This document shows positions 1-64,000 of a stretch of DNA of 64,000 nt, piece by piece. The position numbers were made by a program, and so were the translations under genes. The notes beneath the pieces are model-generated. The model did no database searches, was not told the origin of the DNA, and saw nothing but the letters and a program-made list of their open reading frames with translations. Origin of the DNA: Utricularia gibba (Eukaryota; Streptophyta; Magnoliopsida; Lamiales; Lentibulariaceae); the NCBI GenBank assembly GCA_002189035.1, contig NEEC01000013.1, positions 496,001-560,000 of the forward strand. Direction: 5' to 3'. Numbering within the stretch: the stretch's first letter is position 1; every line of letters starts with the position of its first letter.

Positions 1-361
1 TTTCCTTCCGCACTTCCTGCCTCATCACCACTATTTGAACTTGTGTTGGCATGCTTTCATTTCCTCCCTCCATACACAGATGATGGCTACTCTTGAAATG
101 GAGAAGGCTCATCATGAGCAGATTATTTATCATTAGTTTCAAATGATGAGCTTGGGTAGGGCAACAACAAGTTTATTGAATCAAACATGTAGTCTTCTAT
201 GGCTGAAGGTATTTTCTATTTTACATTAGTTACGTTTCCGTCTTCTAGGAGCATTCCATCTACTCTATCTTTTTTGAAGATATCAATCCAATCCTCATAG
301 TAAGGCAAACTTTTATTCCTCAACATATTGTGAGTATGCTGATGATTGTTTAGAATGGATT
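1..361. other. Intergenic, no gene seen
   Basis: No convincing reading frame, RNA gene or repeat boundary was recognised here. The stretch ends where the LTR-like repeat begins. Confidence 0.5.
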
Positions 362-1533
362 TGCTAAATGTCGTGGTCTAGCACATTAAACACATCAAAA
401 TAAATTTATTAACCTAGCTATTCTATTACACAAATCATATGAATTAATATAGTGTGAGAACCAAGAGTCGAATCCACATGGAATTATTGCAATTTCATGA
501 AGCTTATAACATTTACTGAAAACAGGGAGGTTTCTTCTTGGGATTTAGCTCTAATGCACGTAAGATATAAAATAACAGTACCTGAAATAAACAAGTTGCA
601 GGGATGAAAAGGCACTGAAATTAACGTGAATGAGCAAAAAACATAAAATAAAAGTAACTTGGCTGAGTTTTATATCAAGATCTATCTCTTGTGTCACTTA
701 AGAGAGACCATAGGCTTAAACCCAACTTTAAAACACTTAAAAACAGAGCAATGGTTCGCAGGAACAGTGAAAAGCATGTTAAACATAGAACCAAACACGA
801 AAAGGTAAAACGAAACATGTTCATAAACTGAAATAAGGTTTACAGAGTGTTTCCCGTTCACAACTAAGTACCAGAAATGTAACAGAAAGCATCAAAACGA
901 AGACAGTAACAATAGCAAGTTCACGTAAAAATGGAAGTGCATAAATATGCAAATAAAAGTGTCAAGCTGCTTTTGTAGGCTGTAGATCTACTAAAAATCA
1001 AAGTTCTGAGCAAAAAGATGGTGTAGAAATGCAGATCTGGAGGTCACTAGAGATGTTCACTGGAGAAACATAGTTTTTGTTTTTCCCCGTCTATTCACTT
1101 CCCCCGTCTACCTACTATGTGCTCCTTGTCTCTCTCTTCCTTTTTCCTTTTTCAGCTTAAAAGTAAGGATAGTTTTGTCTTTTCCTCAAGCTTTTAGAAA
1201 AGATATCTCTGCTCCAAATCTTATCTCTTCAAAAGGGTGTTTGCTTTCAGTGAAAATTAACTTTTGCATAGCATTTCTGTCCCTATTGACTTGTCAACGC
1301 AGAAAAAGCGTTATTACAATACTAGCTCTTACCTTGTTAAAATTTAAACACACACTAGATGAAAATTTTAGATCTTTCAGCTCAATTGTTGCTAATTGAT
1401 CATGTTTTCACAATAAACACATTTTAACAAACGAAATACACAAAAGCAAACAATTCAGCATACTAAACAACATTTGACCCTACAAAACACACATAAAAAT
1501 ACATATAAAAACATAATAAAAACAGTGTTATCA
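362..1533 (-). repeat. LTR-like repeat, copy 1 (solo LTR candidate)
   Basis: Read on the minus strand, this block matches 32137-33317 on the plus strand nearly end to end. Matching landmarks are the start TGATAACACTG, the stretch GTGTGTTTTGTAGGGT, a segment reading GACTTGTCAACGCGG in copy 2, a segment around GGGTTTAAGCCTATGG, and an end at TGTGCTAGACC...CA. It begins TG and ends CA, as LTRs do. No perfect target-site duplication flanks it and I see no internal retrotransposon coding, so a solo LTR or LTR fragment is likely. The short reading frame at 1175-1399 lies inside the repeat and is probably not a gene. Confidence 0.75.
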
Positions 1534-2890
1534 TATGCGCATCCTACTGTTCACATTGTTAAAGACCATTAAAAAATAAATGAACAAGGGGAAAACAAAA
1601 ATATAAAAAATATATTACATAATGCCTACTTTAACTCCATCCACAATTCTGATGTTGAATATATCCTTGGTAGTCTAGTCAAAACCAGTTGCATTTTTGC
1701 TTAAGAAGTCAACGAATATATTATAATCTCTCTTGAAGCTACCCAACTTGGAATACATATGAGGATGGACTTTTTTTTTAGTTCCAGAACAAAAATTCAT
1801 GAATGCTTGCTCTAAAGCAAATAGACATTTTGGCTTCTATCCATTCTCAGAACGCCACACCATTGGCTATTAACTCCTTCAATACAGTTATAAACATCCT
1901 TTCTTTATGTACATTCCAATTGCACTTAGTCTTAGAACATTCACCTCCTCTGATTCCTATCGCTTTCTTATTGTATCAGTTTGGTTTGTTCATAATAGGC
2001 TAGATGACAGTAAATGTAACAAGTAGACACATCTATTATAACTTAATCAACAGTAAAAAAAAATGTACAATGAACCCTCCATCAATATAAGTAAACAAAA
2101 ATAGTGAAGGATCTTACATGGACATCAAATACACGAGAAAGAACCCTAGAAACCGAAAAGCAAGTGGAGAAGAGCAAAATGGTGCAGAATCAAGATAGTA
2201 ATAACTAAATCTTATTTAATCATGAGAGTATTCTGATGATTTTCCTAAAATCATTTAATTTAATAATATTCTACCAAACATAAAATATTATTAATATCTC
2301 TATTTTAAAATAATGTTACCAAATATATATTCAATCTAAACAACAATAATCTTAGAAAACTACAAACTAAACAATCTTATCGAACGGCACCCTATCAATA
2401 TTTGTTGTCTCCTATTTATTTAATTTCATTTATTGCTTTAATAAGTTACTTTAAATTTTGGTTAGGACTTAAATTATAATTATATGATAAATTAGCATTC
2501 TATTAGCTCACTACAAGCATAAGCTTTTTGTTTTCAATCTCAAGTGTTATTATGCATGTCATTTAAATTTGTAACTTGTGCACACTAGGGAATATAAATC
2601 TATATTCGATACAAGAGTTTCAATATTTTCAGAAAATTGGGAACTTTTGTTTACCAATTTTTAAATCAATGTCGACTATAATCCATGAATAGTAAAATCA
2701 TAAATATGATACAATGTACAATATGCTTTCCATATATTGTTTATCGGTATATTTTTCATATTTGTGATTTTCATTAATGAATATACTCAACATATACTCT
2801 TCTATATGTATCTTGTTGATTTGTATATCTCTCTATCATTCCCTTTTAAATTAATGTATAAAAATCTTAAATATTAATATTTAAAATGAT
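1534..2890. other. Intergenic, AT-rich, no gene seen
   Basis: Low-complexity AT-rich sequence with only short chance reading frames. Nothing was recognised. Confidence 0.5.
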
Positions 2891-2894
2891 TAAT

Positions 2895-5475
2895 TGCATC
2901 AGTGCCCAATATTTGAGTAAACAAGTTGACAAGTTGTTACATTGAACGAGTGTGCTTAGTGCTGATAAATTCATGTTCAGTAGCATTACGAACAATAAAA
3001 CATTCTACCTCAATGTGTTTAGTTCATTCATGAACTATTAGATTTGCATATATATGAAGAGGTGTTTGATTATCATAACTCAAATGAATAAAATTCTTAT
3101 TCTTAATATTAAGCTCACCAATGAAAATGTTGATCTATTTTACTTTAGACATTATCATAGCCATCTCTTGATACTTTACTTTTGTAGATGAATGAAAAAT
3201 AGTTTTTTTCTTAATTTTTTTATGAGATTACAAATCAACCAAGATTCACAAGATGTTTATCAATAAGCACCAAGTGAAATGATTGATATTATCTACTTTT
3301 TGGGAATTTTTACATTTGAGTTTAATCATAAATTACACAAAATGCATGATTTAGATGATGAAAGTGTTCAAATTATACAATATCATTTTTGTATATTGGT
3401 AACGCCCGAAACTATGCATTTAGTTTTAGTTCAACATTGAAGTAAGTTTAAGAGTATGTTTAAAGGTAGGAATTTTATTTGGAATTGGATATGAGAAGGG
3501 TAAGCCACTTGGGTCAATCCAAAATTATGGAAAAACTTTTCTTAAGATATTTTCTGAACAAGGGCCAGAAAGAAGAAAAAGTGATATGATGGAATCAAAA
3601 AACAAGAAATTGGCATGACATTTAGCTCTAACTGTTATGATGAGGGACATATTAACATGATTTGACTATAGGAATAAAAGAAAAAATAATTAAGATGAAA
3701 AGAATAGAGTGATTCTGGAGGGAAGCTCCACGTCAAGAAATCAAGTAGTTGGAAGGGTGCCTCCAAGACGGAAGATTTTCCACCGACCAATTATGAAAAA
3801 CTTAGGAGAATACAAACTAACGATGATGAGCTCGAGGGAACAACAAGATCTACAATTTGTGTGGCGAGGGGAAAAGCTAAAACTAAATGAAAATTATGAA
3901 AGAGTGAAAAGGTTGCTAATACTGTTCACTCTCTTAAGGATATTATGAAGTAAAACATGGGTGTTGAAAACAACCTATAGAAGAAGACTTACTAAACATA
4001 CTTTCAAGATCATTGTTGCTTTTATTTACTATTTTTCGACTTCATGGCATGAATATTTTAACTATTTTTTTAATTACTATTTTCAATCTATTTAATTTGG
4101 ATAACATTTTATACATTTTCCATATTTGTAGCCTACTAGAAACGTTTCCTTTAATTGTTTTCATATTTACCTATTTACAACATGCTTCCAAATCTTCTAT
4201 TTAATCTAGTTCACATATAGGACTTATATTTAGAAACCAATTTATCTCATTGAATTGATTTGAACTTGCAACTACTATATTTATTTTTATGTAGAATATT
4301 TGTGAATTGCATGTTAACCATATAAATGTTTTGATAAGGAAACTGTTTTAGACTCATGATACTTAAATAAATTTATCATTTACCAATAAAAACTTGTATA
4401 ATCGGAATTGTAATATGACTTCAATTGAATAGAACTAATCACATTTACTTTGTACGATATTGTTTGTTTCGAACACCTAACACTAATTGTTTTACGTTTT
4501 TCCCACATAGGAAAAATGCCTCATATAAGATTAGAAAGGTCCTTTTATTTAGACACATTTATTTTCTGTCCATAATCCATGTCCATCACCAGTCTCTTGG
4601 TTCAAGCAAAATTACTTGCCCTGACAGGCCCTTAAAATATCGCATGACTTGCACCGTAGTTGACTAATGGTACAAGGTAGGCTTTTGAAGAAACTAAGCG
4701 AAAACATTGACTATCTAAAATTCAAACACCTATAAAACAAATACATCAAGAATTTAACCAACCAGCAATATTTCTCACAATCTTGCATTTTTATCATACT
4801 AAATTATATCAAAGTATAATTGGAATCAGATCTAATTCTATTATTTATAATTTTATTTTTTAAATAATGTAAAAAGCATACATTTATTCACACAATGCAT
4901 ACCTCGTACATTTAAAGCCACTTGAGTGTGAGTTAAATACTTTAATGCTCTCAAGTTTTTCATAAAAAAATATAAACCATATATTCACTACTTTCTACTA
5001 TTATCAAGTCATAGACATGCACAAATACCAAAATTATGCTTCTAAAGTTCTCTAACAAAATAATGAATAATTAACTCAAGGCTAGTGAAAGCCAAAAGAT
5101 TTAAAAGAACTAATGAGGTTAACATCACCGTACCTGACTTATATTATGCAAAAAAATTTGTAATTTGCAAACTTTCATTTAGAATTTTCAAGAAAAATTG
5201 ATGGCAAGTGCATGTATATTTATTCATTAAAATCTACATGAGAAAATGAATTATTGACATCTATTTGATGTAATATTGAATTTTGAATAGTTGTAATTAT
5301 CCATAAGATTTGAATAATCACCATCTTAGCAATTGGGGCAAAGTTTTGTGTGTATTAAAAGAAACTGCATTACTGACACATCCATTTTATGTACTACTCA
5401 ACTTTGTACAATTGCAATTATCAATAAGATTTGAATAGTTACTATTTTGATAAGTACGTTAAAAGCTATGTTTAA
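2895..5475 (-). mobile_element. Decayed Ty1/copia retrotransposon, RT to RNase H
   Basis: Minus-strand translation gives recognisable copia polyprotein pieces in the right order. At about 5470-5130 is a reverse-transcriptase segment (readings like FAPIAKMV and HQIDVNNSF, then IYMHLP). At about 5090-4880 is a degenerate YVDD region (VHVYDLIIV). At about 3180-2900 is the RNase H tail (YDNQ, then TKHIEVECF, then LGTDAIN). Many stops and frameshifts are present, so it is inactive. The gap between the RT and RNase H pieces is about 1.7 kb, larger than usual for copia, and seems to hold a nested insertion. No LTRs could be paired. Confidence 0.7.
3395..4010 (+). repeat. Possible LTR-like insertion inside the copia remnant
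   Basis: The stretch starts near GGTAACGCCCGAAAC, which resembles the beginning of some plant Ty3/gypsy LTRs, and sits between the RT and RNase H pieces of the copia remnant. A 79-codon open stretch at 3709-3948 has no recognised domain. The right-hand boundary is not defined; the insertion may run to about 4690. Confidence 0.3.
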
Positions 5476-5479
5476 TCAA

Positions 5480-6130
5480 TTCCTTCAAATTGTGAGTGAT
5501 AACATATAGTCTTAAATAATTTTAAGTTAAAAAATAGATAGTATTGTGTTGTAAAATTAGGATTTTATTAAACATTTTAAAATTTTTGCAATAAGCAGCT
5601 CAACTTTAAGCATTTTATTTGAGATTGACTCTAAATCCTAGATATAGCTCCAATCTTTTATCTGATCATTTTTCATTGGGCTGCATTAGGTTTTTAGCAT
5701 GCCTAATCATGAGGAGGTGAAAGTGTACAATGAAGGTACATAAAAATGAGGATAATAAAAAAGAGAGGGAGAGAGAGTACACCAAATTACAAGAAGATAA
5801 AAAATGAGATTTTTGGATAAAATAGGATAGAGAAAATATCTTGAGGTACACATAACACATGGAGAAAACTTGCCGAAGAACGATAAAGAAGGAGGAGACA
5901 AAATCAAGAACCAAGCACATCTTTGAAAATTTCTACTTTATTGGGAACACTATTCATAGATAAGAGTAGATTGTAAATGATTCATAATTTTGTGTTGAAC
6001 TATTTGCATTTTTTGTTACTATTTATTTTCTTGTTTTCAAGCTGCAAACTTCAACATGTTATTAATGTTCTGTTATGAACTTGTTTTATTTTTCATTAAT
6101 ATGAGTATGATCGGGGCATTAAATCGGTAT
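5480..6130. other. Intergenic, no gene seen
   Basis: Nothing was recognised. The minus-strand open stretch at 5666-5920 is built on a purine-rich tract and shows no domain. Confidence 0.4.
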
Positions 6131-6239
6131 ATGCCTCATGGAGACAAAAATTAGCTGGGAAGAGTCTTGGACGACTCTGACAAGTTGTAGTAGGTGGACA
6201 GACCCACAGGCACAGGCACCGTTTTGACAGAATCTGGAA

Positions 6240-6560
6240 ATTAGTTAATTGTAGGAGTCTCACCAGAGATGGCGATTATGTGCAAGAGACCACATATATT
6301 GTCATTAAGTGCAGAAAGCAGCTTACATGTATAGTATTCGGTCGAGACAATCTCTTCTATAAATAAGAGAATGTCTGAAGAAAAAAGAATTGAATTCTCA
6401 ACATACCTCTTGTAACCCTTCTTTCTTTCGTTCATAGTAAAACTATTTTTTCGATAACCTCCTCCAACTTCATAGATTTTCCGTCCATCGATAGTTTTCA
6501 CATAAAAAATCTTTGTCTTATCTTATCGCTTAACTTCCAACAACACTCCTAGAAACCCCC
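6240..6560 (+). repeat. Retroelement leader/LTR-like repeat with TATA motif
   Basis: A segment with TCTATAAATAAGAGAATG followed by CTCTTGTAACCCTTCTTTC and CCTCCTCCAACTTCATAG resembles 52690-52890 in the same orientation and a shorter stretch near 48040-48200 in the opposite orientation. The TATA-like motif followed about 70 bases later by a TTGTAA signal looks like an LTR U3-R region. The 86-codon reverse-strand frame here is a by-product. Confidence 0.5.
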
Positions 6561-6569
6561 AACTCGAGA

Positions 6570-9500
6570 ATTGGATACATATAAGCCGATTTCATAATCC
6601 GAAAAATCAGCCACCTTCATAAATTCAATTTTCTACCACATTAGCTAAGGACCAAATGTTGCCTTGGGACAAAAAGGAATAAACATGATTGTTAATTATT
6701 AGACCACACTAGCTAGATAATTACATTTATTTCTTATCCAACGAAAATAGATTCAGAAGAGATAAATAGTGATATGTTTATCAATATACAAACCTAATAA
6801 AAGGTAACCCATAGGTTAGGGAGAGATAAAGGTTTAGATAAACTTGAATTTTTATTATATTTGATGAATGATTTTTTTGGTTAGGGTGAGATAATGATAG
6901 TGATGATCATACTACTTCTAGAAATCCCAAGGTGTCACTTTTTGCACAGCAACCGAATTTACTAGTTCAATGTATTGCTTTATTGTATTTTATCCAAAAA
7001 CTGCATTAGTCTTAGTTTAGACTTAATATTCCATCTTGAAAAAAATAGAATGTCTCATGTCCCACATAATAACCACAAAGCTCTTTGTGTTCAACCATAA
7101 TTCCACTATGCTCACATTTTTTATGATGGATCATAAATTAAGCTTATAAATTTATCGTAGAATTGCATTTGTATAATGACATGTGAACTTTCCGTTTATC
7201 AAGGAGTTTTTCTATATCTAGAAATCATAGATTGTAGCATTCAACATTGTCATTTTATTTATTATTACTTCAAAATACCTACATGTTTATCAAGGGTCTT
7301 TTCCTTAAGGGGAAGGGGTTTCAAGTCCAAATTTTGTTGCTTTCCAAAGCATGAAATAAATTTTTATAGTAATATGCCATTTAAAATCTTTAAGAACTCC
7401 CTCTTAACTATTGAATCGAAACACAAAATAGAACTAAGTATATGACAAATTATCGGCATCTTTGTACACCCAAGAAGTCAAGATATTTAGAGGCACTAAA
7501 TTAGAAAATTTACTTTGCAAAAAGTATGCTCATGTAATCTTGGAACTTCTCGTGAGGCTTTTTTTTATTTGAGTGCTCCATTGTTGATTTTATTCATTTT
7601 CAACAACACTTTCCAAGTTTGCAGCCATTCTTTAGTTTTGTTCTTTTACGAATGATTCAAATGGATCAAAGGGAGAGTAGATGATAAATGCTAAATTCAA
7701 GAGGATACTGTAAAATAGGAAGTTCACATATTAAATAAAATTTATGATCACTAATACGCATTAGTAACTAACTTTATAGAAGCATATAATAGTGTCAGAA
7801 TCAAATATATAGAAGTCGTACTTATAATGTGCACTAGTATAACTATTCACCATTTATTCACATTCTAGTGGTTTGATTATGCAATACAATGGTTACCAAT
7901 TTTCATGAAATGTGATAACAGTACATAAAAATGCAGATAAAACTAATTTGATATTTTTATATACCACTCATTTGAAAGTATTTGAAGAATAAAATAAAAC
8001 ATACCTATTTGATATTTATCAACGATCCACCTCTGGATATCTAGATGAGACGAAGAAATAATTCACATAATAGAAACAGAAGAATTAACAGCAATTGAAA
8101 CATTCCGAAAAACTATGATATTATTATAGTCAAATCTCAAGAAGTGAAAAATGAAAAAAAAAAACAAAAAGAATTTGGAGAAATGAATTAAAATATAGAA
8201 TAATAAAAGGAATATTATTAAGAATAATTTTGCTAAAGTGAGAATGAAAAACCAGAATTTGTGAAATGGTACATTTTTCATTAAAGTGTTATTTTTTATT
8301 ATATTATTTTAAAAATGAGAAATAGATGTATTTTATAAAAAAATGAAAATAAATATTTACAAAAAATAGTTTAACTCTCTGTAATTGATGCTCAATAGTT
8401 TTTTTTTGGGTCTTGCAATCGTGATTAATTCTTGAAACATAACTTATTTGTAATAAGAAATCACCATCGACTGTGTGATACATAGTAGGATTTCCCACAT
8501 GGCATGGGGAATGAATGGTATGCCGTACAGCAAATGGATTCCCCTATTTCTAAGGTGTCGTCGTTCGATATGCACCCACACAATTCTAATTATAGAATTT
8601 AAAATGAGAATGTAATTAAAAAAATAGAAAGTAAGAATATCCGAGCTATCCGAGTGCCAATGTGGTGCATGTACGAGTACGCTGTTAGAATCTATACGGT
8701 GAAAATACGAGTTTACCCCCATTTGAAAACCCAGAATTATCCTGTGAATTATTAAGAAGGCAATAATGAGGAGAAAGATTGGTTTCTCTGCCCTGGTTAT
8801 TATTTAATTTCCGAAAGGGGTGATTGATGTGATGGAATGAGTAATCGGGGCCGTAGATCTCACACGTGATCAGCGGTCCGGTGCACCCGCTCCCACGAGA
8901 TAGATTATTTTCTCCCTCCGGTTAAAACGCGCAATCATGGTTGGTAATGACAATCTTGTCTGCATGACGCAACGGTGACGTTTTGCACGCCCACGCAATC
9001 CAACGGCTGGGATTGGAGATGCCCTTCGTATCTGACGCTCTGACACCCTTTCAATTTCTATTCATCAAATTAATCGAATTATTATTACATTCGTACCTAG
9101 ATACTTTTTGTGACTTTATACCAGCTGAGCTGTCGTGGCACAACCCCCCGTGTAAGGTGGCCGCGAATACTATCTATCTATGAACTCGAGCACGTGTGTG
9201 GTGATGACGTGTGCATGGGCTGCCCAATTTCGCACCAGGGAAGGACTTCCTCTTCATACGAATTACGAGCCACTCCTGAAGAACGAAAGGTCTGATCTTT
9301 ACTGCATGGATGGATGGAAGGTCCGAACGATCAACTCTGCAATCAGTTAACATTGGTTGGTTCCATTAACAATTTGAACTCCCAAGGGACACTCCATGCT
9401 CACCAGAAATTGAGATCTTAACTCGTAGCATAGCCTGGAGTATATGGCCCCATTCCGTCATTCCAATCTTTGAAATGATTGTAGAGAATTATTTGAATTT

Positions 9501-10340
9501 GGGGATTATGTGAATGATTAATGTCAAAAACAGTGGACGGTCTTTGTTTTTTTGAAACACTATATTTTTATATTTAATGTCGTGCATGAAATTGCATATT
9601 CTATGAATGTGGTTGCGAAATCCAATCCATTATGAAGTATTTCAAAAGTTAATCGTGTACACATCCTAATTTTAAAGAGTACTAAGAACATGTTTCATTC
9701 TACTCCTTCAAAAAATGCTTTTAATAAAATAAAATTTGAAAATTTATAACTTCTTAGGAATAAGATGTGCTTTTAAATTTCTATTTTTTGAATTAAAAAG
9801 TCATTCATCTATTTTAAAAAGACTTTGAGGGGTTTTTCTAAAAGTAGAAATATAATGCTCGAGAGAAATAAGATGAGGTAATGAATGAATGGCTCAAATG
9901 ATGGCCAAGTTTAATACAAAACCAGCTTGAAAAAAGAGAAGAAGGTCTGGTTTATCTTAAAAAGGTGATGGGAAGTTGGATGGATGGATACTGATGGATT
10001 GATAGCATCAAAACCCCCAGTCCAGTATTAGCCCAAATCACCCCCCAAGCCTTCAGCCCCCTCGATCAGCTTCAAAGCACAGCAAATCCACTCTCCGTAC
10101 GGTCACATCAAATAAATCTATTTTATGCATCTATCATTTTTTTTTTTTTTTTACGAAGAGGCGAATGAGTATATATTTTTGTACACATAGGAACTGATTT
10201 AGTGGCCATAGTGTAAATATGAACTATTTTAGTGCACAAAACGCCCATCCCAACCCAGCGGCTATGGGCATGTGTGCATTTCTTTGTGGTTGTGATTCTT
10301 CTGGTAATGCCCAAATTCGAGGAAAAATGAACGACTAGGC
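6570..10340. other. Intergenic, no gene recognised
   Basis: It is mostly AT-rich. From about 8500 to 9420 the sequence is more GC-balanced, but no domain or splice-consistent gene could be built. The last few hundred bases are the upstream region of the ERF gene at 10424. Confidence 0.4.
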
Positions 10341-10353
10341 TCAGGGCACTGAT

Positions 10354-10361
10354 TATAAATA
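10354..10361 (+). promoter_or_regulatory. TATA box of the AP2/ERF gene
   Basis: TATAAATA lies 63 bases upstream of the chosen ATG. This fits a plant core promoter with a short 5' leader. Confidence 0.6.
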
Positions 10362-10423
10362 GTGCAAGCCCTGGGGTTGAATCTGCAACGCTCTGTTCAC
10401 TCTTTCGTCTCCCACCGAAAGCC

Positions 10424-10992
10424 ATGATGGCCAACAATCTCACTTTCCTTCCTTTTTCGCCGGAACCGCCTCTCCTTGAAGGTATCGCCGCGGTTGTCGG
10501 CGAGCACGTCCTCTTCGGACACAGCGCCGCCGCCCAGAAACCCCTCAAAGATGCGTCGGCTACAACCCCCATCGGAGTAACCAAAGCTTACCGCGGAGTG
10601 AGGAAGAGGCCGTGGGGAGATGGTCCGCGGAGATCCGAGACCGTATTGGGAGGTGTCGACACTGGCTCGGGACGTTTGACACGGCTGAGGACGCCGCCCG
10701 GGCTTACGACGCGGCGGCCCGTCGGCTACGTGGGTCCAAAGCGAGAACCAATTTTCCGATCCCCTCCGTGGTTCCAGTGAGCGAGCCATCATCATCATCA
10801 TCATCATCGAAGAAAAAGAAGAGCGGTGGCGGCGGCGCGGTTAGATCCAACGGCGGGAAGAAGTGCCGCGTGGTGACATCGGTTGCGCATCTTTTTGGGC
10901 CGAATCTGAATCCGAATCCATCGGTGGAGATTGAAACTGGGGTTAGCCTGGAACTTGGGCTGAAGACTGCCTTCTTCAACGCAAAACAGTAG
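10424..10992 (+). CDS. AP2/ERF transcription factor with EAR-like tail (frameshifted)
   Basis: A single-exon ethylene-response-factor type regulator, expected to act in the nucleus on GCC-box-like DNA. One AP2 domain spans about residues 56-111 of the joined frame. It starts [10 protein letters not shown] and carries [23 protein letters not shown] and ARTNF. After it come a Ser run encoded by TCA repeats, a basic KKKK patch and, near the end, LELGL (about 176-180), an LxLxL EAR-type repression motif; a repressor role is inference. The frame breaks at the G-run 10614-10617, inside the conserved WGRW motif. The first frame runs on to 10780 and the second carries the rest of the domain. One extra G would give about 189 residues. 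It resembles ERF084-like proteins, but I am not certain of the subgroup. The first of two adjacent ATGs is used. Confidence 0.85.
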
Positions 10993-13640
10993 TATATGAA
11001 GGCTGATCTGATATACTATAATCTCTCTCCATGTGTAAATCTTTAAGCTTAAGTTTACTAGGGTTTTAGACTCGCAGCTGAAATGGAATTTGTGCTTCCT
11101 TTTGCTGCCTAGGTGGGATCAACCTTTCTCGGTCTCTGAGTAAGCTTCTGTTATTATCCTCCAGTGCTTTTTCTCAGGTTTCTGTGAAACACCCTCATGA
11201 ACTGAATGTTCCAGTGCAGGATTCACAGCGAAGCATTTACTCACACGTTGTTAAATAGTTATTTTATATCGAACTGCGGTGCTCTTTGTGCAGAACAAGA
11301 AAAGCTTCAAAAGTTATGATGAGTGTTTTTACGGAGAAGAAAATCAAGTAATGATATCAAGTGGGGTTTTAAGGGTTAATGACCCATTGTGCACGTTAAT
11401 TGTTCGTATAATGAATATGCCACATATAAAAAAAAACTCCTTGATGCTCTATGTAAACTAGGAGATGAAGAAGGTGGCCACCCAGGTTTAAAAACCCTAA
11501 GCAGGGAAATGTAGTTGGGATGCAACACTAGTCGGTTTTTTTATATTATATTCAAACCTGTGTACCAGTCATGGAAATAGAATTTGATAGTGTGTAAGGG
11601 AGTGAGATTAATCATGATGGTTGCTGAATCCTCCAAACTCATGATTAATTGAAGTAGATGAATGCAAGTGAAAACTTAATTTTAGGGTGATAGTAGACCA
11701 ATCTCTCTTACAAACCTACCCAATTCTCCCAATTCGTACACTTATTGTGTCGTGTTTGAGAAAATGCCATTGATGTTGTCCAGTTGCATCAGTTGTGAGC
11801 AGGTGTATTGCATTTGTCATTGCCAAGGAGGTTGGTGTCGTTTGATGCTGCAAAAGAGTTTTTTTTTTCCCCAAATAAAGGGACCATAAATGATAGTTAA
11901 ATTCTTTTTCTTGCCGGAGCTCAGCACCCCAAGCAGCGGGAACATTGAAACTGATAGAAATTTGCCGAATACGATTCCGGTGAACAATGGGGAGAACATG
12001 TGAGTGATAAACCAAGTAATAATGGGTCGAGATTAACCCCCATCAAGCATACTGCATTTTTGAAGCTATTGTGATGCTGTTGGAGGAGGCAAGAAAGGAT
12101 GGTGGACAGTTTTCAGGGTGGTATCTGTGATTGGATCTTGATGAAAACTGTTGGATTTTAGCAGTTGGGTGAGACGCCGCTCGCTGTGTTCCAAGATAAG
12201 CAGCAAAAAGCTGATGCATGATTTTTCCCTCTTCTTCTTCCATTCAACGATCCGATCCATGCCGTGCACTGCTCACTTTAGTATCGAAACTCACATTATC
12301 TCCTACTTTATAACTTGCTCATCACTCCCATACACAGCATCACTAACTCATACCTTGTAGGGTATATTTTAATATCCCAATTTCACGTTAGAATAATTTT
12401 TATGAATTGAAAGTTGAAACATGATTCAATATGAATATTTTATAACTTTAGTTATTTCATGATATTCATCAAAATATTTAAAAATTAATAGAATTTATAT
12501 TTTATTAGCAATGTAAATTAGTTTTTTTATTTGGCATGAAAATAGATATTTTATAAATATAGAATATAATTACAAGTGATAAAAAAGATATTAGAGTATA
12601 AAACTACATTCTATGACTTTTTCATACAAGAACTTCGAGGGAGTTGTCTTTTTTACTCATGTAAAACCTGATTTGTATTCTCGTGATTCGGCTTTCTCTT
12701 ATGGTTATGTGTAGTTTGAAAATCAATGAATTTCTATCTGATCATAAATACCAACATAACATTAATACTATAAGGACGGAGATTAGTAAAAAACCATTCA
12801 TTTGAGCTCAATGTTATCATCATAATTATTATTATGGTGTCATGGTTACAAAGATTGGTTGAACAGTTTCTTTTGCAAACATTCAAATATGTTGCTAGTT
12901 ACAATTGAGTGGTACAGAAAGTACAAGAAAGATGACATAATGGAGGTATTTTACATTACTTATAATAAATTAACTTATAAGTAGTAGTTACTAAAAATTA
13001 ACTTAAAGTAAACAAAAAAGTAGGAATTGTTTGTTTTAATTTATTATAAAAAATATAAGTAAAAGTTAAGAGTGTTTGATATAATTTTTATAATTAATGA
13101 ATAAAAGTCTAAAACACCCTTATAGTCATATAAATGCTTTTAATATTATAGATTATATTTATTATACCTATATAATTATAATCCAATGTTTTTAAGTTAT
13201 GTGTATATATAACAAATTAATAATTATTTTTTACATATTTTAATGTATTTATAGATATTTGTATAGTTATATGAATCGCAATATATAAGAAATTAATATC
13301 AACACAAACTTCATTCAATCATAATAACATGGATAATAAATGATAGATTGACTTATATAAATTCTGAAAACAACAAGAGATAAGCTAAATTTGATATTAA
13401 AAGATGTGTTTAATTCATCCTATTAATTGATGCATATATTACATCAAGTAGAGTATTCATATATTCATTTTGAGTTGAGAATGCAAAAGATTCTATTGGT
13501 ATTCCATGCCAAGTCAACTGATGTGGTTACTGGTGTGAAGTTTCCTTATAAGTCAGAATAAATAAATGGATTGGTTCTGAATTTTTTGCATCCCAACATC
13601 TTCTAGTAAATATAAAATAATTGAGTTATAATGCATTTAT
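10993..13640. other. ERF 3' region, then AT-rich intergenic
   Basis: The first few hundred bases are probably the 3' UTR of the ERF gene. Open stretches on the minus strand at 11716-12269 show no domain and no splice-consistent extension. From 12930 to 13330 the sequence is extremely AT-rich and may be transposon-derived. No gene can be supported. Confidence 0.4.
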
Positions 13641-13659
13641 CATTTATATGTAAGTGCAA

Positions 13660-13985
13660 ATAAAACAAATTCACCTTAATCACTCTTGACCACCATTCAT
13701 CTATTTAGGTTATAATTCTCAAGTTATCAATCCCAACCACTTCTAGTTGTTTTTTGAAGCCTCATCCATATAGATCCATCTTTGTTCATTATATTTAATT
13801 TATTCTACAATTGTTTCATCACATAACGACAGCCCATTCATTCATTGAAATCTTTCAAAAACCTATATCACCCTTGAGAATTGAAATATATTCCAAACAT
13901 GTTATTTACATAAACTTGATGTACACAAGCTTCCAAAAATACATGAGTTATATTTTCGTCCCAAGCAATATTGAAGGTAGCCAAA
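13660..13985 (-). pseudogene. Remnant of Myb/SANT-like domain protein (transposon-associated type)
   Basis: Minus-strand translation, allowing several stops, gives WDENITHVFLEACVHQVY, a spaced GxxFNSQG, and finally DEWWSRVIKV. This order matches the plant Myb/SANT-like DNA-binding domain (PF12776), where FLELCVEE, HFxKEGW and DEWW are typical. Such proteins are often the accessory ORF of PIF/Harbinger transposons or descend from them. At least five in-frame stops show that it is dead. No Harbinger transposase was recognised nearby. Confidence 0.6.
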
Positions 13986-13989
13986 TATA

Positions 13990-16800
13990 GTCCTTGTTTA
14001 TCATTTGTTTTTTGTTTTAAAAAATGATTACCATATCATTCAAATATAAATATTTAATACTATTTCAAATGCACTTTCAAAAATAAAAAATAAAGTAACA
14101 AACTGTGCATATAAAACATTTAACTATATGTCATGTGTGATTCTTTAATATTTTCTTAACTTTTATATTAAAACATGATTAGATTCAGATGCCTAAAATA
14201 TATATTTATGTATTTTCTTCAATGAAGTATCATTTCTTTATTATTGCATTTCTCCACCATAAATTATGGAAGTTCATTTTCTCTAATAAACTAAGTAAAA
14301 ATAATTACATGGTAAAAGTTGAAAATGAAACTCAATTCACTAGATAATTCGTATTTTGCATTTTATAATGGCTACTTGTGCTTAAATCCTTTCGTTTCTA
14401 GATACTTTGCATTCCATTTTTTTATGAATAATCTTCAATTTTTTCTAGTATTTCTTTTCGGTTTTGCATATTTCTATGGATATATATTATAGTCTTTCTG
14501 TAATGTTTTCTTGAATAAAAATCACGGGTTGGTGACCTCTATTTGTGAATTTTTGGAGGAGCAAATGAGTAGTACCATCTTCAATACTTTTTATTTGAGG
14601 AAGATAGCGATTTGTATATAATTAGTTCATTTAATCATAAACATATAGTGACCTCATATATGAACCATTTGGTTATTAATAACATTCGAACGGACATGGA
14701 ATATTTAGTATTGAAGACAAAGTGTGACAATTTATGTTGCTTCCTTGATCACTATTAGGGAGAATCACAAGAAGCAATTCTTTAGCGCTCCTATCAAAGA
14801 GTGTATAGAGAATAACTATTTACGAATAAAATCAAAGAGAGATGAATGTTTACACTGTTTACATTGTAAAACTCTGTTTAGAAAATATCATATTAGTCTG
14901 TATTTGATTTTTTACTTCATCTATCTTTTTTAAATTAACTCCTTATGATTTGATACTACCCTATAGGTATGTCTTACGTTTTACTTTTATTTAAAATGTA
15001 AGGAACAACACATCTTGTGATCAATTCCATTTATCATAATATTTAATTTTGTAAAATACGTGACCAGGGCATTTTTGTTAAAGCCACACGATTCTCCAAG
15101 TGTTTGTTATTATTTTCACTTCTCTGCACATTTTTCCAAAGAACAACAACTGCCAACAAATATATGGCATTTTCATTCATAATGAATGCAGATTCTTCCA
15201 TTTTCCATAATGCATCCCAATTGTGGGATGTCATTCTCAATCCAGTCGATGGCCATCTAGGATTCTTCATTCAAATCAACAAAATAGAAAACGTTTTCCA
15301 TAAAAAAAAGAAAATCAGCATGAAATGTTTTAGTAATGTTAGTGGAGTTGGTATGCATTCAGCAGCGGCATTGGAACAGAATCTCCGGCATGGCACCCGG
15401 CGGGGTTTCCTCACAGAATTTCCGGCGGAAATCACAACCAAAATCTGCGGAGGAAACTCATTGTCCACAAGCAAAGTGAATCACAAGCTAGTCGCAGACG
15501 CAGACTAGTAAAACCCTAATTAGGTTTTAGATTGGATTTGATGGAGTGGGTCAAACGTCAAGTCTATAGAATTAGAGATATAGATTCAAGTGCTCGGTGG
15601 CAGCAGAGCAACCTTTGCATGCTACTATTTAAAGACCGATTCACGCCCAACTCAGCTATTTCGTGACCGACTCGGGCAAAGATTTCTCTTCCTTTTTCGC
15701 TGTAAATAAGCCTGGTAAACCTCACCTTTTTACCACCGCCCCTAATCTTTCACTTTTTCGATCCAAGTATTCACTGTTCCACACGCCATAATCAGTCCAA
15801 CTCTTTTTAGAGTGAACATAATAAATAAGTTATAAAGTTGATTTTATTATATTAACTTTTCTTAGGATGGTTGGTTCAAGGGCCAATTTGTGTAATAATT
15901 AAAATAACAATGATTTCCATGTTATTTTAAACTACCATATCTAAAAGCCCATGTTGGTCACTCACTGAAGGCCCAGTAACTCATCCCTGAGTCCAGTTTA
16001 TTTTCCGAACGTGGAAACAAAATTAGTAAACAGAGATTTATGTGGCACGAGGAGTTGCTTTCATTGTTTTACATAGTCAAAAAAGACGGACATAACTTAC
16101 ACAAATATTCTGCAGCTTTAAAGATTCAACTATGGATTAGATTTTGTTTTGAACGTTTGTGTTTTAAAAACCAAACTTTTTTAAATATTTTTACTATGTG
16201 TTTAAACTATAATTGAATCATGGTCGAAACTTAATTGAATCGTAATTAGATTACGATACATTTTTTCTATTTTAAAACATTTTAAATTTGGCTCATATTC
16301 ACAATTGAAGAGAAGAGTAGCAGCACCACCACAATAATTGACTACTCCAACAACACGTAACATGGACTTAAAACACAAGTTCAACACTGAAATCTTCAAA
16401 ACGTTCAAAATTAATTTACATATGCTCAAACATTTATTAAGTTGTAAACTCAATTGTTTTATTGAATGTAAAATAAATAAAGAGAGATGCATGAGAATCT
16501 AAATGAATAATGGTTGTAACCTTCTTTGATAATTATTGAACCTCTAATCATCGATCAGCTAAACAATTCTAGTTTTGAAATATCTAAGAACATCACTATT
16601 CGTGATTGTATGTACCATAGATCAAGTAATGAGAATATCAATCTTGTTATTGAAAAAAAAAAATCTATACGCAAAGATTCACTTTTCTCGAGTTGGGTTT
16701 CGATTTCATTAACAAAAAAAAAAACAAAGATCGTTCACGTGATCCCAATTCGATTTGAGGATGTAATATTAGAAGATACATGGATAGATGTGGTTGAAAT
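13990..16800. other. Intergenic, no gene recognised
   Basis: AT-rich to about 15040. From 15040 to 15720 the sequence is less AT-rich and open on both strands (134 codons plus, 67 and 75 codons minus), but no domain is seen. From 16200 to 16800 nothing was recognised. Confidence 0.4.
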
Positions 16801-17134
16801 AAGAATATTTGGATCTATAATAAGGAATGGTGACTGAAGTAATCAGCTGCCGGCCACCCAACTCACATAAGCTTAGTTTAGGATTGGGACGTTCAACTTC
16901 TGTTATCTTCCATTGCGGTTGGGTGTATTGTGCAAGACCCGGTAGAGAGAAGATGGTTGCAACCACCCAGAGCAAGTTGTTGGTTGGAGAGCAGGGTGGG
17001 CATATGATATCTTTGTCGAAGGATGTCGCATTAAGTGCTGGGCTCCCATTTTCTCCAGTGCGCTGCATGAGATGTATGGCGGTAGTCAAACAGAGCACGA
17101 TGAGACTGGGTCTGGGAGGAGCACGCAGGAGCAT
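16769..17134 (-). other. Unrecognised open reading frame, 121 codons
   Basis: This frame is open in a GC-balanced patch. Its start carries a hydrophobic stretch (SLIVLCLTTAIHL) that could be a signal peptide or anchor, followed by several Pro, Cys and Trp residues. The opposite strand is also open for 105 codons (16827-17144), and more open stretches follow to 17442, so base composition alone may explain it. No family is recognised and no splice extension was found. It could be a gene fragment. Confidence 0.2.
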
Positions 17135-17144
17135 GTGTAGTTAA

Positions 17145-18470
17145 TGATAGGAATGGTGGGCGGTGAGAGATGAGGACAGAGGCTGACGGCAAGTCATCAC
17201 ATGCCATGGAAAATGAAATTTGCGGCCCAAGTCTAAAGGGTAACATGCCTGTGTACATTGGAATGGGGTATCGCACATGCAAACCCTCAGTCCTTGTTTC
17301 CAATTCCATCCACATGAATAAACAAATGCCAATGATTTGCACCCCCAATGGAATTGTCTATGTTGATGTGACATCACAATTACCACACATTTTCATAAAC
17401 TACTTACTACACCTCTCTCCTACATTCTTCTTATGGGAGTGACACCTTGCCCACAACAGGGAGGGACCAGCGTCACTGAGTCGGTTCCTACTGCTACTTT
17501 CATTATTGGGGGAGCCCGAGCTCTGCTCTTGCAGCAGTGACGCAATATACCAGTTAAGTTTACAACACAAGTAGTGATTTATCCTGAACTCAATTGTTTG
17601 TGTGTGTGTTTTTTGTATGGTTTCTTTTTCTTCTTGTTCATGAAGTGCTGATTCTTATCGCGGTAGAATATGATGCATCTGGGGTTGCAGACACGGTTGT
17701 TCCACACTTGAATTAAACACATGTAGCTCTTTTGGTAACAACTGACTCTAGGGACCACTATGCAAACCGTTGCATAACGGTACAGACCAAACAAATTCTT
17801 TAAAATGAAAAATGGAGGATACGATTGTTCACTGTTCTGGATGGAAATACGAGCACCACATATTATCGTTTTCTAACTGTTTCTTGAAGTTGTTTCGATG
17901 AGTTTCCAAATGAAGCATGGTGTCCCTCATTTTAAAGAAATGAGAAAAAAAGGGAATCACCAAGGGAAGCATTTCGTTATCCTGAGAAGAGGAAAGCCGA
18001 GGGGGACAGAATCAATTATCCGAATGTTACAAGGAGCATTTCATTCATTGGGAAAAGGACTGGATCATGCACTTTCATTCCATCCAACGGCACCCTAAAT
18101 CCGCTTCCTCACTTCAATTGCACTGCAACAGTGAACACTTGCGAATTCCGATGTTTGAAACCTCTGCACGTTATCGGGTGCGAAAGAGGAGGAGGAGACC
18201 ATTTTAGTGGAAAGGATGCCTCTCAATTCTCATGCTCCTGAGAAGCATGAATGGGCACAAACTTGGACATGCAAAGGTACAACAACAAGACTCGAATACA
18301 GAACACAGACGCTCCTCCTATGTGACAGCAACAACGCTAAAAGGTTGTAGTAATAATGTAAAGGCACTCTCCTAAACGGGCAGCAGAAGTTTCACGATGA
18401 ACTCAACTGCACTGCTCCACTTCAAATCCAACACAACATGTAAAAAAAGTTGCCAACTTTATGGAAGTCG
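17145..18470. other. Intergenic downstream of the ERF003 gene
   Basis: No recognised coding sequence. The last few hundred bases probably hold the 3' UTR of the minus-strand ERF003-type gene. Confidence 0.4.
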
Positions 18471-18471
18471 T

Positions 18472-19024
18472 TCAATTCCCAACTGCAGAAGAAGAGGAAG
18501 AAGAGAGCTCTATGGAACCATAGTGGAGCAGCTCCTGAATCATCTGCTCAATCTGATCATCATCAAGAGGACTCATTTGCTCTTTATTCTGGTAGCTGCT
18601 GCTTGAGGCATCATCAACGTTCACAACAGCTGACTTACTAGGCGACGGTTCTCCTGATTTTTGAGCTAATTGCAGAGATGCTAGGTGACATTTATGGAGC
18701 TTCGCCATCAAGTTTGCTGATAAAAGGTGCTTCCCTGAAGACGCTGATTCGTTAGTGAAATTGGTGCGAGCTCTTGGTCCGCACATTATTCGGGCAGCTT
18801 CATCGTATGCACGTGCAGCATCCTCAGCGGTTTCGAACGTCCCGAGCCATATTCTCGTTTTCCTGAGATTAGAAAGAGTTGAGAAACAGAGCATAACGAG
18901 ATGTCGGCGGATGAAGGTAGGTGCGTGTGTTCATTACATACAGCAAAGGGTGGCGAATCTCGGAGACCCATGAGCCCCAATGGCGTTGGCGGACACCGCG
19001 GTAGCGCTGGTGAGATCTGGCCAT
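18472..19024 (-). CDS. ERF003: Ethylene-responsive transcription factor ERF003 type
   Basis: A nuclear AP2/ERF regulator of the group near the SHINE/WIN factors. There are two exons: 19024-18942 (83 nt) and 18862-18472 (391 nt), joined across a 79-nt GT-AG intron at 18941-18863. The joint is in phase (CT|G restores Leu) and the product is 157 residues. The AP2 domain is at about residues 8-63: [19 protein letters not shown] on exon 1, then [20 protein letters not shown] and CGPRARTNF on exon 2. The tail keeps family marks [13 protein letters not shown] and [16 protein letters not shown]. The ATG opens with MARSHQR, as in family members, and no other start is plausible. Intron position and length agree with ERF003 of Arabidopsis as I remember it. 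All expected motifs are present and it looks functional. The ERF gene at 10.4 kb belongs to a different subgroup and is not a tandem duplicate. Confidence 0.93.
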
Positions 19025-19129
19025 TGAAGGAGTGAGGAGCTTGCAAGACGTGTTTGATGAAATGTCTCTGAGAGAGTGATGGAAGGTGGAAGAAGAGTGG
19101 AGAGGGGAATTTATTCAATCACAACAACT

Positions 19130-20019
19130 CCGGATTTCTGTTGGCATTAAATGAGATCTTGGGCCTACATTAACTTCCTCGCAGTAGATTGGCATTTGGG
19201 TTTTCCTCCATTCGCTGAATCATTTTCGGAACATGGCCAAGGGCGCACTCAGACAATCTTTCTTCAAACGGTTCGGACATCCAAAAATGCAGTAGCAGAT
19301 GATACCATCCCAATACCAATATCCTGGAATTCCCTTGTGTCTCTATAGTCTAACGTATAATTTAGTTTTGTGCAGTGAATCCATGGGCGAGGATTTGATA
19401 TGAATCTGAAAGGGGTTAATATATTGTCTGTACTACTCGTATTAAAACACAGATTTTGGGTGGAGGGCAGCGATCACATCAGATGTTCGGTTGGAATACG
19501 GGAGAACCTGCCCATGTGACTGCAACCAAGGGAGGCCTCCTTGGACGCTACTTTATCAAGGAAACTATTTCACTACAGTGTCATGCTCCACATTCAATGC
19601 CCCATGCCGTCAGTATGAATATCATGCGTATCCATCCTCCGACTCTCTCACATTCTTCTACATGTCAGTCAGGCGTAACATTTTGGTTCACTTCCAGATG
19701 CCAGTTACCCATGAAGAATTCCTGGAAGTAGGAAGGCTGATTCATGGCTGGTTTACAATGAGATTCTGTAGTCCGAAGGCAAAGCAAGCACCACATCTGC
19801 GGGATCGCTTTCATGAAAGTAAAATAGTTCGCAAACTTCAATACAATGTACCTATTGCCCACCAACCCCTCCATTGCGTATCCAAGCCAACTTGGTGCAT
19901 CATCTTAGTATATCATCAATGCCTCCTTTACACAAACGCTCGATAGACTCTTCCTAGTTTCGCACTCGGGCTTAGAATCCCAGGAGAACCCTTGCACGTA
20001 CTCTTGTGTTACTTTACTT
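19130..20019. other. Upstream region of the ERF003 gene; no gene recognised
   Basis: The first part should contain the promoter of the minus-strand ERF003 gene; AATAAATT at 19109-19116 is only a weak TATA candidate. From 19456 to 19946 the plus strand is open in two frames (91 and 151 codons) and the minus strand for 69, with no recognised domain. Confidence 0.35.
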
Positions 20020-20444
20020 TGATGAAATTCAGGATCCGATGGGTAATAAGAAACGTGGATCACATTATAAAAAATTAAATATAATTAATTATTTGTGATT
20101 TATAATTTATTGTATACTTGATTATTTTACTTTCATTTTCTAATGTGAGATTGTGTTTTTTGTTGACTTAGCTCAATGCATCTTATTTCTTTTTTTCTTA
20201 TCCGAAACTCAAACCAGAACAAAACCCATCTTGATCACCTAAGTTGTGATGTGAGTCAAATGTTATGATAACATGTTAAAATTCAAGATCTGATGGGTCG
20301 GATGAGCAAGTACGTAAAGTCCAAATACACAAGAAACGTGTATCATAATAGAAAAGATTAAGTATAACCAATTAATAGTGATCTATAATTGGTGTATCGA
20401 GTGTGTTACTTTCAAATACTGATGTGGGATTGTGTATTCTAACA
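20020..20444 (-). mobile_element. TRIM retrotransposon, complete, 425 bp
   Basis: A miniature LTR retrotransposon read on the minus strand. The first LTR is 20444-20274 (171 bp, TGTTAGAATACACAATCCCA...TTTTAACA). It is followed directly by TGTTATCATAAC (20273-20262), a degenerate copy of the initiator-Met tRNA primer site TGGTATCAGAGC. A non-coding interior of about 105 bp follows, then a second LTR at about 20168-20020, which has an internal deletion. The flanks are TACTT on the left and CACTT on the right, a 4-of-5 match for a target-site duplication. The element cannot move by itself. Two solo LTRs of the same family lie at 31575-31747 and 55219-55390. Confidence 0.75.
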
Positions 20445-21540
20445 CACTTTTAGCCGAAGCCTTTTCTACCATCAAGGATACGGAGATGAAGGAAAGGAGA
20501 TACGATCATACAAGGGGTCGGCTAGAGATAGTGTTGGCAATAAAAGGGAAGGATGTGGACCGGGACGTGAGAAGTATTTGAGAAGGGCTCTGCTCCCCTT
20601 GAACAACTTTGCATTCATACTGAAGACCATCCATGAAGCGACTCCAAATTGTGTGAGAAGGACGTTGTCTGGAGTCTCCATCGCCACTTGCGTTTCCTTC
20701 TCACTATCTCATTAGACTTGTTTGTATGTCCCTTAATATTTGTATTTTTCTTCTAATTTATTCCTTTTAAAAAGAAAATTGATGCCCCACAAATTAAAGC
20801 TCATGTCCCCCTTCATATATATTCTTTTTTTTTTATATATATACTGGTGATAACAAATCAACACAACACATGAGAGCCTATTTCTTTAGAATATAAATGG
20901 CAACTTTGGTACAAGTTTGGGGGACGTGGCGTCGTAAGTGGTAAGATATGTTTCTATTTCTGTGTGTTATTCTGCAGAGTTACTTTCCAAGAAGACAAAA
21001 AGGATATGTGCATTAGTTATTCTTCTGGTAGTTCATTGCTAAAATTTCTATTTCTTTTGAATATGATACGGACAGATCATTTCAAGGGAAGATGCAGATT
21101 CCGTCTTCAGTATGTTAGAACATGCGTATTCTTACAAAACACAGATCCAGCCCCTACCAGATACTTTTCTAGATAAACTTGATCGAGGCCAAACGGCGTC
21201 GGTTGGTGGCCCAAGTTTTCCATTGCCGCGTGTCTGACAGAAGGAGAACCCAACAGTTTCATAGAAGAACCCAACCGGAAACACTGGTTCAGATATTACG
21301 GCGAGTCAAGGCGACGCTGCTGAGCAAGAGTCCGTACATCGAATAAACTTTTTAGCGTTTGAATTGTGTAAGCCTCAGAAAAAACGTGCTTAGAGCGATT
21401 ATTTAGACCGATTTTTATTTTTATTTTATTTTATATCACAACCCATATAAAAAACCTCAAATTCATATTTTTAATTCATTATTCTCAATTATAATTTTCA
21501 GAATATATGATTTATTATTTTAGGAGTTTGAGAGTGTGGA
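20445..21540. other. Intergenic upstream of CCR
   Basis: No gene was recognised. A 71-codon minus-strand frame at 20687-20472 starts MAMETPDNVLL and sits in a GC-balanced patch, but shows no domain and no splice partner. Confidence 0.4.
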
Positions 21541-21555
21541 TATGGGTTTGGGCCA

Positions 21556-21566
21556 ACCTACCTAAC
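21556..21566 (+). promoter_or_regulatory. Overlapping AC elements (AC-I and AC-III type)
   Basis: ACCTACC (21556-21562) overlaps ACCTAAC (21560-21566). These are the AC-I and AC-III sites bound by R2R3-MYB lignin regulators in phenylpropanoid promoters. They lie about 340 bases upstream of the TATA box of the CCR gene. The spacing and gene identity support a real regulatory role; this has not been tested. Confidence 0.6.
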
Positions 21567-21880
21567 TCAAAAACTGTCATCTAGAGTGCATCATGGGCTT
21601 TCATGAAATAAAAAAAAAATTGACATTATATAAAAAATTAAGTTAAAATTATAAAAGTCTGGGGTTAAATTCAATATCAACAAGGATTTTATATTGAGCC
21701 CGTTGTCCACTGAATCTTTGAGATTCCATTGTGGGTGCATCAAGATGGGAGTTGTAAGAAGATTCTTTAAAAAAACTAAACCGCGTTAGATTTTTCTCGT
21801 TTGAGTAATTGACGATGACGTAGTCATTGCGTTCACAAGGGGGGAAGGAATTCCCTCCTACTCCGTCACCGTTAAGACGT

Positions 21881-21887
21881 GGTTGGT
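21881..21887 (-). promoter_or_regulatory. AC-II element in the CCR core promoter
   Basis: GGTTGGT on the plus strand is ACCAACC on the minus strand, the AC-II MYB site. It lies 13 bases upstream of the TATA box at 21900. Confidence 0.55.
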
Positions 21888-21899
21888 GAAATTTTTCGC

Positions 21900-21906
21900 T
21901 ATATAA
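21900..21906 (+). promoter_or_regulatory. TATA box of the CCR gene
   Basis: TATATAA lies about 110 bases upstream of the CCR start codon. Together with AC sites at two distances it defines a conventional lignin-gene promoter. Confidence 0.65.
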
Positions 21907-22013
21907 GGTGAATATTCGCCCCATCACTCTCCACTACTCCCCAACCGCCACCCAGCGCAGCAGCCAACGTTTCTGTGATCACAGGCACACCGTGGTTGCT
22001 TCCACCTCCGGCG

Positions 22014-24073
22014 ATGACATTGGTTCCGGAGAAGTTGGTTTGCGTCACCGGTTCTGGGGGATACGTAGCCTCCTGGCTCGTCAAGCTTCTTCTCGAGAAA
22101 GGGTACACCGTGCGGGGTACCGTGCGAAACCCAGGTGAGATTCCTGCGCTGAAAATGGGAGAAACATGGAACTCCTAGAAACGTCAACTCTTATGTATCT
22201 TTTATATTATGAATGGCAAATCCAACTCTCGATTCCCGCATAGATTCATGGTTCTAAACTGAAGGAATTTCTGCATATCTAAATTTTGTAGATGATTCAA
22301 AGAACTCGCACTTGAGAGAGCTTGAGGGAGCGGATGAGAGGCTGATTCTCCTGAGAGCTGATCTCAATGACTACGGGAGCTTAATCGAGGCCATTAATGG
22401 CTGCCAGGGCGTTTTCCACACTGCGTCTCCGGTTACCGACGATCCCGTGAGTACAAATCAAGCCCACCTGTGTTTGGTCATCAGATAATAACTGGGGGCC
22501 CCTCTTAGAATAGTATGATTACCTACTCTATAAATCTATATTAAATTAAAGGTGCCCCCTTTGGTAGTGAAGTTTCAATGTGATCTTCTGGATTGCCGTG
22601 AAGAAATCATTGGTGTTGGGGGATTGGTGGGGTAGGTGTAGGCCACGGGAAATAGTTTATGCGTATTTCCTTGGGTGAGTGAGATGGCAAAGCAAATTAG
22701 GTGAAATGGGGTTTTGGGTATTTGGTAGACTTCCCATGTCGCTAATTGATTTAGTACATCCCACTTAAAGGGACATTACAACAAATTAGGTAGGCTTTCA
22801 ATGGATGATCCAAATATGATGGGACATTTTTATTTAGATTGAAATCATTGAGGAGGAGGGGGGTCACTCTTCTGACCTTCTTTTTGCTAAGGCAGCGCTT
22901 CCAAAAGTTTGCTCTCTTCTTCTAATGCATCTTAAAAATGATACTTGATATTGTGCCCTGTGAAGGAGGAGATGGTGGAACCGGCGGTGAACGGAGCGAA
23001 AAACGTGATACGGGCAGCTTCAGAAGCCAAGGTTGGGAGGGTGGTGCTCACCTCCTCCATTGGAGCCGTTTACATGGACCCTAACCGCGACAGTGAACAA
23101 GTTGTGGACGAAGGATGCTGGAGTGACCTTGAGTTTTGCAAGAACACAAAGGTAGGTAGTCGATATGGGAAGTGGCTGACCCAATTCCACGAATTGTTAT
23201 TATTATATTTTCTCTTATCTCGTCCTCTATTTCCTCAGAATTGGTACTGCTACGGCAAAGCCGTGGCCGAGAAGGCAGCGTGGGAGACGGCCTCGGAGTT
23301 GGGCGTGGACATGGTGGTGATCAATCCGGTTCTTGTGCTGGGGCCAATGCTCCAACCCACCGTCAACGCCAGTGTGCTTCACATACTCAAGTACTTGACC
23401 GGGTCAGCCAAGACATACGCCAATTCCGTACAGGCCTATGTCCATGTGAAAGACGTCGCATTGGCTCACATCCTCTTGTACGAGACTCCGGCCGCGTCGG
23501 GGAGATATCTCTGCGCAGAGAGCGTCCTCCACCGCAGCGAGGTCGTCGAGATCCTCGCCAAGTTCTTCCCGGAGTACCCCGTTCCCACCAGGTAACAATC
23601 CTCACTCATACCACACATCCTACTTCTCCTAATCAAGAGTAAAGTTTCATTCATCGTCTTCCCTAAGAAACTCGAATTTCTCCATTCGAAACTGGGCGAC
23701 GCGTGGTTTGGTTTGGTACTGACTTGGAGTCTTCTCAAGTTTTTCTCACCTGCTACGCGCATGACCCCTCTCGTTATTTTTCTTATCTTTTACGAATTGA
23801 GATGTAAAGCAAGACAAGACATGATGATGGTATGAGATAGAAGCATTTAGAACTAATGTGTGGTGGATGGGGGTGATCAGATGTTCGGACGAGAAGAATC
23901 CGAGGAAGAAAGCCTACAAGTTCTCAAATCAAAGGCTCAAGGATCTGGGGCTGGAGTTCACCAGCGTGAAGCAGTGCCTATACGACACCGTAAAGTGCTT
24001 GCAGGAGAAGGGTCATCTTCCATTACCTACCACCGCCATTCCCAGTGACAACAAATTCCTCATCAAAACTTAG
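22014..24073 (+). CDS. CCR1: Cinnamoyl-CoA reductase, five exons
   Basis: NADPH-dependent reduction of feruloyl- and other cinnamoyl-CoA esters to aldehydes, the first committed step of monolignol (lignin) synthesis, in the cytosol. The exons are 22014-22134, 22292-22446, 22966-23151, 23239-23591 and 23881-24073. All joints are in phase with GT-AG introns, giving 335 residues, the usual length. The nucleotide-binding loop [10 protein letters not shown] is at 11-20. TSS near 121-123 gives the catalytic Ser. NWYCYGK at 155-161 is the signature of true CCRs and holds the Tyr-xxx-Lys pair. [16 protein letters not shown] and [10 protein letters not shown] are typical downstream blocks. The start is the first ATG after the TATA box; the N-terminus is a few residues shorter than in many CCR1 proteins. 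The exon-3 acceptor could also be three bases later (22969). No defect is seen, so it is likely functional. Confidence 0.95.
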
Positions 24074-24300
24074 CCACTAATCTCACCCCCCGCCCCCACC
24101 ATTTTATCCCATCCTTCCTTGACCATCAGTCCCTGGGATGAACCACCCACCCATCCATGATGTGATGTGATGTGATGTCTAGTCCCGCACATTGTATTTC
24201 TATCTTTTTATTGTAAAACAATGGGCCGAATCCCAAACGCATTCCCAATCTCTGTATAATAAGTTGTCTTTTTTATATTCTATGCTTTTTCACAAAGCCA
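24074..24300 (+). other. 3' UTR of CCR with ATGTG tandem repeat
   Basis: Downstream of the stop is a short pentanucleotide repeat (ATGTG units, about 24157-24178). Near 24256 an ATAATAAG motif could serve as a near-upstream polyadenylation element. The transcript end is not defined. Confidence 0.4.
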
Positions 24301-24970
24301 AGTTTTCTTTATTCTCGTCATACTTTTAACATTTCAAATTGCAATTAGATACCATTATTTTTAATTTAGTGTTATTCACATATGAAAATGTATATTATCT
24401 TCAAAAACTGTATCCCACTTTTGTTATTCTCCATTTGATATATTTTTTGTGATTGAAAATGATTTATATTGGAAAAAAAGGATATCGATAGTGTGAGCAT
24501 TTTTAAATGGGGTATGAAAGTGTGCGATGCCACTGCCGGATTTGTCCAGCGTCCACATTGGCGTGCGATTCCACTGCCGTGACGTGTCAGACACGAGCCA
24601 ATTTTTATATAAAAAAAATAATTCAAAAAAATACTGAGCTTTATACTTGATAATAATTAAAGCCACTGAAAGCACTATCAGAATCTCATTCGCCTACACA
24701 CTGCAAATCTCCAACACCATGTACATTGAGCTACCTAAAAGCAGTGCGGACAACCTCCGCTGAGCAACTTGAACTCTGTACATTCATACACAACATGAAG
24801 AAGATAACAAGAGACAACAACGCGCACCCATATCGACAAATCTCGTTTGCTGGAAGAAGAGCTGACGGATGAAATGAGACACGCTTGTTCAACTCCTATC
24901 ATTTTGCACAGCTTCTGGTATTCCTAAGGAAATGTCGAGAGCTCCTTGAAATCAGGTTGCCATCGTCGGG
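24300..24970. other. Convergent intergenic region
   Basis: The region lies between the 3' ends of CCR (+) and the 62-residue gene (-). No coding sequence is seen. The part nearest 24970 is probably the 3' UTR of the minus-strand gene. Confidence 0.4.
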
Positions 24971-24971
24971 T

Positions 24972-25851
24972 TTAATTTTGAGGGGCAACTCCATCATTTC
25001 TATTCAGCATTTCCCACATGGTCTGCACATCCTTGTACTCACAGGTTTGTACATCATCGTGCAGCTTCACAAGGCCGCCTAAGAAGAAAACCAACAAGCA
25101 GAAAACATGAGCGAGTTTCCACCGTGAGAGGTTATACTACTATCATATTCCAAACAGCCTTGCAGAAATTCAGGACGGGGCATGCTTAAAATCCCAATCA
25201 TAAAAGTCAAAGCCAAAATGATCCTAAATTGATTTGTCTCGGCCCACAACTAGAGTAGCTCACATAGGTTATTGAATTGTTGCAGTTGGGTCCAAGCAAC
25301 AACAGCCAAGGTAAAAAATGTACAAGTATGCTGGTTAATAGTAAATGATCCTCGAACTTGAGTTCGCATGTATCTATCTAATTAGTACAGACAATAGATT
25401 CCCCTTTGGGCACTTTAAAACCGAACAAAAACTATTGGATTCACCATACATACTCCTGATGATGTAACATTCTCTCCAAAGAAGGTAATACTACAGGAAT
25501 GAAGCAGAAACTACACCTCAACTCCAAAGGCCGACCACTAGAAGAGAGAAAAGTCTAAATCAGCAGGACTCTTCATCTTGGATGACGGAAAAAAACAAAA
25601 AACACATCTTTATTCTCCACCAACACTAACTGGTGGGACGAATGCAGGACTCTTCATCTTGAACAAAAATCAGGGGCAACCATTCGACCCCACGAAAATC
25701 TCGATCACCCATATTAGCGAATCGACGAATTGACCCCTTAGCAAAAGAAATAAATAGGGACACACAAACCATTTTTCCGAGACTTGAAACGAGAGGAAAC
25801 AGAGCACCAAACTCTTCTTATGGGGAAAGCAAAGTTGCTCCACCACTCCAT
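24972..25851 (-). CDS. Small plant protein of 62 residues, two exons
   Basis: A spliced gene whose exons are too short to stand out as open frames. Exon 1 is 25851-25770 (82 nt, starting MEWWSNFAFPIRRVW). A 691-nt GT-AG intron follows (25769-25079), with a pyrimidine-rich TTTTCTTCTTAG acceptor. Exon 2 is 25078-24972 (107 nt, ending at TAA). The phases match (G|GC restores Gly) and a TATATATT box lies about 75 bases upstream. The C-terminal part reads VKLHDDVQTCEYKDVQTMW, acidic and helical in character; the N-terminal part is basic and aromatic. From memory, similar short proteins with a KLHDDV...YEDVQVMWEML core occur across plants, but I cannot name a function and none is claimed. No signal peptide or clear membrane segment is seen. 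Confidence 0.7.
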
Positions 25852-25923
25852 CGCCAGACTCCGCCGCCGAAAAAAACGCACTCGTCCGCCCGGTGCCGTG
25901 TCCACCGTCCCCCCCCGTTTGAA

Positions 25924-25931
25924 ATATATAT
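25924..25931 (-). promoter_or_regulatory. TATA box of the 62-residue gene
   Basis: Minus-strand TATATATT lies about 75 bases upstream of the exon-1 ATG at 25851. Confidence 0.5.
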
Positions 25932-25939
25932 TGCGAGAG

Positions 25940-26840
25940 AGCCCTCCCTAGTAACCGTTGAGGGCAGCAAGATCCAGTGGCACGTGTCACCTCTTCGAGA
26001 ATTTAAATATTTATTGGACTTCCTTGATCTCATTCCGACAATTTTTTGAAATTCGAATTAATTAATTTTTGTAATCATATTTGAAAAATAGTTCCCTTAT
26101 TTGAGTATTCTACAATTATTACACTGTGAATAAGTCTAACGCATATTGCTTTAATTTTTCAAAAAAAAAAAAATCTATGAATTTCATTGATTCAAATCAT
26201 AAAAATGAATACTATGAATTTTAATAAAAAATTAGACCATAGATTATAAAATCATGGTTTCATTGTAATTAGCCCATATTTCATGTCTCGGTTTTTTAAA
26301 CAATACTTACCCACATGACATGCTAATCAAAATGAATAATGCTTTGTGAATTAAACCGAGAATGATTTTGTTTCCATAACAAAAAAAAAATATGATTTCA
26401 AATTCAGACTAATTTCAGATGAGATGTAAATTTCTGCGATTTTGCTGGTGTACATATGCATAATACAATTGCTCCTGAGAGGGCCAGCTAATACGTTACT
26501 ACGCAGGGTTTCGATTTCGCATGTCTTATAAATTACGGCATTATCTTTCAATCACCAACCAGTTGGAAAGTTGCAATTTCATGTCAGGAAAACTTAGGAG
26601 CTAAGAAGCTAATATTAACCACAATTTAATTACGGCAAAATAATGCAAGACTAAGATATGGACGCAACCTCGGGAAAATGAAATGATTGATAGACAGACA
26701 TTAGATTCCTTGCTCGAAAACAATATCATATATCATAATGTTTCTCTATCGGAGTATTAAGTGTGCATTTTTGAACACCTTGCTTAATGTGCATCTAAGA
26801 TGCACCTGCCGTCACGCTGCTATTGCTAGCGTACGCATAC
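25940..26840. other. Intergenic, no gene seen
   Basis: AT-rich sequence between the promoter of the 62-residue gene and the 3' end of the NPF pseudogene. Nothing was recognised. Confidence 0.4.
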
Positions 26841-28479
26841 GGGCGTTATGTACGTGTACTATTTGGTCAGCCAAAGGAACACAACTGGATTCGCCAAGCT
26901 CAATGCGGCAGGCACATGGTAGTACTAATCAAGGTGCCCCTGGTTCAAATCGTCCCGGATCCATCCCGGGTTTCCGTTTCGACCCGTTATTCGCCTGATC
27001 ATCAAGGTGCACATCCATGGCCAGCGTTGTGAGTCCGAGGGCGGAGCATATGCTGCGCATCCCATCGGGCGCTTATTCGTAGAAGAAATCGACCAACACC
27101 AGCACTTGAGCGCACCCGACGATGAAGTATTGGGGCACTTGCCACAGAATGGACACGGGGACTCGCTCCGAGTCGAAATGGCTATGTGTTTTTGACATAA
27201 TGAACCCGAGGGCTCCGGCGCAAGCAATGGCGATGATGGAGATGAAGAGGCCATCTCTTGTGGCCCCTAGACCTTGTTGTGATAGGGGCGGGACAATCAG
27301 TCTGTCATAGATAGGGTGCAAAATATGACACCCAGAGTGTTGAAGAAGGCTAACGAGGCTGCCGGGATTTCGATTACAAGACCTTCAAGTTGTCAATTTG
27401 GCAATACACACTTGCAAAAGTGATCCCCGTCGCCCAAATGGGAACCAAACGTATCATGGCTTTTAGCGAGTCTTTCTTCTTCAAGGATCACGGCTGCCTT
27501 GTCGAAGAATCTACATGCAAAAGATTGTGTATTGATAGTTGAAACATACGCCCCAAGCTTAAAACAAGGGGGCAATTGAATGAACAAACGGGTGGTTAAC
27601 TACTGAGTTTAAAATTTAGAATAAAAGGAGACAAGTATTTCTTGACTCTAACATATAATTTTGTAATTAAAATTTCGAAGGACTGTTGATTCTGATTTTT
27701 AATATTTTATTATTTAATTTCATTGTACAGAAACAATCCATAACTTTATTGTAGTTTAATGCATGATAACAATATAATATACAATGATGAGCTTAGAAAT
27801 ATTAACTTTTTACTCTAAACTATTGGAAGTTGGAATAGAAAACTGACGGCAGATTGATTCGTGCAAATTCATTCTCTCACTAAGTATTGGAGAGATAATT
27901 CCAAAACATGATCAATTTTGTATTTTTTTTACATAAAAATTCACATAAATATAGATTTCTTGAAAAAAAAAATACATTTGATCATATTTTATATTGAAAA
28001 ATTTTAATATAATATATTACAATACAATGATATTATAAATGTATATTAACCAACAAGTTAAAACATAATCAATTAAATGCATGCAAAAATTATACAATAA
28101 AACATAAAATAATTACATAAACAATATTATTTGAATTAAAATCCCAAAGTTTTGAAAACGCACCCATGAAAATATTTGAAATTAAAATTAATCAATTCTT
28201 GATTTTCTTTTCGAATGAATATGAGTTAAGCTACTTGAGAATAATTTTGATGTAGCACGATCTCTAATAGGCAATTTTCTTACTAGATTGTGAACAAGGT
28301 CAAATGAAGATGCATCCCATCCACTCACATGAATTGGTGAATTTAATTACATTTTGTGTATTTTTGCAAATGTTTTCACTTGATAATATTTTGAAATATA
28401 AGAACTTACATTTTTATTAAATTCCTTATACATCTAGAACATGAACAAACTTAACAACTGTTATGATATTGTAAGTTAC

Positions 28480-29570
28480 ATGATACATCATAAGATAATT
28501 CGTATCTGAATAACATGCAAACATGAAATAGCTTTTTGTTGTCATTTTCCACAAGTACATGTCAAATCTGTCAAACAAAAAATATAGTAATATTTGTTTT
28601 TTCTAGAACTTTTGCTTCGAGACAGCAACATGGTATTCATTTTCTCTGCATTATATTTCTTGACCCAATAGTTGGTTGATTTATCATCATATCTTCTATA
28701 AACATAGAGCGAACATGAAGTAAATCATTGGCTCCTTTCCATGAGTAAATCCATCTTTGATTTAATATTAGTGAAAATTTTAACATATCTCTCGAAAAAT
28801 GCCCTCAACAAGAGCTTTGGGGGGGGGGGGTAATCTTTGTGCCCATATAAAACACTGTTTAATGATTCATAAATACTTGTGGTATGCACATCACATCTGC
28901 AAAAATAAGAATTATAAGATTAATATAGTAATAATATGAATAAAATTATTACATTTTGAGTTACCTTATACCATTACTATACGATAATATCCATTGCATT
29001 GAATCGATTCATAAAGATACTAAAATGCTGCTGTATTCCTATTTCTGATTTTCTGCATAATTATTTGGAACTTTTTCGTTTTTGAACTCAAGATAACCTC
29101 CCAAAATACATTAACCAAGTGTTTTGACTTGAAATTGGACACGAAATTAACAAGTAGATGTTGCATACATAATCTATAATCTCCCATAGAGTTATTGAAT
29201 GTAGGTATATCCTTAATTGTAGATAATAATCTTACACCATGATCAGTTACTAGACAAATACAACATCTTTTCACGATATGCTTAACTAAAAGGTTAAAAA
29301 ATTAATAGCAGGATTCATAAGATTCTTCCTTAACAATAACAAATGCAAGTGGAATTATAATGCGAACACCATCAAGTGTGCATGCTATTAGTAAGTGTGC
29401 ATGGTATTAGAAGATGATATCTATATTCTACATATAGATATATTCCATCAATAGTAATGACTAATCAGCAATACTGAAATGCATGGACGCATGACTCCAA
29501 AGCCCACAATACATGATGTAGCATTGGCTTGCCATCATAAGAACAAAGATTCTCATATTTAAATATAATA
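28480..29570 (-). mobile_element. Decayed Mutator-like (MULE) transposase in NPF pseudogene intron 3
   Basis: Minus-strand reading in several frames gives a plant MULE transposase in the correct order. At about 29530-29300 are WALESCVHAFQYC, ITIDGIYLY, then PLAFVIVKEESYES, matching the MULE domain core. At 29274-29020 are CLVTDHGV and YRLCMQHLLVNF with KTKKFQIIMQKI. At about 28570-28500 is CTCGK...SCLHVI, a SWIM-type zinc finger with one stop. Frameshifts and stops throughout make it inactive. Flanking AT-rich sequence from about 27530 to 31270 probably belongs to the same insertion, but terminal inverted repeats were not found by eye. Confidence 0.75.
28819..28830 (+). repeat. G12 homopolymer
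   Basis: An uninterrupted run of twelve G lies within the MULE-containing insertion. The count may not be exact, since such runs are error-prone. Confidence 0.7.
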
Positions 29571-31574
29571 TTTATGATAAAATAAATATGTTAGTAAACA
29601 TAAATCAATACTTGTAAAATAATAAAAATGAATTATGTGGATTAGTTTTTTTAATAGATAACAAATAGTAAATGAGCTTTGTCACCGATTCTTTCCAAGT
29701 GCTATACATATGCATAATATCATCTCTAATAGTAGTACATCCAAGTTTATATGATATCTTGAAATGATAAGCTTCACTAAAATCATCCAAGTACATCAAA
29801 AACACGTATCACTGGATTCGTTTTAACTTTGCTCATGATGTGAAGAAACACAAATTTCTAACAGTCATGGAACTGTTAGAAAACCAAGTATGAGGTCCCT
29901 CATGTTGTGTCGTAGTTCAAAATTGAGTAACAGTATTGTTCCATATTCTAACACACCATTCACATGGACGTGTTGCATTTTAGTTGATATAGTTTATTTC
30001 ATATTGTTTGTTGTTGCTCTTCTCAATATGGAAATGCGTTTTCAACTTTGTGACACAGTAATAACTCAATGCTTAATTTATTGAACTTTTATCTTTTAAA
30101 AAAATCCCCCTTGCATGAATCACCACTTATCCTGTCGATAAAATTCAAAGTTTTCTCAAACTCAATTGTTGTTGGAATTTCTATTGCAACGCTGTTTTCA
30201 CAATATTTCATTCTATTTATTCATCATTATCATTATTTGAAGAAAATAGAGATGAAATAACTTATTGCATCATTTTGTATTTAGCTTGCTCAATATCATC
30301 TTTCTTCATAAATGATCTGAATCCCATAATATGTTTTCGTCATAAGGTGATTCGGGTGATGAAGAATTATGATATGTTGGTGAAGTATATGAATTATTAT
30401 GACTAGTTGATACTTCTATTACATTAACTAGAGATTAAAAATACAATATAGTATTGATATACTTTAATCATATGAATTAAAAAAACACCTAAATATAATT
30501 TAAAACTAATAATAATAAAATTTATTTAGAAAAAAAATTTGCATACCATTATGTTGTTGAATGAATAAATGTATGAAGTTTAGAGTTGCACTAATATACA
30601 TATCAACATTTGAAACTATATGGCTTTAATTAAAAATCCAAGACAAATTGTTATTCGTTTGATCAAGAGGATGATTGTACTTTTGAAGACACATTGTTAG
30701 ATTTATAATAATATAATTCACAATAATACTAATAGAATACTCAACTGAAGATAATTGTATAACTTCAAAAATTAACGATATTAGCATGGATATTGAACCA
30801 TCTCGAGCAACCCAAATAGAAAATCGCAATGGTGAGTCATATCACATATTATTTTTTCCATAAAATAAGTTACCTCCCCAATAAAACTGGATCTCAATTG
30901 GATAATAAGCCATTGAAATTCTGAGAGGAAGAAAAGGAGGAAGAATGATGATATGAGAGATATATTCCATAGTATTCTTTGTTTATGAATTTTGAATTGG
31001 AAAAAAGACAAATGAATTTAATGTAACACCAAAATTTTTTCAAAATTTTAATACTAAAATCTGAACATGTCAATGTCACATGTGTACTATTGCACTGAAC
31101 GGATTGCTTTTGATATAATATAAAATGAAATAAATACAAGACACTATTTATATGAATTTTCGTGCAAAAAATAAACACAACATTCTGATATGAAAATTTG
31201 ATTAAATATTAATGAACAAAGTTGGTCATGATTTGGAATTTTCTCTTCAATACTTGGTGGTAAAAAGAATTTTATAAGATTTCTTGTATGTTGAAAAACT
31301 TTCTTGGCGCTTGCTTCGATATCAATCTTTTCATGTAGTAAGCTGGCATCCTGGGGAGCCTGCACCCTGTACTTCCTCAAGGATGCCACCAGCACTTTGC
31401 ATAGTTGAGTGATCGGACTCCCACTACGTTTTTGTTATCGGTAGAAGCGAGTTCCCAAAACGAAGGGGGAAACTACGAATATCATCAGCACACAAGGAAT
31501 CCCAAACCCCCATTTCTAGTTAACATTGGTTTGCACCCAAACCAACATAGTGCAAGCAACTATATTGCCGAAAG

Positions 31575-31747
31575 TATTAGAATATACAATCTCATATCGA
31601 AATATGAAACCAAAACAATTAAGTATATAAGAAATTATAGATCACTATTAATTGGTTGGACCTAATTTTTTTTAATATAATTCAAATTTCTTATGTACTT
31701 GGACTTCATGTATGCTCGTCCGATCTATCGGATCCTTACGTTCAACT
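31575..31747 (+). mobile_element. Solo TRIM LTR inside NPF pseudogene exon 3
   Basis: About 173 bp similar to the 171 bp LTR of the TRIM at 20020-20444. It starts TATTAGAATATAC, shares TATAGATCACTATTAATTGG and TTTCTTATGTACTTGGACTT, and ends in a CCGATCTATCGGATCCT segment. Exon 3 homology to the intact NPF gene stops on one side and resumes on the other, which shows it is an insertion. The flanks GAAAG and GAAGA may be a decayed target duplication. Confidence 0.65.
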
Positions 31748-32136
31748 GAAGATGGAACCATCTTTTGTATACCCAACTGAAGAAGGAACTTTGACTCCTC
31801 GTCTCCATTTTGTCATTTTCATCGAATTAGGTAGCCCGAAGAGAGGCGATGCATGGACGAAGTCTGCCTTCTCAATTGTCGTAGCTCAACATGAGCCAAT
31901 TGTTCTAATATTAAAATCAAAGTGATTTAATTATTGAAAAAGAAAATTAAGGGCAAAATAATTACTCTAAGACTTGATTTAGTCTTAGGCTGTTATAACC
32001 GAACTGCTAGTCTTGTGTAAGTTGACTTGAATAAGTTCTCTAATTTTGTGAAAGTAGTTGCATCTTATCCAATTGTTCTTATTCTTTAAAAGGAGGTATC
32101 TCTTTTCATATGAATCATCTGAATCATGGAAGTAAC

Positions 32137-33317
32137 TGATAGCACAATTTTTATTGTGTTTTTATATATGTTTTTAAGTGTGTTTTGTAGGGTTAAATAT
32201 TGTTTAGTGTGCTAAATTATGTCATTTTGCATATTTAGATTGTTAGAATGTGTTTATTGTGAAAACAGGCTCAATTGGCAATAATTGAGCCGAAAACTCT
32301 AATATTTCGTCTAGTCTGTGTTTTAAATCTTAGCAGGATAAGAACTAGTATTGTAGCAGCACACTTTCCGCGTTGACAAGTCAAAGGGGACAGAAAAGCT
32401 GTGCAAAAGTCACTTTCTGTTGAAAGTAGCCACCCTTCTGAAAAGTTAAGATTTGAAACATAGATCTAACTTCTAAAAGCCTGAGGAAAAGACGAAGCTA
32501 CCCTTACTTTTGAGTTGCAAAAGAAAAAAAGAAGGGAGAGAGAGAAAAGAAGACACAATGTGCATAGAGTGCACGGATAGTGAATAGTAGGAGCAGGAGT
32601 GAGGAGAACTTCATTTCTTTGGCGAATGTCTCCGGCAACCTTCAGATCTACACTTCTACATCGTCTTTCCGCCCAGAAACTTGATTTCCAGCAGATCTAC
32701 GATCGAGAGCAACCGCTGAACACTTTATTTTCCATTTTCTGCACTCCCATTTCTGTTGACAAACTAGCTGCTGTTTCCTTCTACATTTTCATGCTTTTTG
32801 TTATGTTCTTGCACCTTGTCGTGAACGATAAATCCTCTATAGAACTTATTTCCGCATATGAACATGTTCTTGCTTACGCCTTTCGTGTTTGCCTTTAAGT
32901 TTAATATGCTATTTACTGTTCTTGCAAACCCTTACTCTGTTTTCAAGCATTTTAAAGTTGGGTTTAAGCCTATGGGCTCTCTTGAGTGACACAAGAGTTA
33001 GACTCTAGTGTAAAACCTAGTAAAATCACTTTTATTTTATGCTTCCTATGCATTTGCATTAATTTCAGTGTCTCTTCATCCCTGCAACTAGTTTCTTTTA
33101 GTCACTATTATTTTAGGTTTTACTCGCGTTAGAACTAAACCCCAGAAAACCCCATGTTTTCAGTAAATGTGATAAATTTCAAGAAATTGCAACCATTCCC
33201 TGTGGATTCGATCCTTGCTTGCCACACTACATTAATTTCTGTGATTTGTGTAGTAGAATAGTTAGGTTTATAAATTTTTTTTGATGCATTGAATGTGCTA
33301 GACCGTGATATTTAACA
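32137..33317 (+). repeat. LTR-like repeat, copy 2, splitting NPF pseudogene exon 3
   Basis: An inverted-orientation counterpart of 362-1533. It starts TGATAGCACAATTTTTATTG and ends GTGCTAGACCGTGATATTTAACA (only part identical between copies), about 1.18 kb, TG...CA. Near its end is CCCTGTGGATTCGATCC, a phrase common near LTR ends of plant Ty3/gypsy elements. No clean target duplication is seen. A 99-codon open frame at 32599-32898 lies inside the repeat and is probably not a gene. Confidence 0.7.
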
Positions 33318-34209
33318 ACCCATTTAAACGTTCATCAATAATTGATTTGGTGAGTAGTTAAAAATACCTTTAGGAGGGGTGTTGTATGGGATAAATGTAT
33401 GCTATTAGTAAGGTTAATAAATGTACCGGAAAAAAATTATACCAATTATCAAACACACATTATGTATCCCAATACCAGGTATATCTATGCTTATACTAGC
33501 TACCAAACACAACCTTAGGACATTGAATTACCAAGTCTTTAGTCTCTTCATTTTCTTGTTCTTATTCTTTTGTGTTTTCTTTATTCATTCTAGTGTACAT
33601 CGATTTTGGCTTCATTGTTCATCGGTTTTAGCTGTGGAAGCGAGGCCAATATAGCCAACAACACCATCCCCTGAACCACATATGAAAGAAGCTTATTCAT
33701 TAAACATGAACCCCTGTATAAGAGAGTGTGTCAAACATAGTTTAACATTGATTATTCTAATGCATACTAGTGAATGAATTAAACAACTCACAACAATGTA
33801 GATGATCAAGAAGATGAGTATGCTCCATTATCTTCCAATATATTCATTGGCCACAAATGCTGGCATCAGAGGGGTTACGTAGCATGTGCCAGTTCAATTT
33901 GTGACACTTATACAAGCATCGTAGTTGCTTCGCCCGATCCTATTCTTGAAGTAGACTACCAAATTACGGCTCACACCATCATAGACAACTCCCTCAAAGC
34001 ATGCATCTATTGAGTGAAGGAAAACCCTCAAATTAGATGAGCAAGAACTAGACTCGGGGTTCCGGGTTAAGTTCAAAGTGAAACATGACGATACCTAAAA
34101 CAAAGGTGCAAGCTTTCCATCCCCCGGTTAAGCTCTTCTTTTCTGGATTACCCTGGAAATCCGAGGCTCCATCTTTTGCACAAACATCCTCTTCAGGCAT
34201 GGGGTGCTA

Positions 34210-36700
34210 CTACAAAATGGAGATGAAATAACAATAGTGGAAAGATCATAAGAAGCTACATAAAAGGAAGCATGTATATGCTTCCACTAAATCAGAAATA
34301 TCAAGGAATTGATCTGGCCTTGGCCTAACAGTACTCCGAATTAATGAACTCGATTGGTGCATAGAACCGATAATGCCGAGACTAAAGTAAATTCAAGTAA
34401 TATTTTATGTAAATTTCGAAGTAGAAGTGACTATATCGTTCAATAGGCCTATTCATCATTTTAGATTTTTGCACGATTTAAACAAAAATAAAATATAAAA
34501 ACTTGCTCTGGAAAATCAAAACATGTCAACAGAAAAAGATTAGACTATTATGGATCTTTCTCCCGTTCCCATATTAGTTTTGGGATTCAATTCTGTCTTG
34601 TTTATTCCGCCAATAGGATGACCCCAATTTAGAAAATGGGTTTTTACCTCTAGTTACGTGGTCTTGGTAACATTGGTGTCCTCTTACACACACGTGTGGC
34701 ATTCATCCCAAAACCAAAATTTGTTGCGGGCCTTTGCGATTGCATTCTTTTTATTATTTTCAAAAAACGTTATGTTTCGTCATTTTCTGTAGTTATGGTT
34801 TTTAATTTCTTTCCCAAAGCGTATTCATAAAATATTTATTCGTCTTCTTCTTTTTTTTTTTACAATTATTCGGAAATCAGAAACAAAATATGTATTTTTT
34901 TTGCAGCTGCTTTTAAAAAAGATTTTTTAAATGCAAAATGAATTTTTTTGGGAGTTGACCCCACATGGCTCATTATCAAAAATATAATTCAAAGTTATAG
35001 TAAAACCATGGTCATTTTTGGTTTGTCAAAAATCTCCAATTAATCGTGCCTAGTTATTAAATAAAGAGAATTAATTATACCTAATCTTCAAATAGTAAAT
35101 ACTAAAAATATCTAATACATAAAATTTTAAGAATTAATTATGTTCCATACCCTAAATCATGAAGTATACTTAATATTTTAAGAATCGATTTTGTTAATAG
35201 GCATGAAATATGTATATATTAAATAATAGTGAATAATTCCATCCAAATTTTAAATATTAAGTTTTTGGTACAATTTTCCCATTTTTTTTAACTCAGGAAT
35301 TAAGTGGCTATATTCATGTTACTGACTCAGGAATTAAGTGGCCGCAAGAGTACTACTGGGTACATTTTCCAACAGGTTTTTTATATTCATCCCTCTATTG
35401 TAAAGTAAAAGCTTTTGCATAGTTTACAACGAAATTATAAAATTATGATCCAGCATAAGGCCTATCATTCAAACCCTTAGAAGACGTGCACGCACATTGA
35501 TTTACACTACAAGTCAATTGGCACATACTAAACACTCATGTTATTACAATATACTTTGTGTGTGTGTGTGTGTGTGTGACATGAGTAGAGTGCGACCTGT
35601 TTCGATCCATTCGATTTTGATTCAGAACTGTACGGTTTCAACAAATCGCTGATTCATAAATCGCGGTTCATTGTAAATTATAATTTCAGTTTCAATTCAA
35701 AACAGATTCCAAAATTTTGAATTGAATCGAAAGGGGAACAGAGATTGAAAGCGTTAAACCGAAACCATATGGATGCTCATGTCCATAAACTAGATCTGCT
35801 GTTTTGATTGGAATCTATTACACCTCTATCCACGAGCATGGAGTTAATGGCATCGTTCACTCCGCCCGCAACCCATTAGGGAGCCCATGATGTACCGTTT
35901 CCATCAGCATGGGGTCTACGAGTAGGCCCATTTCGTGCGCCAATCGGGAAGCCGAATTTAGTTCCCCTTCCGTTCGCGTGATGGCGGTGGAGGCGCCGCC
36001 GCATCTGGCTGCTGCTGTTTGAGCTACCCAGGATGTGCCAATCCCCTGGCCGAGGAAGACGTGGACCGCTGCTTACCTTCCGCCACTACCCAGATTCAGC
36101 TTTCAGGTGCTGCTTCTTTCTTGCTTTCTGGACGATACCATCGTTTCTGCCTGGGATGCAAAGAGTTTGAAATTCGTTTGGAAAATCAAACCTTGAATTT
36201 CCATTCTTTTTTTGTATAAATCGTAGGAAGATCATTCTTTCTCTCTTGATTCGAGTAAAACTAATTTTACACGTTGTTTCATGCTGAGGCTTCGATGATT
36301 TTGGGTGTTGAATGATGCGCGTCACCTAGAGAAAGAGAGAGAAATGTTTTTGGGGATTTGCGTTTCAGGATCATCCAATGCTTTCTGGGTTTGTTGCAAA
36401 TGGGCATATCCAGGTATGACCTTGAAGCTCCATCCGCAAACGAACGAAATGATGAGAATGCAAGGTGGCAGCCAATTCAGAAAGCACAAAGTTTGTTTCA
36501 GCGCTAAGTAGTTCGGTGAGTGCAATGTTTATTTGTACTTGGTTGTGTTTGAGAATCAATTTGTGCATTGAAATACATCAGTGTGCTATAAAGTAGTAGG
36601 AAATACTGCTCTTCATGCGCCTCAGAACGATGCATCCTGATTCTCTTGGTGTAAGGTGTCTTGTTTTGTTTTCTCAGTGTGGTTTACATGTTCCTTCATA
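34210..36700. other. Spacer between the two NPF copies
   Basis: Mostly AT-rich. It contains a (TG)11 microsatellite at 35557-35578. From 35830 to 36250 there is a GC-rich patch with an ATGGCGGTGGAGGCGCCGCC start-like sequence and short open frames on both strands, but no recognised domain. The last part is probably the 3' UTR of the intact NPF gene. Confidence 0.4.
35557..35578 (+). repeat. (TG)11 microsatellite
   Basis: A perfect dinucleotide repeat. It is a potential length-polymorphic marker. Confidence 0.9.
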
Positions 36701-36702
36701 TG

Positions 36703-38828
36703 TTACAGCATCTTGTACGTGTACCAGTTGGACAAGAAAAGAAACACCACCAGATTCAGCATGCTCAGCACAATCATCAGATAGTAGAAGTAGTCAAGAT
36801 GTCCGTAGTTCAAGTTATCCTGGATCCATCCCGCGTTTCCGCCATGACTGGTTACTAGTGTTACAATGCTGACCATCAAGGTGCTCATGAAGTTCCCCAT
36901 GGCCAGTGTCGTGAGTCCAAGAGCCGAGCATAGGCTTCGCATCGTGTCAGGGGCTTGTTCATAGAAGAACTCAAGCTGCCCCACCAACACAAACACTTCT
37001 GCGCACCCGAGAATGAAGTACTGAGGCACCTGCCAGAGAATGGACATGGGAATTTGCCCCATGTCGTGGTAATCGTGTCTTTTGACGTAGTTCAACCTGA
37101 CGAGCTCGAGGAGCCCTGCATAAGTCATGGCGATTATTGAGATGAAGAGACCAGCACCCATCCGTTGGAGCTGAGTTAGGCCGTTTCTGTGCCCTGTAAA
37201 CCTTCTGCTTACAGGAACAATGATCCTATCATATATCGGAGTCCAGAAGAGAACACTCAGAGTGTTGAAGAAGACCAACGAGGCTGCCGGGATTTCAAAG
37301 TTCGAATTTCCGATACGGGCATCCATTGTAAGACCTTGGAGCACGAAGAAGCTGTCAATTTGACAGTACACACACGCAAATGTGATTCCTGTGGCCCAAA
37401 TGGGAAGCAAACGTATGATGGCTTTCAGTTCTTCCACTTCAGTTACTGTGCAGAGCCGCCATGGATTCACTGTTAACTTCAGTTTGTCTTCTTCTATTAC
37501 AACAGCAGCCTTGTCAAAGAATCTGTAGCCAAAAACACACGTGGAGAGTCAATAAAAAAACCTCGAGAGCTTCTTCTATATTACTGAAACTTACGAAAGG
37601 TCTTTTGTATGTTGAAGATGCTTCCTGCTTCCTTCGACGTCTGAAACTTCGTATAGCAGCCTGACGTCCTCAGGAACTCGAGCCTTGTACTTCCGCAATG
37701 AGGCTACGAGCACTCTACAAATTTGAGTGATCGGACTCCCGTTCGGTCGCTGGTGTCGATAGTAGCGAGTTCCGGCAACAAAGGCAACGACGACGATGAC
37801 CATGAACATGGAAGGAATCCCAAAGCCCCATTGCCAGTTGACATTCATCTGCACCCAAACCAGGGCCGTACAAGCGATCATACTTCCCATGTTAATTGAG
37901 AAATACATCCAATTGAAGAATGAACTTCGACTCCTCTTCTCGGCTTCGTCGTTCTCATCAAACTGGTCAGCACCAAAAGAGGAGACACATGGACTAACTC
38001 CACCCGACCCAAGCGCGATCATGTAAAGGGCTACGTAGAAAAACGAGGCTTGCATCTCCGTCGCGTGGCACGAGCCTACCTCACCTTCACAGTTGGAAGG
38101 TCTCAAGCCTGGAATCGACGCCGACGACACCAATAATAACATCCCCTAGACATGAGAAATTCATAGGGTTAGTTAATCTCGAATCAGGCTTTAGTTTCTA
38201 AAGCGAAAACACACAAACTTACAAGAGCGTAGATGATCAGGAAGACCACTATCGTCCAATATCTTCCAATGTAGGCATCAGCCACAAATGCCCCAATCAA
38301 CGGAGTCACGTTGCAGGCTCCCGCCCAATTCGTGACATTCACAGAAGCACTCGAACTGCTCTCCCCTATCTGATTCTTGAAGTAGACCACCAAGTTCCGG
38401 CTCATGCCATCGTACGCCAATCCCTCAAAGCATGCATGCACTGCAATTTCATATTGAAGGTTGAGACTTTGAACCTCATGCGGAAAATACAGAAATTCAG
38501 AACTCGTCTCTACAAAAGCTAGTGCACCGATTGAGTTTACAATGCGAGCTGCTCACAATAAAAAATATTTCACAAACTCTATTACTTGAGTTTTACTCGT
38601 TGCAATTCTTATCTAAAATTCTAATACGAAACCTAAGATGAAGGCGCAGGCTTTCCATGTCCCGGTGGAGCTCCTCCTGGCCGGATCGCCGTGGAAATCC
38701 AACGTCCCGTCTTTAGTATGCGAATCCTCTTCAGACATGGGTTTCATGCTGCATTGAGGAGCGCCGCCAAGTGATTGTTTGTATGAAGAAGAAGGTGCAT
38801 GAAGTGAAAGCAAGGGAGTACCTTCCAT
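36703..38828 (-). CDS. NRT1/PTR family (NPF8-like) transporter, four exons
   Basis: A major-facilitator membrane transporter of the plant peptide/nitrate family. The exons are 38828-38633, 38440-38223, 38145-37595 and 37522-36703; all joints are in phase with GT-AG introns. The product is 594 residues from 38828, or 567 from the Met at 38747. Family marks include GTWKACAFIL, NLVVYF, TPLIGAFVADAYIGRYWTI, SSFGADQFDENDE, FFNWMYFSIN, ILWQVPQYF and GHLDYFYYL. The order and spacing fit the 12-helix NPF fold and most resemble NPF8 dipeptide transporters. The ExxER proton-coupling motif of helix 1 reads A-C-F-E-G, losing the first Glu and the Arg. A TATA-like TATATAT overlaps the 38828 ATG, so 38747 or 38738 (MKPMSEED) is the likelier start. 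Substrate is unknown. A broken tandem copy lies downstream at 26850-34200. Confidence 0.92.
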
Positions 38829-38834
38829 ATATAG
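38826..38834 (-). promoter_or_regulatory. TATA-like motif overlapping the first NPF ATG
   Basis: The minus strand reads CCTATATATGG here. If this is the TATA box, transcription starts about 30 bases downstream and the ATG at 38828 is not in the mRNA, which favours the Met at 38747. That product (567 residues) is closer to the length of NPF8 proteins. Confidence 0.45.
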
Positions 38835-41800
38835 GTCTGATTCCGCTGACTAAAATGAAACTGTTTTTATAGGAAAAATGGGTCCGATCTCCTCTCCCCC
38901 ATCCTTTTTTTAATATTTAACTGGGAAGAGTTGACTGCGGAGTGCTGAAAGCGGAGTGTCTTGTGAAGCATTGATGGAGCACTGGAAAATGAATCAGCCG
39001 TCGATATCATGTAATCGTCTCTGGAAAAAAAGTACCCTCAGAAAGTCAAATTGGGGATTAGGGCAAAATCCCAACCCGCTCGCTCCTCCGCCACGAAATT
39101 GATTGTGTGGATTTACAACGGAAATATACCTCTCTTGTGGTTGTGTTCCTCAGAGAGTCTCTTCACATAATTCTAAATGAACCAAACTTTTACGCATACC
39201 TTCGTTTTTCGTAAGGAGCCTAAATCTCTATTTTTACTATTCTGTTTTGTATGTTATCAATTATATAAAAAAATATTTTGATAATGGAAAAATTGTGTCA
39301 GTAAATAGTAATTACTATTATGTATCTAAATTAGTCTTCAAAACAATGTTTTAGTTATTACTATTTGAAAATTATTTATAATTGATAAATACGGTTCGAA
39401 AATCAATAAAAATAGTCTCTATTATTTAAATTAACAACGAAATTGATTCCCAATTTAAAACCTTTATTCTTTTCGTAATTCAATTTTATTATTTTTGATT
39501 GACTTTACATCCCTTATAACCACTGCCCACTGTCTACACATGAACCACCCGCCGCTGGTATTTAAACAATTGGAATAAATAAAATTTGGATAAACCATTG
39601 AGTAACATAAAAACTTGTAGACATAATGACGGTAACTGTCAGGAATATTAAAAACAATGTAAAAATCGCAACAGGGTCTCTGCGGCAGCACCTGCAACAA
39701 AAAAAAAAACAAAAAAAATAAATAAAAATAAGTAAAATACAAGCATTCCAGTGTAAAAATAAAAATATTCGAGACATTGTAAATAATGTGTTTTTTAATT
39801 TACCTGTGCATTGATGACATGGCAAACACTCATTTTGGGTTTGAATACCTACAGCTTTATTTTAATCAAAACCAAATTTTGTAGTATAGCACTACAAACA
39901 CTCGTACTTGTCTTAAAATTTACACTGTGGGCACCCCTGTTCCTGTTTTCAGTGCCTACAGTTTCTATCAGCTGTAACGGGTTAACTTCAGAGACTGCAA
40001 AGGAGTTTTCTGTGGTACTTGTTATCTCATATATCATTTTAAATTTCATTTAAACACTTGTCTGTGGTATGTGGCTGTTTTTAATATTCAAAGTGCATGC
40101 AATGCAGGGTAAGATGTTGTATGATTACCAATACACAATTGTGGTTAAAATAGGAATTGATTAAAAATTATACGGTTGAAGTGTGTCATTACGTGGCCGC
40201 AATCAATGGATCGGATAATTATTTTTGGTCACATGTTGTTTCAGATAATAGTATCATTAAATGAAGTCTCTAATTACTTGCTTACTCTTTTAGGCTATCT
40301 TAATTACAATATATATTTGACGTATTTATTCTTTTTTCTCATCTAAAGTTCATCTTTAGCATAAAAAAATTAGAATGCAAAATTTATTCAGTGAAGCTTT
40401 TTCAACCTAATTGAAATCATTGGCCAAGGATTTTGAAATACAAAAAAGTATTTTTAAGATAAAAGAATCTTTTTATTAATTAAAATAATTTTACAGATAA
40501 ATGTTATGGAAAAGGAAAATTATTCATGGATCTCAAAAGACTAGATCGAGGTTGGTATCTGCCAAACCTTTTTGTACGAGGAGAAGAAGAGGGGATGGCA
40601 TACCTTATAAAGGGGTGCAGCATCCATCTAATAGGAACATACCCTATGACTGAGATGTAGTGCAGCCCGCTTCGCACGATCTTCATTACATGATCATGAG
40701 ATGGGGTTTGGTTAAATAGTCGGTGCTTCACGCTGTAAGAGGTCGCTAAGAATACAAAAGATGGCAGCTGCAGCTCAATGTAAGGGAAGAGAGAAGAATA
40801 CATTTCCGTGATGGATTTCTAGTTCATTCAAAATATACTTGTTATTATTGTGTGAACCAACTCTAGCATTTCCATCGTACTGGAGCGATTCGCGAAGAAC
40901 CGGTTTCATGGAATTATGACACTCAACAACACAGATTCTAAATGGCAAAATCTTTCCCAAGTGAGAGCAGGGAAGGCGATAACCATACATTTCTAATTTT
41001 GTCAGTTTTATGGATCGCTGCTCGTCATTTTCTTTAACTATTAATGTACATTTAATATTTATTAAATCGACCAAAAATAATAAATAAAATTTGTAGTAAT
41101 AAAATGCTAAAATAATATACAAAATACATTTTAGAAACAATTTACTGGTTACTGAAAAAAAAAATAGTTCTTGCAATTTCATTCAAACCTTATTCATATT
41201 TTTAGTATATTTGACTTCATGTGGTTTTGCGATGCATCCCCAATTTTGTCAATTTTTCGGATTATCATCTTGACTTATCATTTTCTTTAACTATTAATTT
41301 AAATTTAATATTAATTAAATCGACCTAAAATAATAAAAAAAACTTTGTAGTAATAGAATACTAAAATAATATACCAAACAAATCTTAGAAACGTAAGGCA
41401 ATATTTAACTTTAATGAACTCTTAAATTAATAATCATATCTTGAACTATGCTAATTACTAGATACCTCACCAACAGTTTCATCATAAAATATAATGGATG
41501 GTTGGTTTGAGGGCTAAACCATTTCATCATATAAAACACGTAGTTGAGAAAAGAATGTAAATAGGACGAATCCCATGCACCGTGTGGTGTGTGTGTGTGT
41601 GTGTATTAGTGAAGAAGCAATGAGGTGAGCACAAAGTCCGTCCATACGCGTTCAAAATCCATGGGGATGTACTTGTACTGTCCACCTACCACAATTGTCA
41701 CAGCGGTTGATTCGCGTAATTAAGGGCCTGGATTCAATGGAGCCACTTGAAGGCTTGACGTTAATGATGTCATTAGTCAAGGATTAAATCTGATTAGTAA

Positions 41801-43730
41801 ACCAACATTAATATGTTATAATTCAATTGGGATCTTTATTTGCAATCAATTTCCATGCACACCAACTGCTGCATTTACTTGCATTGACTTGTGCTCTCTT
41901 TTTCACCAACCCCCTCATCTCCAAAATTTGTTACTCAACCTTTTTAGTTTTTTTTTTTAACATTCCTGCTGATTGTACCTTTTGAAAGAAGAAACACGGG
42001 CCTCCATTTGAATTCCATGAAATGCGTAGTTTCACTTTTGATGTATAACAACAACATGTGTTATTTTTCGTACCCGAGGGAGGCTTCTTCTACCACTTAA
42101 GTTGTGTCTACTAATTTCTTAAAGTTGTTAGGTAAAAGTGTCGAGGCAGCACAACATGGGCATTAGGTGCCTTAAAAAGCCTATTATCATGAATACAACA
42201 CATCACGAAGCACGGTGGGTTGGGGGCAGAGATGCGCGTAAAAAATGAGAAGAGAAGACAATGACAATGGGACGGATAATTTGCTTAAATACAATTGCAG
42301 AAGTGGGCCATCCATTCTTGGGTTGGGCTTGGCATCACATTCGGATTTCATGGTGAACATGAAATTTGTTTTCGCGTCTACGGCTCATTTGGATATCATG
42401 TTTTAGCTGACACGATTTAAATATAAATCACATTATTTTTTTTACACTAAAATGAATGATTTAAAGAATATGAGTTTATTTTGTAGAAGATTTTATTTAA
42501 TATAGTATTATTTATCATGTGTTTGATAGTAATGTTTATAATTTGTTTTATATATAATTTTACTATAATTTGACTGAATGTGATATATCCCACATAGGTT
42601 ATGCCTAAAAATTATTATTTCGGTAATTTGCAAATAACTTGATTTGAACCCATTTTCAGATTTTCATCTAGTAGCAATAATCTTTTTTATGTCTTGAATT
42701 AATAATTTCTCTTTAGAGAGTAACCATAATCATCGTTTTCCTAGTTGATCTCGACATTTTCTTTCCTTTTGTTTCCTTCATTTTGGGCCATCGGATTTCG
42801 AATTTCTTAAATGCATACAAAAGTTGTAAAATAAAAGAGTATTATTGACTTTAATTATCATGGGATTAACACACCCATAATTCACATGAGTTTATGTTTC
42901 ATTATACATAATATGTTAAATAATAAATTTATAGGAATATATTATCCATAGTGCATTATATACCAAACATATGATTAAAATATGCTATTTAACATAACAT
43001 CATCTTATACCTCCTACTCAATGGACCCTTAGAATATTATATTACCTATAGTGTATGTACATTTTTAAATCAGAGTTCAAAATTAACTAATGTGGGGCCA
43101 ATTTGATCCAAAAATTGATTGAAGTTTCAAAAAATTATTTTGAAAAATAAAAATAAAAAATATATATCTCATGCATTTTCATTAATAAAAGAATGAAAAT
43201 GAAGTTTCTATGAATATATTGAATCTTTCTTTCAATTTCGTATTTGGAAAATTTGAAAAACTTACCTCCTTTTCATTTTTTGATTTTAAAAAATTAAATT
43301 CTAAACTTACAAAAATTTTAAATCCAAAATTGATAATCTGATCTTTGATTAAGCGCTGAGTTATTGAAAAATTTGTTAATTGATTTGATCCATTGGTTAG
43401 CTGACCAAATTGAAAACACGAACTCTCAATTCAACTACAACTACAAGTGGATATGACACGATGCAACTATATACTACTCCCTAATCCACCTAAAAGGAAT
43501 TAAGTTTTTACATGATATGAGACATTGCGAGGGCCCCCATATCATGGGGTTTATATGTGAACATAATGACATTACAAGAATGGCCAATGTGTGTTGTGGT
43601 GTAACATGAACAAGTAGGTAAGGGGAGTGGGGGTATCTAATTGTTAATATAAAAATTTGATCTTATTAATAACTCAAATACATATAAAAGTTAACATTAA
43701 ATTAAAAACATGGATTATAGAAAGAATGAT
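38835..43730. other. Intergenic, AT-rich, no gene recognised
   Basis: The first few hundred bases are the NPF upstream region. A GC-balanced patch at 40500-41000 is open on the minus strand for 99 codons, with no domain. A (GT)9 microsatellite lies at 41587-41604. The remainder is AT-rich with only chance frames. Confidence 0.4.
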
Positions 43731-43739
43731 TAAAAATAA

Positions 43740-44050
43740 TCTCTTCAAAATTTAAAAAAACACGAGCATATTATTAGCAAGAAAATTATGTTGTATCTTT
43801 TTTTGTAATCTTGTTTTAATCGTTTTCAATGTAGAAAATACTTGCTCACCAAAAGTGATGGTAATTTGAAGTTTTACAAATAATCATCTTAGACAATCAA
43901 TTAGATGTTAAACACCATGTCGATTTGTTTCAATATTACGATAATATAATTCTGTAAAAGTATCTATCTTTGATAATTCAGCATCCTCAAATATGTTTCA
44001 AAGGACAAAGTCAAGTTGCATTTCAATTCTTTTTTGGAGAATAAAGCATT
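43740..44050 (-). mobile_element. hAT transposase C-terminal remnant
   Basis: Minus-strand translation gives ITFGEQVFSTLKTIKTRLQ followed by QHNFLANNMLV. This matches the hAT-family dimerisation region (typically SxERxFSxLKxIKxxLR...). Upstream codons read IDTFTELYYRNIETN with later stops. Only the transposase end survives, and it abuts the left end of the copia element. Confidence 0.6.
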
Positions 44051-47000
44051 CTAGAGAATACAATTTTATCAATCCATAAAAATTTTGAACAAATTTACCT
44101 GCCATTCTTGTGCTAATACTCCGGTATTCGAGGTTGATTAATAACTTGGTGACAACTGTGGAATTATTGAAAAAAAAATGACAATGGCAATTGCTCCGCC
44201 ATCAAAGTTTGATGGCACACACTATGCTATTTGAACAAAAATGATGAGAAATTACGTCATAAATATCAAGGTTTGAGAGGTTTTCATCAAACTTAATCTT
44301 CCACTAGGTTTGTTAGATACTTCTGAAAAAGGAAAGAACTCAACCAAAGAGAAAAATAATTATATAGAGTTGGAATTCACCGCAGCTCATGATCACAACA
44401 GAGCTCCCACAATGGAAATCTACGAAAAGTTATTAAATTATGAAACACCAAAAGAATTATGGATAGCATTGCAAAACATCTATGGGACTACAACTATCAA
44501 CAAGGACCAAAAAATTGATAGAATATGACATTTTATTGAAGAACTTAGCATTACATTTGTAATCACAGATTTCTCCACCAAACTTTTAGGCTTTCTAGAT
44601 AGCCTTGAAGCTTTGGAAGAGAAAATTGATGAAAAATGGATTAAACACAAAATTATTAGCTCCTTACATGTTTCTTTTCAACCTCTTGTAGGAATGCTTG
44701 AGATGACTGGAACACTAAGAACAATGATACACTTACAACTCCTTGATGATCTTTTAGGATATACATGGAAATAAAGGCACGCATTCTAGCAAGAGACAAG
44801 ATTATCAACATAATGTCAAGGAAAAAGGCAAAAATTCTTAAGGATTCAGACACTAAGGAGGAAGATCCTTATCCATACTACAAGAGATTTCAGCCAGATG
44901 AATATTGGTACCATCCTAAAGTAACTTGTGAAAAATGCCACAAAAAGGTTATGTAATGTGAGTTTGTATAAGATGCAAGAATCAGGTTAAAACAAAAACA
45001 ACATTAAACAAATTCAATGTAAAGGATCTAGCAAAATTCTTATCTTTTTTAAACATAAACACAAGATCAACAAAATCTGAGAAAGTTAACATTTAAACTA
45101 TGTGTCAAGCCACTATATTCTCAGCGATGAAAATGTTGAAATCTAAAAAAAAATATAACTATTGGATAGTGGATGCAGCAAGCCTATGGGGCAATTGGTA
45201 CAAAAAAACTTCAAGGTTCAATTTACAAAGGGAATTTTCAAAATTAAGAACCTAGTCGGAACTGCTGTGTTGGAAGTTTTGATATTTAAAAGAGTCTTTC
45301 CTCTAAACTTTTAGATTGATGATAAATTGGAAGAAGTGTGCCTTATAACAAAGGAAGGTATAAATATCTAGCATAAATGATTAGGGGACATAAATTATTC
45401 AAAACTGTTTAAGGTGTCATCACAATCATGAGCAATGGTTCAAAGACTGTCTCCCTTAAGAAAAGAAGATGAAATCTGTAGCACCTGTCAAATTGGAAAA
45501 ATGCACAAATTACCATTCGGTCTTGGAACCTATCAAGTAGGAAAATGTGAGAATTAATATGTAACGATCTAGGATCTATTGGAAGTTCTTACCTTATTCA
45601 GAAACAAATATTTCTTGATCTTTACAGATGACTTTACCAAATTTGGTTGGGTTTTCCTTTTAAACAAAAATCAAAAGTGCTTGAAAAATTCAAGATTTTT
45701 GGAGCAATAGTTGAAGAACAAAATGAACAATCCATTCAATTTTTGAGGTCAGACAATAGAAAAGAATACATTCCTGATGAGCTGCAAAAATATTGTGAAG
45801 AACATGAAATAATTCACCAATTCAAAACACTTCACATCCTAGAACAAAATGGTGAGGAGAATCAAGATATCAACCTATTATGAAAATGAGTTGATGCGTG
45901 ATATTTGAGAAAAACCAATCTTGAAAAATTCTTGAGTAAAGCTGTAAATATTGCTACATATCTTTTTTAGTTAACTCCTTACCGCTAGACAAAAAGCAAG
46001 AAAAACACTATATGAATTGTGGTATAATAGGAAGGTTAACATAAAGTATGTGAGAATCTTTGGATTATAGTGTTATGTATACTTGCTAATGCAATTGAGA
46101 AGTAAATTGAATTTAAAATGCATAGTCGGAGTTTATATGGATTTTACTTAAATAATTAACACATATAGAGTCTATGATCTAACTAAGAACAAAATTCTAG
46201 TTAGCATACATATTATTTGTTACGAGAGAAAGGAGTTTGACTGGAAAAACTTCAATTAGAGTAGCATATTAAGAACTTGCAATACCATAAATGAGTATAG
46301 GTTTGTTTCTTCATTTCCTACTTCAACAAACATGGAGTTTGTAACAACTAAAGATTACAAGTAAAATGAAATCATTAATGATATTGATGTAGAAAATAGG
46401 GACTCAAGGATAGACATTGAAAGAAATACATACACTATAGAAGAATATGAAAGTGAACATGATTCAAATTGTTGAAAAGTGGAACACATCAGGAAACCTT
46501 AAGATATCTTGACAATGAAGACCAAGAATTTGCAACAAAATCAAAAAAAGATAGTTTAGTAGAGGAGAAGCAAGAAAATGAAGACAGAAATGATGAATCA
46601 CAACGAGGGTTTTCAAGCTTAACAAATATTTATAATAGACGTCTTATGATGCTGAAAAATAAAAGTGTAAATAAAGCGCTCAGTCATCACGTTAAAAAGT
46701 TGGCAATGAAACAAGAACTTGAATACATCGAGAAATTTCATACTTGGAGCTTACTATCAAAACCCAAAAACTACAAACCTATTGAGATAAAGTGGGTGAT
46801 TCTAATAAAGTTGAATGCAGATGGGATTGTAAACAAATTAAAGACTAGATTGGTATGTAAATAATACACTCGAAGACTTGAAATTGAATATCAAGAGACC
46901 TTTGTTCCCGTCGCATGGTTGGATACAATCAAATTTCTCTTAGCCATTGCAGCATTTTAAAGATAGGAAATATATCAATTAAATATTATAGTCATATTTT

Positions 47001-48261
47001 TTTGGTTATACATGAGCGCATATATATAGAACGACTACTGGATTTTGAAAAAAGTGAGTAATAAAAAGTCTCAAAACTACATAAAGCACTCTATGGCTTA
47101 AAACAATTTATTAGAAAATGATAATCAAGAATTGATGATTTTTTTCTTATCACAAGGATATCAAAGAAGTTCTAATTGTCCAACGTTATGTGGTGTTTTG
47201 CAAGAATGAATAAGGAAATTCTAAATGAAGAACAAAGATAAAAAAGGGGGAAGGAAATACTGAATTTCATTTGCCCAATCAAAATGTAAATGCATAAATT
47301 GGTATTTATAATTCATACTAGCCAACAGTCATTTCTCAAAACATCAAATGCTATTGATCATATAGATAAAAGAGTAAAATGGTAACTATAGAATGAACTA
47401 TTTCTTGAGGTGCATCTTGAATAAACTTGAATTGGTTTGTTTGATATGTCATATGATAATTGTGATGCCTCAGGTATGCGGATTGAGAATGTGAAACATT
47501 ATATACTCTCATTAATGACAAATACATAGTAGCCATCTCCTTGTATGTGGATGACATATTAATTACCAGAAGTTGCAAGGGGATGATAGAAATAGAAAAA
47601 CAACAACTTATGGATAAATTTGAAATGATAGATTTTGAAAAATTGAGCTATTTTCTGAGATTAATAATCAATCATATAGAGGAATATATATTTCTAACTC
47701 AATAAAGATGTCTTAGACCACATAACAAGATACTTGATACGTGATTTTGTGTTATTTTTATTTTTACTTTCTATTACACTATTAAGTCAATTTACATTTC
47801 TTTTATTCCACTTTCTCAATGTTTTTAGATAAATTTTATATTTTTTCTATCACTTTGACTTTTTTGGAGGAAAATGTATTTTATGATTTTTTAGGACAAT
47901 TTTGGTCTATGTTGCGGTTGAAAATCATGCTAAGGTGGAGACCGATGTTTGGATTAGGGATACATCCGAATGCATCGTATCCAATTAAGATTTCAGCATT
48001 TTGTGTGATGTGATGCGGCTGACAGAAATGAAGAAAGACAAGGATTTTAACGTGGAAAACATCCGGAAGAACCACAGAGTTGTCGGGGCTAGCCTAAAAA
48101 TGGTTTCACTAGACAGAGATGGAGAAAAGATACAAGTTAGAAGGCTCGGAGTTAACCCTTTCTTCTTTAGGGTTTCTTATATTTATAGGAGAGGTTAGTC
48201 AGTTTTACATTTCTGCACCGACTGTTCGTATTGTGGTCTTGTTTTCAAATAACTGCCGACT

Positions 48262-48430
48262 ATTCTGACATTACTGCAATTTTACTACTTTTCAGACTAT
48301 TCAAAATGACTGCCGCTGTCAATACCTGACACATATTAGTTTTTCGGTCTACAACAGTTTGTCAAAGCACCTTTTAGCTCCTTTTTCAGTACTCATGAGC
48401 CTGACAGATTCTAGACTCCATCATTCAGCC
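48262..48430 (+). repeat. Direct repeat, copy 1 (pairs with 49118-49290)
   Basis: Shared phrases with the second copy are TACTTTTCAGACT, TTCAAAATGAC, GCACCTTTT, GCTCCTTTTTCAGTA and CTAGACTCCAT/CCAGACTCCAT. The copies are about 860 bases apart within the insertion. Confidence 0.6.
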
Positions 48431-49117
48431 CATTTGATTTATCGATATTGGCCTTTTTGGGCAGATTAGTGAATTAGAATCACCGTCGTATCGATCTCGA
48501 GCATTCCGATCTCTCGTGGGTTAGTCTTCACCCGATTTAAACAGATCTCCATGCCACACGTCATCCCTCGGGTACTCCATGTTTTTCCCGCTCATTTTTG
48601 AGCACCTCAATCGACACGTCGCTTCACCTCCCGAATTACCCATATCTAAATAAGCTTGTTCTCCTTTGCCGTGCACTCTCGCTGCCTACTAGAGTTCCTT
48701 GTGCTCTACATTCCCCGTCGTTGTTTGCTGCTGTCTCGCCGACGCAAAATTCTTCGATGTTCCCAAGTTTCCAGGTATTTCCCTCCTTTCTTGCATCTTC
48801 GACTCGGTCATTCAGGGATTTCAAAGCTTTTTCGAATTTTTTGCTTGTCTACGCTTAGTCCCTCTTTTTGTTAGGATTTTTTGCTTATTGCATTTCTAAG
48901 CATCTGATCTCCTGTCCCTTATTTCCAAATACTAAGATGGGTAGGAAATTGATAATACATATTTTTGAGTGATTAAGTACATGGAAAATATTCATATTGT
49001 GCTCCAAAAATTAAGTTTTACTGCCTAGTTCTATATTTTTGTGCATAAGTACCATAATTGTGTTATTTTAGTCTTAGTTGGGGACTAAATCTACGATTTT
49101 GACTGTTACTATTATGA

Positions 49118-49290
49118 TATTACTACAATTTTGCTACTTTTCAGACTGTTCAAAATGACCGCCATTGCCAAACCTTAATGCATATCGGTCTGTCGGTCTG
49201 CAGTAGTTTTTTAGGGCACCTTTTTGCTCCTTTTTCAGTAACCGATGAGCTCGACCGATTCCAGACTCCATTAGTCTAATTTAGAGGAAA
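49118..49290 (+). repeat. Direct repeat, copy 2 (pairs with 48262-48430)
   Basis: Diverged but clearly related to copy 1, in the same orientation. It is followed by CTCCTATAAAAGGACC near 49485, a TATA-like motif that may be an LTR promoter. Confidence 0.6.
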
Positions 49291-50749
49291 TTCGAGCTGA
49301 CCTTACTATAGGCAAATATTTGATCTATACAGATGAATATTTGATCAAAGATTCTCGGATAAGATAAGATCTTCATCTTATCTTGGAAGATTTGGATTTA
49401 TTCTAGGAGATTTGCATCCGAAATTAGAAGATTATGATAGAAGATTTGATATGAGCATATTAAAAAAGTCCCAGAATTTTCACTCCTATAAAAGGACCTG
49501 AACACCAAGCTATTGAAAGGGATCGACGCCCTGGTGACGGGAGTTGTTGAATATGTCTAGGAGTCTAGAGTCGAGTCTTTCACCTTTTGATTCATTTCAT
49601 TTCGTTTTTCATCAATTTTATGTATTAGAGTCGAGCATGTGGTGAAGTTTTGGCTGTGCAAGTCCTGCGCGTGTGGTTGTTTTATTATATTTTTCAACAT
49701 TTAATATGAGGTTTGATTATTTTTTTATGATATTTTCTTTACCAATATTTTAGTATCACATAAACCTAAAGGAGTGTAGGAGAATCTTAGATTGGCCTCA
49801 AGCACTTAAAGAGAAGGATTTAATCAGAATCATTGATAAGATGCATTCTATCTAATATGTCTACAAGGTAAGACACATTGATAAGATCATTCACTACCAC
49901 TAATTTGTGAAACTGACTCCACCATCTTAATAGAGAGTTTCATATACCTCATACCAACGCATCCTGGCATAACATTTGCTGTAAATTATTAATCCCAATT
50001 TCTTGCAGCACCTAAGCATGTTCACTTGGATGCAAAAAAGCATGTTTTGAAGCACCTGAAAAACACAAATAACTATGGATTAAAATATGCAAGAGTACAT
50101 TGGAATTAGAAACTTTTTACGATAGTGATTATGCCGAAGATAAAATCAATAAAAAAAAGTCCAGCTCACACTATTTCTTTTTTCATGGAAAAATAGGAAA
50201 TGAACAACATTATATCAATAAGAACCTTATCAAGTTATGGTACGTGAAATCCAAGGACCACAAAGCTAATATACTCATCAAATTATTGTAAAACGAAGTC
50301 ATTTACAAATCTTTGTGCACAATTGGGGGTAATGGAGAATCTGATCAAAGTTGAAGAAATTCAATAGGAGAAACTCTCAAAGTGTCAAGGAGGAGAAATG
50401 AACAATGACACCTTGGCTAATCCACCTGATTCGTCCAACATTGGTAGAGGAGACCAACCCTAATGTTGTAGAAACTTATGTTAGAGGTAATAGGGAATGA
50501 GGAGTTTTTATATTATGGCTCATACCAAGAAGTTTCAAGGAAGGCAAAGAAAAGAAAACCAATTCCATCTACAACGACTACTTGCAAGGAAACTCATATA
50601 TAAATCATAGAAATTTTAAAAATCTTTAGAAAAAATTGTAGAAAAAAACCATTCTACATCTATTTGAAAATCAATAATTTATCAAAAATCTTGAGCATAT
50701 CTATTTGCCATTCTAGTGCTAATACTCAAGTATTAAGGACTTATTTTTT

Positions 50750-52540
50750 TACTGAGATTGAAATCAATGTTGTGTTCTCATGTTATTATTGATTACTTAA
50801 TGACTAGGATATGAATGAACTCTTTTGGTATTGAGAGAGTGTGAGATGGGTTATATGTGTGACAAAAGATCATTTTTCACAAATGTGATTAGAGCATTGA
50901 TTGGAATGGTAAAGAAACCTCATAGTTTGGAGAATCACCTTGTGAATTTTACATCCATGTCCCAATTTACAATTAATGTCTCTTTGCTGAAACATTACAC
51001 GAAAAGAATGTAAAACTTGATGGCATTGTGAATTGGGACACATTTTACATTCAAAATCCAAATCATGAACATTAATTGTGAATTACATGCCAGGCCTTGT
51101 GATATAATTCACAACTAAATCAACTCGTGCATGTGATATAGGTTTAGTCAGTTGATTTACATAGTGTATGTATTGTTTGTGTGATTTAAAAGCATTTTCA
51201 TGTCTGCTAGCAAAATAAAATTTTTTAACGTGTAAAAGTTAACTATAACAAAATAGTATTTAATGTGTGATAATATTGATTTATTTGTATAAGTAATGAT
51301 ACTTGTGCCAAATCAATAATTGATAAATATCTTTTTTCAAAATGACTTCATAGCATTAACTTGTTTTATTGTCATTATATCACATTTAAAAATGAATAAT
51401 TAATACGTCCTAAAATAAAGGTCAAAGAAATGTGTTATATTACCTAGTTCCTCTTTTATGTGAAAGTGTTCATAACTTCTGAGATAATTTATTCACATTC
51501 ATGCTTTACAATGATTTTTTTAATTCTTCACATATATTTTTTAACTTTGGTGACTAAAGATACATATGCTGCTTTCATAAATAACTCATGTAGCCTTTCG
51601 TGTCCATACTTTGATGGTAAATTTTAATGAAAATGCCATAAGCAATGATGATGACTAGTGAATTTAGGTACATTTAAAAATGCTTTTTTGATTGATGTAT
51701 ATTGGTGTGAGAAAATTCACACTTCAAGGCAAGTGTAACATATGAATCTAAAAAGCACAATCATCAAAGAAAATGCTACGGAGTGAAAGCACCTACTAAA
51801 TCGATGAGCTTATGGCCTACTTAGACTTCACCTGATGAGATAGTCATATAGTTCAACAAATATCTTCTAAGGCCAGTTGACAAGCAAAACGTGTACAATA
51901 ATAAGAAGCATTGAGAATAATATATTCATTAAGTAAACATACCTAGCAAAGAAAGACATGCCTTAATGATCAAAATACATTCGACAAGCGAACAAGCATG
52001 AGAAGGAAAATGCAATGGAATATGGAAATACAATTCATGATATATACATGATATATGGAAATATAATTCATGGCTTAATAATTGAATAGAACACATTAAT
52101 GAATTACAATATTGTGTAGAAATACCAAGATTATAATATGATTCGTAAAGCTTACAAACCAAAAGTAGATGTTTATCATATGCAAGAGATAGGTTGTTGT
52201 GATGGATGATATTGCCTATATAGAACACATTTTTGCAAATAATGTCCTCAGTTTGTGAATTGTGATGATGCCAAAAATCCACATGTAGTACAGAGATGGT
52301 ATAAGACAAAATGTTATCCTGGGTAACATATATCAGGGAGAGAAATCAAAAACCAATATAATGCTAAATCGGACACTTATGCGGATTTGGTAGATACTGC
52401 ATGGACTGGCTAGAGTGATGTGAATCAGCTACTAAATGAAGCAGAAATAATAAATCTGGCCTTGAGCATTACAATGGCATACTCACATTAATCGGTCCAT
52501 GGCAACTGACAAGATAGGAGCACACCTATGGAGGATAGGA
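50750..52540. other. Intergenic, no gene recognised
   Basis: AT-rich. It holds a hairpin-forming inverted repeat at 50958-51040. The 126-codon minus-strand frame at 51929-52309 has no recognised domain. Confidence 0.4.
50958..51040. repeat. Inverted repeat able to form a hairpin
   Basis: TGTCCCAATTTACAAT (50958-50973) pairs with ATTGTGAATTGGGACA (51025-51040) at 15 of 16 positions, with a loop of about 51 bases. It could be part of a small inverted-repeat element. Confidence 0.55.
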
Positions 52541-52549
52541 AAAGGATAG

Positions 52550-52950
52550 TGTCAGATCCAAACCATTCTACCACAGTCTAAAAAGTAGTCGATCTACAGT
52601 AATTTAGAGTAGGTGACGATTACCTGTCAGTAGGACCACAAGTGAGGCCAACATATCCTGCTAGGTGTAGAAAGTGATTGGCCTTTTCAGAATCGGTCGA
52701 CTAGGATCCTCTATAAATAGAAGCTCCATTTCAGAACGAAGGGATCTTGCATTTTTTCTATGCTCAATACATCTTGTAATCCTCTTTTTTCCTCTTAATG
52801 GAACCCTTTTCTCTAGCAACCTCCCCCATCTCCGTGGTCTTCTATCACAGTGGTTCCTATGTGAAAATCTTGGTCTCATTGCCTACATTTATACGCACAC
52901 CAAAAATTGGAATCATAAATTGGTGACATTCACCCTGTGATAAGATTGAT
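52550..52950 (+). repeat. Retroelement leader/LTR-like repeat with TATA motif
   Basis: CCTCTATAAATAGAAGCTCC is followed by CAATACATCTTGTAATCCTC and a CCTCCCCCATCTCCGTGG segment. It is a same-orientation relative of 6240-6560. It looks like an LTR promoter and transcript-end region. The 88-codon frame at 52674-52940 is within it. Confidence 0.5.
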
Positions 52951-52959
52951 TTATCCTAA

Positions 52960-55210
52960 CATATTGACCCCCTCTCCTTAACCAGTTTTTCAACCATAAT
53001 AGCTTGAAAATTGTGTGAAAAGAATAAATCAACCAAGAACATTGGTACCCAAACTTTGCATTGCGTTGTTTCCTATTTATAGCCGATTGTGGTAAGAAAA
53101 ATATTATAGTTACATTGAATATGTGTAGGATTGATGTTGTGTCAAATTTGATTATATTTGTAGTATTTTTAGTGTTTCGGTAAGGAGTTAGGCAAATTAG
53201 AATAAGGATAAAACTTTAAAATCGGAATTAGTAATTTTATTTTCAATAAAAACTTGTTTTCGACTTATTTGCTTCAATTTGAGGACTGGGATGAATTTAC
53301 TGCTCATCCAAGCCCAAGAATGGCCAGCTCATCTTGGTTGGGCCGTTAATTCTTATCAATCTATGCAGTCATTATTAGTTTAAGAGTAAAATGGAAAATA
53401 CATGTATACATGCATGATGAGATAAGAGGAGCCGGTGAGAAAGAAGGAACAAGCTTCTCCACGGCATGCCATAGGTGCGGGCCAGAGTGAATGGAGAAAG
53501 AAGAGAGAATTCTGATTTCTAGAGACTTTTCAGCGAGGTTGGAGCAGTTTTTGAAGGAAAAAGATGATGAAGGAATAATTCCAACATGACACTAGAACTA
53601 ACCTTCATTGTCCAAAACCCATCAAAGATAGAGACCTTCAACTGAGGAGCTTGAGAACTAGTCTGTTTGAGAAGAAGAAGAAGCGCAAGCGAGAATGAAT
53701 TGGAGCAGCATAAACAAATATTTTATTTTCTTGCATTGTTTTATTTCTACATTTCTCTTCATGAACTTGCTAGCTTATTCTACATTTCTTGTTTGAACAT
53801 TCACCTTGTTTGAATGTATTTCTCGACTGAACTTGTTTACTTCAATATTTTTGATATTGTTTTCACGTGCAAATTGGAACAGTAACTTGAGGATGTATTA
53901 GTCTTTTCCATAATGGTAAACTCTTGGATTAAGGGAAATCTTTTCTATTAATTTAAGATGAGAATTTACATATTTTGTTCAATGCTTTCTGATTAGGATG
54001 AATAGAAGAATTTTACGAATTTTAGCTAGAGTAGAAATCTACTTTAAGACAGATTCCTTGTTTAATCCCAAATACGCATAGGACTAACAATTGAAAATCG
54101 TGTACTTTATGTAGATCAACTTGAACTTAATGATATTGAATTACTTTATTTGCGAATGACATGTAGATTATCTGTTCAGCTTATAAATTTATTTTGATAG
54201 AGAAGATGTTTACATACCAATAACACTTTTAGAGTTTTCCACTCATCAAGGATAAAGTTAAAAAATATCGAAGTGATATAAATGCATCTAATTACAATCA
54301 CATGCAACTTCATGTTTCCAAAGACATCGAATAATATATTAGTTATAGAATTATTTTTTTTAATATATTAAAATAAAAGTGATAAAATAAATTGAGAAAT
54401 TATGTATTTTAAGAAAACTTTTATATAAATTGCATAAATCATACTTGCCAATTTGTATTTTTATGATTATCACATATTCATGAACGTGATAAATTATATC
54501 CATCAAATTGTATTTTTAATAAAAAAATTGTTATGTTCTGCAATTGTTTTCATTATTTTTATAAAAATTAAATAAATTTGTTTATGGGATAGCCACTTTT
54601 TTAAAACACTACACAATGGTAATTTTTTAAGGATATAATTAACCTGGAGATCTTTGATTTTGCACGGACGGAGACAAAAAACGAGCGTGGTTCATAAAAC
54701 GTTGATATTAATTAGCAAACGTTCTGATGGTTTGTCTGCATTGCAGTATAGATGCTGCAATGATTGATCTCATCTATGCGGCTTAAGAAACAGCAATTCC
54801 ACTTGTAGTAGATGCTGAAAAAAATGTGATGACAATTATTTAAAGACTGACTCTTTACAACCAAAGACGAGAATCAAGGAAAAGTAAACACAAGATGGGG
54901 ATCGTGGCTTAGTTGAAGTCGAGCAGAGCTTGCCCTTGATGCCGAGTCAAATTGAGTTGGAGGAACTGGCTTCATTGCCGTATAAAACAACACTGCATTA
55001 TCCGATCATGTTGTGTGGACAGCAACGGGACTTTTGGACGTCTTGGTGTGGGCGGGGGCACCGGGCTTCTAGCTGTCAAAAACCGCGTGTGTTTATCATT
55101 CACGACCCGACCCCATGGTTTTGACAAACACCATTCCGCTTGATGAAAGTAAAACTCGTGTGTATGTATATTTGTGTTTTATATCTTATAAAGATTACAT
55201 AAAGCGCCAT
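52960..55210. other. Intergenic, probably old retroelement sequence
   Basis: No coding domain seen. From 53000 to 54250 the style (poly-T-rich leader, repeated TTCTTGTTTGAACATT-like phrases) resembles LTR or leader sequence, but no partner was found. At 54930-55140 there is a GC-balanced patch open in two frames, with no recognised family. Confidence 0.35.
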
Positions 55211-55218
55211 GATGTATT

Positions 55219-55390
55219 TGTTAGAATGCATAGTACCACATCAAAAAAAGAAATTAATATAATTAAATATATAAAAATTATGAATCAATATAAGTAAATT
55301 GTAACTAATTTTTTATATTATGATTCATATTTCTTGTATACTTAAACTTCATCTGTGCTCTCATGATCTATCAGATCTTGAATTTCAACA
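55219..55390 (+). mobile_element. Solo TRIM LTR
   Basis: 172 bp starting TGTTAGAATGCATAG and ending GATCTTGAATTTCAACA. It has the same length and ends as the LTR of the TRIM at 20020-20444. The flanks GTATT and ATATT match at 4 of 5 bases, consistent with a target-site duplication. Confidence 0.7.
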
Positions 55391-55562
55391 ATATTAAGAC
55401 CATATAGGTTTTGGTTCTCGGTTCACCGGAATACTGAAGCTTAACTTATTACCAAAGAACACGATTTATAATCCTAAATTAGGTAGGCTAACACTTGTGC
55501 AATGTATTTGAGCCATTCATATTTTGGGTTGCAAGAGGAAAACAAATTTACAAGAATATATA

Positions 55563-56125
55563 GGTTGTGTTTAGTATAACTTTTCAAAAATCATTTTTCT
55601 AGAAATATTTCTGTAAAATTAAGAAATTGAGATTTTGCAACTTCTTTTTTTTAAAGATGCTTTTTAAATTTTTTGATTTGTTCAAAATAGAAATCCTTTG
55701 TATTTAAAATAAAAGTTTTAAGAAAAGTACTTATATAACATTTCTACAAAAACAAAAGTTATGATAAACATAACAATTCACATCTGACCAAAAACTGCTT
55801 TTAATTGCATGTGCTAATAAGAAGCGCTTCAAAATTATGATAGTTTTGGAATAAAAATTATTCATATTTATTAAAAAATTAGTTTTGAAGTATTTTTGTA
55901 AAAACATAAATCACGTCTTAATTGTATGAGTTGGTAATAAGCACTTCCAAATTTTTGTTATTTTTAGAATAAAAATTATTCATATTTATTAATAAAATTG
56001 ATTTTGAGTATTTTTTTTAAAAAATACAAACTACTTCTAAATAGTATATGATAATAATGGGTACTTTACGATTTATGAGAAATCTTAATAACATGATAAT
56101 AATAGGTACTTTACGGTTTGTGAGA
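55563..56125 (+). repeat. MITE-like region with tandem repeats
   Basis: Two diverged tandem units of about 118 bp (about 55790-55905 and 55907-56020) share AATAAAAATTATTCATATTT. They are followed by two copies of a GGTACTTTACG-containing unit 47 bases apart (about 56045-56080 and 56092-56125). The AGAAGCGCTTC and AAGCACTTCC style recalls plant MITEs. No coding is seen. Confidence 0.45.
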
Positions 56126-56441
56126 AGAGAACCACCTCCATCTTTTTGGTTCTTTAGGGCTTAACTTTATGCCTTCTCTTCAAAAATTCAACCTTTATTC
56201 CTTCCAAAGGTAACTTTCACCCAAGTAATCCCCAACGATTCTTATATATTTTTTTTCGAATTTTTAATTCGGAGTGAAAAAGATCACTTGAATTAACTAA
56301 TGACGTTAAGCAGTTGAGCCGTCATGTCAAAAAGAGTCATTTCTCCAAACCTTCAAATACGAATAGACACGTACACTTTTGGCCTAAATAAAAAAGAGTA
56401 GACCAAGTTCACATTTCTCCGGCCCCTCTCTTCTCCGATCG

Positions 56442-56905
56442 ATGGAAGACCACAGCTGCGGCGCCACCGACCGGCAACCACCGTCGCCCCCCTTTTCAAT
56501 AACCCAACAAAACAATCCCTTTCCGACCACCTTTGTCCAGGCCGATACCGGCAACTTCAAGCAAGTCGTCCAAATACTGACTGGAACCCCAGGGAAGACG
56601 AGGGAGAGCTCTCCGGCTTCGAGGCTCTACGAGAGAAGAAAAGCTGTGAGGATGAGTCCTTTGGCTTCTAGGTCACTGCGTAGGAGTAAGCCTGAGATTA
56701 CGTCGCCGAGTGTCCTCGATTTTCCGGGACTGGTGCTCAGTCCGGTGACTCCGCTCCTGGATTCCAATACGGCGCCGGGGAGGAGGAGGAGGAGGAGAAG
56801 GCCATTAAAGAGAAAGGATTCTACTTCCACCCCAGCACACCCAGAGATTCTCAACCTCCACTTCTCCCACTTTTCCCCGTCACTTCTCCATCACCACGTG
56901 AGTGA
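56442..56905 (+). CDS. VQ-motif protein (frameshifted), VQ4/VQ31-like
   Basis: A small plant-specific VQ protein; such proteins bind WRKY factors or are MAP-kinase targets in defence signalling. The VQ core FKQVVQILTG is at residues 39-48, after PFPTTFVQADTGN. Family marks follow: RLYERR (61-66), SPSVLDFPGL, and LSPVTPLLD. Several Ser-Pro and Thr-Pro sites fit MAP-kinase control, by analogy with MAPK-substrate VQ proteins. The open frame slips at the G-run 56777-56780, after residue 113, and would read a run of Arg and an unrelated tail to 57020. In the -1 base-corrected frame the expected ending appears: a Glu run, then KAIKEKGFYFHPS, PRDSQPPLLPLFPVTSPSP and TGA at 56903-56905, about 154 residues. 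Single exon, first ATG. The gene itself is certain; whether it is broken is not. Confidence 0.88.
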
Positions 56906-58635
56906 GTTTACTATTTCTATCTTCGCGGTGGCTCCATTAATTCTAATTTGTAAAATTGTTAAGTTATCCACTCGGCCAATGTGCCTAGTTGCCCATGTTC
57001 ATCGTCATTTGTTACTTTAACCATTGATCAATAAGATCCTTCATCAGAATGCTTTTGTTATTGTTTTTGTTAAAAAGAAACCCTAACTACAGACCATGTC
57101 ATTCGATCGACTTTAAAATTGCACTATAACCAACACTATTTTTACAACGAATTGCGGTGCTAGACGTGGTCCGGAATCTCCAAACTTTCTTCTGAAGATA
57201 AGATCACATCATGAACAAGCTTGAAAAAATAAAAAAGGAATGGGTTGCCATTTGAGTACTTTCCTTTTTGCAAAACTAGAAAATACTTGTAGAAAACGTA
57301 ACTTGTTTGGATTTTTCTTACAAAATTAATGGAGGACCACTAAAATTCAGGAGGAAAAAATAATATTATCTTCATCATCTGCACAATGAACTGACAAGTG
57401 CAAGACTTTGCTACACAGACTCAGACTGGACACCAGTGGGCCATGCGTCCGTGTGAACGTTTGGACCAGCCGCTGATGGTTTGGGAATAGTCGTCAACTT
57501 TTTCTGCGCTTACAAGGATAGAATCTCCCTCCACCTTCATGGGACTGAGATTTACCAGTTGTGCTCTCTGTTTATGCTACTCGCTTTGCGTTTTCCTGAT
57601 TGATTGGCGCATAAGAAGTCAGATGCTGCACACATCAGACCAAGATATGTAAGAGATTAGAGTTTCATATTATAAATTACAAGGACAGGTCAGTTACTAC
57701 AGCAACCGGGTGCCATCAACTAGGGTTGGAGTAGAAGAAGAGAACTTTCCGCCAAAGGGTCCTAAGATTTCGACAGCTCTTGTTGACTCTGAGGGACATA
57801 CACAAAACTGATAGCATTAAAAGAAACAGCAGACTTATGGCTTATCAGATTGCATAAAAAAATAATAAAATTGTGATATCTGCATGGAAATGAGTGATCC
57901 AAGTCAAGTAACAAGTTGGTTTGGACAGAAGCTGGTCATTGAGAAGATGTAATAATAAATAGATGCCTACTATTTGTGGGCCCCCGCCGACAAGGATTGG
58001 TATTGGGCCGAACAATTTGAACCTAGGCTTATTATGGATTGTCGAAAACAAAAACCATTTTAATGGAAATCTATTTCTCTAACACATTATTATACTTTCT
58101 CCAATAATGCTGATAATTAATTTTTATATTATTTAAATGGTTTGATATTTTTTCAATTCCAAATAGCATTAAGAGTAATGTATAAAATGATTTTTATAAA
58201 CCGCTTGATTTTTTATAACATTCTGTGTAATAAATTGTAGCTACATCCATATCTCATGTTCATTTTATTGTGAACATTGGTTGCTACTATACTATCCTTT
58301 CAAACGTTTCCAAAAAATTCCCATATTTTTGGATTTGTCTAAACCATAAAGTAATTCCTCTCACCTTATTCATTCTTCACATCTACTAGGAGCTATTACT
58401 TGTCATAGATTAAAATTCTTTGCAATTAATGGTGCATTATCAACTCCTTATCATATATTAAAGTTGATAACTCTTCATTTTGTATCTAAATCCATCTCTG
58501 GATTGTTTTCTTATAAATTAGCTGCAATCCCTCATAGGAATTTACTCAATCGTTAAAATTTATTGTCCGGCAACTTCTAACCACCTTTTTGTATGGTGTC
58601 TTCCACACCCACATGCCATTTTTCACTTCTCCTAT
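56906..58635. other. Intergenic, no gene recognised
   Basis: The first part is the likely 3' UTR of the VQ gene. A more GC-balanced stretch at 57380-58030 has no recognisable product. The rest is AT-rich. Confidence 0.4.
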
Positions 58636-58639
58636 TATT

Positions 58640-59770
58640 GCGTGTTGTTTACTCAATAAATTTTAATTAGAAAAACGTAAAATAAAAATAAGCGTAGTAC
58701 GAGTGTTAATCTTAAGGAGTTGAGTTTTGTAAAAAAAATATTTTGTGCTACACTTTTACAAATTATCATAGGTTTGTAAAAGTGGTTTTAAAATATTGAA
58801 ATATACAATATAAGTAATGAACCTTGAATAAGTGAAGCAATTTCTATAAAAGAGATTCCATTTTCTCTTTTATCTATCCTCGTCTCATCTTTTATTGATT
58901 CATTCCGAATAACTGGTTATAGGAGTAAGAAATAGTCTACTCTCTCTTACACTTTCATATACAATGAGGTACGAGAATAGCCTCATTTGAATTCTCTCTT
59001 AAGTGATTTAGATGACAAGAATTATGCACATGCACCCAATTGTTGCCAATGATCAATGATGGGTATGAGGTCATTACTATCCATTATTGAAGTATCCAGA
59101 TCACAAACAATTCGCTATCTTCCTTGAATCAATAGAGTTGGAAATGATGCTCTTCAACTTGCTTTTCATCAAAATCCATGAAGAGTGACTGATTATTCAT
59201 GGATCATGACTAAGAGAGGTTATAAAAATAATGCAATATGATGCATGGAAATATGAGAAATCTAGAAGAAATTCAGAGAAAAATCAAAATTTGTGCTCAA
59301 AATATTAAAGGAAACTTCATCAATTTCTAGAAACTAAAAGAGTTTATCCACGAATTACTATGAAAATAGAAACTGTAAATCGAAACTAAAAGTCTTCTTC
59401 CTCCCTATGGTGGAGATGAAGAGCATGTTCAAATGCAAAAAAAAAAAAAAAAAAAAAAGTGCGAAAAAAACCAATCCAAGGTGTTCTAAGTTTTGCTTTA
59501 ATTCCCTCCCATGTTTATTAACTTCTTTTGTTTTATTTCTATCATTCTTTATGTTCTGTGTATGCAATCATTTTTTCCATTCATGAAAGTAAATATCCAA
59601 TCATTATTACAAATTCTCACATGTCGTAAGTCATGGGCCCTGAACAATATCAATCTTTTGCCCACAATGGATCTATTTTGCGTACCTGTCACGAAATGTT
59701 AATGTTTTATCCCTTGCAAGTTTCCCGCAACACTCCAAGACCAAGATTGCTTATTGCCACATTTAGGTGA
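58640..59770 (+). repeat. LTR/leader-type dispersed repeat, copy 1
   Basis: Blocks in order: AAGCGTAGTACGAGTGTTAA (58690); GGAGTTGAGTTTTGTAAAA with TTTTACAAATTATCATAG; TTGTTGCCAATGATCAATGATGGGTATGAGGTC (part, near 59040); CTCCCTATGGTGGAG; and TCACATGTCGTAAGTCA...CAACACTCCAAGAC (59615-59745). The later blocks match 61140-61970 inverted; the earlier ones match 63681-64000 in the same orientation. A run of 22 A lies at 59437-59458. It looks like LTR/leader sequence of a Ty3/gypsy-type element (inference). Confidence 0.6.
59437..59458 (+). repeat. A22 homopolymer
   Basis: An uninterrupted run of A inside the dispersed repeat. The exact length is uncertain, as for any long homopolymer. Confidence 0.7.
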
Positions 59771-59774
59771 AAGT

Positions 59775-60695
59775 ACATGAAACCATTACAAAAATATAGA
59801 AAAATAATAATAATTAGATTTTTATAATAAAATCAATTACTTATTAATAAAACTCCTAATTTAAATGACTTAATTCTAATTTGGCATGTAATAATGCATA
59901 CTAAATAAGTAGAAAATGACACTTAACACCTATCTCACTAACATTTTTCTCCTTTTTTATGGTCATTTATATAATATTGAATATATTTTTATCAATGGTC
60001 TCTCTCCAATCCATCCGTCAAACCAAAACTTAATGTTCTCTCCATTCCTAGCCTTCCATTGGATGCTTCATAATTCAAATTGACATCATTTTTTATTCAC
60101 ATTCACAATCCTTCACCAATAACTTTTTAATAGGAAGGCATTCACCTATATTCATTCCTCCCTCTTTCCTATGAATTTAGGCTATGAACCTCTTCCATAG
60201 TGCACAATTTCCATTCAAGAACTTGTACCACCATTTAGCAAAGAGCATCTATTTTATTTGAGAGACATAATATTCAATCCACCTTTGGAATATTCTTGTC
60301 TACATTTCCTTGTTTTACCTACTATCCATTCAAACAATAATTATACCTCTATGCCTTCATTTTCTAATACACTTACAAAGGCTATATATAATGATAGACT
60401 TGGAAAAACTGATTATATCAATACAAGTTTATAACTTTTAGAAATATGCTGTCACAATCATACACTGATTATGCTCAATGTGTTGCCTATAATTGTATCA
60501 TGTTCAATGCTCCTAGACACATTAGACCCATAGAAATTTCAAGGTAACAATTCACAGTTCCTCTCATTGACAATCTCATATATTAGCCTTCGTTTCATCC
60601 AAGCTTTTCAATATATTTAATCTTATATATTGAATAAAATATATAAATTTTTTAGTAAAAAATAAATTTTTTATCATGCAATATAATTTATTTAG
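59775..60695. other. Intergenic, AT-rich, no gene seen
   Basis: Sequence between repeat copies. Nothing was recognised. Confidence 0.4.
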
Positions 60696-60699
60696 AATA

Positions 60700-61010
60700 T
60701 CTTGATAAGTGATTTTATATTACTTATATTGAGATTTTTTATGACTACTTTGGTTCACTCTATATATATTTTGTTAATTTTTTCTATGCTTTTAGTGAAT
60801 TTTATATTTTTGTATTAATTTAATCTTTTTGGAGGGAAAGTATGTTTTGTAATTTATGAGGATGATTTCGACTTAAATTAGAGAAATTAGGTTAATCTTG
60901 ATGGCTGAGAATGTCACATATCATTTACTCAACAAATTTTAATTTAGAAAAATGTAAAACGTAAATAAGCGTAGTACGAGTGTCAATGTTAAGTGTAATT
61001 TTCTAAGTAT
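60700..61010 (+). repeat. LTR-like start segment, related to 47735-47905
   Basis: It begins CTTGATAAGTGATTTTATATTAC, shares TTTTTGGAGGGAAAGTATG with the insertion at 47.7 kb, and ends with AAGCGTAGTACGAGTGTCAA, which is also present at 58690. It therefore links the two repeat groups. Confidence 0.55.
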
Positions 61011-61139
61011 TTATTATATATTATTAGTGCTAATTAAGTATTAAATCACCCAATTAAGGATTTATATTGATAATTGTTCTATTTTCTTAGAAAAATCCTA
61101 TTTTTGTATTTTGTATATATTTTATTGTCTTTTTTTGTA

Positions 61140-61970
61140 CACTTTCATCCAAAATGTTTGGAGGCAGACTTGGAGTGTTGTAGGAGACTTGAAGGAGAAA
61201 AACATTGATATTTCATTCCTTTCACGTGGCTTTGGTAAATTATGAATGGAAGATTGACACTAGTCAAGACTCTTGACTTATGACATGTCAGAGTCTGTAA
61301 CAATGATTCGGCGTTTACTTGCATGCATATGAAAGCTTTTGGCGCATGCAAGGCATAAAAAATGATTGGAATGGAGTAGAAGAAGTTAATGTACATGGGG
61401 AGTGAATTAAAACCAACTTGGAACAATCTCTTTCGAATCTTTTTTTGCACTTTATCTCTAGACTTAGAACTTTTGGTTCTTCCGCTCCACCAAGGGAGGA
61501 AGCACACTTTAGCTTTTCAATTCTTTTTCTGTTTTCATGGCCATTCATGGCTAAACTCTTTGGTTTGTGGGAATAGATGAAGTTTACTTCCATGTCTTGT
61601 GCATCAATCTCGGTTCTTTGTTGAATTCATTCCAGATTTTGCATACTTCCACACATCTTGTTTTAGTCTTTTTGTAACATCTCCTAGTCAAGATTCATGA
61701 GTAGCAGGCTATTCCTCGTGGATTTTGATGAAGAGCAAGATGAAGAGCAAGATGAAGAGCACCATCTCCAACCCTTTCGGTTCAAGGGAAATAGCGAATT
61801 ATTTCTCATTGAGGTACCGCGACAATGGACATGTAGCGACCTCGTACCTACCATTGGTCATTGGCAACAGCTAGGCACATGCTCAAAATTTGGTTTTGAA
61901 GGCAATCGACGGCAATCCTCTTATCTTCTCAATCGTCCAAGGGGAACCACATGAGTGCCTCCTTGTCAAT
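61140..61970 (-). repeat. LTR/leader-type dispersed repeat, copy 2 (inverted)
   Basis: On the minus strand it carries the blocks of copy 1 in the same order: GTCATTGGCAACA is the reverse of the 59040 block, then CTCCACCAAGGGAGG, then TGACATGTCATAAGTCA and CAACACTCCAAG. It includes a direct GATGAAGAGCAA trinucleotide-style repeat near 61728-61757. The 120-codon frame at 61145-61507 and the 85-codon frame at 61697-61954 fall inside the repeat. Confidence 0.6.
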
Positions 61971-61999
61971 CAGAATATAAACGAAAATAGGTTATTCCT

Positions 62000-63670
62000 T
62001 GCTCCTATAAGTAGCTATTTGATAAACGGAAATTTTAGCAATGTCGTTGCAAATAAAGAAAATCTCCGTATCAAATAAATTTATAAGCCCTAATCTATAC
62101 AAAATACAAATTTAGAAAACTTGTATAGTGGATTTCGAGGTTGATCACAAAGAGCTTGTGCTTGTCATGTATTTCAGCAAATGCAGAATTCAAAATAACG
62201 GTAAATCTTAGTCTAAGCTCAGACCAACAATGGTAAACAAGTTCGGTAAACAAGATCAGTAAATACTATCAGGTCTCACCGCTAAATGTAACAAGTACTG
62301 ATTCTAACTCAAAGTAATACCCAGGTCATTCATCACTCTTTTGGCTAAATTAGTCCCCAATATCATCACCAACATTGCAATTAGGTCTATCCGCATACAA
62401 GACATATAGAACTAGGTCTACCCAGTTCTACTAGTTCTACCCCGGACTAACACCTATTGCTCCCGTCTTGATTTGTGGGTTTACCTCTAAATCAAGCATC
62501 TAAGTTGTGAAGTTACTTATTCCCCTTCTTAGGTAGACACCCATGGATTGATAGAAACAAGAGCTAAGGCACAATGATGAATTTTATTATGAATCCTAGA
62601 TCCACACCACCATACTTTATCTTAAGACATCCAAAGGGTTCTAGTCACTCATATTTGGAAGGTAAAAAGCAATGACATTAACATTAAACAACGAAAATGT
62701 TAAGAACATCGTGCAAAAAGTTGGTTGCAGAAACTAAAAACATAAACAAACGAAAATAAAGTAGTAAGAGTTCTGGTTTCAATCTACTACTGTTCACAGG
62801 CCGGAACAGTAGCACTGGACTGGGTCTTAATCTCCTTCTTTCATGCTGGAGGTTCTTCGGTATTCTTCGTGTTCGAGTTGGGGGAGAGACCCCCTTGTGT
62901 GTGTGTCGCAAACTGCTGGTCATCCCTCTTGCAACTCTCTATCCTCCATTTTTTGCTCTGTCTCGCACTTCCCAAAGCAGGTACAATCTCTGACAAATCT
63001 GCTGCTCCTGGCCCTAACTTGCAGACTACTGCCGCGACAATGTACTCATTGCTCCCTGCAGCGTGGTGACTTGCATGAAATCTAGAATTCTTCCTTGATT
63101 CTCGGGTTGATGCTAGACTCAAAAATCAGGTTAGACATGGGATGGGCTAAATCAAAGGATTTAGCCCACTAACACAACATAAATCATATTTTTCCTAATC
63201 AAATGAAAATATTTAAAACTGTAAAATTAACAACTAAAAATCATTAAAATTTTAGTATAGAAAGTAAGAAAATTTGTGTGCTATCATACTACGCTATAAC
63301 GACACCAAACTTGTCCCCAAGTCCTACCCAAGACTAGCAGGAAACCGGTTACTTCAGTATCAGTAATGAACATAAACAACTGAAAGTTATTTCCGGTGCA
63401 TGTGCTACAAAAGTGCAAGTGTGCATGTCATTTCATCACTCAAATGTGCATGAATAGATTCCTCTTGATAAGCGATTTCGAAGATCATATCTTATAGAAT
63501 TGATCCCTTCAAAGTCACTTAAGGTCATGGTTGCCAACCCATTTTTTTTCTTCTTTTTTTTTCTTTTCCTTTCTTTTTTTTGGGCAGTGAAGGGGCAGCT
63601 TGTTCTAGACTAATCGGGGCATAATTTAATTGTCCTTTTCTTTATCAGAGTGTTGGCTAAGCACTCACAC
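62000..63670. other. Intergenic, probably retroelement-derived
   Basis: A stretch of LTR-like character: CTACTACTGTTCACAGG near 62800, then a CCTTGTGTGTGTGTCGC segment and TTAGCCCACTAACACAAC near 63160. No transposition domain was found. Frames on both strands at 62840-63120 have no domain. A pyrimidine-rich run lies at 63541-63580. Confidence 0.35.
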
Positions 63671-63680
63671 ATTATAACAC

Positions 63681-64000
63681 CAGTCGATCTCAAGGAATTG
63701 AGTTTTGCAAAAAGTGTTTTGCATTAAACTTTTACAAATTGTCATAGATTTGTAAAAGAGAGTTTTTGAAATACAGAAATAAAAGACATAATACAAGTAA
63801 TGAATCTTGATTAAGGGTAGTTTTTGGGAAATGGATTCCATTCCCTTGAACGATTAACAGGACAAGAGGATTGACGTCAGTTGCCCTCATAACCAAATTT
63901 TGTGCATGTGTCCAACTGTTGCCAATGACCAGTGATGGGTATGAGGTCACCACTTGTCCATGGTCGCGGTATCTCGGTCACAAAGAATTCACTATCTCCC
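63681..64000 (+). repeat. LTR/leader-type dispersed repeat, copy 3 (cut by window end)
   Basis: It starts CAGTCGATCTCAAGGAATTGAG, matching the 58715 block, and contains GTTGCCAATGACCAGTGATGG, matching the 59040 block in the same orientation. It runs off the window, so its full length is unknown. Confidence 0.6.

Follow-up and report, generated by a model that had tools for sequence, protein, structure and literature searches.

We analyzed a window of 64,000 nucleotides from Utricularia gibba (contig NEEC01000013.1, positions 496,001 to 560,000), which carries an intact NPF8-like transporter gene and a broken NPF8-like copy on the same strand (Table 1). The first-pass annotation had described the former as complete, and the spliced translation agrees: four exons joined by GT-AG introns encode 567 aa with zero internal stops. 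The boundary initially assigned to the gene, at 38828, falls within a TATA-like element and not within the coding sequence. Exon 1 shares 74% identity with exon 1 of a paralogue on contig C142, and exon 2 begins with V-H-A in the intact gene as well as in both C142 paralogues.

Table 1 Features of the window (coordinates refer to the 64,000-nucleotide stretch).
Feature	Position	Strand	Description
AP2/ERF-type transcription factor fragment	10480-10992	plus	assigned from the translation only
AP2/ERF-type transcription factor fragment	18472-18930	minus	assigned from the translation only
Reductase ORF	22942-23595	plus	cinnamoyl-CoA-reductase-like, NAD(P)-dependent; assigned from the translation only
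Broken NPF8-like copy	26850..34203	minus	stops and gaps; A-C-F-E-G, D49, R53; TM2 Tyr kept, TM4 Arg
Exon pieces of the broken copy	34203-34096, 34010-33777, 33670-33605, 31868-31767, 31584-31267, 27509-26850	minus	
NPF8-like gene, whole CDS	38747-36703	minus	4 exons, GT-AG introns
Exon 1	38633..38747	minus	N-terminus to start of TM1, ends ...WKACAFIL+G
Exon 2	38223..38440	minus	TM1 A41-C-F-E44-G45-L-A-Y48-D49-G-M-S-R53; TM2 with N82
Exon 3	37595..38145	minus	TM3-TM6; TM4 GGVS162PCVSS, Lys lost; TM5 N196 kept
Exon 4	36703..37522	minus	TM7-TM12; TM7 D351, TM8 N381 (changed), TM10 E470 (kept); stop TAA
TATA-like element	38825..38835	minus	78 bases upstream of the ATG of the intact gene; sequence match only
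Copia-type retrotransposon ORFs	44277-45883	plus	broken; assigned from the translation only

The intact protein matches PF00854 (PTR2) with 383.8 bits at a cut-off of 27 and covers the full profile (positions 1-392 of 392), which places it in the POT/NPF family. The nearest solved structures, both matched over their full length, are AtNPF6.3 (5a2n, 4oh3; E = 3e-129) and AtNPF2.10 (9ui1; E = 3e-109), which differ from the intact protein in having a complete motif and a TM4 Lys or Arg. Genome searches yielded ten NPF8-type loci in addition to the broken copy of the window, and these same-genome paralogues formed our comparison set. In a tree of these paralogues rooted on NPF6.3, the intact protein nests among those with NPF8-type E..ERLAYYG. 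Its nearest relatives are NPF8-type paralogues with 65-75% identity over exon 4 (among the canonical ones up to 71%, for C2) and not members of the NPF7 clade; the POT fold and the four-exon structure of the canonical paralogues are shared as well. Together with the codon models below, these features point to a complete, probably NPF8-type transporter of POT fold that selection has retained.

Helix 1 of the intact protein reads VHACFEGLAYDG, with V-H-A41-C-F-E44-G45-L-A-Y48-D49-G at its core. Within this helix the residue numbering coincides with that of AtNPF6.3, and relative to the crystal sequence E41 is replaced by Ala and R45 by Gly, while E44 is kept; D49 occupies the position of the second Tyr of the canonical LAYYG. 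Five NPF8-type paralogues of the same genome (C2, C3, C505, C142c and C375b) are canonical, and all of them carry E..ER and LAYYG together with the TM4 Lys. Thus, gene model, AtNPF6.3 alignment and the five canonical copies all support the earlier claim that ACFEGLAYDG stands in place of ExxER-LAYYG, and the complete ExxER/K in TM1 of canonical H+-coupled POTs is reduced to A41-x-x-E44-G45. One escape named in the first-pass annotation, a different intron 1/exon 2 junction, fails: none of the 63 GT/GC-AG junction pairs tried for intron 1 (in frame and stop-free) gave E..E[RK]. Alternative splicing that restores ExxER is thereby ruled out and the motif loss stands. More broadly, the chance that an assembly, gene-model or splice error masks a normal ExxER is negligible, and at the genome level such an error is excluded: exon 2 itself holds the Arg>Gly and Tyr>Asp codons, no frame-keeping junction gives the motif, and the A and D changes recur at three other loci, namely C142a, C142b and the broken copy.

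The changes extend beyond helix 1. In POT structures, a bound dipeptide is held at its C-terminus by the ExxER Arg together with a TM2 Tyr, and at its N-terminus by two Asn and a TM10 Glu; mammalian PepT2, for example, uses R57 and Y94 for the former and E622, N192 and N348 for the latter (PMC11265797). Proton-driven uptake also needs a TM4 Lys (PMC3950950). Two losses that had escaped the first-pass annotation affect these sites, TM2 Tyr to N82 and TM4 Lys to S162, so that the canonical pair of TM4 Lys/Arg with TM10 Glu reads S162 with E470. Compared with canonical NPF8 proteins, the intact protein therefore lacks the first Glu and the Arg of ExxER, the LAYYG Tyr, the TM2 Tyr and the TM4 Lys. 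In the alignment the carboxylate-binding half is replaced at four residues (R45G, Y49D, Y82N and K162S), and the amine-binding half is kept (E470 in TM10, N196 in TM5). Position 381 is Asn in the intact protein and in bacterial and mammalian POTs, but Asp in the canonical plant paralogues. Two acidic residues were gained, D49 in TM1 and D351 in TM7, whose location in the pocket follows from the AtNPF6.3 alignment. Among the sites invariant in the five canonical paralogues, 44/266 are changed overall versus 5/9 of the published coupling and pocket positions (Fisher p = 0.0075, a guide only, since the nine positions were assembled from published lists after the alignment had been seen). From the replacements, the side of the pocket that binds the peptide carboxylate is predicted to be lost.

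The loss of the first Glu is shared by a clade of five members: the intact gene, C142a, C142b, C98a and the broken copy. C142a reads A..DE with D49 and a TM4 Arg, C142b reads A..EA with D49 and a TM4 Asn, and C98a reads L..ER, keeps the Tyr and has a TM4 Arg. Position 44 is acidic (D or E) in all five. On the tree, the loss of the first Glu is the oldest step and maps to the base of the clade; that of R45 followed, with D49, R53 and D351 arising; the changes of TM2 Tyr to Asn and of the TM4 charge to Ser came last and only in the intact gene. D49, R53 and D351 are common to the intact gene, C142a, C142b and the broken copy, but this says little about constraint, since the intact protein and C142a are 73.5% identical overall anyway, and the sharing could be drift. 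Compared with the neighbouring C142a, C142b (L043:2250-4194; C142, about 921.7-923.7 kb) lacks one base in exon 3, and it is probably a pseudogene. Near the complete C98a, a further C98 copy was found as exon 4 only (L045:889-1698; about 1448-1449 kb). Outside this clade, three other NPF genes (L007, L016 and L024) have GxxER in helix 1 and, in place of the TM4 Lys, a Thr, Pro or Ile; by sequence, this genome holds one or more further NPF clades in which the first Glu and the TM4 charge are lost jointly.

The broken copy has the same A-C-F-E-G, as had been noted before; it lies in the exon piece at 34010-33777 (IDACFEGVVYDG). Its pieces group with C142a at a bootstrap of 100, apart from the intact gene, which rejects a recent tandem duplicate of the latter. 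The duplication separating the two is therefore old. The earlier conclusion that the motif change came before the duplication holds, and the change is also older than the divergence from a paralogue that stands at a dS of about 1.1.

Codon models show that the intact gene is under purifying selection. Its pairwise omega against C142a is 0.14 (dS 1.1), and in a branch model over 525 codons its branch has an omega of 0.137 against a background of 0.146. Neutrality (omega = 1) on this branch, the shortest within the clade, is rejected with 2dlnL = 21.3, and with it gene decay. These values bear on the idea of a non-transporting sensor or regulatory paralogue, or of a gene that died so recently that it is still free of disabling mutations. 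The clade does lose members, as the broken nearby copy and C142b show; however, the low omega, the short branch, and the intact frame and splice sites make this idea very improbable, even if constraint as such cannot separate a transporter from a sensor.

What do the replacements mean for transport? Experiments on POTs have linked the second Glu of ExxER to proton coupling. We consider it an even chance that the intact protein is a substrate-shifted, "atypical" POT without the carboxylate clamp, in which E44 would be the likely remaining proton site. In canonical POTs the first Glu helps to release the contact between Arg and peptide; here it would have been lost together with the carboxylate-binding half (R45, Y49, Y82, K162), while the amine-binding half (E470, N196) and E44 were retained and D49 and D351 gained. 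The likely cargo would be a solute that is cationic or bears an amine, or else a peptide held by its side chain and not its carboxylate, and proton coupling, if any, would rest on E44. This is the most likely substrate class and residual coupling that we infer for the protein, and judging from sequence its cargo is probably something other than ordinary small peptides. For the earlier suggestion that it "may carry something else", R45G, Y49D, Y82N and K162S in a gene under purifying selection provide good support.

E. coli has two atypical POTs, DtpC (YjdL) and DtpD, that offer a precedent for the substrate shift: both lack the first Glu and the Arg, keep the second Glu and have an acidic pocket residue (PMC9309889). 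A DtpC-like mode of working would entail proton coupling and a preference for Lys-containing dipeptides. DtpC (QxxEY) has lost the first Glu and Arg together, carries a pocket Asp (392) and is a working proton-coupled transporter; the absence of its first Glu has been put down to the lost contact between Arg and peptide, with substrate selection passing to the pocket Asp (PMC9309889). The same combination, with the first Glu and Arg lost, the second Glu kept and a pocket acid gained, is found here with A41, G45, E44, D49 and D351, the pocket position again resting on the AtNPF6.3 alignment. However, DtpC and DtpD are distant relatives, and the DtpC acid is D392, whereas the intact protein has D49 and D351. 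Moreover, the TM4 lysine, described as critical in YjdL (Jensen 2014, as cited in PMC9309889), is S162 in the intact protein, and this dependence may count against a substrate shift. We suggest only tentatively that a plant NPF8 lineage independently evolved the DtpC solution, removing the first Glu, the Arg and the carboxylate clamp, keeping the second Glu for protons and selecting a cationic or amine substrate with new pocket acids.

Published work on the motif is divided, and some mutant studies argue for lost coupling. In AtNPF6.3, the single mutants E41A, E44A and R45A each lose nitrate uptake (PMC3950950), and in MtNPF1.7 E41A does not complement (PMC8282211). The main rival to a substrate shift, which we regard as unlikely, is an uncoupled facilitator: with the first Glu, Arg and TM4 Lys lost, the protein would transport passively, as a uniporter or efflux carrier comparable to the nitrate/chloride exporters of NPF2a (NAXT). 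NPF2a proteins lack the motif and several of them are passive anion transporters (PMC6288477); in NPF7, too, the motif is incomplete or absent and the TM4-TM10 pair is missing, so that the lost TM4 charge has a parallel there. That the TM4 Lys is critical in DtpC and lost here speaks for a passive carrier. Yet both are separate clades, mostly without a chargeable motif residue (none in NPF2a), whereas the intact protein keeps E44 and its clade an acid throughout. The pocket has lost positive charges, which disfavours an anion substrate, and proton coupling has been seen in some motif-less NPF7s (PMC12780319). Because DtpC remains proton-coupled without the first Glu and Arg, it is unsafe to conclude from the lost ExxER that coupling is lost. 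For the proposal that the protein "may work by a different mechanism", the loss of the first Glu and the Arg has to be weighed against the retained E44, the acid at position 44 across the clade and the coupling of DtpC.

The opposite reading, an ordinary proton/peptide symporter that tolerates the motif changes and moves the same substrate, is improbable. The POT fold and E470 are retained, and the MtNPF1.7 mutants K45A, E44A and R162A complement fully; however, E41, replaced by Ala here, is the sole essential residue of the motif in that protein (PMC8282211). In addition, every residue of TM1, TM2 and TM4 that would bind the carboxylate is replaced, although the five canonical copies keep them all.

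NPF8 proteins without ExxER are already a known kind. In a survey of 2383 plant NPFs from 42 genomes, 38% lacked the complete motif; among NPF8s, 61/282 (22%) lacked the complete ExxER/K and 38/282 the TM4-TM10 pair (PMC6288477). Our literature search for a functional description of an ExxER-less NPF8 returned none, only general surveys. The intact gene offers a natural combination of changes kept by selection, while the laboratory studies considered here have mostly made such changes singly, and its protein could help to decide between two roles of ExxER, in proton coupling or chiefly in the release of substrate. If its uptake were still pH-driven, the second Glu alone would suffice in a plant NPF. 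The gene is also a warning against equating "no ExxER" with "passive". Should the DtpC-like solution prove true, the POT family would supply plants with a transporter for amines, cationic metabolites or Lys/Arg peptides.
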